Below are positions 1 through 64,000 of a stretch of DNA of 64,000 bases, piece by piece. The stretch is from Exiguobacterium mexicanum (GTDB lineage Bacteria > Bacillota > Bacilli > Exiguobacteriales > Exiguobacteriaceae), in contig NZ_CP040676.1 of assembly GCF_005960665.1 (NCBI RefSeq), positions 1,250,501 through 1,314,500 of the forward strand, read 5' to 3'. Under the pieces are notes generated by a model. The model was not told the DNA's origin, searched no databases, and saw nothing but the letters and a program-made list of their open reading frames with translations. The stretch's first letter is position 1, and each line of letters begins with the position of its first letter. Made by a program: the position numbers and the translations under genes.

Positions 1-2
1 CT

Positions 3-26
3 ATATTCAAGTGAACACTTGAATAT
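3..26 (+). promoter_or_regulatory. CadC operator (11-bp perfect inverted repeat)
   Basis: ATATTCAAGTG, a 2-bp spacer and CACTTGAATAT form a perfect inverted repeat just before the cadC start codon. The arrangement matches the AT-rich dyad that CadC/SmtB-family repressors occupy when no metal is bound. Position and symmetry are seen; binding by the adjacent CadC is inferred. The core promoter would lie partly to the left of the window. Confidence 0.85.
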
Positions 27-41
27 CAATGGGGTGATAAT

Positions 42-410
42 GTGAATAAGAAAGATACTTGTGAAATTTTTTGTTATGACGAGGAAAAGGTCAATCGAAT
101 ACAAGGTGATTTAAAAACAATCGATATTGTTAGTGTTGCCCAAATGTTAAAAGCAATTGCGGATGAAAATAGGGCAAAGATTACCTATGCTTTGTGTCAA
201 GATGAAGAGTTATGTGTGTGTGATATAGCAAATATTATTGGTATTACGGTGGCAAATGCTTCTCATCATTTAAGGACCCTTCATAAGCAGGGGATTGTAA
301 GATATAGAAAAGAAGGAAAACTAGCGTTTTATTCGTTAGACGATGAACATATTAGACAAATAATGATGATTGTACTAGAACATAAGAAAGAAGTGAATGT
401 CAATGTCTGA
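42..410 (+). CDS. cadC: Cadmium/zinc/lead-responsive ArsR-family repressor CadC
   Basis: A 122-residue winged-helix repressor that releases its operator when Cd, Zn or Pb binds. Cysteines at C7, C11, C58 and C60 (the last two in ELCVCD) occupy the positions of the metal-sensing thiolates of plasmid pI258 CadC, and the recognition helix region ([12 protein letters not shown]) is typical of ArsR proteins. The start is GTG at 42 behind a GGGGTG ribosome binding site. The reading frame overlaps cadA by 14 bases, so the two are translated as one unit, and the dyad just upstream is its likely operator. The DNA is much more AT-rich than the rest of the window, which fits recent transfer. Confidence 0.93.
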
Positions 411-2574
411 TCAAAAGGCAATAACATCTGAACAAGAAATGAAGGCCTATCGTGTACAAGGTTTTACTTGCGCAAACTGCGCGGGTAAATTCGAAAAAAA
501 TGTAAAACAGCTATCTGGAGTTGAGGATGCAAAAGTAAATTTTGGTGCATCTAAAATTGTTGTTTATGGTAATGCAACGATAGAAGAACTAGAAAAAGCA
601 GGTGCATTTGAGAATCTCAAAGTGACACCTGAAAAATCTGCTCGCCAAGCATCACAAGAGGTAAAAGAAGATACGAAAGAAGATAAAGTGCCATTTTATA
701 AAAAGCACAGTACGCTGCTCTTTGCGTCCTTATTGATTGCGTTCGGTTACCTGTCCCAGAGTGTGAATGGGGAAGAGAACCTCGTTACTACATTATTATT
801 TTTAGCATCCATGTTGATCGGAGGATTATCGCTTTTCAAAGTCGGTTTGCAAAACTTGTTTCGCTTTGAGTTTGACATGAAAACCCTTATGACAGTGGCT
901 GTTATAGGTGGCGCTATCATTGGGGAATGGGGAGAAGTGGCCATTGTTGTCATTCTCTTTGCGATTAGTGAAGCTCTTGAACGATTCTCTATGGATAAAG
1001 CAAGACAATCCATTCGTTCATTAATGGATATTGCACCAAAAGAGGCACTCGTTAGACGAAATGGACAAGAAATGATGATCCATGTGGATGACATTGCCAT
1101 TGGTGATATTATGATCGTGAAACCCGGCCAGAAGATTGCCATGGACGGGACTGTAGTAAGCGGCTATTCGGCTGTTAACCAGGCGGCCATTACGGGCGAG
1201 TCTGTTCCTGTTGCGAAAACGGTTGATGATGAAGTGTTTGCAGGTACTTTAAATGAAGAAGGCTTGCTTGAGGTAAAAATAACTAAGCTGGTAGAAGACA
1301 CAACGATTGCAAAAATTATTCATCTTGTAGAGGAAGCACAGGGAGAACGTGCCCCATCTCAAGCATTTGTCGAAAAATTCGCGAAATATTATACGCCAGT
1401 CATTATGGTCATTGCAGCTTTAGTCGCTATAGTCCCTCCATTATTCTTTGATGGCAGTTGGGAAACATGGATTTATCAAGGATTAGCTGTTCTTGTTGTC
1501 GGCTGTCCTTGTGCATTGGTTATTTCCACTCCGATTTCCATTGTTTCAGCAATCGGGAATGCAGCGAAAAAGGGCGTTCTTATAAAAGGCGGTATTTATC
1601 TAGAAGAAATGGGTGCCTTAAAGGCCATTGCATTTGATAAAACGGGCACACTAACAAAAGGTGTCCCAGTGGTAACTGATTTTAATGTGTTGAACAAGCA
1701 GGCAAATGAAAAAGAATTGCTGTCCATCATTACTGCATTAGAATATCGTTCCCAGCATCCTCTTGCTTCAGCCATTATGAAAAAAGCAGAAGCGGAGAAC
1801 ATTAATTATTCTGACGTACAGGTAGAGGATTTCTCTTCTATCACAGGAAAGGGTATAAAGGGTATCGTAAACGGGACGACTTATTACATCGGTAGCCCGA
1901 AACTCTTTAAGGAATTATTGACTAATGATTTCGATAAAGACTTAGAGCAAAATGTTACTACTCTTCAAAATCAAGGTAAGACAGCCATGATTATTGGAAC
2001 CGAAAAAGAAATACTTGCAGTTATTGCAGTTGCTGATGAAGTTCGTGAGTCAAGTAAGGAAATTCTTCAAAAGTTACATCAACTTGGAATCAAAAAAACA
2101 ATTATGCTTACTGGTGATAACAAAGGCACTGCGAATGCTATCGGAGGGCAGGTTGGAGTATCTGATATAGAGGCAGAATTAATGCCACAGGACAAATTAG
2201 ACTTTATTAAACAGTTGAGATCCGAGTATGGCAACGTAGCAATGGTAGGAGATGGGGTCAATGATGCACCTGCATTGGCGGCCTCAACAGTTGGGATTGC
2301 AATGGGTGGAGCTGGTACAGACACAGCCTTAGAAACTGCAGACGTCGCTCTAATGGGAGACGATTTAAGAAAACTTCCATTCACTGTAAAACTTAGCCGG
2401 AAAACTCTTAATATCATCAAAGCTAACATTACTTTTGCAATTGCTATTAAATTTATTGCCTTACTATTGGTTATCCCAGGTTGGTTAACGCTTTGGATTG
2501 CCATTCTTTCCGATATGGGCGCAACCCTTCTAGTAGCTCTAAATGGTTTGCGACTAATGAGAGTGAAAGAATAA
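397..2574 (+). CDS. cadA: Cadmium-translocating P1B-type ATPase CadA
   Basis: A 725-residue metal-exporting ATPase of the inner membrane. In order it shows an N-terminal heavy-metal-associated domain with GFTCANC (C25, C28), membrane segments, the ion-channel motif CPC (C370-P371-C372), the phosphorylation motif DKTGTLT at D414, an HP motif (QHPLAS) and the hinge GDGVNDAP at 618-625, followed by two last membrane helices. The length agrees with Gram-positive CadA proteins. All catalytic motifs are intact, so the pump should work. ATG at 397 is used; ATG at 403 is an alternative. It overlaps cadC and is repressed by it by inference. Confidence 0.93.
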
Positions 2575-2587
2575 AGGAAAAAGTGCT

Positions 2588-2626
2588 AAAAAGGGCTCTT
2601 CCAGACAGATGGAAATTCCTTTTTTA
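2588..2626 (+). terminator. Probable terminator after cadA
   Basis: AAAAAGG and TTCCA on the left pair with TGGAA and CCTTTTT on the right around a GACAGA loop, ending in a T run. The stem has an internal asymmetric loop, so strength is uncertain. Confidence 0.5.
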
Positions 2627-2690
2627 AAAAGGACTCATTATGAGTATAACTTCTAAATATAATAAAAAATCAGTTAGTGAGTTGATGTAA

Positions 2691-3359
2691 TTGACTTTAA
2701 TTTTGAACGTTATTTCTGCAATAGGGGCATTTATAGTTACCAATATTGATGATATTTTTGTTTTGATGCTGCTATTTTCACAGGCAAAAGCACAGGTGAA
2801 AACGAGTGAAGGTTTAAAAGGTAACCAGACAGAGAATAAGCATATATCCCCTAAGGATATAATTATTGGACAATATCTAGGTTTTACCTTGTTAGTAGTA
2901 GTTAGTCTCTTAGGAACTTTTGGAGTTATGTTAATTCCAGAGAAATGGGTAGGATTACTTGGACTAATTCCAATCTATTTAGGGATTATGTTGTTTATAA
3001 AGGGAGAAGATGAGGATGAAAATGCAATTCTTTCAAGTTTAAATTCTAGAAAGTATAATAGTGTCTTTTTAAGTGTAGCATTTATAACATTTGCTAATGG
3101 CGGAGATAACATTGGAATATATGTTCCTTTCTTCTCTACTTTAACCATGAACCAACTAGCAGTAACGGTTATTACTTTCTTTATTATGGTTGCGATTTGG
3201 TGTTTTATTGGATATCGTTTGGCAGCTTTTAAACATGTCTCTGAAACCTTAGAGAATTACGGTAGATGGATTATACCCATTGTCTTTATTGGTTTAGGAA
3301 TCTATATCATAGTGGAGAACGAAACTTTCAGTGCCCTTTTGAGTTTAATAAATTATTAA
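2691..3359 (+). CDS. cadD: CadD-family cadmium resistance transporter
   Basis: A 222-residue, very hydrophobic protein with about five to six predicted membrane segments. It begins MTLILNVISAIGAF with a VTNIDDIFVLML motif and has a second NGGDNIGIYVPFF motif, both of which are hallmarks of the CadD/LysE-like cadmium exporter family. TTG at 2691 is the only start that gives the usual N-terminus; no strong ribosome binding site is visible. It follows cadCA after a probable terminator, so it may have its own promoter. Role in Cd efflux is inferred from the family and from its neighbours. AT-rich like the rest of the island. Confidence 0.8.
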   Translation: MTLILNVISAIGAFIVTNIDDIFVLMLLFSQAKAQVKTSEGLKGNQTENKHISPKDIIIGQYLGFTLLVVVSLLGTFGVMLIPEKWVGLLGLIPIYLGIMLFIKGEDEDENAILSSLNSRKYNSVFLSVAFITFANGGDNIGIYVPFFSTLTMNQLAVTVITFFIMVAIWCFIGYRLAAFKHVSETLENYGRWIIPIVFIGLGIYIIVENETFSALLSLINY

Positions 3360-3368
3360 AAAATAATC

Positions 3369-3735
3369 TGAACTGCCCCCCGTCAAGTAGACAGTGGAAA
3401 TAATAAAAGTGATTTAAGCGGCTTTCGCTCTATATTCTTTAGGGCTGAGGCCGTTTAATCGTTTTTGGTATCTTTCGTGATTATAAAAATAGATGTACTC
3501 ATTTATGGCAATGTTAAGTTCTTCAAAGGTCTGATACATATGTAAATAATACTTTTCACATTTTAACGTGCCGAAAAAAGATTCCATTGGTCCATTATCA
3601 ATACAGCGACCAACCCGTGACATACTTTGAGTCATTCCTGCCGCCTCTAATTTACGCTTGAACGCCTTAGAGGTGTATTGGAATCCACGATCACTATGAA
3701 TCAGTGGGTGTTCTTGATGCAATCGTACGTTTACT
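3369..3735 (-). mobile_element. Truncated IS3-family insertion sequence (one end only)
   Basis: The transposase remnant at 3414-3722 is followed by a terminus-like sequence starting TGAACTGCCCCCC at 3369, typical of IS3-family ends. The other end and the first part of the transposase are missing; the mer promoter begins at about 3735, so the breakpoint lies just upstream of it. Confidence 0.6.
3414..3722 (-). pseudogene. IS3-family transposase (OrfB) C-terminal remnant
   Basis: These 102 residues match the end of an IS3/IS150-type DDE transposase: the second catalytic Asp in HSDRGFQYTS, the Glu in NGPMESFFGTLK and the family tail FYNHERYQKRLNGLSPKEYRA. An intact OrfB is about 270-290 residues, so the first Asp and the whole N-terminal half are absent and the copy cannot be active on its own. 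It lies opposite to the cad and mer genes and marks a joint between two resistance modules. Confidence 0.85.
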
Positions 3736-3766
3736 TGACCGTGTACTATGGTACACGGTTTATAAT
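3735..3766 (+). promoter_or_regulatory. mer promoter/operator with 20-bp spacer
   Basis: TTGACC at 3735-3740 and TATAAT at 3761-3766 are separated by exactly 20 bp. Inside the spacer CCGTGTAC-TATG-GTACACGG (3739-3758) is a perfect 8-bp dyad. An over-long spacer containing the dyad is the defining layout of MerR-activated promoters, where the regulator untwists the DNA on Hg binding. Confidence 0.9.
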
Positions 3767-3785
3767 ATTCATGGGGTGAAATAAG

Positions 3786-4178
3786 ATGATTTATCGCATT
3801 AGTGAGTTTGCAGATAAATGTGGAGTTAATAAAGAAACGATCAGATATTACGAGCGAAAAAATTTATTACAAGAACCTCACCGAACGGAAGCTGGTTATC
3901 GGATATATTCATATGATGACGTTAAGCGTGTTGGGTTTATTAAACGAATACAGGAACTTGGTTTTTCTTTAAGCGAGATTTATAAATTACTTGGTGTTGT
4001 AGATAAAGATGAAGTTCGTTGTCAAGATATGTTCGAATTTGTTTCTAAAAAACAAAAGGAAGTGCAAAAACAAATAGAGGATTTAAAACGAATTGAAACT
4101 ATGTTAGACGACTTAAAACAACGATGTCCAGATGAAAAGCAATTACATTCGTGTCCAATAATAGAAACATTAACATGA
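3786..4178 (+). CDS. merR: Mercuric resistance regulator MerR
   Basis: A 130-residue MerR-family activator. The N-terminal winged helix ([21 protein letters not shown]) is followed by a dimerisation helix, and the three mercury-binding cysteines C79, C114 and C123 sit at the same positions as in the Bacillus MerR. ATG at 3786 is preceded by GGGGTGA. The 20-bp-spaced promoter directly upstream drives merR and merA together, as in Gram-positive mer operons. Cysteine pattern and promoter both point to Hg(II) sensing rather than Zn or Cu. Confidence 0.92.
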
Positions 4179-4206
4179 GAGATTAATTAACGAAAGGAGC
4201 TTTTTT

Positions 4207-5847
4207 ATGAATAAATTTAAGGTAAACATTTCAGGAATGACTTGTACGGGTTGTGAAAAACACGTAGAATCAGCACTTGAAAAGATAGGTGCTAAAAATA
4301 TTGAGTCTAGTTATCGTCGTGGTGAAGCAGTATTTGAACTGCCCGATGATATTGAGGTTGAAAGTGCAATAAAGGCGATTGATGAAGCAAATTACCAAGC
4401 CGGAGAAATTGAAGAAGTATCATCACTAGAAAACGTGGCGTTAATTAATGAAGACAATTATGACCTTCTTATTATTGGTTCTGGTGCTGCTGCCTTTTCT
4501 TCGGCAATTAAAGCTATAGAATACGGTGCAAAAGTTGGAATGATTGAGCGTGGAACGGTTGGGGGAACCTGTGTGAATATTGGCTGTGTTCCGTCAAAAA
4601 CTCTTCTTAGGGCAGGGGAAATCAATCATTTATCAAAAGACAATCCGTTTATAGGTTTACAAACATCCGCTGGAGAAGTGGATTTAGCTAGTTTAATCAC
4701 GCAAAAGGATAAATTGGTGAGCGAACTTCGGAATCAAAAATATATGGATTTAATTGATGAATATAATTTTGATTTAATTAAAGGTGAAGCAAAATTCGTT
4801 GATGCTAGTACGGTTGAGGTCAATGGGGCAAAGTTATCTGCAAAACGCTTTTTAATTGCAACAGGTGCATCGCCTTCGTTGCCCCAAATTTCAGGACTTG
4901 AAAAAATGGACTATTTAACTAGTACAACACTTCTTGAGTTAAAGAAAATACCAAAACGATTAACTGTAATTGGTTCAGGATACATTGGAATGGAGCTTGG
5001 ACAACTATTTCATCATTTAGGTTCAGAAATAACGCTTATGCAAAGAAGTGAGCGACTTTTAAAGGAGTATGATCCTGAGATTTCAGAGTCAGTTGAAAAA
5101 GCGTTAATTGAACAGGGTATAAACCTTGTCAAAGGGGCAACTTTTGAGCGTGTTGAACAAAGTGGAGAGATAAAAAGGGTTTACGTAACAGTAAATGGCA
5201 GTAGAGAAGTCATTGAATCAGATCAGTTACTTGTTGCCACTGGAAGAAAACCAAATACGGATTCTTTAAATTTAAGTGCAGCAGGTGTTGAAACTGGAAA
5301 AAATAATGAAATCCTAATCAATGATTTTGGTCAAACAAGTAATGAAAAGATTTATGCAGCAGGAGATGTGACTTTAGGACCACAATTTGTATATGTAGCA
5401 GCCTATGAAGGTGGAATTATTACTGATAATGCTATTGGTGGATTAAACAAAAAAATAGATTTATCGGTAGTTCCTGCTGTTACGTTTACGAATCCGACGG
5501 TTGCAACGGTTGGTTTAACAGAAGAACAAGCAAAAGAGAAAGGGTATGATGTGAAGACATCTGTATTACCTTTAGATGCTGTTCCAAGAGCAATTGTAAA
5601 CCGTGAAACAACCGGTGTATTTAAACTAGTAGCAGATGCAGAAACACTAAAAGTATTAGGGGTTCATATTGTATCTGAGAATGCAGGAGATGTCATCTAT
5701 GCAGCATCATTAGCTGTTAAATTTGGCTTAACGATAGAAGATTTAACAGAAACCCTAGCACCATATTTAACAATGGCTGAAGGGCTAAAATTAGCTGCAC
5801 TTACGTTCGATAAAGATATTTCGAAATTATCTTGTTGTGCAGGCTAA
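4207..5847 (+). CDS. merA: Mercury(II) reductase MerA
   Basis: A 546-residue cytosolic flavoenzyme that reduces Hg(II) to volatile Hg(0) with NADPH. It has one N-terminal heavy-metal-associated domain (GMTCTGC, C13 and C16), a FAD-binding GSGAAAFS, the redox-active pair C122/C127 in [12 protein letters not shown], a central NADPH fold ([10 protein letters not shown]) and the C-terminal vicinal cysteine pair C543-C544 in SCCAG that hands Hg to the active site. All needed residues are present. AAAGGAGC precedes ATG 4207. It follows merR by 28 bases. No merT, merP or merB lies next to it, which is unusual for a complete operon. Confidence 0.95.
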
Positions 5848-5997
5848 GGGAACTTTTTTACAACTCCCTATTCAAGTGAACCAGCTAATGCTTTAAGGGA
5901 TTTTCTAAGTGCATTTGTGGTCACAAAAATAATTTAACACTGATGATTTCGACATCAAATCTATAATTGATACCTTAACACCGCAGAGTAATAAAGG

Positions 5998-7329
5998 ATG
6001 AATAATATGTCAGACTTATTATCCCTACCAGACATTAAAACAATAGAACCGCCACAAGAAAATGAAACCGATATGATATTTAAAGTTGAAGCAGTCGGAC
6101 CACCTGAACGTTGTCCTGAATGTGGTTTTGACAAGTTGTACAAACACAGTTCAAGAAATCAACTAATTATGGATTTGCCCATTCGTTAAAAGCGAGTGGG
6201 CTTACAATTGAACCGTAGACGATACAAGTGTCGTGAATGCGGATCTACCTTCTGGGAACGCCTAATATCTGTAGATGAAAAGCGTAGTATGACCAAAAGG
6301 CTTTTAAAGTCCATTCAAGAGCAATCCATGTCTAAGACCTTTGTAGAAGTCGCAGAAAGCGTTGGTGTTGACGAGAAAACCATTAGGAACGTTTTTAAGG
6401 ACTATGTGGCACTCAAAGAACGTGAATACCAGTTTGAAACTCCTAAGTGGCTTGGGATAGACGAGATACATATTATCCGTAGACCTCGGCTTGTATTGAC
6501 TAATATTGAACGCAGGACTATTTATGACATCAAGCCTAACCGTAACAAGGAAACAGTCATCCAACGTCTTTCAGAAATCAGTGACAGGACTTACATTGAG
6601 TACGTCACAATGGATATGTGGAAGCCCTACAAAGACGCAGTGAACACTATCCTTCCACACGCTAAAGTTGTCGTAGATAAGTTTCATGTAGTTAGAATGG
6701 CTAATCAAGCCTTAGATAACGTCAGAAAGTCTTTGAAAGCCCATATGAGCCAAAAAGAAAGACGTACCCTTATGCGTGAAAGGTTTATCCTTCTAAAGCG
6801 TAAACACGATCTAAATGAACGTGAATCATTCCTCTTAGATACTTGGTTAGGTAATCTTCCTGCTTTAAAAGAAGCCTATGAACTCAAAGAAGAGTTTTAC
6901 TGGATATGGGATACTCCTGATCCAGATGAAGGTCATCTTCGTTATAGTCAATGGAGACACCGTTGCATGTCCAGCAACTCTAAAGACGCATATAAAGACC
7001 TCGTGAGAGCCGTAGACAACTGGCATGTCGAAATATTCAACTACTTTGATAAAAGGCTCACTAATGCTTATACGGAGTCAATTAACAGCATTATTAGGCA
7101 GGTAGAGCGAATGGGTAGAGGTTACTCGTTTGATGCCTTACGAGCCAAAATCCTTTTCAATGAGAAGCTCCATAAAAAGCGTAAGCCACGATTTAATTCA
7201 AGTGCTTTCAATAAAGCTATGTTATACGATACTTTCAATTGGTATGAAGTGAATGATCACGACATTACAGACAACTTTGGTGTCGATTTTTCCACACTTA
7301 TTAAGAATTTGGAGAAGGGTGATTTATAA
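5998..7329 (+). pseudogene. ISL3-family transposase interrupted by an in-frame stop
   Basis: Two pieces in the same frame, 5998-6189 (63 residues, zinc-finger part CPECGF) and 6196-7329 (377 residues), are separated only by a TAA at 6187-6189. Read through, they give a normal ISL3 transposase: a second CRECG finger, an HTH region, and the catalytic residues in WLGIDEIH, YVTMDMW and NAYTESINS. The family usually reads a non-stop codon in LPIRxKRVGLQLNRRRYKC, so the stop is probably a point mutation. A GTG at 6196 could restart translation but would lose the first zinc ribbon. Clear terminal inverted repeats were not recognised. Confidence 0.82.
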
Positions 7330-7608
7330 GCCCTTTTCCACCATGAAATCCGAATACCCAAGATATTTAGCGTTTATGTATAAAGGCATCGTTTAAGTAT
7401 AGAGTTACTATTATAATACAGGATAATGATTTGTTTTATTAAATTATATAAACCATATTGCACAGAATCGTATTTATATTGCATTGCACACTGCATTGCA
7501 GACTAGGTGGATAATTAATGGTGTCAACCCAATCATTTTACTTCGTATGGATATCAAGAGATGGTGATTGATAACGGATGGAATGTTATAAACAGTACTA
7601 CCAGTTTT

Positions 7609-7703
7609 TCGGCAAGCGTCCGCCGAGATGTCCTGTTGAGTCGGCTGACTCAAAATAACAATTGGTCGAAGGATCGTAGACACTCGTCTATGGTCCTTTT
7701 TTT
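7609..7703 (+). ncRNA. Candidate structured RNA ending in an intrinsic terminator
   Basis: Three hairpins follow each other: TCGGC/GCCGA (7609-7626), TTGAGTC-GGCT-GACTCAA (7636-7653) and a 13-bp terminator stem with loop ACTC (7669-7698) followed by seven T. No gene on this strand is upstream apart from the broken transposase, so the RNA could be a small independent transcript or the remnant of a longer one. It matches no RNA family I recognise. Confidence 0.3.
7669..7703 (+). terminator. Strong intrinsic terminator
   Basis: AAGGATCGTAGAC and GTCTATGGTCCTT pair around ACTC, then TTTTTTT. Confidence 0.75.
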
Positions 7704-7764
7704 GCTTGATTTTATGTTTTACAATATCGAAGGGCCGACAATTCAATCTCATATCGACGCGCCA

Positions 7765-7801
7765 TAAAAAAACGCTCTCCCTTTGATCAGGAAGAGCGTG
7801 A
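7765..7801 (-). terminator. Terminator of the nuclease lipoprotein gene
   Basis: On the minus strand ACGCTCTTCC pairs with GGGAGAGCGT and is followed by a run of T, about 45 bases after the stop codon. Confidence 0.85.
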
Positions 7802-7843
7802 CGTCGATGATTCTTTCATATCGTTGTGGGTGATCCCGATAGC

Positions 7844-8719
7844 TTATTCTCCGACCATCCCGTCGCCATCATTGTCATGCATGTAAGGATAGAGCCAATG
7901 ATCGCTTGTGATCGGCATGCTGAACCCGGCATCTTTTGCTTCTTGGATCGTCACTTGGCCGTTCCCATTCATATCGATGCTCGCGACGTCACCGTCTTCA
8001 GACACGGACTCGGCTTCAGTCGCACTCTCGGTCAGCCCGAGCGACTCGTTCACCTCGTCCGGGTTCACGTTGTCGAACGAATCGATAATAACATTTCCTT
8101 TGACAGTGTATGTGTACTCATAGTGTGAAGGGATTTGCGTCTCCGTATCCGGATAGGTGATGATGGCCTCGAAGTCGGTCGCGCCGCCTGCGCTCCGGAT
8201 CACGCTCTCCATGTACGCCTGGTCCCCGTGGCGGTTGAGCGTGCTGTCCTGCGGAGTGATGTTGAAGGCGTTCGAGACGCCGCCGAGCGAATCGGCGATG
8301 ACGTGCCCTTCGTCGAGGTCGCGATGCTCGACACCAGGCACTTTCGCCTCGTCTGAATAATAGCGACCCGAAGACGTGACGTCCTCGAGCTCATCATCTT
8401 GCAAGACGATCTCGTCGGCGAGCACTTTCACGAGTTGTCCGTGCTCGTTCGTGAACGCCCAGTACTCGCGTTCCCCGTATCCGATATCGACGACGACATT
8501 ATGCTCGCGGTCGCCTGACAAATCTCCACCCTCGACTTCAATCAAGTCGTAGCCCGTGAAGTGATCGTTCGTTTCGGTCTGGTCAGGGGGCTCCGTCTCA
8601 ACGGTAACCTGTTCCTGAGATTCCGTCTTCGACTCGGGATTCGGTTCTGTCTCGTTCGTGCAACCGGCCAACAACAGCATGGCCAGCGGGAAGGCAAGAT
8701 AAGTAAGATTGTTTTTCAT
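7844..8719 (-). CDS. Secreted DNA/RNA non-specific endonuclease-type lipoprotein with C-terminal calcium loops
   Basis: A 291-residue predicted lipoprotein. The signal sequence MKNNLTYLAFPLAMLLLAGC ends in a lipobox with C20. The start at 8719 is chosen because AGGAG lies 7 bases before it; an upstream ATG at 8746 is not supported. The centre holds DEGHVIADSLGG (H139) and NITPQDSTLNRHGDQAYME (from N153), the conserved His and Asn region of beta-beta-alpha-Me endonucleases of the DNA/RNA non-specific type. The C-terminus has a textbook EF-hand loop (D249-E260) and an Excalibur-like tail DNDGDGMVGE in which the usual Cys is Gly. It probably degrades extracellular nucleic acid for nutrition. Substrate is inferred. 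Confidence 0.75.
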   Translation of the reverse strand: MKNNLTYLAFPLAMLLLAGCTNETEPNPESKTESQEQVTVETEPPDQTETNDHFTGYDLIEVEGGDLSGDREHNVVVDIGYGEREYWAFTNEHGQLVKVLADEIVLQDDELEDVTSSGRYYSDEAKVPGVEHRDLDEGHVIADSLGGVSNAFNITPQDSTLNRHGDQAYMESVIRSAGGATDFEAIITYPDTETQIPSHYEYTYTVKGNVIIDSFDNVNPDEVNESLGLTESATEAESVSEDGDVASIDMNGNGQVTIQEAKDAGFSMPITSDHWLYPYMHDNDGDGMVGE

Positions 8720-8998
8720 GTTAAAACTCCTATGTCTTTGATGCATACTTGTCCATTCTAGGAATCTTCGCCCACATTTTCAAGCAAACGGATTGGAGGC
8801 GGTTTTAATCGTGCTTCCGACAAACGAGACAGATTTTGTCACAGATGGGGGAGGCGTCGCCCTAGGTAAGAATGGTACAATGGGGGAGAACGGGTCGAAC
8901 AGGGGGCTCTCGAGCGATTTGAGTCGCACACCCGAGGTGTTTCAATCATTTCGTTTCAGGCTATACATACGTATACATCGCTTGAGAGGAGACATATC

Positions 8999-9181
8999 AT
9001 GCAGACATATACGATTGAATATGCGTTTCAAGATAAGGAACAGACGACACGAACGTGTGAAGTCGAGCTCGACCGGACGCCAGATTTAAAGGATAATGAG
9101 CAACTCGCCGACCTATATCAAATCGTGTCGGATGCGATTCGCAAGCCGATCACGAGTTTTGAGATTCTTGCCGTCCATTAA
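8999..9181 (+). CDS. Small conserved-looking protein of unknown function
   Basis: A 60-residue acidic soluble protein (MQTYTIEYAFQDKEQTTRTC...). It has a good AGAGGAGA ribosome binding site seven bases before the ATG and codon use like its neighbours, which is why it is kept. No motif is recognised. It precedes an oxidoreductase gene by 68 bases, and the sequence between could hold a promoter. Confidence 0.6.
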   Translation: MQTYTIEYAFQDKEQTTRTCEVELDRTPDLKDNEQLADLYQIVSDAIRKPITSFEILAVH

Positions 9182-9249
9182 GTGAACCATCGACCCCGGG
9201 CGTACGCCATGGGGTTTTGTTCAGTCCATCGAAGAGGAGAGAAGTTGAA

Positions 9250-10155
9250 ATGAAGATCGTGGTTGTTGGGTTAGGGGATGTCGCGAAAAAAGCGTATTTA
9301 CCGGTTTATGCCGGATTAGAAGGGGTGGACGTCTATCTCGTCTCGAGAGATGAGGCGAAAGCGGGGCAGCTCGTCGACAAATACCGATTCAGCGGCCATT
9401 ACCGGTCGTTACAAGACGTGCCGCTCGATGAGGTGGATGGCGTGTTGATCCATTCGACGACGTCGGCCCACGCGGACCAGGTCGGCTACGTGCTCGAGCG
9501 GGGCGTCCATGTGTTCATCGATAAGCCGGTCACGTTCTCGCTCGACGAGACGGAGCGGCTCGTGCGGCTCGCGGCAGACAACGGGGTCGAACTCGTCACC
9601 GGCTTCAATCGTCGTTTCGCGACGGCGACGGCGGCCTTGAAGGAAGTCACGGACCAAAACCTCGTCCTCATTCAAAAGAATCGCACGTATCAACCGGCGA
9701 CGCTCCGAGAGTTCATCATCGAGGATTTCGTCCACGTCGTCGACACGCTCCGTTACTTGACGAGGCTCGCACCGGTTGAGAATTTGTCGGTGCGGACGCG
9801 CTATGAAGGAGAGACGCTGAAACAGTTGCAGATTCAATTCACGGCGGGTGGGATCGAAGCGCTCGGGATCATGAACCGCGACAACGGTTGTACGGAAGAA
9901 GTGATGGAAGTGATGTCTCCGCGTCTGAAGCGGGTGTCCCGCGACGTCGAGCGCGTGTATGACTTCACGCGCGACGGCATGCTCGAGCGGGCTCTGAGTC
10001 CGTGGGAGTCGAACCTTATGCGTCGCGGCTTCACGACGATGATCGATGCGTTCATCAAGTTACTGAACGGCGAACCGAACGAGTCGGTGCTCGCTGCTGA
10101 TAGTCTGACGACGCATGCGCTCTGTGAACGCATACTAGAAGAGGCTTCGCGCTGA
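9250..10155 (+). CDS. Gfo/Idh/MocA-family NAD(P)-dependent oxidoreductase
   Basis: A 301-residue protein with an N-terminal Rossmann fold (MKIVVVGLGDVAKKAYLPVY), the family EKP-type motif as DKP in VHVFIDKPVTFS, and GFNRRF in the substrate domain. The start at 9250 is preceded by GAGGAGA; the longer frame from 9217 has none. Members oxidise or reduce sugars and inositols, or reduce biliverdin, so the substrate cannot be named. It stands alone before the symporter gene, with 60 bases between them. Confidence 0.8.
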   Translation: MKIVVVGLGDVAKKAYLPVYAGLEGVDVYLVSRDEAKAGQLVDKYRFSGHYRSLQDVPLDEVDGVLIHSTTSAHADQVGYVLERGVHVFIDKPVTFSLDETERLVRLAADNGVELVTGFNRRFATATAALKEVTDQNLVLIQKNRTYQPATLREFIIEDFVHVVDTLRYLTRLAPVENLSVRTRYEGETLKQLQIQFTAGGIEALGIMNRDNGCTEEVMEVMSPRLKRVSRDVERVYDFTRDGMLERALSPWESNLMRRGFTTMIDAFIKLLNGEPNESVLAADSLTTHALCERILEEASR

Positions 10156-10214
10156 CCGTCTCGTTTCTGCGGTCCGTCGAGCGGGTAATAACTCCGTAAA
10201 AGGAGGGGATGCGC

Positions 10215-11633
10215 ATGGACATTCGCGAGCTCGTCATGCAGGCGAATGATTTGTTATGGACGTACGTACTTATTTTTGTATTGATTGCCGGTGGGCTTTA
10301 TTTCACGATTCGGATGGGGTTCGTCCAGTTCCGGATGCTGCCTGAGATGTTCAAGCTGTTATTCGTCAAAGGGATCAAGCACGAAAAAGGACAAGTATCG
10401 TCGTTCCAGGCGTTCGCCATCGGGACGGCAGCACGGGTCGGGACCGGGAATATCGCCGGCGTCTCGACCGCGATCGCACTCGGGGGACCGGGTGCCGTGT
10501 TTTGGATGTGGCTCATCGCGTTGATTGGTTCGGCGTCAGCGTTCGTCGAGAGCACGCTCGCCCAAGTGTACAAAGTGCATGACGGCAAGGCGTGGCGCGG
10601 CGGACCGGCCTACTATATCGAACGGGCGCTCGGCCAGCGATGGCTCGGCGTCGTTTTCGCCATTCTGATCACGTTCGCGTTTGGATTTGCATTCAACTCG
10701 GTCCAGGCCAACACGATCGCCTTGTCGGTCAACAACGTCTTCGAGATCGATACGCTTTGGATCGGAATTATTTTGGCTGTCGTGACGGGGATCGTCATCT
10801 TCGGTGGGATCCGGTCCATCTCGACGCTGTCAGGGATTATCGTCCCAATCATGGCTGGCGGTTATATCTTGCTCGCCCTGTGGGTCGTCTTGACGAATTT
10901 GGAGGTCGTCCCGGCCGTATTCTCGGCCATTTTCTCAGAAGGTGTGCTCGGGTTCCGACAACTGCTTGGCGGAGCGGTCGGTGCGGCCGTCTTGCAAGGG
11001 ATTCGCCGAGGCTTGTTCTCGAACGAGGCGGGGATGGGGTCGGCCCCGAACGCGGCTGCGACCGCCGAGGTCAGTCACCCGGTCAAGCAAGGTCTCATTC
11101 AGTCACTCAGCGTGTTCGTCGATACGCTCTTTATCTGTACGGCGACGGCGATGATCGTCCTCATCTCCGGCGTGCCAGGTTCAGAAGATTTCCAAGGCAT
11201 CGAACTTGCCCAAGAGGCGCTCCTCACCGAGATCGGGCCGGTCGCGACATCGCTCATGACGATCGCGATTTTATTGTTCGCCTTCAGCTCGATCTTGGCA
11301 AACTATTATTACGGGGAGACGAACATCGAGTTCATCTCGGAACGGAAAGTGTATCTCGTCATTTACCGGATCGCCGTCATCGGGATGGTGTTGTTCGGTT
11401 CGGTCCGTTCGGCCGGGCTTGTCTGGTCGATCGCCGACATCTTCATGGGTCTGATGGCACTCGTCAACATGTACGCCATCTTCCGGCTCAGTAAAGTCGC
11501 AAAACTGTTGCTTGATGATTACGTGGCCCAGAAACGAGCAGGGCGCGATCCGGTGTTCAATCGGGACGACGTCGAGCTACCAGGGAAAGAGCACGTCGAA
11601 GCATGGGAAGCGAAACGAGAGAATATTAGTTGA
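10215..11633 (+). CDS. alsT: Alanine/glycine:sodium symporter (AGCS family)
   Basis: A 472-residue polytopic carrier that couples uptake of small neutral amino acids to sodium. The AGCS signature GTGNIAGVSTAIALGGPGAVFWMW is present, with about ten hydrophobic segments and a polar C-terminal tail. AAGGAGGGG lies too close to ATG 10209 and well placed for ATG 10215, so the latter is used. The symbol follows Bacillus usage; glutamine, alanine or glycine specificity cannot be decided here. Confidence 0.88.
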   Translation: MDIRELVMQANDLLWTYVLIFVLIAGGLYFTIRMGFVQFRMLPEMFKLLFVKGIKHEKGQVSSFQAFAIGTAARVGTGNIAGVSTAIALGGPGAVFWMWLIALIGSASAFVESTLAQVYKVHDGKAWRGGPAYYIERALGQRWLGVVFAILITFAFGFAFNSVQANTIALSVNNVFEIDTLWIGIILAVVTGIVIFGGIRSISTLSGIIVPIMAGGYILLALWVVLTNLEVVPAVFSAIFSEGVLGFRQLLGGAVGAAVLQGIRRGLFSNEAGMGSAPNAAATAEVSHPVKQGLIQSLSVFVDTLFICTATAMIVLISGVPGSEDFQGIELAQEALLTEIGPVATSLMTIAILLFAFSSILANYYYGETNIEFISERKVYLVIYRIAVIGMVLFGSVRSAGLVWSIADIFMGLMALVNMYAIFRLSKVAKLLLDDYVAQKRAGRDPVFNRDDVELPGKEHVEAWEAKRENIS

Positions 11634-11637
11634 GCGT

Positions 11638-11690
11638 AAGGCAAGGATTGACGTACAGCGCCAGCCTTGCCTTTGCTTGTTAAATCTTTT
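11638..11690 (+). terminator. Weak terminator-like hairpin after the symporter
   Basis: AAGGCAAGG pairs with CCTTGCCTT over an 18-base loop, with only a loose T-rich tail. It may be a partial terminator. Confidence 0.4.
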
Positions 11691-11739
11691 TATTTCACGT
11701 ACCGCATTTATATAATAAAAATAGAAAAGAGCGCACGAC

Positions 11740-12561
11740 ATGATACAACCCTTTCTTCACACATTCAAACGATTTTTTGCCGAACGATTCTTCGATCAAG
11801 CCGCGATGTTGGCTTACTATTTCATCCTGTCCACATTCCCATTTCTATTGTTCGTCCTCGGTATCGTCGGGTGGCTGCCGTTCTCGAGCGGAGACGTCAT
11901 CTCGGCGTTGTCTTTGGTGATGCCCGAGGCGAGTTATCGATTGTTACAAGGGAACATCGAGGCCATTTTTGATGATTCGAGACTACGCTTGGCCTCGCTC
12001 AGCATCTTACCGGCACTTTGGATCTCTTCGATGGCCGTCCAATCGCTCGTTCGCTCCTTAAACGACGCCTATCGACTGATCCGAAACAAAGCGTTCTGGC
12101 GCGGGGTGTTGCAAGACATCGCCGTGACGCTCGCGCTCATGTTCGTTTTGCCGTTCTCGTTGCTCGTCCCGGTCATCGAGACGGCGCTACGAGAGTTGGC
12201 GACCCATATCATCTTTATCGATGACATCGTCGCCCGATATGCCCAGATTTGGTTCTACTTCCGTTGGATCATCGGGACACTCATCCTGTTCAGTGTCTTC
12301 CTGCTCGTCTATAAGTGGTTGCCGAGCCATCGCGGTACATTCCGAGACAGCTGGGCCGGGGCGGCTTTTGCGACAATCGGCATCTTGACAGTTTCGAACG
12401 TATTCAGCTACTATTCACAGTATGCAAACTATGAACAGTTTTACGGTCAGCTCGGTGCCTTTATCATCTTGTTGATCTGGTTTTACCTGGCGGCCTCGGT
12501 CATCCTTCTCGGGGGACTCCTGAACGCCACGCTCATCGAACAAAAAGAAATATCCGGTTGA
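11740..12561 (+). CDS. YihY/BrkB-family inner membrane protein
   Basis: A 273-residue integral membrane protein with about six hydrophobic segments. The N-terminal half contains FFDQAAMLAYYFILSTFPFLL and the C-terminal half a GAFIILLIWFYLAASVILLGG stretch, both characteristic of the YihY family (formerly misnamed RNase BN). Function of the family in Gram-positives is not established; transport has been suggested. Ribosome binding site is weak. Confidence 0.82.
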   Translation: MIQPFLHTFKRFFAERFFDQAAMLAYYFILSTFPFLLFVLGIVGWLPFSSGDVISALSLVMPEASYRLLQGNIEAIFDDSRLRLASLSILPALWISSMAVQSLVRSLNDAYRLIRNKAFWRGVLQDIAVTLALMFVLPFSLLVPVIETALRELATHIIFIDDIVARYAQIWFYFRWIIGTLILFSVFLLVYKWLPSHRGTFRDSWAGAAFATIGILTVSNVFSYYSQYANYEQFYGQLGAFIILLIWFYLAASVILLGGLLNATLIEQKEISG

Positions 12562-12640
12562 CGTGTAAATCGTTGTTATCAATCTTTGATTCAGGGAATG
12601 ATATCGATAAGATCACATCTTTTAATCGGAGGTGGGAAAC

Positions 12641-13195
12641 ATGGATATGCAACGGCTCGTACACAATCGTCGTTTCATCGATCAAACATTGTTTTACCTC
12701 GCCTTACAATTATGGAAGTGGGTCATGTTACTGCCGATCTTGTTCTATTTGGACGTTGAGATGAGTAGCGCTCCGTTCACCCAGTATGTGATGGTCAGTC
12801 TGTTACTGTACGTTGCCTTCCGCGTCATGCAGTACGTGATTGCCGGTCGAGCCTCTTTGATGGAGCTCCTTGAGTTCGGTTATGCGGTCTTATCGCTTCT
12901 GCTCGTCCTCTCGTTACTGCTTGAAGTGGCCGCCTCACCGGGAGCCATCGCTTTGATCATTGGTGTGTTCTTGGTTCATCCGTCGCTCGCCTTGCATCAT
13001 TACCGTGACTTCTCGGAGCGGAAATGGTTGAACAAACAGTTTCAACTGTTTAGCCCGATGTTACGAAAAGGTGAGATTCCAGTCCATGTGCTCGTATTGA
13101 CAGAGGATGAAATCATCATCACGGCAGAGAGTGGTAAAGAATACACGTATCGACATATTTACTGGGGCGGGTTCTATATTGAAAATGTCTCATGA
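12641..13195 (+). CDS. Membrane protein of unknown function
   Basis: A 184-residue protein with four to five hydrophobic segments and a polar C-terminal end of about 45 residues (HVLVLTEDEIIITAESGKEYTYRH...). GGAGGTG is six bases before ATG 12641, so the upstream in-frame GTG at 12632 is not used. It is followed after 14 bases by a second small membrane protein, and the pair ends at a terminator, so they form a two-gene operon. No family is recognised. Confidence 0.65.
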   Translation: MDMQRLVHNRRFIDQTLFYLALQLWKWVMLLPILFYLDVEMSSAPFTQYVMVSLLLYVAFRVMQYVIAGRASLMELLEFGYAVLSLLLVLSLLLEVAASPGAIALIIGVFLVHPSLALHHYRDFSERKWLNKQFQLFSPMLRKGEIPVHVLVLTEDEIIITAESGKEYTYRHIYWGGFYIENVS

Positions 13196-13209
13196 AGGTG
13201 GTCTAGTCA

Positions 13210-13503
13210 TTGAATAGTATCATTGTGATGGTGTTTTGGATCGTGACGTTTATCGTATTCTTCAAAGGGGCGTTCGACATGTGGCGCGAATGGCGCACCA
13301 CGAAACAACGCTCTGTGTTATATTTTTTTATCGTCTTGATGCTCACCTGGTTCTGGTTCAACCCATATCAGCTGACGGCGCTACATCCGTTCGTCTTGAT
13401 GGCGTACTATTGGAACCGTAACCGATGGATGCGCAATGCAATGCTCGTCCTTGTGTTGGTACCATTTTTCATTCAATTATGGTTCATGGCGAGAGCGATG
13501 TAA
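13210..13503 (+). CDS. Small membrane protein of unknown function
   Basis: A 97-residue protein with three hydrophobic segments separated by short basic loops (MWREWRTTKQR, YYWNRNRWMRN). It starts at TTG 13210 behind AAGGTGGT. Partner of the preceding membrane protein gene by spacing. No motif is recognised. Confidence 0.6.
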   Translation: MNSIIVMVFWIVTFIVFFKGAFDMWREWRTTKQRSVLYFFIVLMLTWFWFNPYQLTALHPFVLMAYYWNRNRWMRNAMLVLVLVPFFIQLWFMARAM

Positions 13504-13512
13504 TCGAGTCTC

Positions 13513-13547
13513 AAGCCCGCAGATATGATATCTGCGGGCTTTTCTTT
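13513..13547 (+). terminator. Terminator of the two-gene membrane protein operon
   Basis: AAGCCCGCAGATAT and ATATCTGCGGGCTT pair almost completely, then TTTTCTTT. Confidence 0.85.
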
Positions 13548-13614
13548 AATGCATTGATCACAATGTTCTATAAAACAAGCCGCGTTAGAGTAAAGATACG
13601 TGACCGTGCGCAAC

Positions 13615-13647
13615 AAAAAAAACGCGAGCCGTTCGGCCCGCGTTTTT
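13615..13647 (-). terminator. Terminator of putP (works in both directions)
   Basis: AAAAACGCGAGCC and GGCCCGCGTTTTT pair around GTTC, with A/T runs on both sides. Confidence 0.85.
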
Positions 13648-13655
13648 GATTGATG

Positions 13656-15137
13656 TTATTCTTTTTTCGCAACGGCGAGTTCAGCTTCCATTTCACTGAA
13701 TTCACGGTTGATTCGTTTTTGTTCACGTTGGCTCGTGAACGTGCTGACGAGAACGATGGCAAGCATACTGAGGAAGAAGCCTGGCACCATCTCATAAATC
13801 ACGCTCGAGAGTCCAGTCACGATCCAAAGGATGACCGTAATGGCACCGACAAGGATTCCGGCGAGGGCACCTTGACGCGTCATCTTGTTCCAATAGAGCG
13901 ACAACAGAATCGCTGGACCAAAGGCTGAACCGAAGCCTGCCCATGCATAGCCGACGAGCGTCAAAATCGTGTTCGACGGGCTGAGCGACATGAGAGTCGC
14001 GACAACTCCGACCGTTAAGACACCGATTCGACCGGCGAGAACCATCGTCTTCTCACTTGCTTCTTTATTGAAGAACTTGCGATAGAAGTCTTCTGTCAAC
14101 GCTGACGATGTCACGAGAAGCTGTGACGATACGGTCGACATGACCGCTGCTAGAATCGCAGCGAGCAAGAATCCAGTGATGAACGGGTGGAACAATACTT
14201 CTGAGAAGCGGATGAACACCGTTTCCGGGTCAGCCAGGGCATTTCCTTGACCACGGAAGTAGGCGATTCCGACGAGACCTGTCATAACGGCACCGATGAT
14301 CGAGACTGTCATCCAGCCCATACCGATACGGCGTGCCGTCTTCAATGATTTCACATCACGGATCGCCATAAAGCGGACGATGATGTGCGGTTGACCGAAG
14401 TAACCAAGTCCCCAAGCGAGGAGACCGATAATCCCGAGCGTCGACGTCCCTTTAAAGAGGTCGAACAAATCCGTGTTGAGCGTCGTGGCCGTGTTGACGG
14501 CGTTAGAAACACCACCGACGTCTGTCAAAGCGACGATTGGGACGAGGACGAGCGCAAGAAACATGATGACACCTTGTGCAAAGTCCGTCCAACTAACGGC
14601 TGTAAAACCACCGAAGAGCGTATAAAGAATGACGACGCTAATCGTCACGATGACGCCCATCTGATAGTCAAGCCCGAACGAGCTTGCGAACAACTTCCCA
14701 CCAGACACAAGTCCGGCTGACGTGTAGAACGTGAAGAAGATGATGATAACGGATGCAGACAGGATCCGTAGCCAGTTCGAGTGATCTCGGAACCGATTCT
14801 CTAAAAAGTCAGGAATCGTGATCGAGTCATTTGCCATCTCCGTGAAGACGCGTAGACGGGGAGCGACTAACAAGTAGTTCAAGTAAGCTCCGATGACCAA
14901 TCCAACGGCTAACCAAATCGCTGATAATCCCGTAGCGTACATTGCGCCCGGAAGTCCCATTAACATCCAACCACTCATATCCGAAGCTCCGGCTGACATG
15001 GCGGTAACACCTGGCCCCATTTTACGGCCACCTAACATATAATCTGATGAATCGGTCGTTCGCTTATAGGCGACGTATCCGATGAGGAGCATCATCACGA
15101 GATAAAGCGCGATGGATACCCATTCTTGCCATAACAT
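13656..15137 (-). CDS. putP: Sodium/proline symporter PutP
   Basis: A 493-residue solute:sodium symporter of the SSS family with about 13 membrane segments. N-terminal features SDYMLGGRKMGPGVTAMSAG, MSGWMLMGLPGAMY and FTEMANDSITIPDF closely resemble PutP/OpuE proteins that import proline for nutrition or osmoprotection. The start has AGGAGGT seven bases upstream. It is a single gene ending at its own terminator. A 7-bp dyad TGTGTGA-ATC-TCACACA at 15195-15211, about 60 bases upstream, could be an operator. Proline specificity is inferred from similarity. Confidence 0.9.
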   Translation of the reverse strand: MLWQEWVSIALYLVMMLLIGYVAYKRTTDSSDYMLGGRKMGPGVTAMSAGASDMSGWMLMGLPGAMYATGLSAIWLAVGLVIGAYLNYLLVAPRLRVFTEMANDSITIPDFLENRFRDHSNWLRILSASVIIIFFTFYTSAGLVSGGKLFASSFGLDYQMGVIVTISVVILYTLFGGFTAVSWTDFAQGVIMFLALVLVPIVALTDVGGVSNAVNTATTLNTDLFDLFKGTSTLGIIGLLAWGLGYFGQPHIIVRFMAIRDVKSLKTARRIGMGWMTVSIIGAVMTGLVGIAYFRGQGNALADPETVFIRFSEVLFHPFITGFLLAAILAAVMSTVSSQLLVTSSALTEDFYRKFFNKEASEKTMVLAGRIGVLTVGVVATLMSLSPSNTILTLVGYAWAGFGSAFGPAILLSLYWNKMTRQGALAGILVGAITVILWIVTGLSSVIYEMVPGFFLSMLAIVLVSTFTSQREQKRINREFSEMEAELAVAKKE

Positions 15138-15444
15138 TTGATTACCTCCTGTACGTGTTCAATTGTTGTCGTTTTATCAATCGTAGTCCAACCATGTGTG
15201 AATCTCACACAAATGCGTCAAACTTGAATGACTCGGCGAACTTGTGACTAACCATAACGGACCTACTCAATCATTGCAAACTGTCATCTTTTCATAAAAA
15301 TGGCTCTAAAGCGCATTGTATCAATGGATAAGGCCGATATTTTTCACGGTTAAAGCTTAAATATTCTGACAATTAGTCATATAGGTGTTATCCCTGTGTC
15401 ATCTGATTGTCATATAACTCGTCTATTTTCTGATGTTTTAACAC
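15138..15444. other. putP upstream region
   Basis: About 300 AT-rich bases between the putP start and the dac terminator. The only clear structure is the dyad TGTGTGA-ATC-TCACACA at 15195-15211. Promoters for putP are expected here on the minus strand, but no convincing -35/-10 pair was fixed. Confidence 0.4.
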
Positions 15445-15484
15445 AACCACCCGCTCTTCCCTGTACAGGGAAGAGCGGGTGGTT
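15445..15484 (-). terminator. Perfect 40-bp palindrome, terminator of the carboxypeptidase gene
   Basis: Two 20-base arms (AACCACCCGCTCTTCCCTGT and its exact complement) meet without a loop ten bases after the stop codon. On the minus strand the stem is followed by GTGTTAAAAC rather than a pure T run, so it may act as a weak terminator or a 3' stabiliser. Confidence 0.6.
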
Positions 15485-15493
15485 GATGTCCAT

Positions 15494-16510
15494 TTATTCA
15501 TAAGTAATGCCGAAAGCAATCTGTTCAACCGTACGCATCGTCGGGAACGTCTGTCCTGACTTGGCCTGCATGGTTACCAAAGCGTATTGTTTGCCGTCGC
15601 GTTCCATCAAGAACACCATCGTGTAGCCTGATTCGTCCGTATATCCGGTTTTCGTTGCGGTGACAAGCTTCGAATAGTGGATGCTCCGCTTGTTGATGGC
15701 TGATCCGAGATGATACCACCAACGTCGTTTCAAATCTCCGTCCTGATCGACAAACTTCGCCTCGTATTCGTACGTCCCGGCGATGTCGACTAGCTCTGGA
15801 TACGTGCCGAACGCGTAAGTGATTTTAGCCATGTCGAGTGCAGTCGTAAAGTGTTCCGGGTCGGAGTAGCCGTGCGCATTCCGAAATTGGGTCCCGGTCA
15901 ACCCGAGTACTTTCGAACGGGCGTTCATCAAGTCGACGAACTCGGATGTCGAACCGCTTACGTATTCTGCGAGGCTATTGGCGGCGTCATTCCCCGACTC
16001 GAGTAACGTCGCATAGAGCGCCTGGCGGACAGTGAGTCGGTCACCGACTGCGAGATGGACGATGTGACTGTCCCACGGGATATCGAGTGTCGACTGTTTC
16101 ACGGTGACCACGTCTTTGTCGAGCTCGTCTTTGTCGACTGCCGTCTCATAAGCGAGGAGGGCGGTCATCAGTTTTGTCGTACTAGCGGGAAAGACGCGTT
16201 CCGATGCGTTCTTATCCACTAAAATCTGACCGTCCGTCAAATTGACGAACGCCATCGACCCGACGAGCAGATCCGGTGTATCGGCTGCTGCAATCGGTTG
16301 ATGTGTCCATTCCTTGATTGGAATCTCCGGGAAAGTTGGTCCGGATTTGACGGGGACGGCTACCGGAGCGGATGGTTCTGCTTTTGGTTCTGAGTCTTGC
16401 TTGAAGCCGATTAGGGCAGGGATGATGGCGAGTAGTCCGATCAAGGCGAGGCCGACGGTCAATCGCCTCATGATGTACGTCTTTCTACGGTGTCTTCGGT
16501 TTCGTTTCAC
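15494..16510 (-). CDS. D-alanyl-D-alanine carboxypeptidase (PBP5/DacF type)
   Basis: A 338-residue S11-family peptidase that trims the terminal D-Ala of peptidoglycan side chains. An N-terminal anchor (about residues 15-36) is followed by a proline-rich linker, then the three penicillin-binding motifs: S110-T-T-K113, S172-G-N174 and K287-T-G289. The C-terminal membrane-binding domain seen in full-length DacA/DacF is absent, so the N-terminal helix must hold it at the membrane. The start is GTG at 16510 with AAGGAG ten bases upstream. It is a single gene. Confidence 0.88.
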   Translation of the reverse strand: MKRNRRHRRKTYIMRRLTVGLALIGLLAIIPALIGFKQDSEPKAEPSAPVAVPVKSGPTFPEIPIKEWTHQPIAAADTPDLLVGSMAFVNLTDGQILVDKNASERVFPASTTKLMTALLAYETAVDKDELDKDVVTVKQSTLDIPWDSHIVHLAVGDRLTVRQALYATLLESGNDAANSLAEYVSGSTSEFVDLMNARSKVLGLTGTQFRNAHGYSDPEHFTTALDMAKITYAFGTYPELVDIAGTYEYEAKFVDQDGDLKRRWWYHLGSAINKRSIHYSKLVTATKTGYTDESGYTMVFLMERDGKQYALVTMQAKSGQTFPTMRTVEQIAFGITYE

Positions 16511-16672
16511 TATGTAATCGCTCCTTCATTGTTTACTTTTCTACCATAATGGATGGAGCCTATTGAAATCGTCATCAAAATAAAGAATCAGGTCAATAAT
16601 TGACGCGTATGAAATGAAGTGTAATGGGTATACACAATAACAGACACTCAACCTACTAAAGGAGGCACCTTC

Positions 16673-18205
16673 ATGCATCGTTATCCATTCACCAATTCCC
16701 TGTGGCGTCAACACGACGAGACCGTCCCGTATCCAAAGTTAGAAAGCTCGGTCTCATGTGACGTCGTCGTCATTGGAGCGGGCATCGCCGGGCTCGTGAC
16801 AGCCTACGAACTACAGCGACGCGGTAAACAAGTCGTCCTGCTCGAGGCGGCCGAGGTCGGACGGGGGACGACCGGTCATACGACGGCGAAATGTTCCGTG
16901 CAGCACGGGACCGTTTACTCCAAATTGATTCGAACGTTCAATCATGAGACGGCCCGGCTTTATTATGAGTTCAATCAAGAGGCCCTTCGCTATTTGCAGG
17001 GCCAGGTCGCGGACGGTTTCGACATCGATTACGAGACGAAAGATTCTTACTTATATTCTATCGACGGATCGAGCCAACTCGTCGCCGAACGGGAGGCGTA
17101 TGAGCAGCTCGACCTCGCAGGCGGGGACGCGAAGGAGGAAGTGAATGCCGCGCTCCCGCTCCAAGTGAAACAGGCCCTTGTCATCCGGGACCAAGGCCAA
17201 TTCCACCCGGTCAAGTACTTGAACGAGCTAGCCGATCGTTTCGTTGAGGCGGGCGGTCGACTCCATGAGAAGACGCGGGCGACTGAGATCAGCTCCGGGC
17301 CCCGACCGATCGTCACGACATCGACGGAGCGGCGGGTCCAGGCGAACCAAGTCGTCGTCGCCACCCATTACCCGTTCAATGATATCCGGGGACTTTATTT
17401 CTCGAAGTTCGAGGTCGAACGCTCTTATATCGTCGCTTGCGAGACCGAGCAAAGCGTGCCTGAGGGGATGTATTTGAGCGTCGATTCACCGAGTCGGTCG
17501 TTCCGTACGTTTCAGGAAGGGGAGAAGACGTACATGCTCGTCGGAGGGGAGGGTCACTTGAGTGGTCACGTGACGGAGACACGCTCGCGTTATGACCGGC
17601 TCGAGCGGTTCGCCCATGACGTGTTCGAAACGAAGAAGGCCAGCTTCCGTTGGTCCTCACAAGACTTGATCACACTCGACCATCTCCCCTATGTCGGACA
17701 GATGTTTAGCCGGGAGCCGGATGTGTTCGTCGCGACGGGATTCGCCAAGTGGGGGATGACGAACGGGATCGCCTCGGGGCTCCTCTTGGCTGATCTGTTG
17801 ACCGGTCAGGACAATCGCTTCCGAGAACTATTAAATCCACTCCGTTCCAAGTTCAAGCCGGCGGATGTCGGTCAGTTCTTGAAAACGAACCTCGACACGG
17901 CGACCCAGTTCGTCAAAGGTTCACTCGAGAAACCCGGTTCGCTCGACGACCTGCAACTGGACGAAGGAGGCATCGTCCAAGTCGACGGAAAGAAGGTCGG
18001 TGCCTATCGAGACCTCGACAACGAATGCCATCTCGTCTCGACACGGTGCACGCATATGGGCTGTACGGTCAATTGGAACGACGCCGAACGCTCGTGGGAT
18101 TGCCCTTGCCACGGGTCACGATTCGATACGAAAGGGAACGTATTGGAGGGGCCGGCGACGAAGCCGCTCTCATATGAACGGAAAACCGATGTGTCGAAAG
18201 AATAG
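16673..18205 (+). CDS. FAD-dependent oxidoreductase with C-terminal Rieske [2Fe-2S] domain
   Basis: A 510-residue two-domain redox protein. Residues from about 28 form a DAO-type FAD fold (VVVIGAGIAGLVTAYEL, G35/G37/G40, then VVLLEA), and the last 90 residues are a Rieske domain with ligands C459, H461, C477 and H480 and the disulfide partners C464 and C479. This fusion is common in Bacillota and known mainly from genomes; the substrate is not established. AAAGGAGG precedes ATG 16673. No electron-transfer partner is adjacent. Confidence 0.87.
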   Translation: MHRYPFTNSLWRQHDETVPYPKLESSVSCDVVVIGAGIAGLVTAYELQRRGKQVVLLEAAEVGRGTTGHTTAKCSVQHGTVYSKLIRTFNHETARLYYEFNQEALRYLQGQVADGFDIDYETKDSYLYSIDGSSQLVAEREAYEQLDLAGGDAKEEVNAALPLQVKQALVIRDQGQFHPVKYLNELADRFVEAGGRLHEKTRATEISSGPRPIVTTSTERRVQANQVVVATHYPFNDIRGLYFSKFEVERSYIVACETEQSVPEGMYLSVDSPSRSFRTFQEGEKTYMLVGGEGHLSGHVTETRSRYDRLERFAHDVFETKKASFRWSSQDLITLDHLPYVGQMFSREPDVFVATGFAKWGMTNGIASGLLLADLLTGQDNRFRELLNPLRSKFKPADVGQFLKTNLDTATQFVKGSLEKPGSLDDLQLDEGGIVQVDGKKVGAYRDLDNECHLVSTRCTHMGCTVNWNDAERSWDCPCHGSRFDTKGNVLEGPATKPLSYERKTDVSKE

Positions 18206-18271
18206 GCAACTTCCTTCGTCTATATTAAAGTAAAGAAGTAACGATATAACTGTCATAGGGGTGGAATCAGA

Positions 18272-19738
18272 ATGGAACTAACAAAGCAGTGGCGTGACCA
18301 TTTCAAACAATTGCGTGCCTTCGATGAGGCGATTTCTTTACTATACTGGGACATGCGCACCCAGATGCCGGAACAATCGGCACCGCTTCGGGCCGAGACG
18401 ATCGGCTATCTGTCGACCGAGGCGTTCAAGCGTCAGACGAGCGAGTCGTTCAAAGACTTGCTCGCGCAAATGACCGAGACCGAGGAATTGACGCCGATTG
18501 AAGTCCGGTCGGTCGCCGTCGCCAAGACACAGTATGAGCGGAACGCTAAAATTCCTTCATCGGAATATCAGGCGTACGTGACGCTCGTCTCTGAAGCCGA
18601 GACGGCATGGGAGAAAGCGAAGGACCAGGATGACTGGCACATGTTCGCCCCATATCTCGAGAAGATCATCGGGTTCCAACGCAAGTTCGCGGAGTATTTC
18701 GGCTACGAGTCTCACCCGTATGATGCTTTGCTGTACGACTATGAACCTGGCATGACGGTCGAACAGCTCGATGCATTGTTCCAGACGCTCCGGGACGAAC
18801 TCGTCCCGCTCATCCGCGAATTGCCGGAACCTGTACAAGGACTCGACTGGGCGATGGACAAGTCGGTCCAACAGCGGTTGTGCGAGGATTGGATGCGTGT
18901 CGTCGACTACGATTTGACACGGGGCCGACTCGACGCGACGGTCCATCCGTTCGAGATTACGATCAACCGGCGCGACGTGCGCATTACGACAAAATATGAC
19001 GAGGCCGACTTCCGCAACGCCTTGTTCGGGACGATGCACGAAGCGGGCCATGCCACGTATGAGCAACAAATCGACTCGGAACTCGACGAGCTCGGGCTCG
19101 GAGGCGGGGCCTCGATGGGAATCCATGAATCACAGTCGCTCTTTTTCGAGAATTTTGTCGGGCGAAGCGAAGCGTTCCTGAAGAGCGTCTATCCGCGTCT
19201 TCAAACAGAACACCCTGCGCTTCAGGACGTTTCTTTCGAGACGTTTTATGCCGGGGTGAACGAGGCGAAACCCTCTCTCATTCGAATCGAAGCGGACGAG
19301 TTGACGTATAGTCTGCACATCATCATCCGTTATGAGCTCGAAAAGAAACTGATCCAAGGCGATCTTTCGGTCGAAGAATTACCAGAGGCATGGAACGCGC
19401 TGTATAAGGAATATCTCGGTGTCGATGTCCCGAGTGATGCGAAAGGCGTCCTGCAAGACGTGCACTGGGCCGGCGGTTCATTCGGTTACTTCCCAAGCTA
19501 TGCACTCGGCTTGGTCTATGCCGCCCAATTGACAGAGGCGCTTCGTGATGCCCATCCAGAGTTTGAATCGCTCGTCAGCAGTGGCGAGTTCGGCCCGATC
19601 AAACAGTGGCTCGAAGACAATGTCCATCGTCATGGGAAGGCGCTCACCCCGAACGAATTGATCAAACAAGTGACCGGGGAAGACATCTCGGTACGTCCGC
19701 TCGTCCGCTACTTGACGAGCAAATATAAAACGAACTGA
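18272..19738 (+). CDS. Metal-dependent carboxypeptidase, M32 family
   Basis: A 488-residue cytosolic peptidase. The zinc motif HEAGH in FGTMHEAGHATYEQQ with a following HESQSLFFEN block, and the N-terminal LYWDMRTQMP, mark the M32 family (thermostable carboxypeptidase Taq type; YpwA in Bacillus). Length matches the family norm near 500. Start ATG 18272 follows GGGGTGG. It precedes the GDPD gene by 11 bases, so the two are probably cotranscribed down to the terminator at 20454. Confidence 0.9.
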   Translation: MELTKQWRDHFKQLRAFDEAISLLYWDMRTQMPEQSAPLRAETIGYLSTEAFKRQTSESFKDLLAQMTETEELTPIEVRSVAVAKTQYERNAKIPSSEYQAYVTLVSEAETAWEKAKDQDDWHMFAPYLEKIIGFQRKFAEYFGYESHPYDALLYDYEPGMTVEQLDALFQTLRDELVPLIRELPEPVQGLDWAMDKSVQQRLCEDWMRVVDYDLTRGRLDATVHPFEITINRRDVRITTKYDEADFRNALFGTMHEAGHATYEQQIDSELDELGLGGGASMGIHESQSLFFENFVGRSEAFLKSVYPRLQTEHPALQDVSFETFYAGVNEAKPSLIRIEADELTYSLHIIIRYELEKKLIQGDLSVEELPEAWNALYKEYLGVDVPSDAKGVLQDVHWAGGSFGYFPSYALGLVYAAQLTEALRDAHPEFESLVSSGEFGPIKQWLEDNVHRHGKALTPNELIKQVTGEDISVRPLVRYLTSKYKTN

Positions 19739-19749
19739 GGCGAATACAG

Positions 19750-20463
19750 ATGAGATTCTTCGCGCATCGAGGAGTGATGGCCCGCCATCCCGAAAATACG
19801 ATGACAGCGTTCCGGGCTGCACTCGAGGCCGGGGCAGATGGGATTGAAGCGGACATTCATATGACGAAAGATGGACGTCTCGTCCTCATCCATGACGAGA
19901 CGATCAATCGGACGACAGATGGTCAAGGGCGGATCGCCGATATGACGCTATCAGAACTGCGAGCGGTCAACGCGGGCGTCACGTTCGCGGTCCACGAGCA
20001 GATTCCGACGTTAGATGAACTGTTCGATTTGTGTCAAGGGACGTCGGTGGTACTGAACCTCGAGGTCAAGACCGATATCGAACGGTATCCCGGGATTGAG
20101 CAGCGCCTGGTCGACACGATCCGTAACCGACGTGTCCCTGTTGAACAAGTCGTGTTCTCTTCATTCAATCATGCGACGCTCAAACGTTTGAAACGGTTGG
20201 CGCCAGATATCGAGTGTGCGGTGCTCTTGGCCCAACCTCTCTATGACCTTGTGGCGTACTGTGCGAAGGTCGGGGCGACCGCCGTGCATCCGAACGTCCG
20301 GACGATGACCGATGAGGAAATCCTACAGCTGCAAGCAAAAGGGCTCGCCGTGCGTCCCTATACCGTCAAGACGGTGCATGACCTCGAACGGTTTCGCCGG
20401 CTCGGGGTCGATGCGGTGTTCGTAAACGACATCGACTGGGCCAAAGCACATTCAACCCCGTAA
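19750..20463 (+). CDS. Glycerophosphodiester phosphodiesterase
   Basis: A 237-residue GDPD-family enzyme that cleaves glycerophosphodiesters to glycerol-3-phosphate and an alcohol. Catalytic-site motifs are HRG (AHRGVMARHPENT), EADIHMTKDGRLVLIHDET and the downstream LNLEVKTD. There is no signal peptide, so the enzyme is cytosolic and resembles UgpQ/YqiK-type proteins. It follows the M32 peptidase after 11 bases; GAGGCG is the likely ribosome binding site. Confidence 0.9.
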   Translation: MRFFAHRGVMARHPENTMTAFRAALEAGADGIEADIHMTKDGRLVLIHDETINRTTDGQGRIADMTLSELRAVNAGVTFAVHEQIPTLDELFDLCQGTSVVLNLEVKTDIERYPGIEQRLVDTIRNRRVPVEQVVFSSFNHATLKRLKRLAPDIECAVLLAQPLYDLVAYCAKVGATAVHPNVRTMTDEEILQLQAKGLAVRPYTVKTVHDLERFRRLGVDAVFVNDIDWAKAHSTP

Positions 20464-20486
20464 CGTTACGCGTTGCGGGGTTTTTA
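20454..20486 (+). terminator. Terminator after GDPD
   Basis: AACCCCGTAACG pairs with CGTTGCGGGGTT, then TTTTT. The stem includes the stop codon. Confidence 0.85.
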
Positions 20487-20715
20487 CATTAAGGTGAAGG
20501 GGAAGTGCAGGTAATGTAAAGAAAGCGGTTTCTTCTCGATGTGCCCAGCGGCATATTCAGAGCACACCGTCACCTTTACGCCATTGCTCCGTTGTCTTAG
20601 ATTTAAGATGTCACCAGCTACATAGCAATCAGATGTAGCACACTTTGTAGCACGTATCAAACTTGTCGTACGCAGTCAATCGGTCAACCCAAGCAGAAAA
20701 AGGAGGAAATTTCAC
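20487..20715. promoter_or_regulatory. Upstream region of the DUF4397/sortase operon with repeated TGTAGCAC
   Basis: GCTACAT-N9-ATGTAGC at 20617-20639 is a 7-bp dyad. Its right half lies within the first of two direct copies of TGTAGCAC (20634-20641 and 20646-20653), spaced 12 bp apart. Such a pattern suggests a regulator site upstream of the surface-protein operon. No sigma factor consensus was fixed. Confidence 0.35.
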
Positions 20716-21513
20716 ATGAAGAAATTGATGTCTTTACTTGGTACACTCGCCTTGGCGTTTGCACTCATCGTACCGGTCAGTGCGGATGGACACGAGAACG
20801 CGATGGTACGTGTACTCCATGCTTCACCTGATGCACCGGCGGTAGATGTCTACGTCAACGGTGAAGTCGCAGTCGAAGGCGCAGAGTTCAAAGCGCTCAC
20901 CGACTATTTGACACTCCCGGCTGGAGATTACAATGTTGAGATCAAGCCGGCAGGTGATGCCGAGACGGTCGTCGTTGCGGCAGACCTCTCGATCGAAGCA
21001 GGCAAGTTCTACACAGCGGCAGCAATCGGCCAACTTGAAAACATCGAAATCGCAGCAATGGAAGACGATGCGAACTTTGAAGACGGTAAATCGAAAGTCC
21101 GTGTCGCTCACTTCTCACCTGACGCACCGGCAGTCGATGTAGCCCCTAAAGGTGGCGACCCGCTCTTCTCGAACCTTGAGTTCAAAGCAGTCAGCGACTA
21201 TGGCACACTCGACGCTGGCACGTATGACCTCGAAGTTCGTCCGGCCGGCGCGACTGACGTCGTGAAGGCACTTGACGGTGTTGCCCTCGAAGGCGGCAAA
21301 AACTATACGGCGTTCGCCATCGGACTCCTTGAAGGCGAACCAGCGTTTGAAGTCCTCCTTGCAGCAGACGGCGGTGAAATGGCCGGAGCTCCAGAAACAG
21401 GACAAGGCGGTCTCGCTCAGACAGCATCAATGAACTGGTTGCTCGCAGTAGCGGTCCTTGGTGCAGCAGCAGCTGGCTTCTACGTCTTTCGTCGTCAGAA
21501 GCAAGACGCTTAA
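20716..21513 (+). CDS. Secreted DUF4397 surface protein with sortase-type C-terminus
   Basis: A 265-residue exported protein. A signal peptide (MKKLMSLLGTLALAFALIVPVSA) is followed by two tandem DUF4397 repeats opening with VRVLHASPDAPAVDVYVNG and VRVAHFSPDAPAVDV. The C-terminus carries APETG (225-229), a hydrophobic stretch and the basic end RRQKQDA, which is the layout of a sortase substrate. AAAGGAGG precedes the ATG. The gene overlaps the following sortase frame by 56 bases. Attachment to the wall by that sortase is inferred from the pairing. DUF4397 function is not known; beta-sandwich adhesion-like folds have been proposed. Confidence 0.82.
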   Translation: MKKLMSLLGTLALAFALIVPVSADGHENAMVRVLHASPDAPAVDVYVNGEVAVEGAEFKALTDYLTLPAGDYNVEIKPAGDAETVVVAADLSIEAGKFYTAAAIGQLENIEIAAMEDDANFEDGKSKVRVAHFSPDAPAVDVAPKGGDPLFSNLEFKAVSDYGTLDAGTYDLEVRPAGATDVVKALDGVALEGGKNYTAFAIGLLEGEPAFEVLLAADGGEMAGAPETGQGGLAQTASMNWLLAVAVLGAAAAGFYVFRRQKQDA

Positions 21514-22099
21514 GCTTCTCTTGATTGGAACGCTATCGTTCCTTATGATCGCACCGGGCGCGGACGCACCGGACGCGGACTCGAAACTGACGACCGTCGG
21601 TTTCGCCGAACCGCTCGTCTTGTCAGCGACCGAGATCGATCGTCAATCTTTTCACACAGAGACGTTCGTCCCAAAACGACTGAAGATTCCGTCAATTGAT
21701 GTCGATGCTGTCATCCAACCGGTCGGGAAAGACCGACTCGACCGGATGGATACGCCGACAGACGCTGATGTGGTCGGATGGTATCGTTACGGGGCCAAGG
21801 CGGGTGCGACGGGTAACGTCGTACTATCCGGCCATCTCGATGACCTTCGCGGACCGGCCATCTTCGCAAGCCTTGGCGAACTGCGCCTCGGAGAATCGGT
21901 GACGCTCCAGCGTAGCAAAAAGGTGATCGAATATGAAGTCGTCTCCGTCGAACGGTACCGACTCGAAGACGTTCCGCTCGCCTCGATCTTTGCGGCGACC
22001 CAAGCGACACGGCTTCAGCTCATCACATGTGCGGGCCCGTATGACCCGGAACACGGATATCGTGACCGGATCGTCGTCACGGCAATCGCCAAAGCATAA
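21458..22099 (+). CDS. Sortase, class F-like
   Basis: A cysteine transpeptidase with catalytic His in LSGHLDD (H126), Cys in LITCAGPYD (C191) and Arg in YRDRIVV (R202/R204), counted from TTG 21458. The GHLDDLRGPAIFASLGEL block resembles class F/E sortases more than SrtA. The N-terminal region is one hydrophobic segment after basic residues (RSKTLKLLLIG), a signal-anchor. The true start is uncertain: TTG 21458 and GTG 21461 overlap the upstream gene, TTG 21521 would lose the charged N-region, and no good ribosome binding site is seen, so translation is probably coupled. Its likely substrate is the DUF4397 protein. Confidence 0.83.
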   Translation: MVQQQLASTSFVVRSKTLKLLLIGTLSFLMIAPGADAPDADSKLTTVGFAEPLVLSATEIDRQSFHTETFVPKRLKIPSIDVDAVIQPVGKDRLDRMDTPTDADVVGWYRYGAKAGATGNVVLSGHLDDLRGPAIFASLGELRLGESVTLQRSKKVIEYEVVSVERYRLEDVPLASIFAATQATRLQLITCAGPYDPEHGYRDRIVVTAIAKA

Positions 22100-22149
22100 A
22101 CGAAGAACCCTCGAACAAGGCAACTGCCTTGACAGAGGGTTCTTCGTTT
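22098..22149 (+). terminator. Hairpin after the sortase gene
   Basis: AAACGAAGAACCCTC and GAGGGTTCTTCGTTT form a perfect 15-bp stem around an inner AAGGCA/TGCCTT hairpin. The T tail is short. Confidence 0.65.
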
Positions 22150-22164
22150 GTAGGACGACACAAG

Positions 22165-22206
22165 AAAAACGACTGTGGCCGAAATGAATCGGGCCCAGTC
22201 GTTTTT
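22165..22206 (-). terminator. Bidirectional terminator at the end of the MarR gene
   Basis: AAAAACGACTG-T-GGCCGA pairs with TCGG-G-CCCAGTCGTTTTT. It begins inside the stop codon of the MarR gene on the minus strand and also backs up the sortase operon. Confidence 0.8.
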
Positions 22207-22642
22207 ATGCGTCCATTCGATCAAGCAATTTGGACAGAAGAATCAATTCGTCATCTGAAAAGTCTTCGAACACGTCCATCAAGTACTCGATTTTCATATC
22301 TTCTAACGTCTCGAACAAGGCACGACCTTCCTCGGTCGCCTGTAACTCGACGACGCGACGGTCGCGTTCGCTACGTTCGCGTGAGATCAACCCTTTTTTC
22401 GTGAGCTCATCTGCGAGGGCCGTAATCATCGAAGCCGAGAACTGAAACTCGTTCGATAAGGCCGAGGCGATTTGAGGACTATTTTGACAAAGCGAACGAA
22501 GGATGAAGAATTCGTTGCGCGTCAAGTATTGAGAGAACATCGACCGGAGGTTTTTCTTCACTCCGCGATAGTTCATGCGAATCCCTCGCTCAGCATCAGC
22601 GACGAGCTGACGGCGGGATGCTGTTTGTACAGGCGTTGTCAT
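22205..22642 (-). CDS. MarR-family transcriptional regulator
   Basis: A 145-residue winged-helix regulator. The recognition region QIASALSNEFQFSASMITALADELTKKGLISRERSERDRRVVELQ shows the MarR wing with its DRR signature. AGGAGGT is ten bases before ATG 22642; an in-frame TTG at 22648 is closer to it and possible. It is monocistronic and no divergent target gene sits beside it, so targets are unknown. Confidence 0.85.
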   Translation of the reverse strand: MTTPVQTASRRQLVADAERGIRMNYRGVKKNLRSMFSQYLTRNEFFILRSLCQNSPQIASALSNEFQFSASMITALADELTKKGLISRERSERDRRVVELQATEEGRALFETLEDMKIEYLMDVFEDFSDDELILLSKLLDRMDA

Positions 22643-22732
22643 CCTCAAGCGTACCTCCTAGGTAAATATCATTATTTGCATATATTTCAGAACATAAAAA
22701 CATTCTACAACAAAAACATGAAGTCTGTAAAG

Positions 22733-23791
22733 TTATGATGGCTCTTCACGGATGCGAAGTTCTTGGATGACTTCATCGTAATGTTTCAAGTCCGGATAGA
22801 AGCGGCGGAAGAAGAACTCGATCTGCTGGTCATCCCCTTCGGCGAGCAGCTTGGCGAGGACTGCGTAGACGACGCCCATCCCTTGCCGCGGCAATAATGA
22901 CGACGGTAAGAGCGTCGCACATTGGATGGCCCGGTTGAAGTAACGATCGAGCGTGTCACTCAAGTCCTGGAACGTGCGAATCTCGGCGTAATGGAACATG
23001 CGCGTCAATTCGATGATCGTCGACAGGTCGGTGTCGAGCAACCAGTCGCTCTGGAAGATGGCGTTATCGAGCTTCTCGACAGTGACGTCATTGGCGATAT
23101 AATAGTTCAAGTTGTCCCGGGTGATGCTCACTTTGTCCGGTGACTCGACGATCCGTTCGACTGTCTCCTGCTCGAACATCCGCAGCTGCTTGCGGATGTT
23201 GACGAACTCGGAATCAGCGATTTCGAGCAGTCCCGCGACACGGCTGAAGCTGCGTTTGATCTCCGGCGGGACGGCGTTCGGGTTTTTATAGCCTAGGTCG
23301 TGCTCAATCTCGGCCCAAGCGTGTTGCAAGATGGACCGGACTTGAATCTCGGCCTCTTTCTCCTCGAAGCGGCGATACTCTCCGAGGGCGAGCCGCTTGT
23401 CACTCAAACCGACGACGTAATGGACCGAGAGGTAGCCGAACTCGTTCGGGTCGAGCAGGGTGGATTTATCAATCGACTGTTCACGGTCGATTCGGAACTC
23501 GTCCTCAAGGATTTGGGCCACGGCCCGGACGTCGTCATGGAAATAGGTCACGATCCGAATCCCCGCCAAGTCTTGGACGTCGCGCAATGACCGGTATTGG
23601 TACGGTTTGCGGGACAGTTTGGCATATAGACTCTCCGCTTCCTTGGCCCGGGCGACGATCGAGTGGAACTGAATCCCGGCGTCATTCAATAGTTCACTGA
23701 GAAGCGACTTCAGTTTGGCGGCGAACGCCTCGTAATCCTCTTTCTCATTCATATAGTCGAGCATGATCGTATTCATATCCTGTCTCGGCAT
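22733..23791 (-). CDS. RelA/SpoT-domain protein (putative (p)ppGpp synthetase) with C-terminal extension
   Basis: A 352-residue protein. Residues about 40-200 form a RelA/SpoT synthetase-like domain: ARAKEAESLYAKL, DLAGIRIVTYFHDDV, FGYLSVHYVV and EIQVRSILQHAWAEIEHDLGYKN correspond in order to the family motifs. There is no HD hydrolase domain. It is longer than the ~210-residue small alarmone synthetases of Bacillus because of a ~150-residue helical C-terminal region without recognised motifs. AAGGAG precedes the ATG. Whether it makes (p)ppGpp or acts like a toxin-type synthetase cannot be told from sequence. Confidence 0.75.
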   Translation of the reverse strand: MPRQDMNTIMLDYMNEKEDYEAFAAKLKSLLSELLNDAGIQFHSIVARAKEAESLYAKLSRKPYQYRSLRDVQDLAGIRIVTYFHDDVRAVAQILEDEFRIDREQSIDKSTLLDPNEFGYLSVHYVVGLSDKRLALGEYRRFEEKEAEIQVRSILQHAWAEIEHDLGYKNPNAVPPEIKRSFSRVAGLLEIADSEFVNIRKQLRMFEQETVERIVESPDKVSITRDNLNYYIANDVTVEKLDNAIFQSDWLLDTDLSTIIELTRMFHYAEIRTFQDLSDTLDRYFNRAIQCATLLPSSLLPRQGMGVVYAVLAKLLAEGDDQQIEFFFRRFYPDLKHYDEVIQELRIREEPS

Positions 23792-23903
23792 CTACATCAC
23801 TCCTTGTCTCATTATAAGTAGTATAGCATCATTGAAATCGCTGTCGCACCTGTCTGCCGTCCCTATGATACAATACGGCTTGGAACGGGAAGGAGTGTCG
23901 CAT

Positions 23904-24131
23904 GTGAGAGTGAGCCATACATTGAAATCGATGGAGCGCGAGAAGCTCGAGATCGTCGCCGGCCTGTTGCAACAGGGCGGTTATCGGGCGGGGAAGATCG
24001 ATTGGCAGACCGGGATCAATATCGTCCGTCTCAGCCGTGAAGGGGTCTCGTCTGAGCCGGATGAACGGGCACGAATCCAAGGCATCGTCGATCATTTTGG
24101 AATCGATGACTGGACCGCCACGTTTTCTTGA
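23904..24131 (+). CDS. Small hypothetical protein, divergent from the RelA/SpoT-domain gene
   Basis: Seventy-five residues (MRVSHTLKSMEREKLEIVAG...), starting at GTG 23904 with GGAAGGAG eight bases upstream. Longer readings to 23763 have no ribosome binding site and overlap the divergent gene. It is acidic in the C-terminal half (DERARIQGIVDHFGIDDW). No family recognised; its divergent position 112 bases from the alarmone-synthetase-like gene may be chance. Confidence 0.55.
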   Translation: MRVSHTLKSMEREKLEIVAGLLQQGGYRAGKIDWQTGINIVRLSREGVSSEPDERARIQGIVDHFGIDDWTATFS

Positions 24132-24164
24132 GTCCCTCTTTTTCAAATCGCTGACGGAAAATGG

Positions 24165-24189
24165 GTTTTACGACTCATTTTTCGGGAAT
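24165..24189 (+). promoter_or_regulatory. SigB-type promoter
   Basis: GTTTTA, a 13-base spacer and GGGAAT closely match the general-stress sigma factor consensus (GTTTAA-N12 to 15-GGGWAW), 47 bases before the start of a YflT-like stress protein gene. The match is seen; use by SigB is inferred and fits the product. Confidence 0.7.
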
Positions 24190-24235
24190 AGTATATTATT
24201 CGATTTTAGAACAGCGGACGTTTAGGAGGATGAAT

Positions 24236-24559
24236 ATGTTAGAAACAAGAATCGTACGGGATATGACCTCGGTCGACCATGAAGTGAATGGAATGGTGTC
24301 AGGCGGATGTGTCAACGAGAACATTTACTTATTTGCCAAAGATGAAGAATTGACGGTGCGTCTTGCCGCAGAAGCAGGTGTACAACCATACCGCATCACT
24401 GAAAAAGGATTGTGGGAATCGCTCATGTCGAAGTTCACGAAAAACTCGGATGACCGCATCGATCAGCTTGAGAGCCTCGGTCTGACGAAAGAGATGGTCG
24501 AGTCCCTCGAAGGTGAAATCCAAGCCGGGAAGATCGTCCTCGTTTGCGACAAATCATAA
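24236..24559 (+). CDS. General stress protein, YflT-like
   Basis: A 107-residue soluble protein starting at ATG 24236 behind AGGAGGAT. The pattern of a short alpha/beta domain (HEVNGMVSGGCVNENIYLFAKDEE) followed by a helical part (LESLGLTKEMVESLEGEIQAGKIVLVCD) resembles the YflT/GSP17M domain found in SigB-controlled stress proteins. The SigB-like promoter upstream supports this. Biochemical role of the family is unknown. Confidence 0.75.
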   Translation: MLETRIVRDMTSVDHEVNGMVSGGCVNENIYLFAKDEELTVRLAAEAGVQPYRITEKGLWESLMSKFTKNSDDRIDQLESLGLTKEMVESLEGEIQAGKIVLVCDKS

Positions 24560-24598
24560 AAACAGCCGGAACTGATACGGATCAGTCCCGGCTGTTGT
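24557..24598 (-). terminator. Terminator between converging genes
   Basis: AACAGCCGGAACTGAT pairs with ATCAGTCCCGGCTGTT around ACGG. The T run is good on the minus strand and poor on the plus strand, so it mainly serves the epimerase-like gene. Confidence 0.8.
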
Positions 24599-25635
24599 CA
24601 TTTCGTCTCGTAATAGGCGTTCACGATCCGGCGCAGCGAGCGCTCGTTCAAATCGAGCGGTTTGAACCCGGCGTCCTGCAACAGGCGTTTCGTGTTCGCA
24701 TCCTGGAATGAGATGTTGCGGTTCAAGTACGGGTTGAACACTTTTACCATCTCGTTGAACGTCTGCTCGACGTTGCTCAACGAGGACGTTGCCGTCTCGG
24801 TGATTTTCAAATGTGGGAACTCGAGCGCCTGCTTCATATATTCGAGCATCGTCTCGTTGCGCGGCGGGGCATCGTTCGTCACGTTATAAATGGTATCCGG
24901 CATGGCGTGTTCGATGGCCGCGAGCAGCACGTCGGCGACATAGTCGACCGGGACGAGGTTTGACGTGCCCGTCTCAGAGCCGAGGAGTCGGATCGGACCG
25001 ACAGGCGCGCCTTTGCGTTCGAGTCGACGCTTGAACACTTCCAGGGCCCGCATATAGCCGTACATCGTGAACTTCGAATCGGCTTCGCCGGTCTTCGAGT
25101 CACCGACGATGATGGCGGGCCGGAAAATGGAGACGGCCAGGTCATGCCGGGCTTCCCAGACGGCTTGTTCGGCATGGGCCTTGCTCTCCTCGTACGGGTT
25201 ATGGAACGTCTGATCGGTCGCATACAGCGTCTCATCTCCGATCTCGCGTGCCCCGAGCGTATAGGCCGTACTGACGTGGAAGAAGCGGGGGCAGTGCAAA
25301 GCTTTCGCGAGGTTAAGCGCTTGCTGCGTCCCCGTCAAGTTCGTCTCGAACAGCTCATCGCGGAGCTCCTCGTCAAATTTGACGAGCGCGGCCATGTGGA
25401 GCACCAAGTCGAAGCTCCGCTCATGTTTTTTGATAAACTCATCGTCCGCTCCAAGGAACGGGGCGGTCAAATCCCCGGCCAGCACTGTCATCGAGCGGCG
25501 TTCGTCCTGCGAGAACATCGCCTCCACTTTTTCAGGCGTGCGGGCGAGGACACATAACGTGTGGCCTCGATGAATCAACTCGCGGGCGAGCCGTCCTCCT
25601 AAAAATCCGGTCGCACCGGTCATAAAAATGTTCAC
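24598..25635 (-). CDS. Extended-SDR NAD(P)-dependent epimerase/dehydratase-like protein
   Basis: A 345-residue extended short-chain dehydrogenase. The nucleotide-binding TGATGFLGGRLARELIHRGH, the HMAALVKFDEE segment and the active-site YxxxK as YEESK, after HVSTAYTLGAR, are all visible. The layout resembles thioester-reductase/male-sterility-like and dihydroflavonol-reductase-like SDRs; the substrate cannot be named. Start GTG 25635 follows GAGAGGAAG. It is a single gene. Confidence 0.82.
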   Translation of the reverse strand: MNIFMTGATGFLGGRLARELIHRGHTLCVLARTPEKVEAMFSQDERRSMTVLAGDLTAPFLGADDEFIKKHERSFDLVLHMAALVKFDEELRDELFETNLTGTQQALNLAKALHCPRFFHVSTAYTLGAREIGDETLYATDQTFHNPYEESKAHAEQAVWEARHDLAVSIFRPAIIVGDSKTGEADSKFTMYGYMRALEVFKRRLERKGAPVGPIRLLGSETGTSNLVPVDYVADVLLAAIEHAMPDTIYNVTNDAPPRNETMLEYMKQALEFPHLKITETATSSLSNVEQTFNEMVKVFNPYLNRNISFQDANTKRLLQDAGFKPLDLNERSLRRIVNAYYETK

Positions 25636-25780
25636 AGCGTTCTTCCTCTCTTTTCAGTCTCTCCCCATCATAACAAGCGACGGCGGAATGAGCCACTGTC
25701 AGCCTGATGTTTCAAATTAGGGGTTTAACATTTTTTAAAGTGGGTTATGACTTAAGGAGAAGCGTACGCAAGGTACGTCA

Positions 25781-25799
25781 TGACAGTGTTGATCTGTCA
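25781..25799 (+). promoter_or_regulatory. Inverted repeat before glnA
   Basis: TGACAG-N7-CTGTCA lies about 30 bases before the glnA start, flanked by direct ACTTAAG copies at 25750-25756 and 25803-25809. It is not a TGTNA-N7-TNACA GlnR/TnrA box, so the regulator, if any, is unknown. Confidence 0.35.
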
Positions 25800-25827
25800 A
25801 ATAACTTAAGTGAGGTTTTTTAGAATC

Positions 25828-27123
25828 ATGGCTAATCTATTCGGAACTGACAAGGATGGCAACAGGAAGAGGCAAGAAGAGATTGAAAAAACGGCTCAGG
25901 AGAAAGGGATCACTCAAATCCATATGTACTTCTCCGACGTGCTTGGAGACTTGAAGCTATTGACTCTCTCTGCAAAATTGTTGCCGGAAGTTTTTGAAGG
26001 GAAGACGATGTTTGACGGTTCATCCATCGCTGGTTTTTCTTCCATCAAAAACTCAGACCTATTCTTGAGACCGGATTTAGATCGTCCACGCTACGAACAG
26101 GACGGGGACGAGAGCATCCTCGCGTTCTTCTGTGACGTCTGCACGCCAGACGGGGAACGGTATGAGTTCGACCCGCGCAACGTCTTGAAGGATGCCCTCG
26201 AGCGCGCTGCTCGTGACGGATACTCGATCTTCGTCGGTGCCGAGCCGGAATTCTTCATCTTCGACGAGAACGGAGAGTTCTATGACGAGGCCGGATACTT
26301 CTCGACACGTTCAGAAGACAAAGGCTATGAGGTACGTCAACATATCGCCAACCGGTTGAGCGATGTCGGCTTCAACATCGAAGCGGTCCACCATGAAGTG
26401 GCACCAGCCCAGCACGAGATCGGCATCAAGTACGATGACGCGTTGCATACGGCCGACAACATCCAGTTCTTCAAAGAAATCGTCACGTTGGCAGCCCAAG
26501 AGAAAAACGCGAAAGTGTCGTTCTTGCCGAAACCGCTCCGCGACGTGAACGGTTCGGGAATGCACCTCAACATCTCGGTCTGGAAGAACGACAAGGACGG
26601 CAATCCGACGGTCAACGCGTTCGAAGAGCCGGAGTCGGATTACGGCCTGTCGGTCACAGCCCGTCATTTCATCGAAGGCATCTTGAAGCATGCCCGTGCG
26701 ACGGCCATCTTCACGAACCCGCTCCCAGAGTCATATGAACGTCTCGTTCCAGGCTTCGAGGCACCGGTCAACATCTGTTGGAGCCCGTCGAACCGCAGTT
26801 CGATGATTCGAATCCCGGCGTCACGCGGCAGTGCGACACGCGTCGAAGTCCGTAACCCAGACCCGAGCGCCAACCCATATCTCGCCCTCGCGGCCCTGAT
26901 TTACGCTGGACTCGAAGGGATCGAGCAACAGCTTGAGCCGTCATCACCGAACGAGGACGACTTGTTTGAGTACTCGGCCAAACAAATCGAGAGTCAAGGC
27001 ATCTCGTCACTCCCGGCGACCTTCCATGAGTCGATTCAATCGCTCAAGTCGGACCGGTTCCACGATTACTTCAACCATGACTTGATCGACCGCTACTTGT
27101 CGCTCATCCAAGTCCGTAAATAA
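25828..27123 (+). CDS. glnA: Glutamine synthetase, type I
   Basis: A 431-residue glutamine synthetase that joins ammonia to glutamate using ATP. Recognisable blocks are YFSDVLGDLK, KTMFDGSSIAGF, GAEPEFFIFDENGEF (metal-binding Glu), EVAPAQHEIGIKYDDAL, NGSGMHLNISVW and RVEVRNPDPSANPYLALAAL. NGSGMH is normally followed by CHQSL-like residues; here it is LNISVW. ATG 25828 is chosen over an upstream in-frame GTG 25810. There is no glnR gene next to it, unlike the usual glnRA operon, so this may be a second, differently controlled GS. Confidence 0.88.
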   Translation: MANLFGTDKDGNRKRQEEIEKTAQEKGITQIHMYFSDVLGDLKLLTLSAKLLPEVFEGKTMFDGSSIAGFSSIKNSDLFLRPDLDRPRYEQDGDESILAFFCDVCTPDGERYEFDPRNVLKDALERAARDGYSIFVGAEPEFFIFDENGEFYDEAGYFSTRSEDKGYEVRQHIANRLSDVGFNIEAVHHEVAPAQHEIGIKYDDALHTADNIQFFKEIVTLAAQEKNAKVSFLPKPLRDVNGSGMHLNISVWKNDKDGNPTVNAFEEPESDYGLSVTARHFIEGILKHARATAIFTNPLPESYERLVPGFEAPVNICWSPSNRSSMIRIPASRGSATRVEVRNPDPSANPYLALAALIYAGLEGIEQQLEPSSPNEDDLFEYSAKQIESQGISSLPATFHESIQSLKSDRFHDYFNHDLIDRYLSLIQVRK

Positions 27124-27134
27124 GCAAAGCATAC

Positions 27135-27168
27135 AAAAGCCCATTCCTCGGCCGAGGAATGGGCTTTT
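27135..27168 (+). terminator. Bidirectional terminator between glnA and the peptide transporter
   Basis: AAAAGCCCATTCCTCGG and its exact complement form a perfect 17-bp stem with A/T runs on both sides. Confidence 0.9.
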
Positions 27169-27172
27169 ACGA

Positions 27173-28666
27173 TTAATGAATGCCACGCATATACTTTTTG
27201 ATGACCGGGGCGAGTGCGAACAGGATCAGACTGAGGACGATGGCCGCGCCACCGATAATCCCGAAGTAAAGCATCTCGTTCTCCGGTGAATAGAAACGGA
27301 CGAGTTGAGCGTTGATCCCTTGCGCCGCAGCGTTCGACAAGAACCAGAGCGACATCGTCTGGGCCGAGAAAGCGGCCGGGGCGAGTTTCGTCGTCGCCGA
27401 CAGACCGACCGGCGACAGGCTGAGCTCACCGAGCACGACGATGAAGTAGCTAAGGACGAGCCAGAGCGGGTTGACGAGCGTGTCCGGGCCTCCGAAATAG
27501 GCCGGGAGCAAGATCACCAAGAAACTTAACCCTGCGAACAAGATCCCGAACGCGAATTTCGTCGGGATGCTCGGCGCACGGTCACCGAGTCGGACCCAAA
27601 GCCATGCGAAGACCGGTGCGAGCATGATGATGAACAGCGGGTTGAGCGACTGGAACCAGGCCGGTGAGAGCGTGATCCCTAAAAATTCAAGATCGGTCCG
27701 CTTATCGGCATAGCTGGCCAAAATCGTCGCCCCTTGCTCTTGAATCGCCCAGAACATGACCGAGGCGATGAAGAGCGGGATGTAGGCGATGATCCGTGAC
27801 CGTTCGACTTCCGTCGTTTTCGGACTGCGATACATGATAATGAAGTAAATCGTCGGAATGGCGATCCCGAACACACCGACGAGGCCGATGAACGTGTTGA
27901 TCGTGAACAAACCTTGCGGGATGAGCACGGCCAACAGGCCACCGATGAGGATGACCGCGATCGTCGTATACTTGATCGCGTTTCTCTTCTCAGACGGCGT
28001 CAACGGGTTCGGCACATATGAACCGGCAAGACCGAGGTTGCCTTTCTTCGTGACGAGGAAGACGACGAGACCGATGAACATCCCGACCGCGGCGAGTGCG
28101 AAGCCCCAATGGAAGCCGTAGCTCTTTTGGACTCCACCGACAATCAAAGGTGAAATGAAGGCACCGAGGTTGATCCCCATATAGAAGATGCTGAACCCGG
28201 CGTCACGACGACGGTCCGTCTCGTGATACAGGTCACCGACGATGCTTGAAACGTTCGGTTTCAACAAGCCCGTACCGATGACAATCAGTGCCATCGAAAT
28301 GAACAAGAACGTCAGGCTGCCTGGAATCGACAAGACGATATGCCCGAGCATGATGAACACGCCGCCAAAGAAGACGGCCCGAGACGTCCCGAAGACACGG
28401 TCGGCGAGCCATCCCCCAATGACCCCCGACATGTAGACGAGTGCGCCGTATACCGACATGATTGACAAGGCGACATTCTGGTCGAGACCGAGACCGCCCT
28501 CAGATACCTCGTAGTACATGTAGAACACGAGGATGGCGCGCATCCCGTAATACGAGAACCGTTCCCAAAACTCAGTGAAGAATAGTGTGAACAAGCCTTT
28601 AGGCTGTCCGAAAAAACCTTTTTGTGGCACGCTGTCCACAATTTTCTGTTTATCGATCCTTTCCAT
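27173..28666 (-). CDS. POT-family di/tripeptide:proton symporter
   Basis: A 497-residue carrier with 12 or more membrane segments. FFTEFWERFSYYGMRAILVFYMYY is the POT signature including the ExxERFxYY motif needed for proton coupling, and GTGLLKPNVSSIVGDLY is the second family motif. AAGGAGGG sits seven bases before ATG 28666; the longer frame to 28777 is AT-rich leader. It most resembles DtpT-like transporters of Gram-positives. The upstream AT-rich stretch 28667-28760 may carry a nutrient-regulator site, but none was proved. Confidence 0.9.
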   Translation of the reverse strand: MERIDKQKIVDSVPQKGFFGQPKGLFTLFFTEFWERFSYYGMRAILVFYMYYEVSEGGLGLDQNVALSIMSVYGALVYMSGVIGGWLADRVFGTSRAVFFGGVFIMLGHIVLSIPGSLTFLFISMALIVIGTGLLKPNVSSIVGDLYHETDRRRDAGFSIFYMGINLGAFISPLIVGGVQKSYGFHWGFALAAVGMFIGLVVFLVTKKGNLGLAGSYVPNPLTPSEKRNAIKYTTIAVILIGGLLAVLIPQGLFTINTFIGLVGVFGIAIPTIYFIIMYRSPKTTEVERSRIIAYIPLFIASVMFWAIQEQGATILASYADKRTDLEFLGITLSPAWFQSLNPLFIIMLAPVFAWLWVRLGDRAPSIPTKFAFGILFAGLSFLVILLPAYFGGPDTLVNPLWLVLSYFIVVLGELSLSPVGLSATTKLAPAAFSAQTMSLWFLSNAAAQGINAQLVRFYSPENEMLYFGIIGGAAIVLSLILFALAPVIKKYMRGIH

Positions 28667-28765
28667 GAAAGATCCCTCCTTAACCGTATCATCATAAAAA
28701 AGAATCATTATGTTTGTAAAGAATAAACGAATGAAAAATTCAAAATTTAATGATATTCGAACGAA

Positions 28766-28805
28766 ATAAAAAACCACACTAAACGACTAGGTTCAGTGTG
28801 GTTTT
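28766..28805 (-). terminator. Terminator of the MFS exporter gene
   Basis: On the minus strand AAAACCACACTGAAC pairs with GTTTAGTGTGGTTTT, followed by T-rich sequence. Confidence 0.85.
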
Positions 28806-28810
28806 ATAAG

Positions 28811-30055
28811 TCAAGCTGTCTTTTGTTTCGCTTCGGCTGCGCTGACGCGGCGTCCAAGTTGCCAATAGATGAGTCCCGACACGCAACTGGCCGCCCCGAC
28901 GAGGATCAACGCGATATGTCCGGCGCGTTGGTCGAAGAACAGGCTTGCCATGATCGGTGCGGTCACCCCGCCGATCAACCATTGGATGCTGGCGGCCCCG
29001 TTGTAGGCACCGCGCATATTCTCCGGAGCGATCAAGGCGATGAACGTCTGTTGGACCGGGGACATGATCATCTCGCCGAGCGTATAGAAGGCGTACACCG
29101 CGAGCAAGACGCTGACGAGAACGAGGTACGGTGTCCCGAGTGAATAGAGGAGACGCGGCATGACGGCGATCAGAATCATGCCGACCCCGAAGATGGTCGC
29201 CCCGGCGAGCATGACGTTGCCGAACGACTTGCGGCCGAGTTTCGAAGCGATCGGAAACTGGAACAACACGACCATGATGCCGTTCAAGGCGAGCATATAG
29301 GCGAACGGGTTCTCACGATCGGTGTACGATGGCATCGACTCTCTCAAGAAGAGGGGCAGCATGCTCTCGATGAGCGAGAAGCCCATCGAGATGAAGACAC
29401 CGGCAAAGATGAACACGAGGAACACCTTGTCATTGTAGAACACGCGCAGGACATCCCGGTTCGACGGCGTGTCGACATCGGTCGTCTCTGGGAGTGACTC
29501 CCGGATGAAGCGACCGAGGACGAGTGCGTACAAGACGAAGACGAGAGCGGCCGAGTAGAAGATATACTGCCGGTCGATAAAGAGGACGGCACTCCCGAGG
29601 AGCGGGCCGAATGCAGCCCCGATATTGTGCCCCATCCGCAACAGCCCGAACGCCTCGTTCATCTGTTCGGGCTCGGTCACATCGGCTACCATCGCGCTTG
29701 CGGCCGGGTGGAACAATGAGTTCGTCAAACCGAGCATGGCGTTCAAGAGAAGGAGCGGCCAAAACGTTTCGGCGAAGGCGAAACCGACAAGGGCGAGGGC
29801 GTCGCCGAGAATGGCAGCCATCATGATCGGTTTGCGGCCATACAGGTCTGCGAGCCGTCCACCGACGACCGATCCGATGAGCGCCATGATCGGTCCGGTC
29901 GCCATGATGACCCCGACCTGGATATAACTGTCGAGCTTGTCGCTATAGTAGAGGACGAGGAACGGTGCGATCATGAACATCATGACACCGGTGATCGTCT
30001 CTCCGAGGAAGCGGATCCAAATGTTACGGTCGAGCTGTTTGAGTGATTGAATCAT
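28811..30055 (-). CDS. MFS multidrug-type exporter under leader-peptide control
   Basis: A 414-residue major facilitator with 12 predicted membrane segments. Between helices 2 and 3 it has GSVVGGRLADLYGRKPIM, the MFS motif A, and the N-terminal half contains ATGPIMALIGS. It resembles MDR-type MFS proteins of Bacilli (DHA1-like). Two starts are possible; ATG 30055 is preferred over GTG 30064 because AGGTGA overlaps the latter. Upstream on the same strand are a 24-codon leader ORF and a terminator hairpin, so expression is probably induced by ribosome-stalling drugs. Substrates are unknown. Confidence 0.82.
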   Translation of the reverse strand: MIQSLKQLDRNIWIRFLGETITGVMMFMIAPFLVLYYSDKLDSYIQVGVIMATGPIMALIGSVVGGRLADLYGRKPIMMAAILGDALALVGFAFAETFWPLLLLNAMLGLTNSLFHPAASAMVADVTEPEQMNEAFGLLRMGHNIGAAFGPLLGSAVLFIDRQYIFYSAALVFVLYALVLGRFIRESLPETTDVDTPSNRDVLRVFYNDKVFLVFIFAGVFISMGFSLIESMLPLFLRESMPSYTDRENPFAYMLALNGIMVVLFQFPIASKLGRKSFGNVMLAGATIFGVGMILIAVMPRLLYSLGTPYLVLVSVLLAVYAFYTLGEMIMSPVQQTFIALIAPENMRGAYNGAASIQWLIGGVTAPIMASLFFDQRAGHIALILVGAASCVSGLIYWQLGRRVSAAEAKQKTA

Positions 30056-30086
30056 TAAGGTCACCTGCTTTAGTTGATAGAATAAG

Positions 30087-30124
30087 AAAAGGGACGCAGC
30101 ATGCTCAAAGGCATACGCGTCCCT
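30087..30124 (-). terminator. Attenuator terminator upstream of the MFS exporter
   Basis: Reading the minus strand, GGGACGC pairs with GCGTCCC, with an inner TATGC/GCATG stem, followed by TTTTCTT. It lies between the leader ORF and the exporter start, 31 bases before the exporter ATG. Confidence 0.8.
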
Positions 30125-30147
30125 ACGATCTTAGGCATGCCTCGGAA

Positions 30148-30190
30148 GGCAGGCGACATCACGGATTCAAATCACGGAGAGGCGCCTGCC
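30148..30190 (-). promoter_or_regulatory. Leader hairpin overlapping codons 15-17 of the leader ORF
   Basis: GGCAGGCG (minus strand, from 30190 to 30183) pairs with CGCCTGCC (30155 to 30148). The 5' arm is inside the leader coding sequence, so a ribosome parked there would prevent the stem. A further alternative pairing joins AGGCAT (30142-30137) with ATGCCT (30114-30109) in the terminator loop side, which could act as an antiterminator. Confidence 0.6.
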
Positions 30191-30233
30191 GGTCAATATG
30201 AACTTGGACGTGCGAGCGTTGAATGACTGACAT
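30159..30233 (-). CDS. Leader peptide of the MFS exporter
   Basis: A 24-codon ORF, MSVIQRSHVQ... ending RDLNP, with AAAGGAG eight bases before its ATG and a TGA at 30161-30159. It is followed by the attenuator terminator and then the exporter gene. The excellent ribosome binding site, the small size and the overlapping RNA hairpins are the hallmarks of a cis-acting leader peptide for ribosome-mediated attenuation, as known for several antibiotic-resistance genes of Gram-positives. The peptide itself is probably not otherwise functional. It is inferred from sequence only. Confidence 0.7.
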   Translation of the reverse strand: MSVIQRSHVQVHIDRQAPLRDLNP

Positions 30234-30319
30234 CGGTACCTCTCCTTTCTGCATTGGACTGTCTTCTCTTCAAGATTATGATATTTCCGTGAAATGTGTC
30301 AACATAAATCGTCAATGTG

Positions 30320-31420
30320 TCATAATAATTCGTTCAAATTCTTTCGGCTGAGCCGGTAGTCGATCAACCGAGAGAACACGACTTGAATCATCGCCGTGAC
30401 CGGGACACTGATGAACATCCCGACGAGACCGAACAGGCTACCTCCGATGATGATCGAGGTGATGACCCAAAACGGGGTGATGCCGACGCTGTCGCCGAGA
30501 ATCTTCGGGCCGAGCCAAAGTCCGTCGAATTGTTGCAACAAGAAGATGAACAAGAGGACGATGAGCGCCGTGAACGGGTCATAGAAGTAGGTGATGATAA
30601 ACGCTGGAATCATCCCGAGCAGCGGTCCGACGTACGGGATGAAGTTCAAGACACCGACGATGACGCCGAGTAGAAGCGCGTAAGGTGCCCCGATAATCAA
30701 CAGACCGGCGACGGCCAACACCCCGATGATGAGGCAGTCGAGCGACTTCCCGATGATATAGCGTTTGAAGATGTAATCCATCTCTTGAAAGATGTCGATC
30801 GTCGTCTTGGCTGCCGCGACCGGGAACATCGCATACAACAGCCGCTTGAACATGCGGGCAAAAATCTCTTTGTCTTTTAACAGATAAATCGAGATGACGA
30901 TCCCAATCAAGAAATTGATGAGCGTCATCGTGAAGCTCGACACGTAGCTGACCGACGACAAGACGGCGGTCTCGACCCAGCCCGAGTAGCGCTCCTCGAA
31001 GCGGCTGAAATCGATAGCTTGGGCGATCGTCGCGTTGTACTCTTTCAAGTACGTGTTCAACTGGGCGAGGAACCCGTCAATCTGTCGGATGTAGAACGGG
31101 AGCTCTTCGATGAGTGAGGCGAGGCTCGAATAAATGCGTGGGAACAGCGTCACCGCAGAGATGACAAGAATCCCGATGAAGACGATGTAAACGATCAGCA
31201 AACCTTGATAGCGTTTTAATTGAAACCGTTCTTCTATATAGGACAGGACGGTATTCAGGAGCAGCGCGATGGCAATTCCCATGATAATCGGCGTCAGCAA
31301 CTGGAACGTGTAGTGCAACACACTAGAAATCGTGTCCGGTTCACTGATGACTTTCCATAGGACGAGCAGGATCAGGCCGATCACGCTCAACTTCCAAATC
31401 AATTGACGGTTTAATTCCAA
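30320..31420 (-). CDS. AI-2E family transporter (UPF0118/PerM-like)
   Basis: A 366-residue membrane protein with about eight hydrophobic segments and the characteristic central amphipathic part. The C-terminal half has YIIGKSLDCLIIGVLAVAGLLIIGAPYALLLGV, PYVGPLLGMIPAFIITYFYDP and GLWLGPKILGDSVGITPFWVI, all family hallmarks. The start is TTG 31420 with GAGGGG upstream. Roles of family members differ (autoinducer-2 export, Na+/H+ exchange, unknown), so no substrate is claimed. It is monocistronic and its promoter region is shared with the divergent S-box leader. Confidence 0.85.
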   Translation of the reverse strand: MELNRQLIWKLSVIGLILLVLWKVISEPDTISSVLHYTFQLLTPIIMGIAIALLLNTVLSYIEERFQLKRYQGLLIVYIVFIGILVISAVTLFPRIYSSLASLIEELPFYIRQIDGFLAQLNTYLKEYNATIAQAIDFSRFEERYSGWVETAVLSSVSYVSSFTMTLINFLIGIVISIYLLKDKEIFARMFKRLLYAMFPVAAAKTTIDIFQEMDYIFKRYIIGKSLDCLIIGVLAVAGLLIIGAPYALLLGVIVGVLNFIPYVGPLLGMIPAFIITYFYDPFTALIVLLFIFLLQQFDGLWLGPKILGDSVGITPFWVITSIIIGGSLFGLVGMFISVPVTAMIQVVFSRLIDYRLSRKNLNELL

Positions 31421-31523
31421 AGGTCCATCCCCTCATGTTTTAAATTTTGTAGAATAACGTTCACTTTCACTATGAACGTTTTTTTATCGGGATTCAATAG
31501 GCACACCTATTTTCGAAAAAGGA

Positions 31524-31552
31524 TTGACAAGATTGGTAACGTTTGGTTAACT
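31524..31552 (+). promoter_or_regulatory. Vegetative promoter of the mtnE operon
   Basis: TTGACA at 31524-31529, 17 bases, and TTAACT at 31547-31552, about 40 bases before the S-box aptamer. Confidence 0.6.
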
Positions 31553-31592
31553 AAGTGACATATTACAAAAAGACAAATCGCATATAAAAACA

Positions 31593-31695
31593 CTTTCTAT
31601 CAAGAGAAGCGGAGGGACTGGCCCGATGAAGCTTCAGCAACAGATTGATTCAATACTGTGCTAATTCCAGCAAGGTGACCTTGAGAGATGGAAAG
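31593..31695 (+). ncRNA. S-box (SAM-I) riboswitch aptamer 1
   Basis: The conserved S-box order is present: the P1 strand CTTTCTATC, then AAGAGAAGCGGAGGGACTGG, CCCGATGAAGC, CAGCAAC, GGTGCTAATTCC-like TGTGCTAATTCCAGCA, and the closing P1 strand GATGGAAAG. SAM binding favours the downstream terminator at 31724-31754 and so shuts off mtnE. Confidence 0.93.
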
Positions 31696-31723
31696 GTGGT
31701 TGTTTGAATACGTCCGTATCTCG

Positions 31724-31754
31724 ACACCCCTTTCCGCGGAAAGGGGTGTTTTTT
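31724..31754 (+). terminator. S-box expression-platform terminator (mtnE)
   Basis: ACACCCCTTTCCG and CGGAAAGGGGTGT form a perfect stem followed by TTTTT, 17 bases before the mtnE start. Confidence 0.9.
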
Positions 31755-31771
31755 GCATAGGAGGACTATTC

Positions 31772-32947
31772 ATGACTGACAGACGCTCACATCTACTTAA
31801 AACGTTACCACCTCAACATTTCGTCGGACTCGCGGACGAGGTGGCCGAACTCGAACAGGCCGGCCGCGACATCATCCGACTCGGACAAGGGACGCCTGAC
31901 CTGCCTACGCCTGAGCCAATCTGTGACGCGCTTCAGACGGCGCTCCTCGACGCCTCGACCCATCAATACGGTCCGTTCCGCGGTCAGGCCCGCCTGAAGC
32001 AAGCAGTGGCGACGTTCTATTTGAATGAGTATGGAGTCGAACTTGATCCCGAGACAGAAGTAGCGATTCTCATCGGCTCAAAATCTGGTCTCATCACGTT
32101 GCCGCAATGCGTACTCGAACCTGGCGACGGGATCTTGCTACCGAATCCCGGCTATCCTGATTACATCTCGGGGGCACGCCTCGCCGGTGCCGTCGTCCGT
32201 GACCTCGTCCTCCGGGAAGAGAACGGCTTCTTGCCGGACTATGAGACGCTCGATACGCAAGATGCAAAACTCATGTATTTGAACTACCCGAGCAATCCGA
32301 CCGGAGCCGTCGCCTCACCCGCTTTCTTTGACGATACCGTCCGTTTCGCCCGGGAGCGGGACTTGATGGTCGTCCACGATTTCGCATACGGCAGCATCGG
32401 ATTCGATGGCCACGTCCCGCCTAGCTTTCTGCAGGCGGATGGGGCGAAAGAAGTCGGCATCGAGGTATATACGATGTCGAAAGCGTTCAACATGTCCGGT
32501 TGGCGCGTCGCCTTCGCCGTCGGGAACGCGGACATCATCGAGGCAATCAACACGTATCAGGACCACGTCCACGTCAGCGTGTTCTCGGCCATCCAGGCGG
32601 CGGCTGTCGCTGCGCTCGAGGCCCCACGCTCCATCCGGGACGATTTGGCCCGACTCTATGAGGCGCGACGCGATCGCCTGATCGACGGGTTGAACCGGGC
32701 CGGCTGGGCCGTCGAACCGCCGGAAGGCTCGTTCTTCGTCTGGGCAAAAGTGCCTGAGGGTGATGCCAAGTCGTTCTCGCGGAAACTGCTGCATGAAGCC
32801 GGTGTCGCCGTCACCCCGGGCTATTTCTTCGGTTCGGAAGGGAACGGATACGTCCGCTTCGGTCTCGTCTCACCGGAACCGAAGATTGACGAGGCCGTCG
32901 AACGAATCGAGCGGTTGTTTGCCGCCTATGAGGAGGTGCGCGCATGA
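31772..32947 (+). CDS. mtnE: Methionine-salvage aminotransferase MtnE-like (class I/II, PLP)
   Basis: A 391-residue PLP aminotransferase. TMSKAFNMSGWR contains the PLP lysine, and NYPSNPTGAV, VHDFAYGSIGFDG and HQYGPFRGQARLK are family landmarks. The whole pattern closely resembles Bacillus MtnE (YkrV), which converts 4-methylthio-2-oxobutyrate to methionine. The S-box riboswitch upstream confirms a role in sulfur metabolism. TAGGAGG precedes ATG 31772. The end overlaps the next gene by four bases (ATGA). Other mtn genes are not in the window. Confidence 0.83.
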   Translation: MTDRRSHLLKTLPPQHFVGLADEVAELEQAGRDIIRLGQGTPDLPTPEPICDALQTALLDASTHQYGPFRGQARLKQAVATFYLNEYGVELDPETEVAILIGSKSGLITLPQCVLEPGDGILLPNPGYPDYISGARLAGAVVRDLVLREENGFLPDYETLDTQDAKLMYLNYPSNPTGAVASPAFFDDTVRFARERDLMVVHDFAYGSIGFDGHVPPSFLQADGAKEVGIEVYTMSKAFNMSGWRVAFAVGNADIIEAINTYQDHVHVSVFSAIQAAAVAALEAPRSIRDDLARLYEARRDRLIDGLNRAGWAVEPPEGSFFVWAKVPEGDAKSFSRKLLHEAGVAVTPGYFFGSEGNGYVRFGLVSPEPKIDEAVERIERLFAAYEEVRA

Positions 32948-33960
32948 TTCGTCAGGCCGTCCTTGAATATGACCACGCCAATGACGCGCTCGACCGTCTT
33001 GATGACTTAGTCGACGGCCGACGTGCCCACGTCCTGCACGGTCAGAACGGGTATGACGTCGTCCGAGCCATCTTTCCGGCCATCGCGGACTATCCGGCAA
33101 CAAGGTTCAGCGGGGAGTGCACGGACTCGGAAGTCAAACGGCTCAAACCGTTGGACGCCGACGTGTTAATCGCCGTCGGAGGCGGCAAGCTCGTCGATAC
33201 GGCCAAACTCGTCGCCTATCAACGGAACGTCCCGCTCATCGTCGTCCCAACGCTCGCCTCGAACTGTGCGGCGTTCACACCGCTCAGCGTCGTCTATCAG
33301 GAGGACGGGAGCTACGACCGCTACGACATGTTCCGCGTCGTCATCGAACGGGTCATCGTTGACTCACGGGTCATCTCACGCTCACCATATGAATACTTTC
33401 GGGCCGGTGTCATCGACACGGTCGCGAAGTTTTACGAGGCCCGTTATTTGAGTGGTGACAGCTCAGCTGACGCCGGCGTCAACACCGGACTCGTCTTGGC
33501 CGAGCAGTGCGGGCGTCTCGTCGAACTTGAATTGAGCGAGCACGCTTTTGAGTCGTATAGTGACGACGTCCGCTTCGCGGTCGATCACGTGCTCGCCATC
33601 GGTGGCGCCGTCGGTGGATTTGGTGACGCCGGGACACGCGTCGCCGTGGGCCATGCGGTCCATAATGCGCTCAGCCGCTTCGAGTCGACCCACTCTTTCT
33701 TGCATGGAGACAAGGTCGGCTTCGGCCTAATCGTCCAGGAGCGGTTGCTTCGCTCGGCCGATGCTCCGTATTTGGAGGCCTGGTTGAAACGGTTCGGTGC
33801 ACCGACGACGCTCGAGGCGCTCGGGGTCGGGTCGGGCGACATCCCGGTACTGGTCGACTCCGTCATGACGGAAACCGAACTGCAACAGTTGCCGGAACCA
33901 CTCGATAAAGACTTTTTGAAAATAATTTTTGAAAATTTACAATTTTCTATTTACAATTAA
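32944..33960 (+). CDS. Iron-containing alcohol dehydrogenase family protein, hydroxycarboxylate dehydrogenase-like
   Basis: A 338-residue member of the glycerol-dehydrogenase-like branch: the NAD(P) motif GGGKLVDTAK, the TLASNCAAFTPLSVVY segment and the metal-site histidines in VGHAVHNAL and HSFLHGDKV. It is translationally coupled to mtnE and under the same S-box, so its substrate is probably a 2-oxo or 2-hydroxy acid linked to methionine. Escherichia coli offers a parallel: the dehydrogenase HcxA (YbdH) neighbours the methionine aminotransferase YbdL. The last 15 codons are unusually AT-rich because they contain the promoter of the next operon. Confidence 0.75.
   Translation: MIRQAVLEYDHANDALDRLDDLVDGRRAHVLHGQNGYDVVRAIFPAIADYPATRFSGECTDSEVKRLKPLDADVLIAVGGGKLVDTAKLVAYQRNVPLIVVPTLASNCAAFTPLSVVYQEDGSYDRYDMFRVVIERVIVDSRVISRSPYEYFRAGVIDTVAKFYEARYLSGDSSADAGVNTGLVLAEQCGRLVELELSEHAFESYSDDVRFAVDHVLAIGGAVGGFGDAGTRVAVGHAVHNALSRFESTHSFLHGDKVGFGLIVQERLLRSADAPYLEAWLKRFGAPTTLEALGVGSGDIPVLVDSVMTETELQQLPEPLDKDFLKIIFENLQFSIYN
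33929..33957 (+). promoter_or_regulatory. Promoter of metQNI inside the end of the dehydrogenase gene
   Basis: TTGAAA at 33929-33934, 17 bases, TACAAT at 33952-33957. The -10 element is part of the last codons and ends just before the stop codon. It is placed about 45 bases before the second S-box aptamer. Confidence 0.6.
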
Positions 33961-34001
33961 AAGAATTAAAAGTAAGATGATAACAATTTAATAGACCGAT
34001 T

Positions 34002-34104
34002 GCTTATCAAGAGTGGTGGAGGGACTGGCCCTGTGAAACCCGGCAACCAGATCGTAATGATCATGGTGCTAATTCCAACAGACGATATCGTCTGGGAGAT
34101 GAGC
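34002..34104 (+). ncRNA. S-box (SAM-I) riboswitch aptamer 2
   Basis: GCTTATC and GATGAGC form P1. Between them are GGTGGAGGGACTGGCCC, TGAAACCCGGCAACC and GGTGCTAATTCC, the strict S-box core. It is closer to consensus than the first copy. Its terminator lies at 34127-34162, before metQ. Confidence 0.95.
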
Positions 34105-34126
34105 GTGTCCGACTTTGACTTGTCGT

Positions 34127-34162
34127 GCCCGCCACTCTGAATGAGTAGCGGGCTTTCATTTT
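34127..34162 (+). terminator. S-box expression-platform terminator (metQNI)
   Basis: GCCCGCCACTC pairs with GAGTAGCGGGC around TGAAT, then TTTCATTTT. Confidence 0.85.
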
Positions 34163-34177
34163 GGAGGAGGAAAACAA

Positions 34178-34999
34178 ATGAACATCAAACAGAAAACAGT
34201 ACTTGCAGGAACGTCACTACTCGCCGCCATCTCGCTCTCGGCATGCGGACAATCGGACGCGAGCGAGGCGCTCAGCACGGAGTCGCTCACGATCGGCGTC
34301 ACGGGCGGGCCGCACCAACAGATCGCCGAGAAAGTGAAAGAACTCGCGGCCGAAGACGGCCTCGAACTCGATATCAAAGTGTTCAATGACTATAATACGC
34401 CGAACACGGCGCTCGCCGAGGGTAGCCTCGACGTGAACAGTTATCAGACGCTCTCATTCCTAGAACTGCAAAAGTCCGATAAAGGCTATAAAATCGACGA
34501 CGTGTTCAAGACCGTCGCTTTCCCGATGGGTCTCTACTCAGAGAAATTGACCGACATCGAGGACTTGAAAGAAGGTGACAAGGTCGCCGTCCCGAACGAC
34601 CCGGCGAACGAGCTACGCGCGCTCCGTCTGTATGAGACAGCGGGACTAATCACGCTGAAGGAAGGATTGACGGACAAGGCGACGAAACGTGATATCGCCG
34701 AGAACCCGCTCAACCTTGAATTCATCGAACTCGAGGCGTCGCAGCTCCCGACCCAGCTCCCGGAAGTCGCACTCGCTGCCATCAACACGAACTTCGCGAT
34801 GGGTGCCGGCCTGTCGATCAATGAGGACGCCTTGTTCCACGAAGACACGGTCGACAACCCGTATCCGAACTACGTCGTCGTCCGCACCGATAACAAGGAT
34901 GACGAAGTCGTCGAGACACTCAAATCGTACTATCACTCGGACGAGGTACGGACGTTCATCGAAGAGACGTTCAACGGCTCAATCGTCCCGGCGTTTTAA
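34178..34999 (+). CDS. metQ: Methionine ABC transporter substrate-binding lipoprotein MetQ
   Basis: A 273-residue NlpA/MetQ-family lipoprotein that binds methionine outside the membrane. The signal sequence ends in the lipobox LSAC, and IGVTGGPHQQIAEKVKELA, NSYQTLSF, VAVPNDPANELRALRL and AAINTNFAM are family blocks. GGAGGAGG lies before the ATG. It is first in the metQNI operon controlled by the upstream S-box riboswitch; the gene order metQ-metN-metI differs from the more common metNIQ. Confidence 0.92.
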   Translation: MNIKQKTVLAGTSLLAAISLSACGQSDASEALSTESLTIGVTGGPHQQIAEKVKELAAEDGLELDIKVFNDYNTPNTALAEGSLDVNSYQTLSFLELQKSDKGYKIDDVFKTVAFPMGLYSEKLTDIEDLKEGDKVAVPNDPANELRALRLYETAGLITLKEGLTDKATKRDIAENPLNLEFIELEASQLPTQLPEVALAAINTNFAMGAGLSINEDALFHEDTVDNPYPNYVVVRTDNKDDEVVETLKSYYHSDEVRTFIEETFNGSIVPAF

Positions 35000-35008
35000 G
35001 GAGAGCCT

Positions 35009-36043
35009 ATGATTGCACTTAAAGGAATCACGAAGACGTTCACGGTGAACAAAGGTGCCGTCACCGCACTCGATGACGTCTCGCTCACGATCGAGAAAGG
35101 CGAAATCTTCGGCATCATCGGTCGAAGCGGGGCCGGCAAGAGCACGCTCATCCGCATGATCAACCTGCTCGAACGCCCGACGTCGGGCCAGGTCGAGATC
35201 GAAGGACAGGACATCACGAAGCTCGACAAACGTGGGCTCTCAAAACTCCGCCATCGAATCGGAATGATCTTCCAACATTACAACCTGCTCAAGACGGCGA
35301 CCGTCGAAGAGAACGTCGCCATCCCGCTCCGGCTTGAAGGTCTCGACAAGGCAACGATCCGCGCTCGCGTCGACAAATACCTCGACATCGTCGGCTTGAC
35401 GGACCATCGAAAACATTATCCCGAGCAACTCTCGGGCGGACAGAAGCAACGTGTCGCCATCGCCCGGGCCCTCGCGCACGAGCCGGACATCCTGCTTAGC
35501 GACGAGGCGACGAGCGCGCTCGACCCGGAGACGACCGAGTCGATCCTCGACCTCTTGCTCGACATCAACCGCGAGCTCGGGCTGACGATTTTCTTGATCA
35601 CCCACGAGATGGAAGTCATCGAGCGCATCTGTGACCGGGTCGCGGTCATCGAGGCCGGCCGGATCATCGAAAAAGGGGACGTGCTCGACGTGTTCTCGGA
35701 CCCGCAGCATGCGACGACACGCAAGTTCTTGAAGACGAACCTCGATGTCCCGAAAGAGGTCGTCGTTGAGTTGAGCACGCACGGGATGCTCGTCAACTTG
35801 TCGTTCATCGGTCATCAGAGTGAACAGGCCGTGCTCGCCCAGTTGACGAAACGGTTCGGCTTGCTCCCGAATATCATCGGGGGCGGCATCAAAAAGCTAA
35901 AAGGCGGTCTCGTCGGCAATTTGCTCGTCCATTTGGACGGCGATAAGGCCCAGACCGATCAAGCCGTCCGCTTCTTAGAGGCGAGCGGTGTGAAAGTGAA
36001 GGAGGTGACGAACCATGCTTCAGTTTTGGGAAAATTGGGGTGA
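35009..36043 (+). CDS. metN: Methionine ABC transporter ATP-binding protein MetN
   Basis: A 344-residue ABC ATPase energising methionine import. Walker A GRSGAGKST at 38-46, signature LSGGQKQRVAIARAL, Walker B LLSDEATSALDPET and the switch His in LITHEM are present. The final ~90 residues form the NIL/ACT-like domain that senses methionine and inhibits the transporter when it is plentiful. It begins nine bases after metQ, and the metI start lies inside its last 29 bases. Confidence 0.93.
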   Translation: MIALKGITKTFTVNKGAVTALDDVSLTIEKGEIFGIIGRSGAGKSTLIRMINLLERPTSGQVEIEGQDITKLDKRGLSKLRHRIGMIFQHYNLLKTATVEENVAIPLRLEGLDKATIRARVDKYLDIVGLTDHRKHYPEQLSGGQKQRVAIARALAHEPDILLSDEATSALDPETTESILDLLLDINRELGLTIFLITHEMEVIERICDRVAVIEAGRIIEKGDVLDVFSDPQHATTRKFLKTNLDVPKEVVVELSTHGMLVNLSFIGHQSEQAVLAQLTKRFGLLPNIIGGGIKKLKGGLVGNLLVHLDGDKAQTDQAVRFLEASGVKVKEVTNHASVLGKLG

Positions 36044-36677
36044 CTTGATTTGGACGGGGACGATCCAGACGCTCACGATGACCGGCATCGCGCTCGTCAT
36101 CTCGACGTTGATCGGATTGCCGCTCGGGACGCTCCTCGTCTTGACGCGACCGAACGGGCGGCTCGCCAACCGTTATTTCTACGGCATCTTGTCGAGCGTC
36201 ATCAACGTCGTCCGTTCGATCCCGTTCATCATCCTCTTGTTCTTCATCCTCCCGTTCACCCGCTTCATCATGGGGACGACGATCGGTGTCCAAGGCGTCC
36301 TGTTGCCGCTCATCGTGTTCACGGCACCGTATATCGCGCGGCTCATGGAGTCGGCGCTACTCGAGGTCGACCGTGGGGTCGTCGAGGCGTACGAGGCGAT
36401 GGGCATCTCGACCCGGAAAATCATCTGGTACGTGTTGATCCGGGAGGCCCGCTCATCGATCGTGCTCGGTCTGACGATTGCGACGATCGGTTTGATCGGG
36501 GCGACCGCGATGGCAGGACTCGTCGGGGCAGGCGGACTCGGCGATATCGCTTATCAATACGGGCATCTCCGGTTCGAGCCGGAGGTCATGTACGTGACCA
36601 TCTTCGTCTTGATCCTGCTCGTCCAATCCATTCAATCGTTCGGTAACCGCTTGGCGGCCCGACTCAAGAAGGCATAA
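36015..36677 (+). CDS. metI: Methionine ABC transporter permease MetI
   Basis: A 220-residue permease with five membrane segments and the EAA loop EAYEAMGISTRKIIW that contacts MetN. GAAGGAGGTGA precedes ATG 36015, which lies within metN, so the 29-base overlap looks genuine and couples translation. It completes the metQNI importer. Confidence 0.92.
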   Translation: MLQFWENWGDLIWTGTIQTLTMTGIALVISTLIGLPLGTLLVLTRPNGRLANRYFYGILSSVINVVRSIPFIILLFFILPFTRFIMGTTIGVQGVLLPLIVFTAPYIARLMESALLEVDRGVVEAYEAMGISTRKIIWYVLIREARSSIVLGLTIATIGLIGATAMAGLVGAGGLGDIAYQYGHLRFEPEVMYVTIFVLILLVQSIQSFGNRLAARLKKA

Positions 36678-36706
36678 GAAAAGAGCTCTGCTTCGGCAGG
36701 GCTCTT
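36676..36706 (-). terminator. Terminator of the Spx-like gene (also after metI)
   Basis: AAGAGC-T-CTGC pairs with GCAG-G-GCTCTT around TTCG; the minus-strand side runs into TTTTCTT. Confidence 0.8.
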
Positions 36707-37100
36707 ACTTGTTGTCGAGCAATCGTTTCAATTCGGCGATTCGGTCATGGCGCGGGATGAACGTACGAATCTCTTTCTCGCTGAACCCGATTTGAATCCG
36801 ATTGTCGTCGACGACGATCGGACTCTTCAAGATCTGGGGGTGCGACGCCACAAAGCTGTACAGCTCACGGAGCGACATCTCGTCAAGTTGGTCCGCCGCT
36901 TGTTTGTACACGCTCTTTTGGACGGACAACAGGTCGGTCGTCCCGTTCTCGGTGAGGCGGAGCATGTCTTTGAACTCGGTGAACGACATCCCTTGATCGG
37001 TCAATTTTTTCTCGATGAATGGGATGTTCTGTTCGCGTAACCAATCAATCGTCTTACGGGAAGAACTGCAGCTTGTATGTGTGAATACGGTGACCGTCAC
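36705..37100 (-). CDS. Spx/ArsC-family regulator with CxxS redox motif
   Basis: A 131-residue thioredoxin-fold protein of the Spx family, which binds the RNA polymerase alpha subunit in Bacilli. The GTG at 37100 is selected because it yields the standard 131 residues and the usual start (MTVTVFTHTSC); an in-frame GTG at 37109 is adjacent to the ribosome binding site. SPIVVDDNRIQIGFSEKEIRTFIPR matches the conserved C-terminal half. The CxxC switch of Spx is here C-S-S-S (TSCSSSRK), so disulfide switching within the motif is not possible. Probably a paralog of Spx such as MgsR-like proteins. Confidence 0.82.
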   Translation of the reverse strand: MTVTVFTHTSCSSSRKTIDWLREQNIPFIEKKLTDQGMSFTEFKDMLRLTENGTTDLLSVQKSVYKQAADQLDEMSLRELYSFVASHPQILKSPIVVDDNRIQIGFSEKEIRTFIPRHDRIAELKRLLDNK

Positions 37101-37262
37101 GGCAACCACTTCTCCTTTACGTAAGTATGGACTTCTTTATTTTCTCTCATACATACGTAATGGACGTCGAATATGTTTCAAATCACATATACTTTTTTCA
37201 CGATTTGTTGATCCTCAGTTCGGGTACATGACGAAAGAGACCATAACCGAGGAGAGATTTAC

Positions 37263-37646
37263 ATGTTTGATTACACGGTCAAGACGGACCAGACGGTCGA
37301 AGCGGTCGTCGAGAAGCTGAAAGCGACGCTCAAGGAAGAAAAGTTCGGAGTGCTCTGGGACTTTGATTTGAGCGAGACGCTCGAAGAAAAAGGCCAAGCG
37401 ATCGACGGGGACTATCGCATCCTTGAAATATGTAATCCGAAAGAAGCGAAGAAAGTCATCACGGCACATCGGGAAGGCGGCTATTTCCTGCCTTGTAAGC
37501 TCGCTGTCTTCACGAAAGATGGGTCGACCCATGTCGGGATGCCGAAGCCGACGAAACTGATCGAGCTGATCGAGGATGAGTCGCTTCAATCGATCGCCCA
37601 CGACGTCGAGACGCGACTGACGCGTGCGATTGATCAAGCCGTATAA
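37263..37646 (+). CDS. DUF302-family protein
   Basis: A 127-residue soluble protein whose fold-defining pattern (YTVKTDQTVEAVVEKLKATLKEEKFGVLWDFDLSETLEEKG, YRILEICNPKEAKKVI, YFLPCKLAVF) is that of DUF302. GAGGAGAG precedes the ATG. Family function is unknown; members sit near redox and metal genes. It is monocistronic with a clear terminator. Confidence 0.85.
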   Translation: MFDYTVKTDQTVEAVVEKLKATLKEEKFGVLWDFDLSETLEEKGQAIDGDYRILEICNPKEAKKVITAHREGGYFLPCKLAVFTKDGSTHVGMPKPTKLIELIEDESLQSIAHDVETRLTRAIDQAV

Positions 37647-37655
37647 TTAAATGAG

Positions 37656-37685
37656 CGAACCCGTCCATCAGAGTGGACGGGTTTT
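37656..37685 (+). terminator. Terminator after the DUF302 gene
   Basis: AACCCGTCCA and TGGACGGGTT pair around TCAGAG, then TTTT. Confidence 0.88.
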
Positions 37686-37751
37686 TCTTGTTCCTCCTTA
37701 AAGTCATATAATGGTAAAATTGGTACAAATAGATTTTAAGGGGCGGATGAT

Positions 37752-39044
37752 TTGAAAAAGTTAGCCAGTGCACTCGTATTATCCTTGGGCTTATTGGCCA
37801 GTTGCGGTGGGGAAAAGCCAGACGTCGTGAACTTGTCGTATGTCGATGCGCATTGGACCGTTAACAAGTATTCCTTAGAGCAACCGGAAGCACTCGAATC
37901 GGTCGATGAGACGTTACAGGCCTGTACCGGGGAATTGACGACTGAATTGAAGGGAGACTTGACGGTTTACGATACTGTCATCGCGAATCGCCATCAGATG
38001 ACCGATACGGGAGATGAATATGCATATAAATCGGTGACGTACATCAAAGGCGATGAGCATTATGCACTTTGTCGCGATATGCTCTCGGAACGCTTTCAAG
38101 CCGAGGTCATTGAGTCATTCCCCCCATTCGTTGATACACAGAACGGGAAGCGAATTCAACGAAACCCTTTCATCGAACCTGCCGACGAAACTACTCAAGC
38201 AGAATTCCTCGATACGGATGGATTATTGGAGCCGAATAATGCTGTCGAACCTTTTCCTGATACCATCGTCACGTTCATACCGGCCTTCCACGGCGAGGTG
38301 GAATTGACCATTGGAGATCGACAACTCGCTTTCCCAGTGCTTATGTTCGACCCGATGATGGCACACATAGATGAGGTAAAAATCGCAATCGGATATCATC
38401 CCGATGAAAAGAAACCCTATGTTTTATTGATGCTCGCGGACCTCTATTTCACAATGAGTCCGCTAGATGAAATTATCGACCCGGTAAAAGGAGAACAGTC
38501 GTATGAAGAGTTGACAGTCAAACGACTGCCACTTCGTTCGGAACTATTACCCGACAAATCCTATCCATTGTATGAGTTCAATTATACCCGTGACGGGAAA
38601 GCGGTGACCGAAATCGCGACCATTACATATCGTGCCTCTGAACTGTTAACTATTTCTGAACAAAAGGCGCTCAAAGACAATCCGGAAGAGCAGTATATGC
38701 CGACTGTGAACGATCCACTGATTTACCTACACGAGAAACCGTTCAGCAACGAATCGATTTTGACGTATCCGTCCGTGATGCGTGCGGCCGGTAACGAGAT
38801 GGCAGACCTCATTCAAGCGATTGACTCTGCTGAGCCGACGAAGCGCACGGGTGATCAAGGGGACTATCCTTATCTCACGATTGTCGACGGGCTCAAAGGC
38901 CAAGAGTTCGAGGTGTCATATAAACAGCGCTCGAAGAAGCTGGACGTTTACGTGACCGACCGAGTGACTGAGGAGACGTACAAACTGACGAGCGAAGGGG
39001 CCGAGACGTTCTTGTCCTATTTCCCGGATTTGAAGAAGAAATGA
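37752..39044 (+). CDS. Lipoprotein of unknown function, tandem paralog 1
   Basis: A 430-residue predicted lipoprotein starting at TTG 37752; the signal MKKLASALVLSLGLLASC ends in a lipobox. The last ~60 residues (LTIVDGLKGQEFEVSYKQRSKKLDVYVTD..., YKLTSEGAETFLSYFP) are clearly repeated in the next gene, and both share an early ...VDxHW and Y-V-KGD-YALC pattern. No known family is recognised. It overlaps the following gene by four bases. Confidence 0.72.
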   Translation: MKKLASALVLSLGLLASCGGEKPDVVNLSYVDAHWTVNKYSLEQPEALESVDETLQACTGELTTELKGDLTVYDTVIANRHQMTDTGDEYAYKSVTYIKGDEHYALCRDMLSERFQAEVIESFPPFVDTQNGKRIQRNPFIEPADETTQAEFLDTDGLLEPNNAVEPFPDTIVTFIPAFHGEVELTIGDRQLAFPVLMFDPMMAHIDEVKIAIGYHPDEKKPYVLLMLADLYFTMSPLDEIIDPVKGEQSYEELTVKRLPLRSELLPDKSYPLYEFNYTRDGKAVTEIATITYRASELLTISEQKALKDNPEEQYMPTVNDPLIYLHEKPFSNESILTYPSVMRAAGNEMADLIQAIDSAEPTKRTGDQGDYPYLTIVDGLKGQEFEVSYKQRSKKLDVYVTDRVTEETYKLTSEGAETFLSYFPDLKKK

Positions 39045-40312
39045 GTGGCTTGAACATGAAGAAACGAACGCTAATGACATTGTCACTGTTGTGGTTGACG
39101 GCAGGCTGCTCGGAAGATATTGACGTCGTCCGTTATGGTCATATCGAGGAACATTGGCAGGCCGAGCGGGTTACGATGAACAGTCAGGAGCCTGTAGTGG
39201 ATGCCGAAGCCATATTGAACCAATGTGAAGACGGTGAACCCCTGTCCGAACTGAATGGAGAGACGTTTTCCGTGCTTGGAATGGCGTATGCGACCCGGGC
39301 CCCGCTTATGAATGATGACTATTATGGATATAGTTTTAATGAAGTGACCTATGTCGAGGGGGATACAATCTATGCGCTCTGTAAATCAGACCGGATGGAC
39401 GGGATGGAAGGGTATCGGGCCGTCGAGCTTGCAGAAAGACCTGCCTACTTGAAAGACGAGGTCGGAACTGAAATGTCTGCTCTTCCGACCGTCTATATCG
39501 CGACCGAAAATGAACGGGCTGCGTTACATAAGCCGGACGCCTTCTATGACAATGAACAAGACATCGAACCGTATCCGGTCACACTTATGAGGATTTCGCC
39601 TGGATTTAGTGGCACGGTCGAGATTGGGATTGAAGAAGGGGGCTACTTTACCCCATCTTTCCACTTTTTGCCGAACCTTAGACCGTCCGATGTGTTTATC
39701 GCATTAGGACGAGATAAGGCCACGAACATGCCTCATCTGCTCCAGTCTTATGGTGGAGACAAGGCTCGCTATTCCTCCTCCATTTTACAAGATGCCGATT
39801 TGCTCAACGGGGCTGACAGTTTAACCTTCCGTCGAATCCATAACGGTGGCACGATGGAACCGATGACAGCCTATCCGCTATATGACGTCACGATTGACGT
39901 GGACGGACAAAACGTAACAAAAACCGTGTCGATGCGCTATCGAACGAGCCCTCTCTTGACCGTTTCTGCAGATCAAGACGAGATAGCGGTCGCTTACCTC
40001 CATCAGTATCCGTATCACCGGGAAGTCCCGCTCCCTTACCCTGATGCTGTAAACGTGAGCGGCAAAGCTTATGACCAGTTGGTCGAAGCCATCGAGACCG
40101 CGCGCCCGTCGACGAAGAGTGGTGAGACGAAAGACTATAAGTATTTGACGCTGTGGCGTGGGAATCTCGGTCAACAGTTCGAAGTCAGTTATCAGCAACG
40201 GTCGAAAAAAGTCGATGTCTATGTGAAGGACGTGAAGACCGGGAAAGTGTTCAAACTGTCGAGCGCCGGGGCGGAGACGTTCCAACAGCTGTTCCCGCAG
40301 GCGTTCGAATGA
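39041..40312 (+). CDS. Lipoprotein of unknown function, tandem paralog 2
   Basis: A 423-residue predicted lipoprotein. ATG 39041 overlaps the previous stop; ATG 39056 gives a cleaner signal sequence (MKKRTLMTLSLLWLTAGC) and may be the real start. Its C-terminus (LTLWRGNLGQQFEVSYQQRSKKVDVYVKD..., FKLSSAGAETFQQLFP) repeats that of its neighbour, pointing to a duplication in place. No homolog is recognised; a role at the cell surface is inferred only from the anchor. Confidence 0.72.
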   Translation: MSGLNMKKRTLMTLSLLWLTAGCSEDIDVVRYGHIEEHWQAERVTMNSQEPVVDAEAILNQCEDGEPLSELNGETFSVLGMAYATRAPLMNDDYYGYSFNEVTYVEGDTIYALCKSDRMDGMEGYRAVELAERPAYLKDEVGTEMSALPTVYIATENERAALHKPDAFYDNEQDIEPYPVTLMRISPGFSGTVEIGIEEGGYFTPSFHFLPNLRPSDVFIALGRDKATNMPHLLQSYGGDKARYSSSILQDADLLNGADSLTFRRIHNGGTMEPMTAYPLYDVTIDVDGQNVTKTVSMRYRTSPLLTVSADQDEIAVAYLHQYPYHREVPLPYPDAVNVSGKAYDQLVEAIETARPSTKSGETKDYKYLTLWRGNLGQQFEVSYQQRSKKVDVYVKDVKTGKVFKLSSAGAETFQQLFPQAFE

Positions 40313-40346
40313 ATGGATTGGACGTAAATCGAGGAGGGATGCCCTG

Positions 40347-40751
40347 TTGAAACGCATGTTGTCAGGATGTGTCATCTGTATGGGACTGCTTCTTGGCGGT
40401 TGTGCCAGTAGCGAGGAAGACTTGGATCCGTCTCGCATCGACTATCAGACGTTAAACACGGATGGTGCCTATGGACCCATACGCACCATTACCGACGCTG
40501 AGACGATTACTCAGCTTGATCGAACGACGGATGAGGTTGAATGGGAAGACCAACCCGTTCCAATCGAGCGGGACCCGGATGTGAGAGCGACGTTCGTCTA
40601 TACGCCGGACGATGCGCCCGAGCGTTCGCTCGACTTCGGGATTTGGTACGAAGAACAGATGATGGGTGGCATCAATCCAAAGGATAGCCGCGGTGAACTT
40701 AACGCCGCACAAGTCACGTTGTTGCAAGCCATTTTCAAGGAATCGGAATAA
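40347..40751 (+). CDS. Small lipoprotein of unknown function
   Basis: A 134-residue acidic protein with a lipobox (LLLGGC) after MKRMLSGCVICMG. The TTG start at 40347 follows GAGGAGGG. It lies 34 bases after the two paralogous lipoproteins and before a terminator, so it belongs to the same operon. Its body (DYQTLNTDGAYGPIRTITDAETI) shows no recognised domain. Confidence 0.68.
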   Translation: MKRMLSGCVICMGLLLGGCASSEEDLDPSRIDYQTLNTDGAYGPIRTITDAETITQLDRTTDEVEWEDQPVPIERDPDVRATFVYTPDDAPERSLDFGIWYEEQMMGGINPKDSRGELNAAQVTLLQAIFKESE

Positions 40752-40753
40752 TC

Positions 40754-40784
40754 AAGGGTCCGTGCCTGGCATGGGCCTTTTTTT
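40754..40784 (+). terminator. Terminator of the lipoprotein operon
   Basis: AAGGGTCCGTGCC pairs with GGCATGGGCCTT, then TTTTTT. Confidence 0.8.
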
Positions 40785-40956
40785 GATGACCAGCGTCAGA
40801 GAGAACAATTGGAAAACACTTCAAATTCAAGATATTGACTCGATTTCAAAAACCGATGCTATTCAGGACTTTTCGCACAAGGTACACTAGAATTCCGCTA
40901 CATTCCAGGAAGAAAGCACTAAAGGAAATCGAGAAAAGAAGGTAGGAATAATCGGA

Positions 40957-41862
40957 ATGGAACTGACAACAACGGCTAGTCTCTCATCCCCTGACGTGCT
41001 CCGTGCCCTCGAGGCCAACGTGGCGATGATTCGATTCGACCGTCAGCGACGCGTCGTCGATGTGAACGACCTGTTCGCCAAGACGATGAAATACAAGCGT
41101 GATGAAATGATCGGGATGCACCATCATTTGTTCTGTGCCCCGAGTTTCGTCAGCAGCCCAGACTATCAAGCGTTTTGGAACAAATTGTTCGACGGCTTCA
41201 GCTCGGCCGACAAAATCGAGCGAATCGACGCCCGGGGTGATTCGATATGGCTCGAGGCGACGTATATGCCGATCTATGAACAGGACGAGGTCGTCGGCGT
41301 CGTCAAAATCGCCTCCGATATCACGAGTCGGCAACAGACGATCGAGGAATATGCGCGCTCGTTCCGTGACATGGCAGAAAACCTTGACGACCGTGCCCGG
41401 CGTGGCATGGAGGAGAGTCAACAGTTGAAGCGGACAATCGAACGCCTCGACGCGGACTCAAATCAGAATTTAAAGACGCTCGCTAACTTGCAGGAGCAGG
41501 CTGCCGAGATCACGAAGATCGCCAGTACAATCAAAGAGATCGCCGCCCAGACGAACCTGTTGTCGCTCAACGCCGCCATCGAGGCCGCGCGAGCAGGTGA
41601 ACATGGTCTCGGTTTCAACGTCGTCGCGACCGAGGTGCGGAACTTGTCACGTCTCGTCGAACGTGCCGTCATCGAAGTGCGCGCGAACACGGACGGGATG
41701 AATAAAGAACTCGTCTCGATTGTTGACGGTGTCTCTCGCTCCAGTACGGATATTCAAGAGAGTGTGCGCATCATGGAACAGACGCTCGAGCGGTTCGTGC
41801 ATATCGAACAGTCGGCCGAATCGCTGAACGGAACAGCCGAGCGGTTCACGTCCGCCATCTAA
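40957..41862 (+). CDS. Soluble PAS-domain methyl-accepting chemotaxis-type protein
   Basis: A 301-residue cytosolic chemoreceptor. Residues about 10-130 form a PAS domain ([34 protein letters not shown]...), followed by a coiled coil and the receptor signalling tip [38 protein letters not shown], which contacts CheA and CheW. No membrane segment is present, so it senses an internal cue such as redox or energy state. The signalling helices are short compared with full-length MCPs. AAGAAGGTAGG lies upstream. Confidence 0.88.
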
Positions 41863-41914
41863 AAAAACCGATCGGACGTGCCCTGTACGAGGGACACGTT
41901 CAATTGGTTTTTTT
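41861..41914 (-). terminator. Bidirectional terminator between chemoreceptor and metallopeptidase
   Basis: Starting within both converging stop regions, AAAAAACCGAT and GGACGTGCCCT pair with AGGGACACGT and ATTGGTTTTTT. The stem includes the last codons of the minus-strand gene. Confidence 0.8.
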
Positions 41915-42556
41915 GATTTGCAGCGTATGGCCATGCTGTCTCAACCAGGCCATCGCGCCGGTGACATCCGGATAGACCGAAGCGAGCGTCGACCAGAACG
42001 CGTTCGAGTGGTCAAAGTGGACGAGGTGGGTCCATTCGTGGGCGATGACGTAATCCATCACTTCTTTCGGGGCGAGCATGAGCCGGACGTTGATGGAAAT
42101 CGTCCCAGTTGAACTGCACGACCCCCAACGCGTCTTTTGGTTACCGATGCGAATCCGGTTCGCCCTCACACCGAGCAATCGTTCGTAGTGGGGTGCACGT
42201 TCGGTGACGTGGGCGAGCGCATGCTCTCGGAGCCAAGCCTCGTACGCTTCCCGTAGCGACGACTCGCCCCACGCGAGCGGACAATAGAATTTTTCCCCAT
42301 CGAAGCGAAATCCGGTCTCAGCATCGCGTTTCACAAGCGGCAACGTTTCCCCGTACAGGAGCAACCTGTCGTCGGGCAAGAGGTCACGCTTCGGTAATGT
42401 CGCGATGCGTTCCGCAATCCACTCGGCATGATCTGTTAAAATCGCCTCGACGACCCGGTTCGGGAGCCTTGCCGGAATCCGCAGCTCGATCCCGTCCGGT
42501 GTGACGAAAAAGGCTGCCCGTTTCCGGCGTTTATGGCGGATGACGGTCACGGTCAT
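41900..42556 (-). CDS. YgjP-like zinc metallopeptidase (M48/DUF45 type)
   Basis: A 218-residue cytosolic protein with the zinc motif HEWTHLVHFDHSNAFW (HExxH plus a third His), and the QKTRWGSCSSTGTISINVRL block that precedes it in the YgjP/SprT-like DUF45 family. Start ATG 42556 has AAGGAGGTGA seven bases upstream; the longer reading to 42634 does not. Substrates are unknown. It stands alone. Confidence 0.85.
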   Translation of the reverse strand: MTVTVIRHKRRKRAAFFVTPDGIELRIPARLPNRVVEAILTDHAEWIAERIATLPKRDLLPDDRLLLYGETLPLVKRDAETGFRFDGEKFYCPLAWGESSLREAYEAWLREHALAHVTERAPHYERLLGVRANRIRIGNQKTRWGSCSSTGTISINVRLMLAPKEVMDYVIAHEWTHLVHFDHSNAFWSTLASVYPDVTGAMAWLRQHGHTLQIKKTN

Positions 42557-42672
42557 CGGATTCACCTCCTTGAAGTATCTCGGTCGATTATAGCTGACGC
42601 GTCCCGAATCCGCCACCGTTTTGCGGACTCGCACGCTCTTTTTTTGTTACAGTAGAGATAGGAGGGATGAAC

Positions 42673-43845
42673 ATGAAATCAATCTTACATCAATCGCTTG
42701 ATCGGACGGGAACGGATTCAGTGAAATGGGACGGTCTCGACCGTTGGTTCCGTCTAAAGGACGACGTCTTACCGCTCTGGGTCGCTGACATCGATATCCG
42801 CACGGCACCGTCCATCTCAGAGGCGCTCGCGGCACGGGCCGCGACCGGGGAGTTCGGGTATACGCTGTTCTCGAGAGACGCGCAGGCTGCCGTGAGTTCC
42901 TGGTATGGGCGCCGTCACAAGCTGAAGGTCGATGCCGATCACGTCCTGTTCTCGAACGGTGTCGTACCAGGATTGACACATATCGTCGAGGCGTTGACGG
43001 AGGAAGGGGACGGGGTCGTCATCCAATCGCCCGTCTATCCGCCGTTCCATGAACTTGTGACCGGGTTGAAGCGGGAGCTGCTGGACGCGCCGCTCCGTCA
43101 AGTCGATGGTCGTTACGAGATGGACTTTGATGCGCTCGATACACAGATGCGCAAGGCGAAGCTGTTCTTGCTCTGCTCGCCGCACAATCCGGTCGGACGG
43201 GTATGGACCGAGTCCGAGCTGAAGCAAGTCGTCGAACTGGCGCGTCGTCATGACGTTATCCTCGTCGCGGATGAGATTCATGCCGACTTGACCTATCCGT
43301 CACAACGGCACACCGCCCTCAACCGGCTCGATGACAATGTCATCACGGTGAGTGCACCATCGAAGGCGTTCAATATCGCCGGATTATTCGCGTCATACAT
43401 CATCTGTCCGGACGGTGCGATGCGGAAGCGGATCACCCAAGTCCAAAACAAACACCACGTGCTGCCGACACCGTTCGCGAACACGGCCATCATCGCGGCC
43501 TATACGGATTCGCGGGCCGAGCGTTGGCTCGACCAGTTGACGGCCGAACTCGAGGAGCAGGCGACATATCTCGTCAATCGGTTCAATGAGGAACTGCCTC
43601 AATTGAAGACGTTCCTGCCCGAGGCGAGTTATCTCCTCTGGATCGACTTCGCAGCGCTCGACCTGGAACCGGAAGCGCGGAAGAAGTGGCTGCATGAGGA
43701 AGTCCGTCTGTTCTTGTCGCCAGGTGGCCCATTCGGCGAATCGGGCCAGACGTTCGAACGGATCAATTTCGGGACGTCGCGCGCCGTTCTCGACGAGGCG
43801 TTCAAACGTCTTACGGAACATGCCGACGGAAAGGCGTTTGTATGA
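42673..43845 (+). CDS. patB: PatB/MalY-family cystathionine beta-lyase (C-S lyase)
   Basis: A 390-residue PLP enzyme that splits cystathionine or cysteine to a thiol, pyruvate and ammonia. The N-terminal FGYT-like segment, LFSNGVVPGLTHIVEA, SPHNPVGRVW, VADEIHADLTYPS and SAPSKAFNIAGLF (PLP lysine) are hallmarks of MalY/PatB. TAGGAGGG fits ATG 42673 better than ATG 42667. It belongs functionally with the methionine genes at 31-36 kb, although no S-box precedes it. Confidence 0.88.
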   Translation: MKSILHQSLDRTGTDSVKWDGLDRWFRLKDDVLPLWVADIDIRTAPSISEALAARAATGEFGYTLFSRDAQAAVSSWYGRRHKLKVDADHVLFSNGVVPGLTHIVEALTEEGDGVVIQSPVYPPFHELVTGLKRELLDAPLRQVDGRYEMDFDALDTQMRKAKLFLLCSPHNPVGRVWTESELKQVVELARRHDVILVADEIHADLTYPSQRHTALNRLDDNVITVSAPSKAFNIAGLFASYIICPDGAMRKRITQVQNKHHVLPTPFANTAIIAAYTDSRAERWLDQLTAELEEQATYLVNRFNEELPQLKTFLPEASYLLWIDFAALDLEPEARKKWLHEEVRLFLSPGGPFGESGQTFERINFGTSRAVLDEAFKRLTEHADGKAFV

Positions 43846-43915
43846 ATCAAGAAACGGGAAAAATTTCACAATGAGCCACACAAGAACGATGGCCACGGAA
43901 AGCGAGTGAATGTGC

Positions 43916-45127
43916 ATGGAGACGATCAATTGGAAAAAGAAGATGGAGGAACAACTGAGGCGTAGCGGTTTCACGTTACAAGTCGAGAACATGGCCAACC
44001 TCGGTCTGACGGAGATTCATGCATCTTCGTCCCCATTGATTTCGTATCCGCTCCGGATTCGCCTGTACGTCCGCATGGGTTGGCTCATGTGTACGGTCGA
44101 TGCGACATCGGTCGACCGGAACGAGGATCATCCGTTGTTCGAACGGATGATTGCCGCGGTGTTCGAGCGGATCGTCCGTCACCTGTACCATGCCTACGAC
44201 TTCCATGTCTTGACGTATATCGGTAACACCGGCAATTATATCGCACCAAAAGAGTCGGAGACGGGAGAAATCGTCCGCTTGCTCGCGCAGCTGTGGACCG
44301 ACCGTTCCTATCTGCACCTTGAGACGTATGAGGAGTATCCGGCTCTATACGTGACGCCGCCATGGGCGCATCAAGCCTACGCGTTCGAGAGCACGGAAGA
44401 CGAATGGATCATCTATGCAGGCCGGAGCGGCCGTCCGGCTACGGATTATCGAGCCGACGGGACGGAGCTCAAACCACATCGCCTGGCTGAAGGGGATTTG
44501 TTCTTCCCGGTGCACCGCATCCGAAAGGACCGCGGGACGCTCGCACTCGCCGAATGGTTACGGCTCGAACGCCGCGAGGTCGAGGATTTCATGCTCGCCT
44601 TCATGAAGACGATTCAGAAATTCGACCCCGCTTTCGGCTATTCCTGGGGCGGAACCGACACGTTCTTTCACGGGGTACCGGTCGAGCCATACGCGCAAGT
44701 ACTCCGGCTGGAGAGCGGGAAACGACGTTATCGAGTCATGAACAACTCGGCGAAGCGATTGTTCGCGGTGGCTGACGATCCTCTCGATTGTTTGAAAGAA
44801 GTCGAACAGACGTTACGGACGGTCCGATTACCGGAACAACGCGTCTCGGCACTCGGGCAGCTCGTCATGGGCATTTGGCAACAGTTCGAAGCCGACGAGA
44901 CGACATATATCCAGGAAGTCGCCTATCGCGGCATCTCGCAGTTCCAAATCGAAGAAAAAATCGGTCATGCCTTGGCGAACCGGCAACGAATTCGCTGGAT
45001 CGAGAAGGCCGACCCTCGCCAGTCTGTCATCGAATTCGCCCATCTGCGGATTTCATTCCCGAAACGACCACCCGGTATCGTCACCGTCGAACCGGTCGAA
45101 TCTTCTTATGAGAGAGGTGCGCTATGA
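43916..45127 (+). CDS. Protein of unknown function, first gene of a pair
   Basis: A 403-residue cytosolic protein rich in aromatic and charged residues. No family is recognised. An in-frame GTG at 43910 is an alternative start; ribosome binding is weak at both. It overlaps the next gene by four bases, so the two form an operon with a common terminator at 46262. The middle contains a WAHQAYAFESTEDEWIIYAG segment and the C-terminal part a SQFQIEEKIGHALANRQRIR helix. No transmembrane segments. Confidence 0.65.
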   Translation: METINWKKKMEEQLRRSGFTLQVENMANLGLTEIHASSSPLISYPLRIRLYVRMGWLMCTVDATSVDRNEDHPLFERMIAAVFERIVRHLYHAYDFHVLTYIGNTGNYIAPKESETGEIVRLLAQLWTDRSYLHLETYEEYPALYVTPPWAHQAYAFESTEDEWIIYAGRSGRPATDYRADGTELKPHRLAEGDLFFPVHRIRKDRGTLALAEWLRLERREVEDFMLAFMKTIQKFDPAFGYSWGGTDTFFHGVPVEPYAQVLRLESGKRRYRVMNNSAKRLFAVADDPLDCLKEVEQTLRTVRLPEQRVSALGQLVMGIWQQFEADETTYIQEVAYRGISQFQIEEKIGHALANRQRIRWIEKADPRQSVIEFAHLRISFPKRPPGIVTVEPVESSYERGAL

Positions 45128-46260
45128 GAATCGTTGATGCACGTGCCATGTCAATCAACCATGAGGACTTGATTGCGGTCACCGAGACGTCCGTCTATTA
45201 CCGCGAAAAGTCGGGTGAGACAAGTTTCTCGATCTTCCGCTATGACGAAGAAGACGGTTCCGTTACTCCGGTCGGCCGTCGTGTGTATGAAGACTACGGA
45301 ATCTCGAAGCTGTTCGTCAGTAAGGACCGCGTCTATTTCTTGAACGAGACACCGGACCGGACCGGGGTCGTCCGAACGGAACTGATCGCTTTCGATTACC
45401 GCTCTGGACAGGAGGTTGTGCTCGCGACATTCGAGAAACGAGGCAACAGCACGCTCTATTGGGTACTTGCCGATCGTTACTTCCTGTTCTTGACGAGTTT
45501 CGGGGATGCGGACGAGGCATGGTTGTATGATGCCGAGACGTCGTTCCAAGAACGGATCCGTGATGAACGGCTCGTCGGCCATGCCGGTAAGTTCCGCGAG
45601 CTGTATCTGTTCACGACCGAGCTAGACGGGGTCTCTTATATCGTCTGTAACGCCCGATTGGACGAGTTCGCCTATTACGAGGCGCTCGAGGACGGACGGG
45701 TCTCGCCAGACGATGCGATCGACCACTCCGAAGCGATCCTCATCTGTTCGCTCGACGAGGCGGTCGAGGCTATCCGGGACCGACAAGGGGAGATCCCGTT
45801 CGAGGACTTGATTCGGCTCCATGGGGAAGGGGACACGGTCCAATATCTCGGGGAACGGGACGCGAAACTGCGGTTCTCTGCGTTCGTCGATGCAGCGAAT
45901 GAGGAGACGATTTATGAGTTGACGGCACCGGACGTGCTCCGGGAGGTCACGGTCGTCGACTGGGGAGCTTATGAACCGATCGACTTCACGTATGATGATG
46001 TCAGTTCGACGGTCTTTATCAAAGTCGAGGAATCGGAAGATCACACCGAATTGATTGACGCGACGACCGGTGCCCGCTTCCTCGATACGGCTCCGTTCGA
46101 GCGCGTACTCGCTTCGACCTATTTCATCCATGAATCGGCTGAAGGAGGGGGCGGCGTGAGCATCTTCAACCTCGAGACGAACGAACGTCAAACGTTCGAG
46201 GACGCCTACTACACAGTGCTCGATGAGACGATCGTCATCCTTTCGACAAAACAGTTATGA
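45124..46260 (+). CDS. Protein of unknown function, second gene of a pair
   Basis: A 378-residue, strongly acidic soluble protein made mostly of short beta-strand-like repeats (VYYREKSGETSFSIFRYDEEDG, VYFLNETPDRTGVVRTELIAFDY, YLFTTELDGVSYIVCNARLDE), which looks like a beta-propeller-type repeat protein; this is inference from pattern only. It overlaps the previous gene by four bases. Confidence 0.65.
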   Translation: MRIVDARAMSINHEDLIAVTETSVYYREKSGETSFSIFRYDEEDGSVTPVGRRVYEDYGISKLFVSKDRVYFLNETPDRTGVVRTELIAFDYRSGQEVVLATFEKRGNSTLYWVLADRYFLFLTSFGDADEAWLYDAETSFQERIRDERLVGHAGKFRELYLFTTELDGVSYIVCNARLDEFAYYEALEDGRVSPDDAIDHSEAILICSLDEAVEAIRDRQGEIPFEDLIRLHGEGDTVQYLGERDAKLRFSAFVDAANEETIYELTAPDVLREVTVVDWGAYEPIDFTYDDVSSTVFIKVEESEDHTELIDATTGARFLDTAPFERVLASTYFIHESAEGGGGVSIFNLETNERQTFEDAYYTVLDETIVILSTKQL

Positions 46261-46261
46261 C

Positions 46262-46303
46262 AAAAACACCCGAACCTATTGATGACTAGGTTCGGGTGTT
46301 TTA
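46262..46303 (+). terminator. Bidirectional terminator
   Basis: AAACACCCGAACCTA pairs with TAGGTTCGGGTGTTT around TTGATGAC. It ends the unknown gene pair and, on the other strand, the recombinase operon. Confidence 0.88.
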
Positions 46304-46307
46304 TATA

Positions 46308-46334
46308 GGTTTACATAATAAGTTATCGTAAACC
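46308..46334 (+). repeat. dif-like recombination site, copy 1
   Basis: GGTTTACATAATAAGTTAT followed by CGTAAACC. It overlaps the last codons and stop of the recombinase gene. It matches copy 2 at 48612-48638 in 25 of 27 positions, in the same orientation. Read on the minus strand, the right arm TTATTATGTAAACC resembles the XerD half of Bacillus dif as I remember it. Confidence 0.65.
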
Positions 46335-47333
46335 GGTTAACGCTTGTTTTTTCTTCTCGTCACCGATATGGGCATATACTTGCGTCGTCGCCACCGACTC
46401 GTGTCCGAGCAGTTGTTGGATCGTCAAGACGTCGACCCCGCTCATGGCGAGACGAGAGGCGAACGTGTGTCGCAATTTATGCGGCGTGACCTGCTTGTAC
46501 GTCAAAAATGGCAGATATGGCTTCAGGCGGTCGATGTGCCCTTTCAACGCGTGCTGCACCGTGCGGACCGAGATCCGTTTGCCTTTCTCGGAGCAGAACA
46601 AGGGACCTGCGCCTTGACCACGATATCCGTCAAGGAGCGGCTCGAGTGGAGAGGCGATTGGGATGACGCGTTCCTTGTTCCCTTTCCCGATGACCCGGAT
46701 CGTCCCGTTCTCTCGGTCGATGTCGTTCCAATCAAGGCCGACCAGTTCAGAGACACGCATCCCGGTCAACCCGAGCAGTTGGATCATCAGGAAGTCCCGG
46801 TCCCGATTTCGTTCGTACCAGCTCGCTTCGCGGTCGGACATGCCGACGTTGCTGCGGACGAGCGTCGAGAAGTCGAGCCATTCCTGTTCGGTCAAATAGA
46901 CCGGGTTGCGCTTGGCGCGCTTCGGTCGCTCGACGGCCTGGAACGGGTTGTGCGCCGTGATGCCCGTCTCGATCAGATGGTTGAACAGCGACTGCATCGA
47001 CGACAGTTTGCGGTTGATCACGCTCGGTGCGTTGTCTAGCTCGAGGGCGAGGTACGTCGCGTACGCCTCGGCCCCGGCATGGTCGAACTCGACGAACGAT
47101 TCGATTTCGACCGATGACGGGTCGACCTCGGATGCACTCGCGGTCTCGACCCAGCGGAAGAAATCCAAAAAATCATACAGATAGCGCTGCGCGGTCTGCT
47201 CCGAGTAGTGTTTGGCGGCCATGTGGTTCAAGAACCGTTGGATGAAGCCCGGCATGCGTTCATAGCCGCTCAAGTTGAAACGTCTCGCGTCGACTTTCGT
47301 CGGTGATTGGCCGAGCTGGCGGAATATACTCAA
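46323..47333 (-). CDS. Tyrosine recombinase, Xer type
   Basis: A 336-residue site-specific recombinase. An N-terminal SAM-like DNA-binding region precedes the catalytic domain with R193 (TGMRVSEL), K217 (GKGNKER), H285/R288 (HKLRHTFAS), H311 (LLGHES) and nucleophile Y320 (TQVYAH). All six needed residues are present. It is longer than XerC/XerD (~300), and its C-terminal end (HIGDEKKKQALTGL) recalls XerS of streptococci. TTG 47333 follows GAGGAG, 15 bases after the GGDEF stop. Its 3' end lies in a dif-like repeat. It may be the chromosomal dimer resolvase or the integrase of a small element. Confidence 0.9.
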   Translation of the reverse strand: MSIFRQLGQSPTKVDARRFNLSGYERMPGFIQRFLNHMAAKHYSEQTAQRYLYDFLDFFRWVETASASEVDPSSVEIESFVEFDHAGAEAYATYLALELDNAPSVINRKLSSMQSLFNHLIETGITAHNPFQAVERPKRAKRNPVYLTEQEWLDFSTLVRSNVGMSDREASWYERNRDRDFLMIQLLGLTGMRVSELVGLDWNDIDRENGTIRVIGKGNKERVIPIASPLEPLLDGYRGQGAGPLFCSEKGKRISVRTVQHALKGHIDRLKPYLPFLTYKQVTPHKLRHTFASRLAMSGVDVLTIQQLLGHESVATTQVYAHIGDEKKKQALTGLR

Positions 47334-47348
47334 AAAATCGCTCCTCGC

Positions 47349-48404
47349 TTAATGATGGATTGACGTGACGATGCGGTCTTTCCCGGCCTGTTTCCCGGCC
47401 CGGAGCCGGTCGTCCGCCTCTTTGACGAGCGTATCGACATCTTTGAACCCATGCCACGTCGTGACACCGAATGTCAACGTCACACTGAGCCGACGTCCCT
47501 CGTAAATCGTCTCGAGTGATTTGATTTGTTGTCGCAACCGGTCGATTGTTTCCGCTGCCTCGTCCTCGCTTTGACCCGCCAAGAACAAGAGAAATTCTTC
47601 CCCACCCCAACGGACGGCGATGCTGTCTGTTCGCGCGAGCGCGGAGGCGACTTGTTTGAGCACGAGGTCGCCGCAATCATGGCCGTGTTGTTCGTTAAAC
47701 GACTTGAAATGGTCGATGTCAGCGAGAGCGATGGTATATGGGCGTCCCGATACGACAGCTTCGCGGATGGCCTCCTCGACCAAACGATATCCGGTCGTTC
47801 GATTATAGAGCCCGGTCAGCCCGTCACGGGAGGCGAGGGTATGCAGCCGTTCGTTCGACCGTTCGAGCTCGGACGTCACCTCGACGACAGCCCCTTCAAA
47901 GATGAGGGAGAGTCCGGCGACCAAGGCGATCGTCGCGAGTAAGCACGTCACCCCAATGACTTGCTCCAGGGTCGGACTGAGCGGCGACGTCCCGTCCGTC
48001 ACGGTCACATATAAATAGCCGTAGATTCCCATGGCGAGCATCGTCGAGGCGATGCGAATGGCCCGGCTGACGTTCGGCATGAAGAACACGCCATAGGCGA
48101 CCATGAGGATGAAATAGTGGACGTTCGCGCCCCAGCCGAGGACGATGGTCGAGATGATGGCGTTATAGACGACCTCGACGAAGAGACCGATGAAGAACGT
48201 CCGATAATATCGTTTATGTACAAAATAAAAAGACAACGTGTAATAGAGAACGCTGAGTATGTTCGACCAGGCGAGGGTCGTGACGTCAAGTCGCCAAAAC
48301 GTGATCAAGAACACGACATGGATGACCCAAGCGAACACGTTCCCGTAAAAAGTGATGCGGTAATTATATAGTGTACCGCGACGTTCCTCATAGGCTGTTC
48401 CCAC
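47349..48404 (-). CDS. Membrane GGDEF protein (putative diguanylate cyclase)
   Basis: A 351-residue protein with about six N-terminal membrane helices (to about residue 185) and a C-terminal GGDEF domain whose active motif is GGEEF at 267-271, preceded by DGLTGLYNR and ADIDHFKSFNEQHGHDCGD. The catalytic residues are intact, so c-di-GMP synthesis is likely. The inhibitory I-site normally RxxD is RTDS, with the Asp displaced, so product inhibition may be lost. GTG 48404 is chosen because AGGAGGTG lies before it; an upstream ATG 48425 lies on that same Shine-Dalgarno. It is followed by the recombinase gene in the same operon. Confidence 0.88.
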   Translation of the reverse strand: MGTAYEERRGTLYNYRITFYGNVFAWVIHVVFLITFWRLDVTTLAWSNILSVLYYTLSFYFVHKRYYRTFFIGLFVEVVYNAIISTIVLGWGANVHYFILMVAYGVFFMPNVSRAIRIASTMLAMGIYGYLYVTVTDGTSPLSPTLEQVIGVTCLLATIALVAGLSLIFEGAVVEVTSELERSNERLHTLASRDGLTGLYNRTTGYRLVEEAIREAVVSGRPYTIALADIDHFKSFNEQHGHDCGDLVLKQVASALARTDSIAVRWGGEEFLLFLAGQSEDEAAETIDRLRQQIKSLETIYEGRRLSVTLTFGVTTWHGFKDVDTLVKEADDRLRAGKQAGKDRIVTSIHH

Positions 48405-48512
48405 GCGAACACCTCCTTTTTTCATTATACCGAACCCATTCTCATTTGCCCATGCCTATCCAACAATCGATTAAAATAGACACGCGCAAACGCCTTTAAT
48501 TCGCGCGTATGA

Positions 48513-48538
48513 TTGCGTGAAATAGATATTTCACGCAA
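48513..48538. promoter_or_regulatory. Perfect 12-bp inverted repeat upstream of the GGDEF-recombinase operon
   Basis: TTGCGTGAAATA and TATTTCACGCAA are separated by GA, about 110 bases before the GGDEF start. It could be an operator or an accessory recombinase-binding site. Confidence 0.5.
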
Positions 48539-48611
48539 CGTTCGTTCACACGTCATTTCCATCCGAGACACACATCGACCTGCGAACCAGAAAAATAATT
48601 TCATATATCAC

Positions 48612-48638
48612 GGTTTACATAATAAGTTATGGTGAACC
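48612..48638 (+). repeat. dif-like recombination site, copy 2
   Basis: GGTTTACATAATAAGTTAT followed by GGTGAACC. The first 19 bases are identical to copy 1, and two of the last eight differ. It lies between the recombinase operon and the yneT-parE-parC genes. Confidence 0.65.
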
Positions 48639-48756
48639 AATTGATTTGTTTTAAAAATTTGAAAGAGTTACAGTTATATGATAAAAGAAAATAAAGCTTG
48701 AAACGGTGATTCAGGTAAAGGTACACTGAGAACGTAAACAAAAGGGGGATTTCAGG

Positions 48757-49161
48757 ATGGACGATCAACGTTTGAAACAATGGCTCACCGAAGCGAAGAC
48801 GATCGCTGTCGTCGGCGTGTCAGCGAACCCGAACAAGACCGCGAACCAAATCGCAGACTATCTGCTGTTGCAAGGTTACACGGTCATCCCTGTCAATCCG
48901 ACGCTCGAGACGTGGAACGGACGCAAAGTCTATCCGACGGTCGAGAGCATCCCGGGGCGCGTCGATATCGTCGACGTCTTCCGACGCAATGAGTATTTGG
49001 CCGGTGTGGCCGAAGATGCCGTCCGACATGGGGATGTCGGTCTCGTCTTCAACCAGCTCGGGCTCACCAGCCCGGACGCCGAGCGGATCGCTCGCGATGC
49101 CGGACTCGACTACATCGAAAATCGATGCATCTATGTCGAGCACGCCCGCCTTCTCGGTTAA
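48757..49161 (+). CDS. CoA-binding domain protein, YneT/YccU-like
   Basis: A 134-residue Rossmann-fold protein: IAVVGVSANPNKTANQIADYLLLQGYTVIPVNPTLETWNGRKVYPTVESIP with the later FRRNEYLAGVAEDAV and ENRCIYVEH. This is the CoA_binding_2 family. In Bacillus subtilis the homolog yneT precedes parE, and the same order occurs here. AAAGGGGG lies before the ATG. Function of the family is not settled. Confidence 0.87.
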   Translation: MDDQRLKQWLTEAKTIAVVGVSANPNKTANQIADYLLLQGYTVIPVNPTLETWNGRKVYPTVESIPGRVDIVDVFRRNEYLAGVAEDAVRHGDVGLVFNQLGLTSPDAERIARDAGLDYIENRCIYVEHARLLG

Positions 49162-49192
49162 GACCTACCTCCTTGGTAGGTCTCCTTTTTTT
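49161..49192 (+). terminator. Terminator before parE
   Basis: AGACCTACC and GGTAGGTCT pair around TCCTT, then CCTTTTTTT. Confidence 0.85.
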
Positions 49193-49290
49193 CACGAGCC
49201 CCGCTCGCGGAGGGAGGCTTGCCAGAATCCAAAAACAGCTATACAATAGGATAGAAAAACGAACGTGTGTTCGAAATTGAGGTGACGAAG

Positions 49291-51258
49291 ATGTCAACAG
49301 ACTTATTTAATTACAATGAAGACGCCATCCAGGTGCTCGAAGGACTGACTGCTGTCCGGAAACGTCCGGGGATGTATATCGGTTCGACCGACCATCGCGG
49401 CTTGCACCATCTCGTCTATGAGATCGTCGATAACGCGATCGATGAGGCGCTCGCCGGATTCGGTGGCCAAATCGACGTGACCATCCATAAAGATGACGCG
49501 ATCACGGTACGCGACCACGGGCGTGGTATGCCGACCGGGATGCACGCCTCCGGGAAACCGACGCCAGAGGTCATCTTCACGGTCCTCCACGCCGGCGGTA
49601 AGTTCGGCCAAGGTGGCTACAAGACGTCAGGTGGACTCCACGGGGTCGGCGCCTCGGTCGTGAACGCACTCTCGAGCAAGGTCCTCGTCACGATTTATCG
49701 CGACGGCAAAGTGTTCGAGCAGACGTTTGCCGACGGCGGGATTCCGCAGACGACGCTCCTCGAGACCGGAAAGACGCGTCAGACGGGGACGAGCGTCTAC
49801 TTCAAACCGGACGCCTCGATCTTCTCGACGACGACATATAACTACGACACGCTCGCTGAACGGCTCCGTGAATCGGCATTCCTGTTAAAAGGATTGACGA
49901 TCACGTTGACGGACGAGCGTTCGGATAAAGAAGAGACGTTCCATTACGAGGAAGGGATTGCCGAGTTCGTCCAATATTTGAACGACGACAAGGCGACGCT
50001 TCATCCGATCGTCTACTTCGAAGGGACGGAGAACGATATCGAGCTAGAGCTCGCCTTCCAGTTCACGGACGCCTATTCTGAGAACGTCCTCTCGTTCGTC
50101 AACAACGTCCGGACTCGTGACGGCGGCACGCACGAGATCGGCGCCAAGACGGCGATGACCCGCATCGTGAATGAATACGCCCGTAAGAACGGATTGTTGA
50201 AAGAAAAAGACAAGAACCTCGACGGCGGTGATGTCCGCGAAGGCTTGACGCTCATCGTCTCGGTACGGATCCCGGAAGAGTTCCTCCAGTTCGAGGGACA
50301 GACGAAATCGAAACTCGGTTCGCCCGAGGCACGTACGAGCGCTGATGGTGTCATGGCCAAACAACTGACGATTTTCCTCGAGGAGAACCCGCAGATGGCG
50401 ACGATGCTCATCAAGAAGGCGATCCGCGCCGCCCAGGCCCGCGAAGCCGCCCGGAAAGCCCGGGAAGAGGCGCGCAACGGCAAGAAGAAGAAACGTTCGA
50501 GCATCTTGAACGGAAAACTGACGCCGGCGACGTCGAAGAACGCCGCCAAGAACGAACTGTTCCTCGTCGAAGGTGACTCGGCCGGCGGTTCGGCTAAACA
50601 GGGCCGTGACCGGACGTTCCAGGCCATCCTGCCGCTGCGCGGGAAGGTCATCAACTCGGAGAAGTCGAAACTTCAGGACATCATGAAGAATGAGGAAATC
50701 AATACGATCATCCACGCGATTGGGGCCGGGATCGGCCACGACTTCGACCTTGAGGACTGCAATTTCGACAAAATCATCATCATGACCGATGCCGATACGG
50801 ACGGGGCACACATCCAAGTGCTCCTGTTGACGTTCTTCTTCCGTTATATGCGCCCTCTCGTCGAGGCCGGCAAAGTGTTCGTCGCCTTGCCGCCGCTCTA
50901 TCGGATTTCGAAAGGGAAAGGCAAGTCGGAACAGTTCGAGTACGCTTGGGACGAAGAGGCGCTCGAGAAGCTCGTCAAAGTGTATAAGAAGGGCTATATC
51001 CTCCAACGCTACAAAGGTCTCGGTGAGATGAACGCCGACCAGCTATGGGAGACGACGATGAACCCCGACACACGGACGCTCATCCGTGTCACGGTCGACG
51101 ATGCTGCCGTCGCCGACAAGCGCGTCTCGGTGCTCATGGGGGACAATGTCGCCCATCGCCGGGAGTGGATCGAGGAGAACGTCGCCTTCGGCCTCCAGGA
51201 AGATGATTCGATCATCGCCAATGAACACGTGACTAAAGCGATTGAGGAAGTGATGTAA
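49291..51258 (+). CDS. parE: DNA topoisomerase IV subunit B
   Basis: The 655-residue ATPase subunit of topoisomerase IV, which decatenates daughter chromosomes. The GHKL ATP site shows YEIVDNAIDEAL, RDHGRGMP and GGLHGVGASVVNALS, and the TOPRIM domain shows FLVEGDSAGGSAKQGRDR, PLRGKVIN and IMTDADTDGAHI. GAGGTGA precedes ATG 49291; the frame extends to 49267 without support. It is identified as parE rather than gyrB by the QTKSKLGSPEAR segment and by the adjacent parC, whose start follows two bases after the stop. Confidence 0.94.
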   Translation: MSTDLFNYNEDAIQVLEGLTAVRKRPGMYIGSTDHRGLHHLVYEIVDNAIDEALAGFGGQIDVTIHKDDAITVRDHGRGMPTGMHASGKPTPEVIFTVLHAGGKFGQGGYKTSGGLHGVGASVVNALSSKVLVTIYRDGKVFEQTFADGGIPQTTLLETGKTRQTGTSVYFKPDASIFSTTTYNYDTLAERLRESAFLLKGLTITLTDERSDKEETFHYEEGIAEFVQYLNDDKATLHPIVYFEGTENDIELELAFQFTDAYSENVLSFVNNVRTRDGGTHEIGAKTAMTRIVNEYARKNGLLKEKDKNLDGGDVREGLTLIVSVRIPEEFLQFEGQTKSKLGSPEARTSADGVMAKQLTIFLEENPQMATMLIKKAIRAAQAREAARKAREEARNGKKKKRSSILNGKLTPATSKNAAKNELFLVEGDSAGGSAKQGRDRTFQAILPLRGKVINSEKSKLQDIMKNEEINTIIHAIGAGIGHDFDLEDCNFDKIIIMTDADTDGAHIQVLLLTFFFRYMRPLVEAGKVFVALPPLYRISKGKGKSEQFEYAWDEEALEKLVKVYKKGYILQRYKGLGEMNADQLWETTMNPDTRTLIRVTVDDAAVADKRVSVLMGDNVAHRREWIEENVAFGLQEDDSIIANEHVTKAIEEVM

Positions 51259-51260
51259 CG

Positions 51261-53666
51261 ATGTCGACGATTCAACACATTTTAAACTTGTCGCTCGAAC
51301 AGGTCGTCGGTGACCGCTTCGGGCGTTACTCGAAATATATCATCCAGGACCGGGCCCTCCCGGACGCGCGCGATGGGCTCAAACCCGTTCAGCGCCGCAT
51401 CCTGTATGCGATGCACCATGAAGGTAACACGAACGAGAAACCGTACCGCAAATCGGCCAAGACGGTCGGTAACGTCATCGGTAACTATCACCCGCACGGT
51501 GATAGTTCCGTCTATGAGGCGATGGTACGCCTATCGCAGGACTGGAAGTTGCGTTACCCGCTCATCGACATGCACGGGAACAACGGCTCGATGGACGGCG
51601 ACTCGGCTGCCGCGATGCGGTATACCGAGGCCCGTCTGTCGAAGATTGCCGGCGTCATGCTGACGTCGATCTCGAAGAACACGGTCGACTATACGCCGAA
51701 CTTCGACGATTCGACCGAAGAGCCGCTCGTTTTGCCGTCACTCCTCCCGAACCTGCTCATGAACGGGACGACGGGGATCTCTGCGGGTTATGCGACCGAG
51801 ATCCCGCCGCACAACTTGACCGAGGTGCTCAACCTCGCCATCGCCCGCTTGAAAGGTGAGGTCGAGACGACGAATGACGCATTCCGTTATATGCAAGGAC
51901 CTGACTTCCCGTCTGGCGGGATTGTCATGGGCAAAGACGGCATCTTGAAGGCGTTCGAGACCGGAAAAGGCAAGGTCATCATCCGTGCCAAATCGGTCAT
52001 CGAGCCACTTAAGGGAGGCCGTGAACAGATCACCATCACCGAACTCCCGTATGAGGTGAACAAGGCGAACCTCGTCAAGAAGATGGAAGAGCTCCGTCTC
52101 GACCGCAAAGTCGAAGGTGTCGCCGAAGTCCGTGACGAGACCGACCGGACCGGCGTCCGCGTCGTCATCGAATTGAAGAAGGAAGCCGATGCGGAAGGTG
52201 TGCTCCATTTCTTCTTGAAGCATACCGATCTGCAGCTCGCCTATAACTACAACATGGTCGCCATCGTCAACCGGACACCGAAACAGATGGGACTCTTGTC
52301 GATCATCGACGCGTACTTGAAGCACGTCGAAGAGGTCGTCACCCGTCGCACGACGTTCGAGCTCGATCAGGCGAAGAAACGCGCCGAAATCGTCGACGCG
52401 CTCGAACAGGCCATCTCGGTCCTTGACGAGACGCTCGAACTCATCCGTTCGGCCAAAGACAAGTCCGAGGCGAAACAGAAGCTCATGGAGCGGTTCTCGT
52501 TCACGGACCGTCAAGCCGAAGCGGTCGTCATGCTCCAACTGTATCGGTTGACGAACACGGATATCGTCGAGCTCCAAAAAGAGGCGAAGGCGCTCCAAAA
52601 AGAGATTGCTCGCCTCGCCAACATCTTGAACGTCGACGCGACGAAACGGAAGCTCATCTCGAAAGAGTTGACCGCGCTCCGTGACGAGTTCGGCGACGCA
52701 CGGCGCTCGGTCATCGAATCGGAAGTCGAAGAGTTGAAACTGAAGACAGAGGTCATGATCGCCGTCGAAGAGACGATGGTGTTCGTCAGCCGCGACGGGT
52801 ACGTCAAACGTTCATCGATGCGCTCATATGGCGCCTCGAGCGACGAGATGCCGGAGATGAAGCAGAAAGACCGTCCCGTCCTCGTCACCCAGGCGATGAC
52901 GACGGACCACTTGCTCGTCTGGACGAACAAAGGCAGCTACTTGCTCATCCCGGTCCATCAGATTCCAGAGTCGAAATGGAAAGACGCCGGTCAGCATGTC
53001 GCCAACCTCGTGCCAATCGAAGGCGAACAAGTCGTTTCGGCCGATGTCGTCTCGACGTTCGACACCGACGCGCACTGCCTGTTCGTCACGCGTGAAGGCA
53101 TGGTCAAACGGACGCCGCTCCGTGACTATGACGCCCAACGCAAGTCGAAGGCGCTCATGGCGCTCAAGTTAAAAGGTGACGATGAGGTCGTCTTCGCTGG
53201 CATCAGTGACGGTCCAGGACAACTGTTCCTCGTCTCTGAGCGCGGCTATGGCCTCTGGTTCAAAGAAGACGATGTTCCGGTCGTCGGCCAACGTGCCGCC
53301 GGCGTCAAAGCGATGAACTTGAAAGATGGCGATGTGGTCGCCGATGCCTTCGCCTTCTTCACACCGCCACTGTTCGTCCTCGTGACGCAACGTGGAGCGG
53401 TCAAGAAGATGAAGCTCGAGGATCAGTTCGACTGCACGAACCGCAACTTGCGCGGGACGATGCTCATCCGCGAAGTCAAATCGAAACCGCACCAGATTCG
53501 TCGTGTGCTCCCGGTCCATGACGATGAGACGCTCCACATCATCGGGAAAGAGAAAGCGAAGACGGTCAAGACGAAGCAATTGACGCTCTTGGACCGCTAC
53601 GCCAACGGCTCATTCGTGTTTGATGAAGAGACGTTCGGTGAGATTGAGGACGTGTATCTCGATTGA
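51261..53666 (+). CDS. parC: DNA topoisomerase IV subunit A
   Basis: The 801-residue breakage-reunion subunit. The catalytic Tyr is in AAAMRYTEARLS. The quinolone-resistance region reads YHPHGDSSVYEAMVR, which carries the wild-type Ser and Glu, so no known quinolone-resistance substitution is visible there. A long central coiled coil is followed by a beta-pinwheel C-terminal domain with repeats such as VSRDGYVKRSSMRSY and VTREGMVKRTPLRDY. It forms an operon with parE. A terminator follows at 53680. Confidence 0.95.
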   Translation: MSTIQHILNLSLEQVVGDRFGRYSKYIIQDRALPDARDGLKPVQRRILYAMHHEGNTNEKPYRKSAKTVGNVIGNYHPHGDSSVYEAMVRLSQDWKLRYPLIDMHGNNGSMDGDSAAAMRYTEARLSKIAGVMLTSISKNTVDYTPNFDDSTEEPLVLPSLLPNLLMNGTTGISAGYATEIPPHNLTEVLNLAIARLKGEVETTNDAFRYMQGPDFPSGGIVMGKDGILKAFETGKGKVIIRAKSVIEPLKGGREQITITELPYEVNKANLVKKMEELRLDRKVEGVAEVRDETDRTGVRVVIELKKEADAEGVLHFFLKHTDLQLAYNYNMVAIVNRTPKQMGLLSIIDAYLKHVEEVVTRRTTFELDQAKKRAEIVDALEQAISVLDETLELIRSAKDKSEAKQKLMERFSFTDRQAEAVVMLQLYRLTNTDIVELQKEAKALQKEIARLANILNVDATKRKLISKELTALRDEFGDARRSVIESEVEELKLKTEVMIAVEETMVFVSRDGYVKRSSMRSYGASSDEMPEMKQKDRPVLVTQAMTTDHLLVWTNKGSYLLIPVHQIPESKWKDAGQHVANLVPIEGEQVVSADVVSTFDTDAHCLFVTREGMVKRTPLRDYDAQRKSKALMALKLKGDDEVVFAGISDGPGQLFLVSERGYGLWFKEDDVPVVGQRAAGVKAMNLKDGDVVADAFAFFTPPLFVLVTQRGAVKKMKLEDQFDCTNRNLRGTMLIREVKSKPHQIRRVLPVHDDETLHIIGKEKAKTVKTKQLTLLDRYANGSFVFDEETFGEIEDVYLD

Positions 53667-53679
53667 GATCGAACTAAAG

Positions 53680-53725
53680 AAAACCCTGTACCAGAGACGA
53701 TTGTCTTTGATACAGGGTTTTTCTT
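53680..53725 (+). terminator. Bidirectional terminator between parC and the DinB gene
   Basis: AAACCCTGTACCAGAGAC pairs with GTCTTTGATACAGGGTTT, with T runs on both strands. Confidence 0.88.
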
Positions 53726-53731
53726 ATGGAT

Positions 53732-54238
53732 TCAAAGCTCCGCCTTTATCAGATAGCGCTCCAAATCGGCCTGTTGGCGCAAATGATGACGGCTATGCAT
53801 CTCGATGAGGTCGTACCATTCCTGGGCGTTCAGCCAACCGAAACCGCCATGCCGAGCTTTGACGTCAGGGTTCGCCGCGCGGCCGAGCGGTTCAAGGCGG
53901 TTCAAACGCGCAGACAACTCGTCGATTCGTCCTTCGAGCGTCTCGCGCTTGTCCGTATCGTTCGGAGGTTGGTTCATCTCATCAGGTAAGTGGATTTTGA
54001 CCGGTGGGAAACCGCCCATCCGGAACAATCGTTCACCGAACTCGGTCTTCCCGAGCGGTTGTTCTTCAGTGGAAGCGAGACACCGTTCAATCTCGTCCGC
54101 ATATTCCTCGGCCACCACGATGATATGGTCGTACATCTGCCCGATTGACCAAATGCCTGCTGCTGCCTGATAACGGAGCTGCCGCTCGGTATAGCCGTCC
54201 AAGTCTGCTTTGAACTGGGATAACAGTGAAATCGGCAT
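53732..54238 (-). CDS. DinB-superfamily protein
   Basis: A 168-residue four-helix protein. WSIGQMYDHIIVVAEEY and LIEMHSRHHLRQQADLERYL carry the metal-binding histidines typical of the DinB/YfiT-like superfamily of metal-dependent, often thiol-linked enzymes. ATG 54238 follows AAGGAGGT; a TTG at 54244 is in frame. The particular reaction is unknown. It stands alone. Confidence 0.82.
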   Translation of the reverse strand: MPISLLSQFKADLDGYTERQLRYQAAAGIWSIGQMYDHIIVVAEEYADEIERCLASTEEQPLGKTEFGERLFRMGGFPPVKIHLPDEMNQPPNDTDKRETLEGRIDELSARLNRLEPLGRAANPDVKARHGGFGWLNAQEWYDLIEMHSRHHLRQQADLERYLIKAEL

Positions 54239-54390
54239 GTCCAACCTCCTTCGATTTGATTCTCTATCCAGTATAACACGGGGGCATCAGCTGATTTTTT
54301 CAACTCCATGTCACATTAGTTTCTCTTAGGAGCGGGTATTTCTAAAAGGAACAACGATCTCTTTTGGCGAATGGGACAGGAGGACAAATC

Positions 54391-55017
54391 ATGGGGGGGA
54401 TACGTATGTCACAGTGGCTCGATTGGGCCAAGCGGCTACAGGCGCTGTCACAGGCTGGCTTGACGTTTACGAAAGACGAGTTCGATCGAGAACGTTACCT
54501 CGAACTCCAACGAATCGCGACCGAGATGTTCGAGCAACAATCTAATCTTGCTTTGCATGAAATCACCGAATTGACCCACGTCGATGGTTATCCGACACCG
54601 AAGCTCGACGTCCGAGGCGTCGTCTTCAAGGATGACGCAGTGTTACTCGTCAAGGAAAGGTCAGACGGACTTTGGACGCTTCCGGGTGGCTTTTGTGAGA
54701 TCGGACTGTCCCCGGCAGAGAACATCATCAAAGAGATCGAGGAAGAGGCCGGTTTCGATGTCGCACCGATTCGGCTGCTTGCTTTGTTCGACATGCATCA
54801 TCACGACCATCCGCCGTTGTCGCAGCATTACTATAAACTGTTTATCGAATGCGAGTTGATTGGTGGAGAGGCGCAAATTAGTCATGAGACGAGCGAGGTT
54901 GCGTTCTTTACACGAGACGCCTTACCACCTTTGTCACTTGCGCGGAACACGCGAGAGCAGCTCTATATGTGTTTTGAGGCCCGTTGGCAAGAAGATTGGA
55001 CCACGTTATTCGATTAA
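54391..55017 (+). CDS. Nudix hydrolase with N-terminal helical domain
   Basis: A 208-residue protein. About 60 N-terminal residues (WLDWAKRLQALSQAGLTFTKDEFD) correspond to the helical domain found in ADP-ribose/sugar-nucleotide Nudix proteins, and the Nudix box is GGFCEIGLSPAENIIKEIEEEAGF, where the usual Arg of REUxEE is Lys. AGGAGG is seven bases before ATG 54391; ATG 54406 is an alternative. The MBL-fold gene follows after 14 bases and a GNAT gene after that, so the three may be one operon. Confidence 0.85.
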   Translation: MGGIRMSQWLDWAKRLQALSQAGLTFTKDEFDRERYLELQRIATEMFEQQSNLALHEITELTHVDGYPTPKLDVRGVVFKDDAVLLVKERSDGLWTLPGGFCEIGLSPAENIIKEIEEEAGFDVAPIRLLALFDMHHHDHPPLSQHYYKLFIECELIGGEAQISHETSEVAFFTRDALPPLSLARNTREQLYMCFEARWQEDWTTLFD

Positions 55018-55031
55018 GGGGAGGGGATTCC

Positions 55032-55748
55032 ATGAAAGTCACACGTTTTGATCACGTCCATCAACTGACGTTTTTCGCACCCATCTTACCAATCAACGTC
55101 CAACTGATTGAACGTGAGCTCGGGCTTGTCTTGATCGATACAGGGCTCGCGCAGAACGCGGAATCGATTTTAGCGTATATCGAGACGTTCGAACGCCCGC
55201 TTCTCGCTATCTTGTTGACGCATGCCCATGGGGATCATGTCGGCGGTGTCGATACGATTTTGAAAGCCCATCCTCATGCCGAGCTGTACGTCTCGAGGCG
55301 CGACGCCCGTCTCCTTGAAGGGGACCGGACGACTGACTCGGACGAGCGGGCTCTCAAACTGAAGGGTTCTCTCCCGAAAATCCACTCCTTGCCGGATAAA
55401 TTGCTTGACCCAGGTGAGCGGCTGTTCGGCTTACGGGTCTATCCGGCAGCGGGTCATACCCCTGGTTCGATTGCTTTTTTCGATGAGAAAGAGCGGATTT
55501 TGTTTGCGGGAGATGCATTTCAGACGCGTGGGGGAGTCGCCGTGGCAGGGGACGTCCGTCCGTTGTTCCCGCTGCCGGGTATCGCGACATGGGATAAGCG
55601 TGCAGCGTTAGAGCATGCGGAGAAGTTGATCGATCTCGCACCACAACGTACGTTCGTCGGTCATGGGCAACCAGTCGCCGGGACACATCGGCTCTATTTG
55701 GCACTGAAGCGGGCCAAACGCAAGCAAGCACGTCTATTTTTACGATAA
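55032..55748 (+). CDS. MBL-fold metallo-hydrolase
   Basis: A 238-residue metallo-beta-lactamase-fold hydrolase with the metal motif LTHAHGDHVGG, the downstream GHTPGSIAF and FAGDAF, and a final HGQPV. These give a complete binuclear zinc site. AGGGGAGGGG precedes ATG 55032; the frame extends upstream into the Nudix gene without a better site. It resembles YqjP/glyoxalase-II-like proteins of unknown substrate. Probably cotranscribed with the Nudix gene. Confidence 0.87.
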   Translation: MKVTRFDHVHQLTFFAPILPINVQLIERELGLVLIDTGLAQNAESILAYIETFERPLLAILLTHAHGDHVGGVDTILKAHPHAELYVSRRDARLLEGDRTTDSDERALKLKGSLPKIHSLPDKLLDPGERLFGLRVYPAAGHTPGSIAFFDEKERILFAGDAFQTRGGVAVAGDVRPLFPLPGIATWDKRAALEHAEKLIDLAPQRTFVGHGQPVAGTHRLYLALKRAKRKQARLFLR

Positions 55749-55765
55749 TCCGGGGGTGCTCACAG

Positions 55766-56215
55766 GTGGAATTACGCGAGATTCAGACGACAGATTATCA
55801 ACTGGCCGAGCAAATGCTCGAGATTCAACGAAACGCTTATGCGGTCGAGGCCGAGCTAATCGGCTTCGATGAGATCCCAGCGCGTTATGAGACGGTCGAG
55901 GTGATCCAGAATCTGCCCGGTACGAGCTACGGTTTGTATAACGACGGGCTGTTGATCGGCTTTATCACGATTGAAGCGGCTGAGAACACGGTCGAGGTCA
56001 CAAAACTGTGCATCGATCCTAGATATTTCAGGGCGAGACTTGCGACGACGTTGCTCGAACACGTGCTCAGCTTGCACGAGGACAAACTCGTCTATGTGCA
56101 CACCGGCAAACATAATGGACCGGCCAAGAAACTGTACACGAAGCTCGGGTTCGAACCAAGCGCCGAGTTCGAACCGGAACCAGGTGTCACTTTGATTCGT
56201 TTTACACGATCTTGA
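55766..56215 (+). CDS. GNAT-family N-acetyltransferase
   Basis: A 149-residue acetyltransferase with the acetyl-CoA motif in VTKLCIDPRYFRARLATTLLEHVL (the usual R/QxxGxG/A loop is degenerate here as RARLAT) and the C-terminal HTGKHNGPAKKLYTKLGFEPS. Start GTG 55766 follows GGGGGTG. It closes the Nudix-MBL-GNAT cluster before the terminator at 56235. Substrate unknown. Confidence 0.8.
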   Translation: MELREIQTTDYQLAEQMLEIQRNAYAVEAELIGFDEIPARYETVEVIQNLPGTSYGLYNDGLLIGFITIEAAENTVEVTKLCIDPRYFRARLATTLLEHVLSLHEDKLVYVHTGKHNGPAKKLYTKLGFEPSAEFEPEPGVTLIRFTRS

Positions 56216-56234
56216 ATCCCTTTTCTCAAATTTC

Positions 56235-56336
<102 letters not shown>

Positions 56337-56371
56337 GATGTCAGATGTGACGTCTCTCCTCTCGAAAAAAA

Positions 56372-56914
56372 TCAGAATATCTTGTACCAATACAACGTCA
56401 TATCGATGTTCGGATTGCCGGTCTGTTTGAGCGTATCGACACCGCCGAGCGCGAACCCTTCTTTCGCATAAAATCGACACGCGATCACGTTATCGTTCTG
56501 TGCTTCGAGCGACAATCCAAGCAACGAGTGCTCGTTTGCCCACGGCTCTGCAACTTGCATCAGCAAATGGCCAATCCCGCGGTGTCGATCGCTATTACGG
56601 ACCGCGATGTTCTCGATATACGCAAAACGGTTCCAGTCTTTCACCACACGGATTTGTCCGATACATGTCGTCTCGTCGAACGCCAAGAATACTTGTTTGT
56701 CTTCACTGTTGATGTATTCATGCCAGTCCAGCAAATCGTCTGGAAAGCTTGTCACACGGGCTTTCTCATATAACTGTTCCTCATACGTCCAAACTCCGTC
56801 ACAAAAGCTCGGAATGATTTTCCCGATGATTGGAAACGGATTATTGGCTTCGTTCACGACGCTGATGGAATACTCATCTAACGGTTTGATCGAGATGTTC
56901 GGGGCTTCTTCCAT
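56372..56914 (-). CDS. Streptothricin acetyltransferase-like GNAT protein (SatA type)
   Basis: A 180-residue GNAT enzyme with an N-terminal NNPFPIIGKIIPSFCDGVWTYEEQLYE segment, the acetyl-CoA loop RHRGIGHLLM after NRFAYIENIAVR, and LGLSLEAQNDNVIACRFYAKEGFALGGVDT. This layout is shared with the Sat4/SatA streptothricin acetyltransferases (YyaR in Bacillus). Such chromosomal copies can give low-level streptothricin resistance; activity is not shown here. It is AT-richer than its neighbours but not strongly. Confidence 0.8.
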   Translation of the reverse strand: MEEAPNISIKPLDEYSISVVNEANNPFPIIGKIIPSFCDGVWTYEEQLYEKARVTSFPDDLLDWHEYINSEDKQVFLAFDETTCIGQIRVVKDWNRFAYIENIAVRNSDRHRGIGHLLMQVAEPWANEHSLLGLSLEAQNDNVIACRFYAKEGFALGGVDTLKQTGNPNIDMTLYWYKIF

Positions 56915-56994
56915 TGCATCTTTCTCCCTTCATATGTAATGACCGCTCCATGCCAGAACCAAATGGTCTCACTAGACTAGCCATAAAGTGGCGA

Positions 56995-57390
56995 TCATGA
57001 AATCAAAGTCGGTGGTTCTGTCGACAACACTTCAATTATATCATTTGATGTCAGGAACACGTAACGCTGAATATTATAAACCGTTTCGTAAATGTTTGTT
57101 GATTCTTCAGCTAACCATTTTAAATAGCTGGAATCGGTCACTTTAAAGAGTGTCCAGTCGCCAAAAAAATCAGGGTCATGATGTTTGTATAAATGTTCTA
57201 GCGTTCTAATAAGCGTTCCTTCGTCTGTATGTCGATACGACGATACAAGTCCGTCAAACAAGAATGTATGTGTGTTTTCATGCGCATCGGTAAACATGAG
57301 TCTTAATCCGTCTTTATCATCAATTAGCGCCTGCAGATATAGTTTATCCGGTATCTCTGGATTGGCGGTCCATCTTTCCCATTTCTCCAT
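56995..57390 (-). CDS. Protein of unknown function
   Basis: A 131-residue soluble acidic protein beginning MEKWERWTANPEIPDKLYLQALIDDKDGLRL, with AGGAGGG six bases before ATG 57390 (the reading to 57447 has none). LYLQALIDDKDGLRLMFTDAHENTHTFLFDGLVSSYRHTDEG looks like a beta-rich immunity-like domain, but this is a guess. The composition is AT-richer than the flanking genes, which may show acquisition. Confidence 0.6.
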   Translation of the reverse strand: MEKWERWTANPEIPDKLYLQALIDDKDGLRLMFTDAHENTHTFLFDGLVSSYRHTDEGTLIRTLEHLYKHHDPDFFGDWTLFKVTDSSYLKWLAEESTNIYETVYNIQRYVFLTSNDIIEVLSTEPPTLIS

Positions 57391-57723
57391 GTGTGCCCTC
57401 CTCTCCTCATTTTGATATGTTCCAAATAATCCTTCACTATCTATCATACGTTAATTAATGACGTTCACATGCGTGGGAGTCGGCTGATCAACACGATGAT
57501 ATCTTCGCTTAAACCGTATTGTTCAAACCGACATCCATTCATCTGTTTCACCACAATTAATAAACTGTGTCATTCGATTGAATCCTTCATTCATCAACAT
57601 GTTAGCGCTTAATGGATTAATGTTTCAAATATAACATTAAGACTGTTTATACGCTCTTAGGAGTTGCCTGTAAGCGTATGTCATGCTATTTTTAGACAGA
57701 TGATAACTTAAGGAGGAACTTGA
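57391..57723. other. Intergenic region upstream of the amino-acid importer
   Basis: About 330 AT-rich bases with no gene. A hairpin ATACGCT/AGCGTAT with an inner TAGG/CCTG stem lies at 57649-57679, followed seven bases later by ATTTTT, which could be a leader attenuator for the transporter. No T-box or known riboswitch core was seen. Confidence 0.4.
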
Positions 57724-58572
57724 ATGAAACGTATGACAAAAGGTTTGGCAGCATCCCTATTATTGGCTGTCCCGCTCGCGGCGTGTGGTGATTCTAGCAC
57801 CGATCAGGCCGAAACTTCGCGCTGGAACGAAACCAAAGAAGACGGTACGCTCACGGTCGGTACGGCCGGTACGCTCTATCCGGCCTCGTTCCGTGAAGAA
57901 GATAGCGATACGTTGACGGGGTTTGACGTCGAGCTCATGAAAGAGGTCGGGAAACGTCTTGACCTTGAGGTCCAATTCAAAGAGATGGCGTTCGACAACA
58001 TGTTGACGAGCGTCCAAAACGGACAAGTCGACGTCGCAGCGAACGATATCTCGGTCACAGAGGACCGGAAAGAGAAGTTCGCCTTCTCAACACCGTACAA
58101 GTACACGTACGGGACGGCCATCGTTCGCAAGAGCGATTTGTCTGGCATCGAGTCAATCGAGGACTTGAAAGGCAAAAAGGCCGCTGGTGAAGCGACAACC
58201 GTCTTTATGGACGTGGCACGTCAATACGGGGCGGAGGAAGTCATCTATGACAACGCGACGAACGACCAGTACCTTCGTGACGTCTCGACAGGACGGACCG
58301 ACGTCATCTTGAACGACTACTATCTTCAGACACTCGCCCTCGCCTTCTTCCCGGACTTCGATATCACGATCCACCCGGATATCGCTTATAACCCACAGGA
58401 AGTCGCGTTCTTGATGGACAAAGAGAATGCAGAGCTCCAAGAGAACATCGACCGCGTCCTTGGCGAGATGCTTGAAGACGGCACGGTGAAAGAGTTGTCG
58501 GAAACGTTCTATAACGGTGCCGATGTCTCGGTCGAACCAGACGTCGACGCGACGATCGTCGAATTGGACTAA
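57724..58572 (+). CDS. Amino-acid ABC transporter substrate-binding lipoprotein
   Basis: A 282-residue polar amino acid-binding lipoprotein (SBP family 3). Signal MKRMTKGLAASLLLAVPLAAC ends in a lipobox. GTLTVGTAGTLYPASFREEDSDTLTGFDVELMKEVGKRLDLEVQF and VDVAANDISVTEDRKEKFAFSTPY are typical of cystine/glutamine-type binding proteins such as TcyA/TcyK. AAGGAGGA precedes the ATG. A permease follows, but no ATPase gene. Confidence 0.85.
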   Translation: MKRMTKGLAASLLLAVPLAACGDSSTDQAETSRWNETKEDGTLTVGTAGTLYPASFREEDSDTLTGFDVELMKEVGKRLDLEVQFKEMAFDNMLTSVQNGQVDVAANDISVTEDRKEKFAFSTPYKYTYGTAIVRKSDLSGIESIEDLKGKKAAGEATTVFMDVARQYGAEEVIYDNATNDQYLRDVSTGRTDVILNDYYLQTLALAFFPDFDITIHPDIAYNPQEVAFLMDKENAELQENIDRVLGEMLEDGTVKELSETFYNGADVSVEPDVDATIVELD

Positions 58573-58578
58573 GCCATC

Positions 58579-59274
58579 ATGTTCGAAGGTGTGAAATGGG
58601 AAGCAATCTTTGACGTCGACCTGGCTGTGCGCTCGTTCCCTTATCTGCTAGGCGGTTTGCCGAACACGCTTTGGATCTCATTCGTCAGCATGTTCTTCGG
58701 CTTGTTGCTGGGTCTCGTGCTTGCCCTTGGGAAACTGTCACCGTCGCGGATGCTGCGGTTCCCGTCGACGTTCTATATCTCGTTCATGCGGGGCGTGCCG
58801 ATTTTGATTATCCTGTTCATCTTATATTCAGGGTTTCCATTCATCGGCATCGAGTTCGCGGCGCTGACGGCGGCGGTCATCGGGTTCAGTCTGAACTCGG
58901 CGGCCTATATCGCTGAGATTATCCGGTCGGCGATCCGTGCCGTCGATCCGGGACAGGTCGAGGCGGCCCGCTCGCTCGGGATGAACAAGTGGCTGACGCT
59001 CAAAGGGATCATCTTGCCGCAGGCGACGCGAATCGCGCTCCCCCCGCTTTCGAACGTGTTCCTCGATTTGATTAAAGCGAGTTCGCTCGCCGCCATGATC
59101 ACCGTCCCTGAAATTTTCAACAAGGCGAAGATCGTCGGGGGCCGGGAGTTCGACTATATGACCGTCTATCTGGTCGTCGCCCTCATCTACTGGGGCATCT
59201 GTACGTTCATGTCGTTCTTCCAAGATTGGCTCGAACGGCATTTTGAACGCTATTTGGATACACCGAAGCGATGA
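58579..59274 (+). CDS. Amino-acid ABC transporter permease
   Basis: A 231-residue HisM/GlnP-type permease with about five membrane segments, the family signature FYISFMRGVPILIILFILYSG and the EAA loop VEAARSLGMNKWLTLKGIILPQATRIALP. It starts six bases after the binding protein stop and ends before a strong terminator. The ATPase subunit must be supplied from elsewhere. Cystine is the best guess from the binding protein. Confidence 0.88.
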   Translation: MFEGVKWEAIFDVDLAVRSFPYLLGGLPNTLWISFVSMFFGLLLGLVLALGKLSPSRMLRFPSTFYISFMRGVPILIILFILYSGFPFIGIEFAALTAAVIGFSLNSAAYIAEIIRSAIRAVDPGQVEAARSLGMNKWLTLKGIILPQATRIALPPLSNVFLDLIKASSLAAMITVPEIFNKAKIVGGREFDYMTVYLVVALIYWGICTFMSFFQDWLERHFERYLDTPKR

Positions 59275-59308
59275 CTGACTTGCCTCCTACAGGCAGGTCA
59301 GTTTTTTT
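59274..59308 (+). terminator. Terminator of the amino-acid importer
   Basis: ACTGACTTGCCT pairs with AGGCAGGTCAGT around CCTAC, then TTTTTT. Confidence 0.9.
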
Positions 59309-59384
59309 GTCGGGCGGTTATTGCAAAAGTGACATGGTATAGTCAACTTATTCTATATTTCGCTTCAAAGGAGACACATCACCT

Positions 59385-59558
59385 ATGTTCTCAAAGCTAT
59401 TATTCGTCGCATCCGGCCTCATCACACTCACGTATATTTTGTTCGATGGACCGGCATGGGTCAGTGACTTAAACCCATACACGAGTATGATTGTCCTTTA
59501 TTACTTGGTTTTTAAGTTCCCGAGCCGGAAAAGAGCGAAGGCGGCCTCTTCAAATTGA
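59385..59558 (+). CDS. Small membrane protein of unknown function (57 residues)
   Basis: An ORF of 57 codons with two hydrophobic segments: LLFVASGLITLTYILFDGPAW and YTSMIVLYYLVFKF, then a basic tail FPSRKRAKAAS. AAAGGAG lies 11 bases before ATG 59385, and it ends 109 bases before the MoxR gene. It has the layout of a small helical-hairpin membrane protein. No family is recognised. Confidence 0.55.
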   Translation: MFSKLLFVASGLITLTYILFDGPAWVSDLNPYTSMIVLYYLVFKFPSRKRAKAASSN

Positions 59559-59667
59559 CCACTAGTGACGTACATATTTTGAAGCACTGGTCTTTAGCGT
59601 TCCATCTCGGACCGCGAGTGTGCTATGATTTTCTTAATTATCAGAAAATAGACGGGGGAATTTTATT

Positions 59668-60576
59668 ATGGTGCAACAATGGACGACACATTTAAACGAT
59701 CAAGTGATCGGGCAGTCAAAGGCGATCAAGCTGTCGACGATTGCCCTCCTCTCTGGGGGACACGTCCTGCTCGAGGACCGACCGGGGACAGGAAAGACGA
59801 CGCTCGCACGTAGCCTGGCCACCTCGGTCTCGGCCGCATTCCAACGGGTACAGTGTACGCCGGACACGTTACCGAGTGACATTTTAGGGATGGAACTGTT
59901 CAATCCGACGACAGGCACGTTCGAACGGAGAACGGGCCCAATCTTCACGTCGATTTTACTCGTCGATGAAATCAACCGGACGACACCACGGACGCAGTCG
60001 GCTTTGTTAGAGGCGATGCAGGAGCGGCAAGTGACGCTCGGCGAGGTGTCGCTTCGTTTACCAGACCCGTTCTTCGTCATCGCGACGCAAAACCCGTTCG
60101 ACGGGCAAGGGACGTTCCCGCTGCCTCAGGCGCAGCTTGACCGCTTCTTATTCAAACTGTCACTCGCCCCGCTGTCACGAGAGTCGGAACGCCGGTTGCT
60201 GCGTAATGAGCATTTGAGTGCGGCTCCGTTCACGTTGCAACAGACCGAGCTTGTCGAGATGCAGCAAACCGTCCGTGACGTCTTGTTTCACGATGCGATG
60301 GAAGATTATCTGCTCGATTTCGTCGAGGCGCTCCGTCATCACCGGGACATCGAGGTCGGACCGAGCCCGCGGGCGACGCTCGCCTACACGATGGCAGCTC
60401 GGGCGCATGCCTATATGGACGGACGGGATTACGTCACGCCTGAAGACATTCGCGCGCTCGCCCTGCCCATCCTCGGCCACCGGATCGTCTTGACGGTCGA
60501 GGCGTCGCTCAAGACGAAGCCGTCCAAATTGATCAAGTCCGTTCTGGAGACCATCCCGGTCCCGTCAGAGGTGTGA
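59668..60576 (+). CDS. MoxR-family AAA+ ATPase
   Basis: A 302-residue MoxR ATPase. Walker A is RPGTGKTT at 38-45, Walker B and the sensor region are LLVDEINRTTPRTQSALLEAMQERQVTL, then FVIATQNPFDGQGTFPLPQAQLDRF, a MoxR signature. GGGGGAA precedes ATG 59668. MoxR proteins act as chaperones for cofactor insertion or complex assembly, here presumably with the DUF58 protein that starts one base after its stop. Confidence 0.9.
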   Translation: MVQQWTTHLNDQVIGQSKAIKLSTIALLSGGHVLLEDRPGTGKTTLARSLATSVSAAFQRVQCTPDTLPSDILGMELFNPTTGTFERRTGPIFTSILLVDEINRTTPRTQSALLEAMQERQVTLGEVSLRLPDPFFVIATQNPFDGQGTFPLPQAQLDRFLFKLSLAPLSRESERRLLRNEHLSAAPFTLQQTELVEMQQTVRDVLFHDAMEDYLLDFVEALRHHRDIEVGPSPRATLAYTMAARAHAYMDGRDYVTPEDIRALALPILGHRIVLTVEASLKTKPSKLIKSVLETIPVPSEV

Positions 60577-60577
60577 C

Positions 60578-61606
60578 ATGCAACTCGTCAGCCCTCGCTA
60601 CCTCGAGTCCGGGTATATGTGGCTCTTGTTCGTCGTCGGGGTGTTCACCGCCCTATACGGGAACGTCTTCCTCGCAAGTGTGATTATCGGGTTCAGCCTG
60701 TATGCGCTCATCATGCCGGAGTTATTATTCCGACTCGCTGAGTACGTCCACGTCGAAGTGACTGACGAACTGAAGCTGTTCCCGAACGATGAAGAGACGT
60801 ATACGCTCAAATTGATTTCGACGGCGCCCGTGCCCCTTGGCGTCGTCCGATTGTCGGGTTATCTCCATCCGACCGTCGAGTCGGAGGCGCACGCCTTCTG
60901 GCGCCAAGAGAACTTTGTCGGTCGTGAGGCGGCCGTCGCCTACACGCTTCCACTCAAGGCAATCAAGCGTGGTCCGATCCGCATGGAGGCGATCGGCATG
61001 GAGATCCGGGACCCGCTCCGTATGTTTTCGCTCTATAAAGAAGATCCGCTCGACCGTATCGGGTATGTGTTCCCTGAATTCCTGCCTTATCCGATCCCGA
61101 AGCGCCCTCCGACGTTACCAGGCGAAGAGATGGTCCGTCATAGCGCCTACCGTGACCCGGAGACGTTCCAGTCGGTGGCGCCGTATCACGGACAGCCGAT
61201 GCGGCAACTGTATTGGTCGGCCTACGCGAAGACAGGTGAACTGCTCGCCCGTACCGAGCAACCCGTCCAGGCGAACGAATATGTCGTCGTGCTCGACTTG
61301 TTGACGAAAGACGGGCGCGCCCTCACCCATCAGATGGAACGGTTGATCTCGCAGGCTGCGGCGCTATGCCGCGACTTCGAGAAAGAGAACGCGAGCTATG
61401 GGCTGATCGTCCCGACCCTGACGAAGGAAGGCATCACTTATGACCTCGCCCCGGGAAGCGGTGAGACGCATTTCCGCAAGGTCATGACGACGCTCGCCTG
61501 CCTGTCGGAACGGGATTTCCCACTCGCCCGGTCGCTATTCGAACGGAAGGTCGCCAAATACGGCGGCAGCCAATCCATTTTACGACTCGGAGGTGACGGA
61601 CGATGA
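60578..61606 (+). CDS. DUF58-domain membrane protein (MoxR partner)
   Basis: A 342-residue protein with two N-terminal membrane segments (YMWLLFVVGVFTALYGNVFLASVIIGFSLYALIM) and a DUF58 domain whose RHSAYRDPETFQSVAPYHGQPMRQLYWSAYAKTGELLAR block is the family core. The vWA-like domain follows as VVVLDLLTKDGR. Its start is one base after the MoxR stop, and it overlaps the next gene by four bases. Pairs of MoxR and DUF58 occur next to transglutaminase-like proteins in many bacteria. Confidence 0.87.
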   Translation: MQLVSPRYLESGYMWLLFVVGVFTALYGNVFLASVIIGFSLYALIMPELLFRLAEYVHVEVTDELKLFPNDEETYTLKLISTAPVPLGVVRLSGYLHPTVESEAHAFWRQENFVGREAAVAYTLPLKAIKRGPIRMEAIGMEIRDPLRMFSLYKEDPLDRIGYVFPEFLPYPIPKRPPTLPGEEMVRHSAYRDPETFQSVAPYHGQPMRQLYWSAYAKTGELLARTEQPVQANEYVVVLDLLTKDGRALTHQMERLISQAAALCRDFEKENASYGLIVPTLTKEGITYDLAPGSGETHFRKVMTTLACLSERDFPLARSLFERKVAKYGGSQSILRLGGDGR

Positions 61607-62580
61607 GACTACTCTGGTGGGTGTTCGCCGCGTTCTATGTCGGTCACGTGTTTCCGCTCGTCTTTCTGCTGACGCTCCGTTTGCCGCGCAACTGGCAGCT
61701 CGGGGTGCAGACGGCCCTGAGCATCGCCGCGCTCTTGTTCTCGTATGAGATGAGCATCACGCTACTGTTGTTCACGTACGTCCACGCCTTTATCCGTACG
61801 CTCGATTGGACGGACCGTTACGCGATCGCAAGTGTGCTCTTCCTCATTGTCGATTGGTTGTTCCCGCCGGCGTCTCAGCCGCTGGCGATGATCGTCTTCC
61901 CGTTCTTGTTCTTGTTTTGGCAACGGAGCCTGTATTATCGCCGTGACTATAAACGGATGTTGTCCACGCTCGTCGTCGCCCTAGGGGTCGGCCTCGGTTT
62001 GGCGATAATCATCCGTACCATCAAAGAGCTATTGTTCGGCAATCTCGTCGCCTGGATTCAGCCCATCCTGATTTGGATCGGCGGTTGGTTCGACGGAGTC
62101 AATCTCGATCCGACCGATCGCGTCAACCGTATCCTCGTCCCGGACAATCCGAACATCGATGCCGAGACGATTTCAAACGAGACGTTACTCGAATCGGCGA
62201 CGAACCAATCGCTATTCTTGGTCGTCACGTTTCTCGTCGTTCTCGTCAGCGTCATCGCTTTATTCATCTATGTGCAACGCCGAAAAGAAATCCATGAGGA
62301 TGTGACGGTGCCGAAGCAACGCCATCAAGCGGCCGCTTCGGTTCGCCGCTCGACACGGGCCCCACGGCACGTCCGTCTGCTTGATGCCGGGAGACGTCTC
62401 GAACAGGCCCATCCCCGCCAGCGCGAAGAGACTGTTTCGGAATGGTTCGAACGAATCGGATTTACCGAAGGAAGTCGCTTTGCCACATGGCTGGAGGCGG
62501 CCGAGTACGGAGAGAAAGAAGCGCCGGCTCCAATCGTCGAGGCGTTCGAACGACATGTCACCCAGACGCTCAAACAATAA
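61603..62580 (+). CDS. Membrane protein, third gene of the MoxR-DUF58 operon
   Basis: A 325-residue protein with about seven N-terminal membrane segments, a periplasm-side stretch (about 155-210), one more membrane segment and a basic/acidic cytosolic C-terminus (REETVSEWFERIGFTEGSRFATWLEAAEYGEKEAPAPIVEAFE) like the DUF4129 tail of TgpA-type proteins. The transglutaminase core with its Cys-His-Asp triad, normally between, is not present. It overlaps the DUF58 gene by four bases (ATGA). Confidence 0.72.
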   Translation: MRLLWWVFAAFYVGHVFPLVFLLTLRLPRNWQLGVQTALSIAALLFSYEMSITLLLFTYVHAFIRTLDWTDRYAIASVLFLIVDWLFPPASQPLAMIVFPFLFLFWQRSLYYRRDYKRMLSTLVVALGVGLGLAIIIRTIKELLFGNLVAWIQPILIWIGGWFDGVNLDPTDRVNRILVPDNPNIDAETISNETLLESATNQSLFLVVTFLVVLVSVIALFIYVQRRKEIHEDVTVPKQRHQAAASVRRSTRAPRHVRLLDAGRRLEQAHPRQREETVSEWFERIGFTEGSRFATWLEAAEYGEKEAPAPIVEAFERHVTQTLKQ

Positions 62581-62629
62581 GACCAGCCAGATGACCGGAC
62601 TTTCCGGGACACCTGACTGGTCTTTTTTT
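62579..62629 (+). terminator. Terminator of the MoxR-DUF58 operon
   Basis: AAGACCAGCCAG pairs with CTGACTGGTCTT, then TTTTTTT; an inner CCGG/CCGG hairpin fills the loop. Confidence 0.85.
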
Positions 62630-64000
62630 AAAGAATCGGGCTGAGCAAGCGCGACACGCTCTCTTTGAAGCGAATCCATTTCGTTCGTGTCTCATAACGC
62701 TCAACCGTTAACCTGTCAGCACATGCGAGGTCTCGATCGAATGCATCGATGACGGACTGGGCCACGACCTCGTCATATACGAGCGCCGAGATCTCGAAAT
62801 TGAGTCGGAAACTGCGGGCGTCGATGTTCGTCGTGCCGATCGAGGCGACCTCGCCATCGATGACGAGCGTCTTCGCGTGCAAAAAGCCGCCTTCATACGT
62901 ATATACTTCGGCCCCGTAGCGGACAAGCTCGGCCGCATTCGTATACGTCGCCCAGTAGACAAACATATGGTCCGGCTTGTTCGGGATCATCAGGCGGATT
63001 TTCGTCCCGGACATGAGCGCATTGCGGCAGGCGTCGAGGAAGCTGGCGTCAGGGATGAAATAAGGGGTCTGGATGTAAATCGTCTCTTTCGCCTCGGTGA
63101 TCATCTTGACGAGCATGTTTTTCAAGTGCTCGGTCGATGAGTTCGGGCCCGATGTGACGATTTGCACCGGTGATTTGGCCGTCTCAATAAGGATGGACGG
63201 CCAAATGAAATCCTCTTTCTCGGCTCGATGCTTCGTCGGTACGGCACGGTTCCAATCGAGGAGGAAACGCTCGAGCAGTTCTCGGACCGCCTCCCCTCTC
63301 ATCCGTAGATGCACATCGCGCCAATAGCCGAACTGACGATTCGTCCCGAGGTATTCATTCCCGACGTTGAAACCACCGATATAGCCGATCTCCCCATCGA
63401 TGATACATAGCTTTCGGTGATTCCGGTTATTGACGCGGAAGTTGATACCGAGGCGTGACGGGAAGAACGATTTGACCTCGCCGCCGTGCGCGAGCAGTTG
63501 TTTAAAATGGGAACGTCGCAATCCGCGGGAGCCGACGGCGTCATAGAGCAGACGGACCTTGACCCCTTCCTTGGCCCGTCGCGTCAAGGCCGAGATGAGC
63601 GCCTGACCGAGCGGGTCGTTTTGGATGATATAGTATTGGATGTTGATTTCCTTTGTTGCCACCTCGATGTCATGGAACAACGCATCGAACTTCTGCTCGC
63701 CGTCATGGATGACTTGAATTGCATTATGATACGTCACGAGCGCATTCGTGGAGGATAAGTTCAAGCGGGCGAGGCGACGATACTTGGATAAGAGCGGATC
63801 ACTGGCGAACAAGCCGCCATGGGCGTCGAGCTCAGTCAACTGGTTATGGACGTGTTCCGCGTATTCATGCCGTCGTTCCTCGTCGACTTGGTAGAAGTTA
63901 TTCGATTTGATTAATCGTCCGAAGAAGATATAGATGAAGAATCCGAGCAGCGGCACGAAGAATAAAACAAGTAGCCAGGCCCACGTCGACCCGATATCGC
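62628..64000 (-). CDS. cls: Cardiolipin synthase (partial, runs off the window)
   Basis: A phospholipase-D-family enzyme that joins two phosphatidylglycerols into cardiolipin. Both HxKxxxxD motifs are present (HRKLCIIDG and HAKTLVIDG), together with GFNVGNEYLG and TTNIDARSFRLNFE. The gene is cut: in frame before GTG 63956 the reading continues as STWAWLLVLFFVPLLGFF, the usual second membrane helix of Cls, so the true start lies beyond 64000. The visible part has 457 codons or so and lacks only the first helix region. Confidence 0.92.
   Translation of the reverse strand, partial: DIGSTWAWLLVLFFVPLLGFFIYIFFGRLIKSNNFYQVDEERRHEYAEHVHNQLTELDAHGGLFASDPLLSKYRRLARLNLSSTNALVTYHNAIQVIHDGEQKFDALFHDIEVATKEINIQYYIIQNDPLGQALISALTRRAKEGVKVRLLYDAVGSRGLRRSHFKQLLAHGGEVKSFFPSRLGINFRVNNRNHRKLCIIDGEIGYIGGFNVGNEYLGTNRQFGYWRDVHLRMRGEAVRELLERFLLDWNRAVPTKHRAEKEDFIWPSILIETAKSPVQIVTSGPNSSTEHLKNMLVKMITEAKETIYIQTPYFIPDASFLDACRNALMSGTKIRLMIPNKPDHMFVYWATYTNAAELVRYGAEVYTYEGGFLHAKTLVIDGEVASIGTTNIDARSFRLNFEISALVYDEVVAQSVIDAFDRDLACADRLTVERYETRTKWIRFKESVSRLLSPIL

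Follow-up and report, generated by a model that had tools for sequence, protein, structure and literature searches.

A third Xer recombinase gene and a conserved 26-bp palindrome at the replication terminus of Exiguobacterium mexicanum

Genes and sites of the locus

The window, a stretch of 64,000 nucleotides of the Exiguobacterium mexicanum genome (NZ_CP040676.1, positions 1,250,501 to 1,314,500), carries a tyrosine recombinase gene and a GGDEF gene next to the topoisomerase IV genes. The labels XerX, for the recombinase, and difX, for a palindrome proposed as its recombination site, were coined in this analysis. The features below are given in window coordinates.

46308..46334, minus strand: site 1, dif-like, overlapping the stop codon of xerX; its XerD-type arm TTATGTAAACC reads on the minus strand
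46323..47333, minus strand: xerX, Xer-type tyrosine recombinase of 336 aa (Pfam Phage_integrase, 4e-37)
47349..48425, minus strand: GGDEF protein, probable diguanylate cyclase (Pfam GGDEF, 4e-34), co-directional with xerX
48513..48538, no strand: perfect 26-bp palindrome TTGCGTGAAATAGATATTTCACGCAA, proposed as difX from its conservation and co-occurrence with XerX
48612..48638, minus strand: site 2, the other dif-like site, with the palindrome on one side and yneT on the other
48757..49161, plus strand: yneT-like CoA-binding protein, flanking gene (Pfam CoA_binding_2)
49267..53666, plus strand: parE-parC, topoisomerase IV (NCBIfam TIGR01058 and TIGR01061, over cut-off)
56288..56315, plus strand: canonical XerCD dif TTTACTGATAATATATGTTATGTTAACT, just 3′ of a hairpin-like inverted repeat, with a GC-skew switch nearby

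The two 27-bp sites had been reported in the first-pass annotation, and their coordinates, their agreement in 25/27 positions with the first 19 identical, their common orientation and the 2304 bp between their starts were reproduced. The likeness of the sites to dif and of their right half to the XerD arm was supported, as was the Xer-type nature of the recombinase, and site 1 does overlap the stop codon of its complete ORF. Apart from the recombinase and the GGDEF protein, no ORF between the sites has a Pfam match. The order of site 2 before yneT-parE-parC was also correct, the distance to the yneT-like ORF being 118 bp instead of 119. The palindrome at 48513-48538 and the canonical dif at 56288-56315 had both been missed. 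A search of four loci against Rfam gave zero matches.

Genome-wide, only sites 1 and 2 matched at ≤3 mismatches, and the reversed-pattern control gave 0. The locus was compared in 37 genomes of the family, 19 of the same genus (own genome included) and 18 of the sister genus. Mean identity in site 1 was 91% in the same genus versus 60% for the 68 columns after it, and 92% versus 77% in the sister genus. Site 2 was labile in orientation among species, being direct in 12/19 and inverted in 7/19 genomes of the same genus and inverted in 18/18 of the sister genus, where the outer part of its weaker arm lacked conservation. The XerD-type arm of the dif at 56288-56315 recurs in both sites, and its GATAA block in site 1. 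A canonical XerCD dif, on the other hand, has a 6-bp centre and occurs once per chromosome, whereas there are two sites here and the gap between GATAA and TTATGT in site 1 is 4 bp in this genome and 5 bp in the sister genus.

The position of the locus at the replication terminus was confirmed by a GC-skew switch and by its distance from dnaA, 0.484-0.501 of the circle in six genomes. Since B. subtilis dif as a query found no match in any of the 37 family genomes at 3 mismatches, sites 1 and 2 were at first favoured as the chromosomal dif. With a relaxed pattern, a conserved dif then came to light 7.7 kb away from site 2, present in 33/37 family genomes at ≤2 mismatches, and this role, which the first-pass annotation had offered for one of the sites, was rejected. 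The four genomes without a match were G002, G013, G015 and G036; in G013 and G036 the corresponding position holds a XerD arm. The words GAGAAGGG and GGGNAGGG, looked at for SpoIIIE/KOPS polarity, were rare in the sample examined. The word GTTTACATAA was found in the xerD promoter of 18/18 aligned same-genus genomes and GGTTTACATAA in 12 of them. Autoregulation by XerD through GTTTACATAA was set aside as a weak lead, because the xerD promoter of three sister-genus genomes lacks ATAA and GTTTACATAA falls inside the promoter spacer.

XerX and the palindrome in the family

XerX scored below the NCBIfam cut-offs for XerC, XerD, XerS and XerA, with 189.4 bits against XerC (TIGR02224, cut-off 335), 175.4 bits against XerD (TIGR02225, cut-off 330) and 154.6 bits against XerS (NF003462, cut-off 267). 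In the same genome, XerD scored 362 bits, over its cut-off, and a XerC-like protein scored 300 bits, below the cut-off of 335, with XerC as its best match. XerX, XerD and the XerC-like protein make up the Xer set of this genome, and each of the 37 family genomes has exactly three Xer matches (E≤1e-20). The residues R193, K217, H285, R288, H311 and Y320 of XerX, which we take to be the Xer catalytic residues, were invariant in 18/18 aligned sequences. In a tree that leaves out five XerS, the unassigned Xer of G039, six of 13 Exiguobacterium XerX and the disrupted homolog L221, XerX formed its own clade (support 95/93), outside the XerS clade, and XerX and XerS together split off from XerC/XerD (support 100/99) under a midpoint root. 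An AlphaFold model of XerX (pLDDT 80, pTM 0.53) gave low-TM matches to XerA, Tn1549 integrase, XerH and lambda Int, indicating the fold and nothing beyond it. In searches of phage and plasmid proteins, the homologs were all below 60% identity among the matches listed, up to 5000 records in the plasmid search.

The palindrome was invariant in 26/26 columns among the 19 same-genus genomes. At ≤2 mismatches it occurs once per chromosome in 38/38 family genomes and in 0/360 other genomes of the class, and XerX and the palindrome co-occur without exception in these 38 family genomes. XerX combines intact catalytic residues with a conserved single-copy inverted repeat beside its gene and, in Exiguobacterium, a position at the terminus, as single-recombinase systems do.

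The first-pass annotation had considered a minimal Xer-mobilised element (IMEX) with direct dif-like attachment sites and a c-di-GMP switch as cargo. In this genome the recombinase is indeed flanked by two direct repeats. However, the recombinase and both sites were present in 37/37 family genomes (own included), and the synteny comparison, in which parE-parC was retained at all 37 loci, found no empty locus among them, so the mobile element was rejected. Moreover, the GGDEF gene is present at the locus in 19/19 same-genus and 0/18 sister-genus genomes, and site 2 changes orientation between species. Sites fixed in the relatives together with a consensus dif elsewhere had been named beforehand as speaking against such an element, and both were found. 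We therefore regard it as highly improbable. The other suggestion, a dif-type locus that carries a dedicated recombinase, came close, except that the likely site of the recombinase is the palindrome and not the repeats.

Plasmid cores and distant homologs

Twelve Exiguobacterium plasmids were examined, with seven further listed ones left out. A variant core, by a pattern drawn up after the sequences were seen, was present in 6/6 examined plasmids below 5 kb, always with an unaltered right half ATTTCACGCAA, and in 0/6 examined plasmids of 20-69 kb. Five of the six small plasmids had first surfaced through the palindrome, the core or surrounding DNA; pEXIG01 was recovered via its backbone and not its core. 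In each of the six, the accessory word AAAGTTTGTGAAA starts exactly 65 bp before the core, giving the cer-type structure of a core with an accessory word at fixed distance. The XerD arm was absent from all six cores. The cores match the chromosomal palindrome in 20-21 of 26 positions and depart from it in the centre and one arm, a difference that would bar recombination between plasmid and chromosome. The annotation includes a 'recombinase family protein' in all five annotated large plasmids and no recombinase in the four small ones that are annotated. Of 61 genomes, a single one had the plasmid-type core.

Outside the family XerX was patchy, occurring in 13/298 genomes of one order; these cover 9 genera and 6 families when the 13th, disrupted homolog is counted. 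With a core pattern written after the sequences had been seen, a related palindrome was found just upstream of 12/12 intact distant xerX homologs, ending ≤44 bp before the start of the open frame or overlapping it. The same upstream search gave 0/18 for XerS-type, 0/8 for XerC/XerD and 0/1 for unassigned Xer genes (0/27 in total), and 22/2400 in a shuffled control. The first of the distant palindromes, in G310, came from a repeat scan and not from the pattern. A repeat scan of L205, one of three weaker matches to the XerX profile (E about 1e-52), showed no such palindrome. At 7/13 distant loci the xerX 3′ end had a dif-like site in the range from 9 bp before it to 302 bp after it, and at the other 6/13 none was seen within 700 bp. 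The distance from xerX to a canonical dif was 15.4 and 20.5 kb in two of five distant genomes. A GC-skew switch was near xerX in 2/5, and none was seen within the 80-100 kb covered in the other 3/5.

Possible roles of XerX, the palindrome and the dif-like sites

These results suggest that the locus is probably a separate single-recombinase Xer/dif system, which lies at the terminus beside XerCD/dif and whose XerX and palindrome serve small plasmids, with sites 1 and 2 as dif-like docking sites. A XerX homodimer would probably bind both arms of the palindrome at 48513-48538 and recombine two copies of it. Points that speak against it are the almost symmetric centre, which would give weak directionality, the match of the plasmid cores in only 20-21 of 26 positions, and the patchy spread of XerX outside the family. 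Such recombination would resolve multimers of the small plasmids carrying the variant core behind the fixed accessory spacing, and perhaps also chromosome dimers. With a canonical dif in the same genomes, XerX may not be required for resolving chromosome dimers. Sites 1 and 2, with their shortened spacer, most likely dock XerD or XerC plus XerD in a regulatory or architectural role, such as SMC unloading at the terminus, and would not recombine xerX out.

The palindrome is near the promoter of xerX or of the GGDEF gene in Exiguobacterium and close to the xerX start in the distant homologs, and so could be an operator only, used by XerX or some other DNA-binding protein to regulate xerX transcription, with no recombination on the chromosome. 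We consider this unlikely. The variant core sits at a cer-like fixed accessory spacing in all six small plasmids, and the distance from the palindrome to the start of the downstream gene differs between the two genera. Closeness to a gene is, moreover, also a property of the XerS and XerH sites, according to PMC5357621.

Two further explanations concern sites 1 and 2. That they are XerD-binding sites for SMC unloading, with the flanking of xerX incidental, is a real possibility that we hold at somewhat below even chances. According to PMC12322038 and PMC8242196, SMC at the B. subtilis terminus is unloaded by XerD; 3 of the 8 exact XerD arms of this genome fall within 10 kb at the terminus, and in G310 a similar short-spacer site is close to dif (0.8 kb) and far from xerX (14.6 kb). 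Nevertheless, exact XerD arms show no enrichment over the whole genome (8 versus 7 for the reversed pattern here; 72 versus 120 over ten genomes), and the dif-like site around the xerX 3′ end at seven of the 13 distant loci suggests a link to xerX itself. Alternatively, sites 1 and 2 may be bound by XerC plus XerD, or by XerX, for control of xerX, for example by looping of the promoter side to the 3′ end. In both genera the two sites lie on either side of xerX and show more conservation than the sequence around them. We find this reading rather doubtful, since site 2 is by eye clear of any evident core promoter and the remaining six distant loci showed no dif-like 3′ site in the range searched.

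The probable XerX system was then compared with known ones. XerS/difSL of streptococci and lactococci and XerH/difH of Campylobacter and Helicobacter likewise have one recombinase, somewhat longer than XerC/D, and a gene-adjacent site. Provided that the midpoint root is right, XerS groups with XerX and both stand apart from XerC/XerD, XerX being a separate clade; XerH was compared through PDB matches only. In contrast to both systems, XerX genomes also keep XerC, XerD and the canonical dif. The difSL half-sites, as given in PMC5357621, are unlike the palindrome. XerL/dif of Legionellales resembles XerX in its single recombinase, its conserved palindromic site near the GC-skew maximum and its plasmid variant site, going by PMC9765430. 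That paper presents XerL as the main dimer-resolution system in Legionellales, whereas XerX coexists with XerCD/dif, and its authors set XerL against systems with dif always near the gene, while the XerX site is gene-adjacent. ColE1 cer and other plasmid multimer-resolution sites share with the small Exiguobacterium plasmids the core with upstream accessory sequence at fixed spacing, but the Exiguobacterium core arms are unlike XerCD arms. In the literature searched, as far as its text was accessible, a third Xer system or dif site in Exiguobacterium was not found described.

Where XerC and XerD exist, chromosome and plasmid dimer resolution is normally credited to that pair. Here, a third Xer recombinase and its own palindrome are fixed in two genera, both of which also retain XerC, XerD and dif. 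It is conceivable, though we hold this broader proposal tentatively, that Exiguobacterium and scattered other Bacilli have two complete Xer systems at one terminus, XerCD/dif and XerX/difX, that small plasmids use the latter for multimer resolution, and that the XerC/XerD-type sites bracketing or abutting xerX couple both. The sites that unload SMC in B. subtilis, reportedly XerD sites described by Karaboja 2021, are like the putative docking sites 1 and 2 in that XerD-type arms cluster at the terminus. The short-spacer dif-like sites pose a directly testable question on XerD-type sites at Bacilli termini. If confirmed, XerX and its palindrome would be a compact symmetric recombination system, would account for the monomeric state of small Exiguobacterium plasmids, and would show how single-recombinase systems can arise beside XerCD without replacing it.

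A conserved xerX locus with two dif-like sites

The features considered at and near the locus were as follows.

46308-46334: site 1, a 27-bp dif-like repeat overlapping the xerX stop codon
46323-47333 (minus strand): xerX, encoding XerX, a third Xer-type tyrosine recombinase of 336 aa
48513-48538: palindrome TTGCGTGAAATAGATATTTCACGCAA, the proposed XerX site, between the GGDEF gene start and site 2
48612-48638: site 2, a 27-bp dif-like repeat between the GGDEF gene and yneT-parE-parC
56288-56315: canonical dif TTTACTGATAATATATGTTATGTTAACT, found by a relaxed dif pattern

The window most likely belongs to Exiguobacterium, the genus of its closest named relatives. The two 27-bp sites described in the first-pass annotation were confirmed, and no other copy was found genome-wide at three or fewer mismatches. 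The suggestion that they delimit a mobile element was not borne out. A XerX ortholog was present in all 37 family genomes (19/19 of the same genus, own included, and 18/18 of the sister genus), and xerX always adjoined yneT-parE-parC. The GGDEF gene was found at the locus in 19/19 same-genus genomes and 0/18 sister-genus genomes. Genome G008 (L045 / L012) carried a GGDEF gene (100%), yneT (99%) and about 100 first XerX residues nearly identical to the window, while whole XerX reached only 85% and PatB 81%; this locus is either a mosaic whose breakpoint falls within xerX or an effect of contamination (assembly contamination 8%).

Site 1 overlapped the xerX stop codon, and site 2 lay between xerX/GGDEF and yneT, in 37/37 family genomes. 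The XerD-type arms of the two sites pointed the same way in 12/19 same-genus genomes and opposite ways in 7/19, and were opposed in all 18 of the sister genus, where the XerD-type arm of site 2 was clear and the outer part of its other arm was not conserved. Because the orientation of site 2 varies and the sister genus lacks the GGDEF gene at this locus, a conserved role requiring direct repeats or that gene is unlikely. The inner blocks of site 1, GATAA and TTATGT, were separated by 4 bp in the genus and 5 bp in the sister genus, compared with 6 in dif. Being conserved, dif-like and orientation-labile at site 2, the sites therefore look like putative docking sites for XerD or XerCD, not recombination partners, and may serve in SMC unloading or xerX control. 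XerD of B. subtilis unloads SMC, as cited in PMC12322038 and PMC8242196.

Two further observations concern the surrounding DNA. Genome G006 (L043, ~5519-7278) has about 1.7 kb of additional DNA between orfB and xerX, beginning within a terminator-like repeat adjoining site 1, which is intact. In sister-genus xerX-yneT intergenic regions (e.g. L056-L073), a strongly conserved block, CTCAGTTGCATCGA or a close variant, flanks site 2 on both sides; an Rfam search of two sister-genus loci (L024, L029) gave no match.

Terminus and canonical dif

The locus is at the replication terminus: xerX lies about half-way round from dnaA, and the GC skew changes sign across the window. That either of the two sites is the chromosomal dif was not supported, another dif being present at 56288-56315. 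The distance of xerX from dnaA, as a contig fraction, was 0.496 in the own genome and 0.492, 0.484, 0.486, 0.492 and 0.501 in G006, G013, G003, G011 and G022. Skew was positive in 11/11 sampled stretches left of the window, about zero in the window portion right of the palindrome, and negative in 9/9 stretches to the right. Of the 37 family genomes, 33 had canonical dif or a close variant; its distance from xerX was 6-10 kb in every case with the two on a single contig.

The exact XerD arm TTATGTNAACY occurred three times in the window (dif, site 1 and site 2), whereas samples amounting to 400 kb from the chromosome and 68 kb from plasmid C3 contained none. Eight copies were counted in the whole genome versus seven of the reversed pattern, and 72 versus 120 in ten pooled genomes; the motif is clustered at the window without enrichment overall. 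The sequence GTTTACATAA, which resembles one of the arms of sites 1 and 2, lies in the xerD promoter spacer (L132:1168-1178 and same-genus orthologs) of 18/18 aligned same-genus genomes; 12 of them have GGTTTACATAA.

The palindrome on chromosomes and small plasmids

The palindrome had been overlooked in the first-pass annotation. Its columns were invariant at 26/26 positions in the 19 same-genus genomes and 22/26 in the 18 sister-genus genomes, against a mean identity of 71% and 76%, respectively, for other columns of the region. At three or fewer mismatches it was single-copy on the chromosome of 37/37 family genomes and found in 0/24 others; at two mismatches it was found in 38/398 class genomes, exactly the family's 38. 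None would be expected in the window by chance.

Elsewhere in the own genome, near matches lay only on small contigs C1 and C2, which are taken to be plasmids because their backbones are common to Exiguobacterium plasmids. The core pattern TTGCGNGRA(N6)ATTTCACGCAA, composed after the cores had been seen, was present in 6/6 examined Exiguobacterium plasmids below 5 kb (C1, C2, pEspA, pMC3, pEprTSS-3 and pEXIG01), with the word AAAGTTTGTGAAA beginning exactly 65 bp before it in each. These cores matched the chromosomal palindrome at 20-21/26 positions. Five of the six plasmids were first found via the palindrome, core or surrounding DNA; pEXIG01, from E. sibiricum, which we take to belong to the sister genus, was found by backbone similarity. 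The core was absent from the six larger plasmids examined (pMC2, pEspB, pB, p2, pE52, with 50,000/52,136 bases scanned, and C3, with 68,000/68,746), whose best matches had 5-6 mismatches compared with 4-8 in 150 chromosomal control pieces; at least seven further Exiguobacterium plasmids are on record. A plasmid-type core was found in 1/61 genomes searched. The accessory word TTTGTGAAA resembles the core half-site TTGCGTGAAA (L085, L086, L099, L100, L101, L193) and may therefore be an extra putative XerX half-site.

A 'recombinase family protein' was annotated on 5/5 annotated larger plasmids and was not among the listed genes of four annotated small ones, whose gene tables are incomplete. The split fits the general rule, given in a review (PMC5357621), that small plasmids rely on the host Xer enzyme and large ones bring their own.

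XerX and its relatives

XerX scored under the curated cut-offs for XerC, XerD, XerS and XerA and retains the presumed catalytic residues. Exactly three Xer matches (E<=1e-20) were found in 37/37 family genomes. The own genome keeps a XerD over its cut-off and a XerC-like protein (G000:C4:1591998-1592705) with XerC as best hit (300 bits, cut-off 335). Exiguobacterium XerC is divergent, with a long branch in trees, and this may be linked to the altered XerC arm of its dif. XerS-model proteins over cut-off occurred in 32/151 class genomes, large-genome Bacilli included; the range of XerS-type enzymes may thus extend beyond streptococci and lactococci.

A search outside the family with a XerX profile gave one strong full-length relative (G310) and three weaker ones (E ~1e-52). 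A repeat scan revealed a palindrome immediately upstream of xerX in G310, and none of that type at weaker match L205. XerX is patchy in G310's order, with 13 homologs in 298 genomes, spread over nine genera and six families. In the tree, XerX and 12 homologs formed one clade (support 95/93), and XerX plus XerS split from XerC plus XerD (100/99; 88/74 with a different row set). XerX-XerS kinship is tentative because the root was a midpoint and the program warned of long branches.

The pattern TGAAAY(N4)ATTTCA, composed after the upstream regions had been seen, was present at 12/12 intact homologs, ending at most 44 bp before the open-frame start or overlapping it, within a longer, sometimes imperfect, inverted repeat. 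It was absent upstream of 18 XerS-type (several near-identical), eight XerC/XerD and one unassigned Xer genes, and present in 22/2400 shuffled regions. The 12 palindromes matched the Exiguobacterium one at 19-22 of 26 positions. The remaining homolog (L221, G406) has a partial open frame of 230 aa, with a palindrome 408 bp before that frame, roughly where one would be expected relative to the start of a full-length xerX.

By eye, 7/13 homologs had a short-spacer dif-like site near the 3′ end of xerX, at positions from 9 bp before that end to 302 bp past it; in the other six, nothing beyond single arms carrying a mismatch was seen up to 700 bp away. Canonical dif was 15.4 kb from xerX in G310 and 20.5 kb in G464, where GC skew drops to zero or changes sign; G606, G489 and G628 had no skew switch in the 80-100 kb examined.

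Judged from sequence, XerX together with the palindrome resembles a putative single-recombinase Xer/dif module. It is of a kind with XerS/difSL and XerH/difH (PMC5357621) and XerL/dif (PMC9765430), but is resident next to XerCD/dif. Small plasmids appear to exploit XerX via putative sites that we liken to cer.
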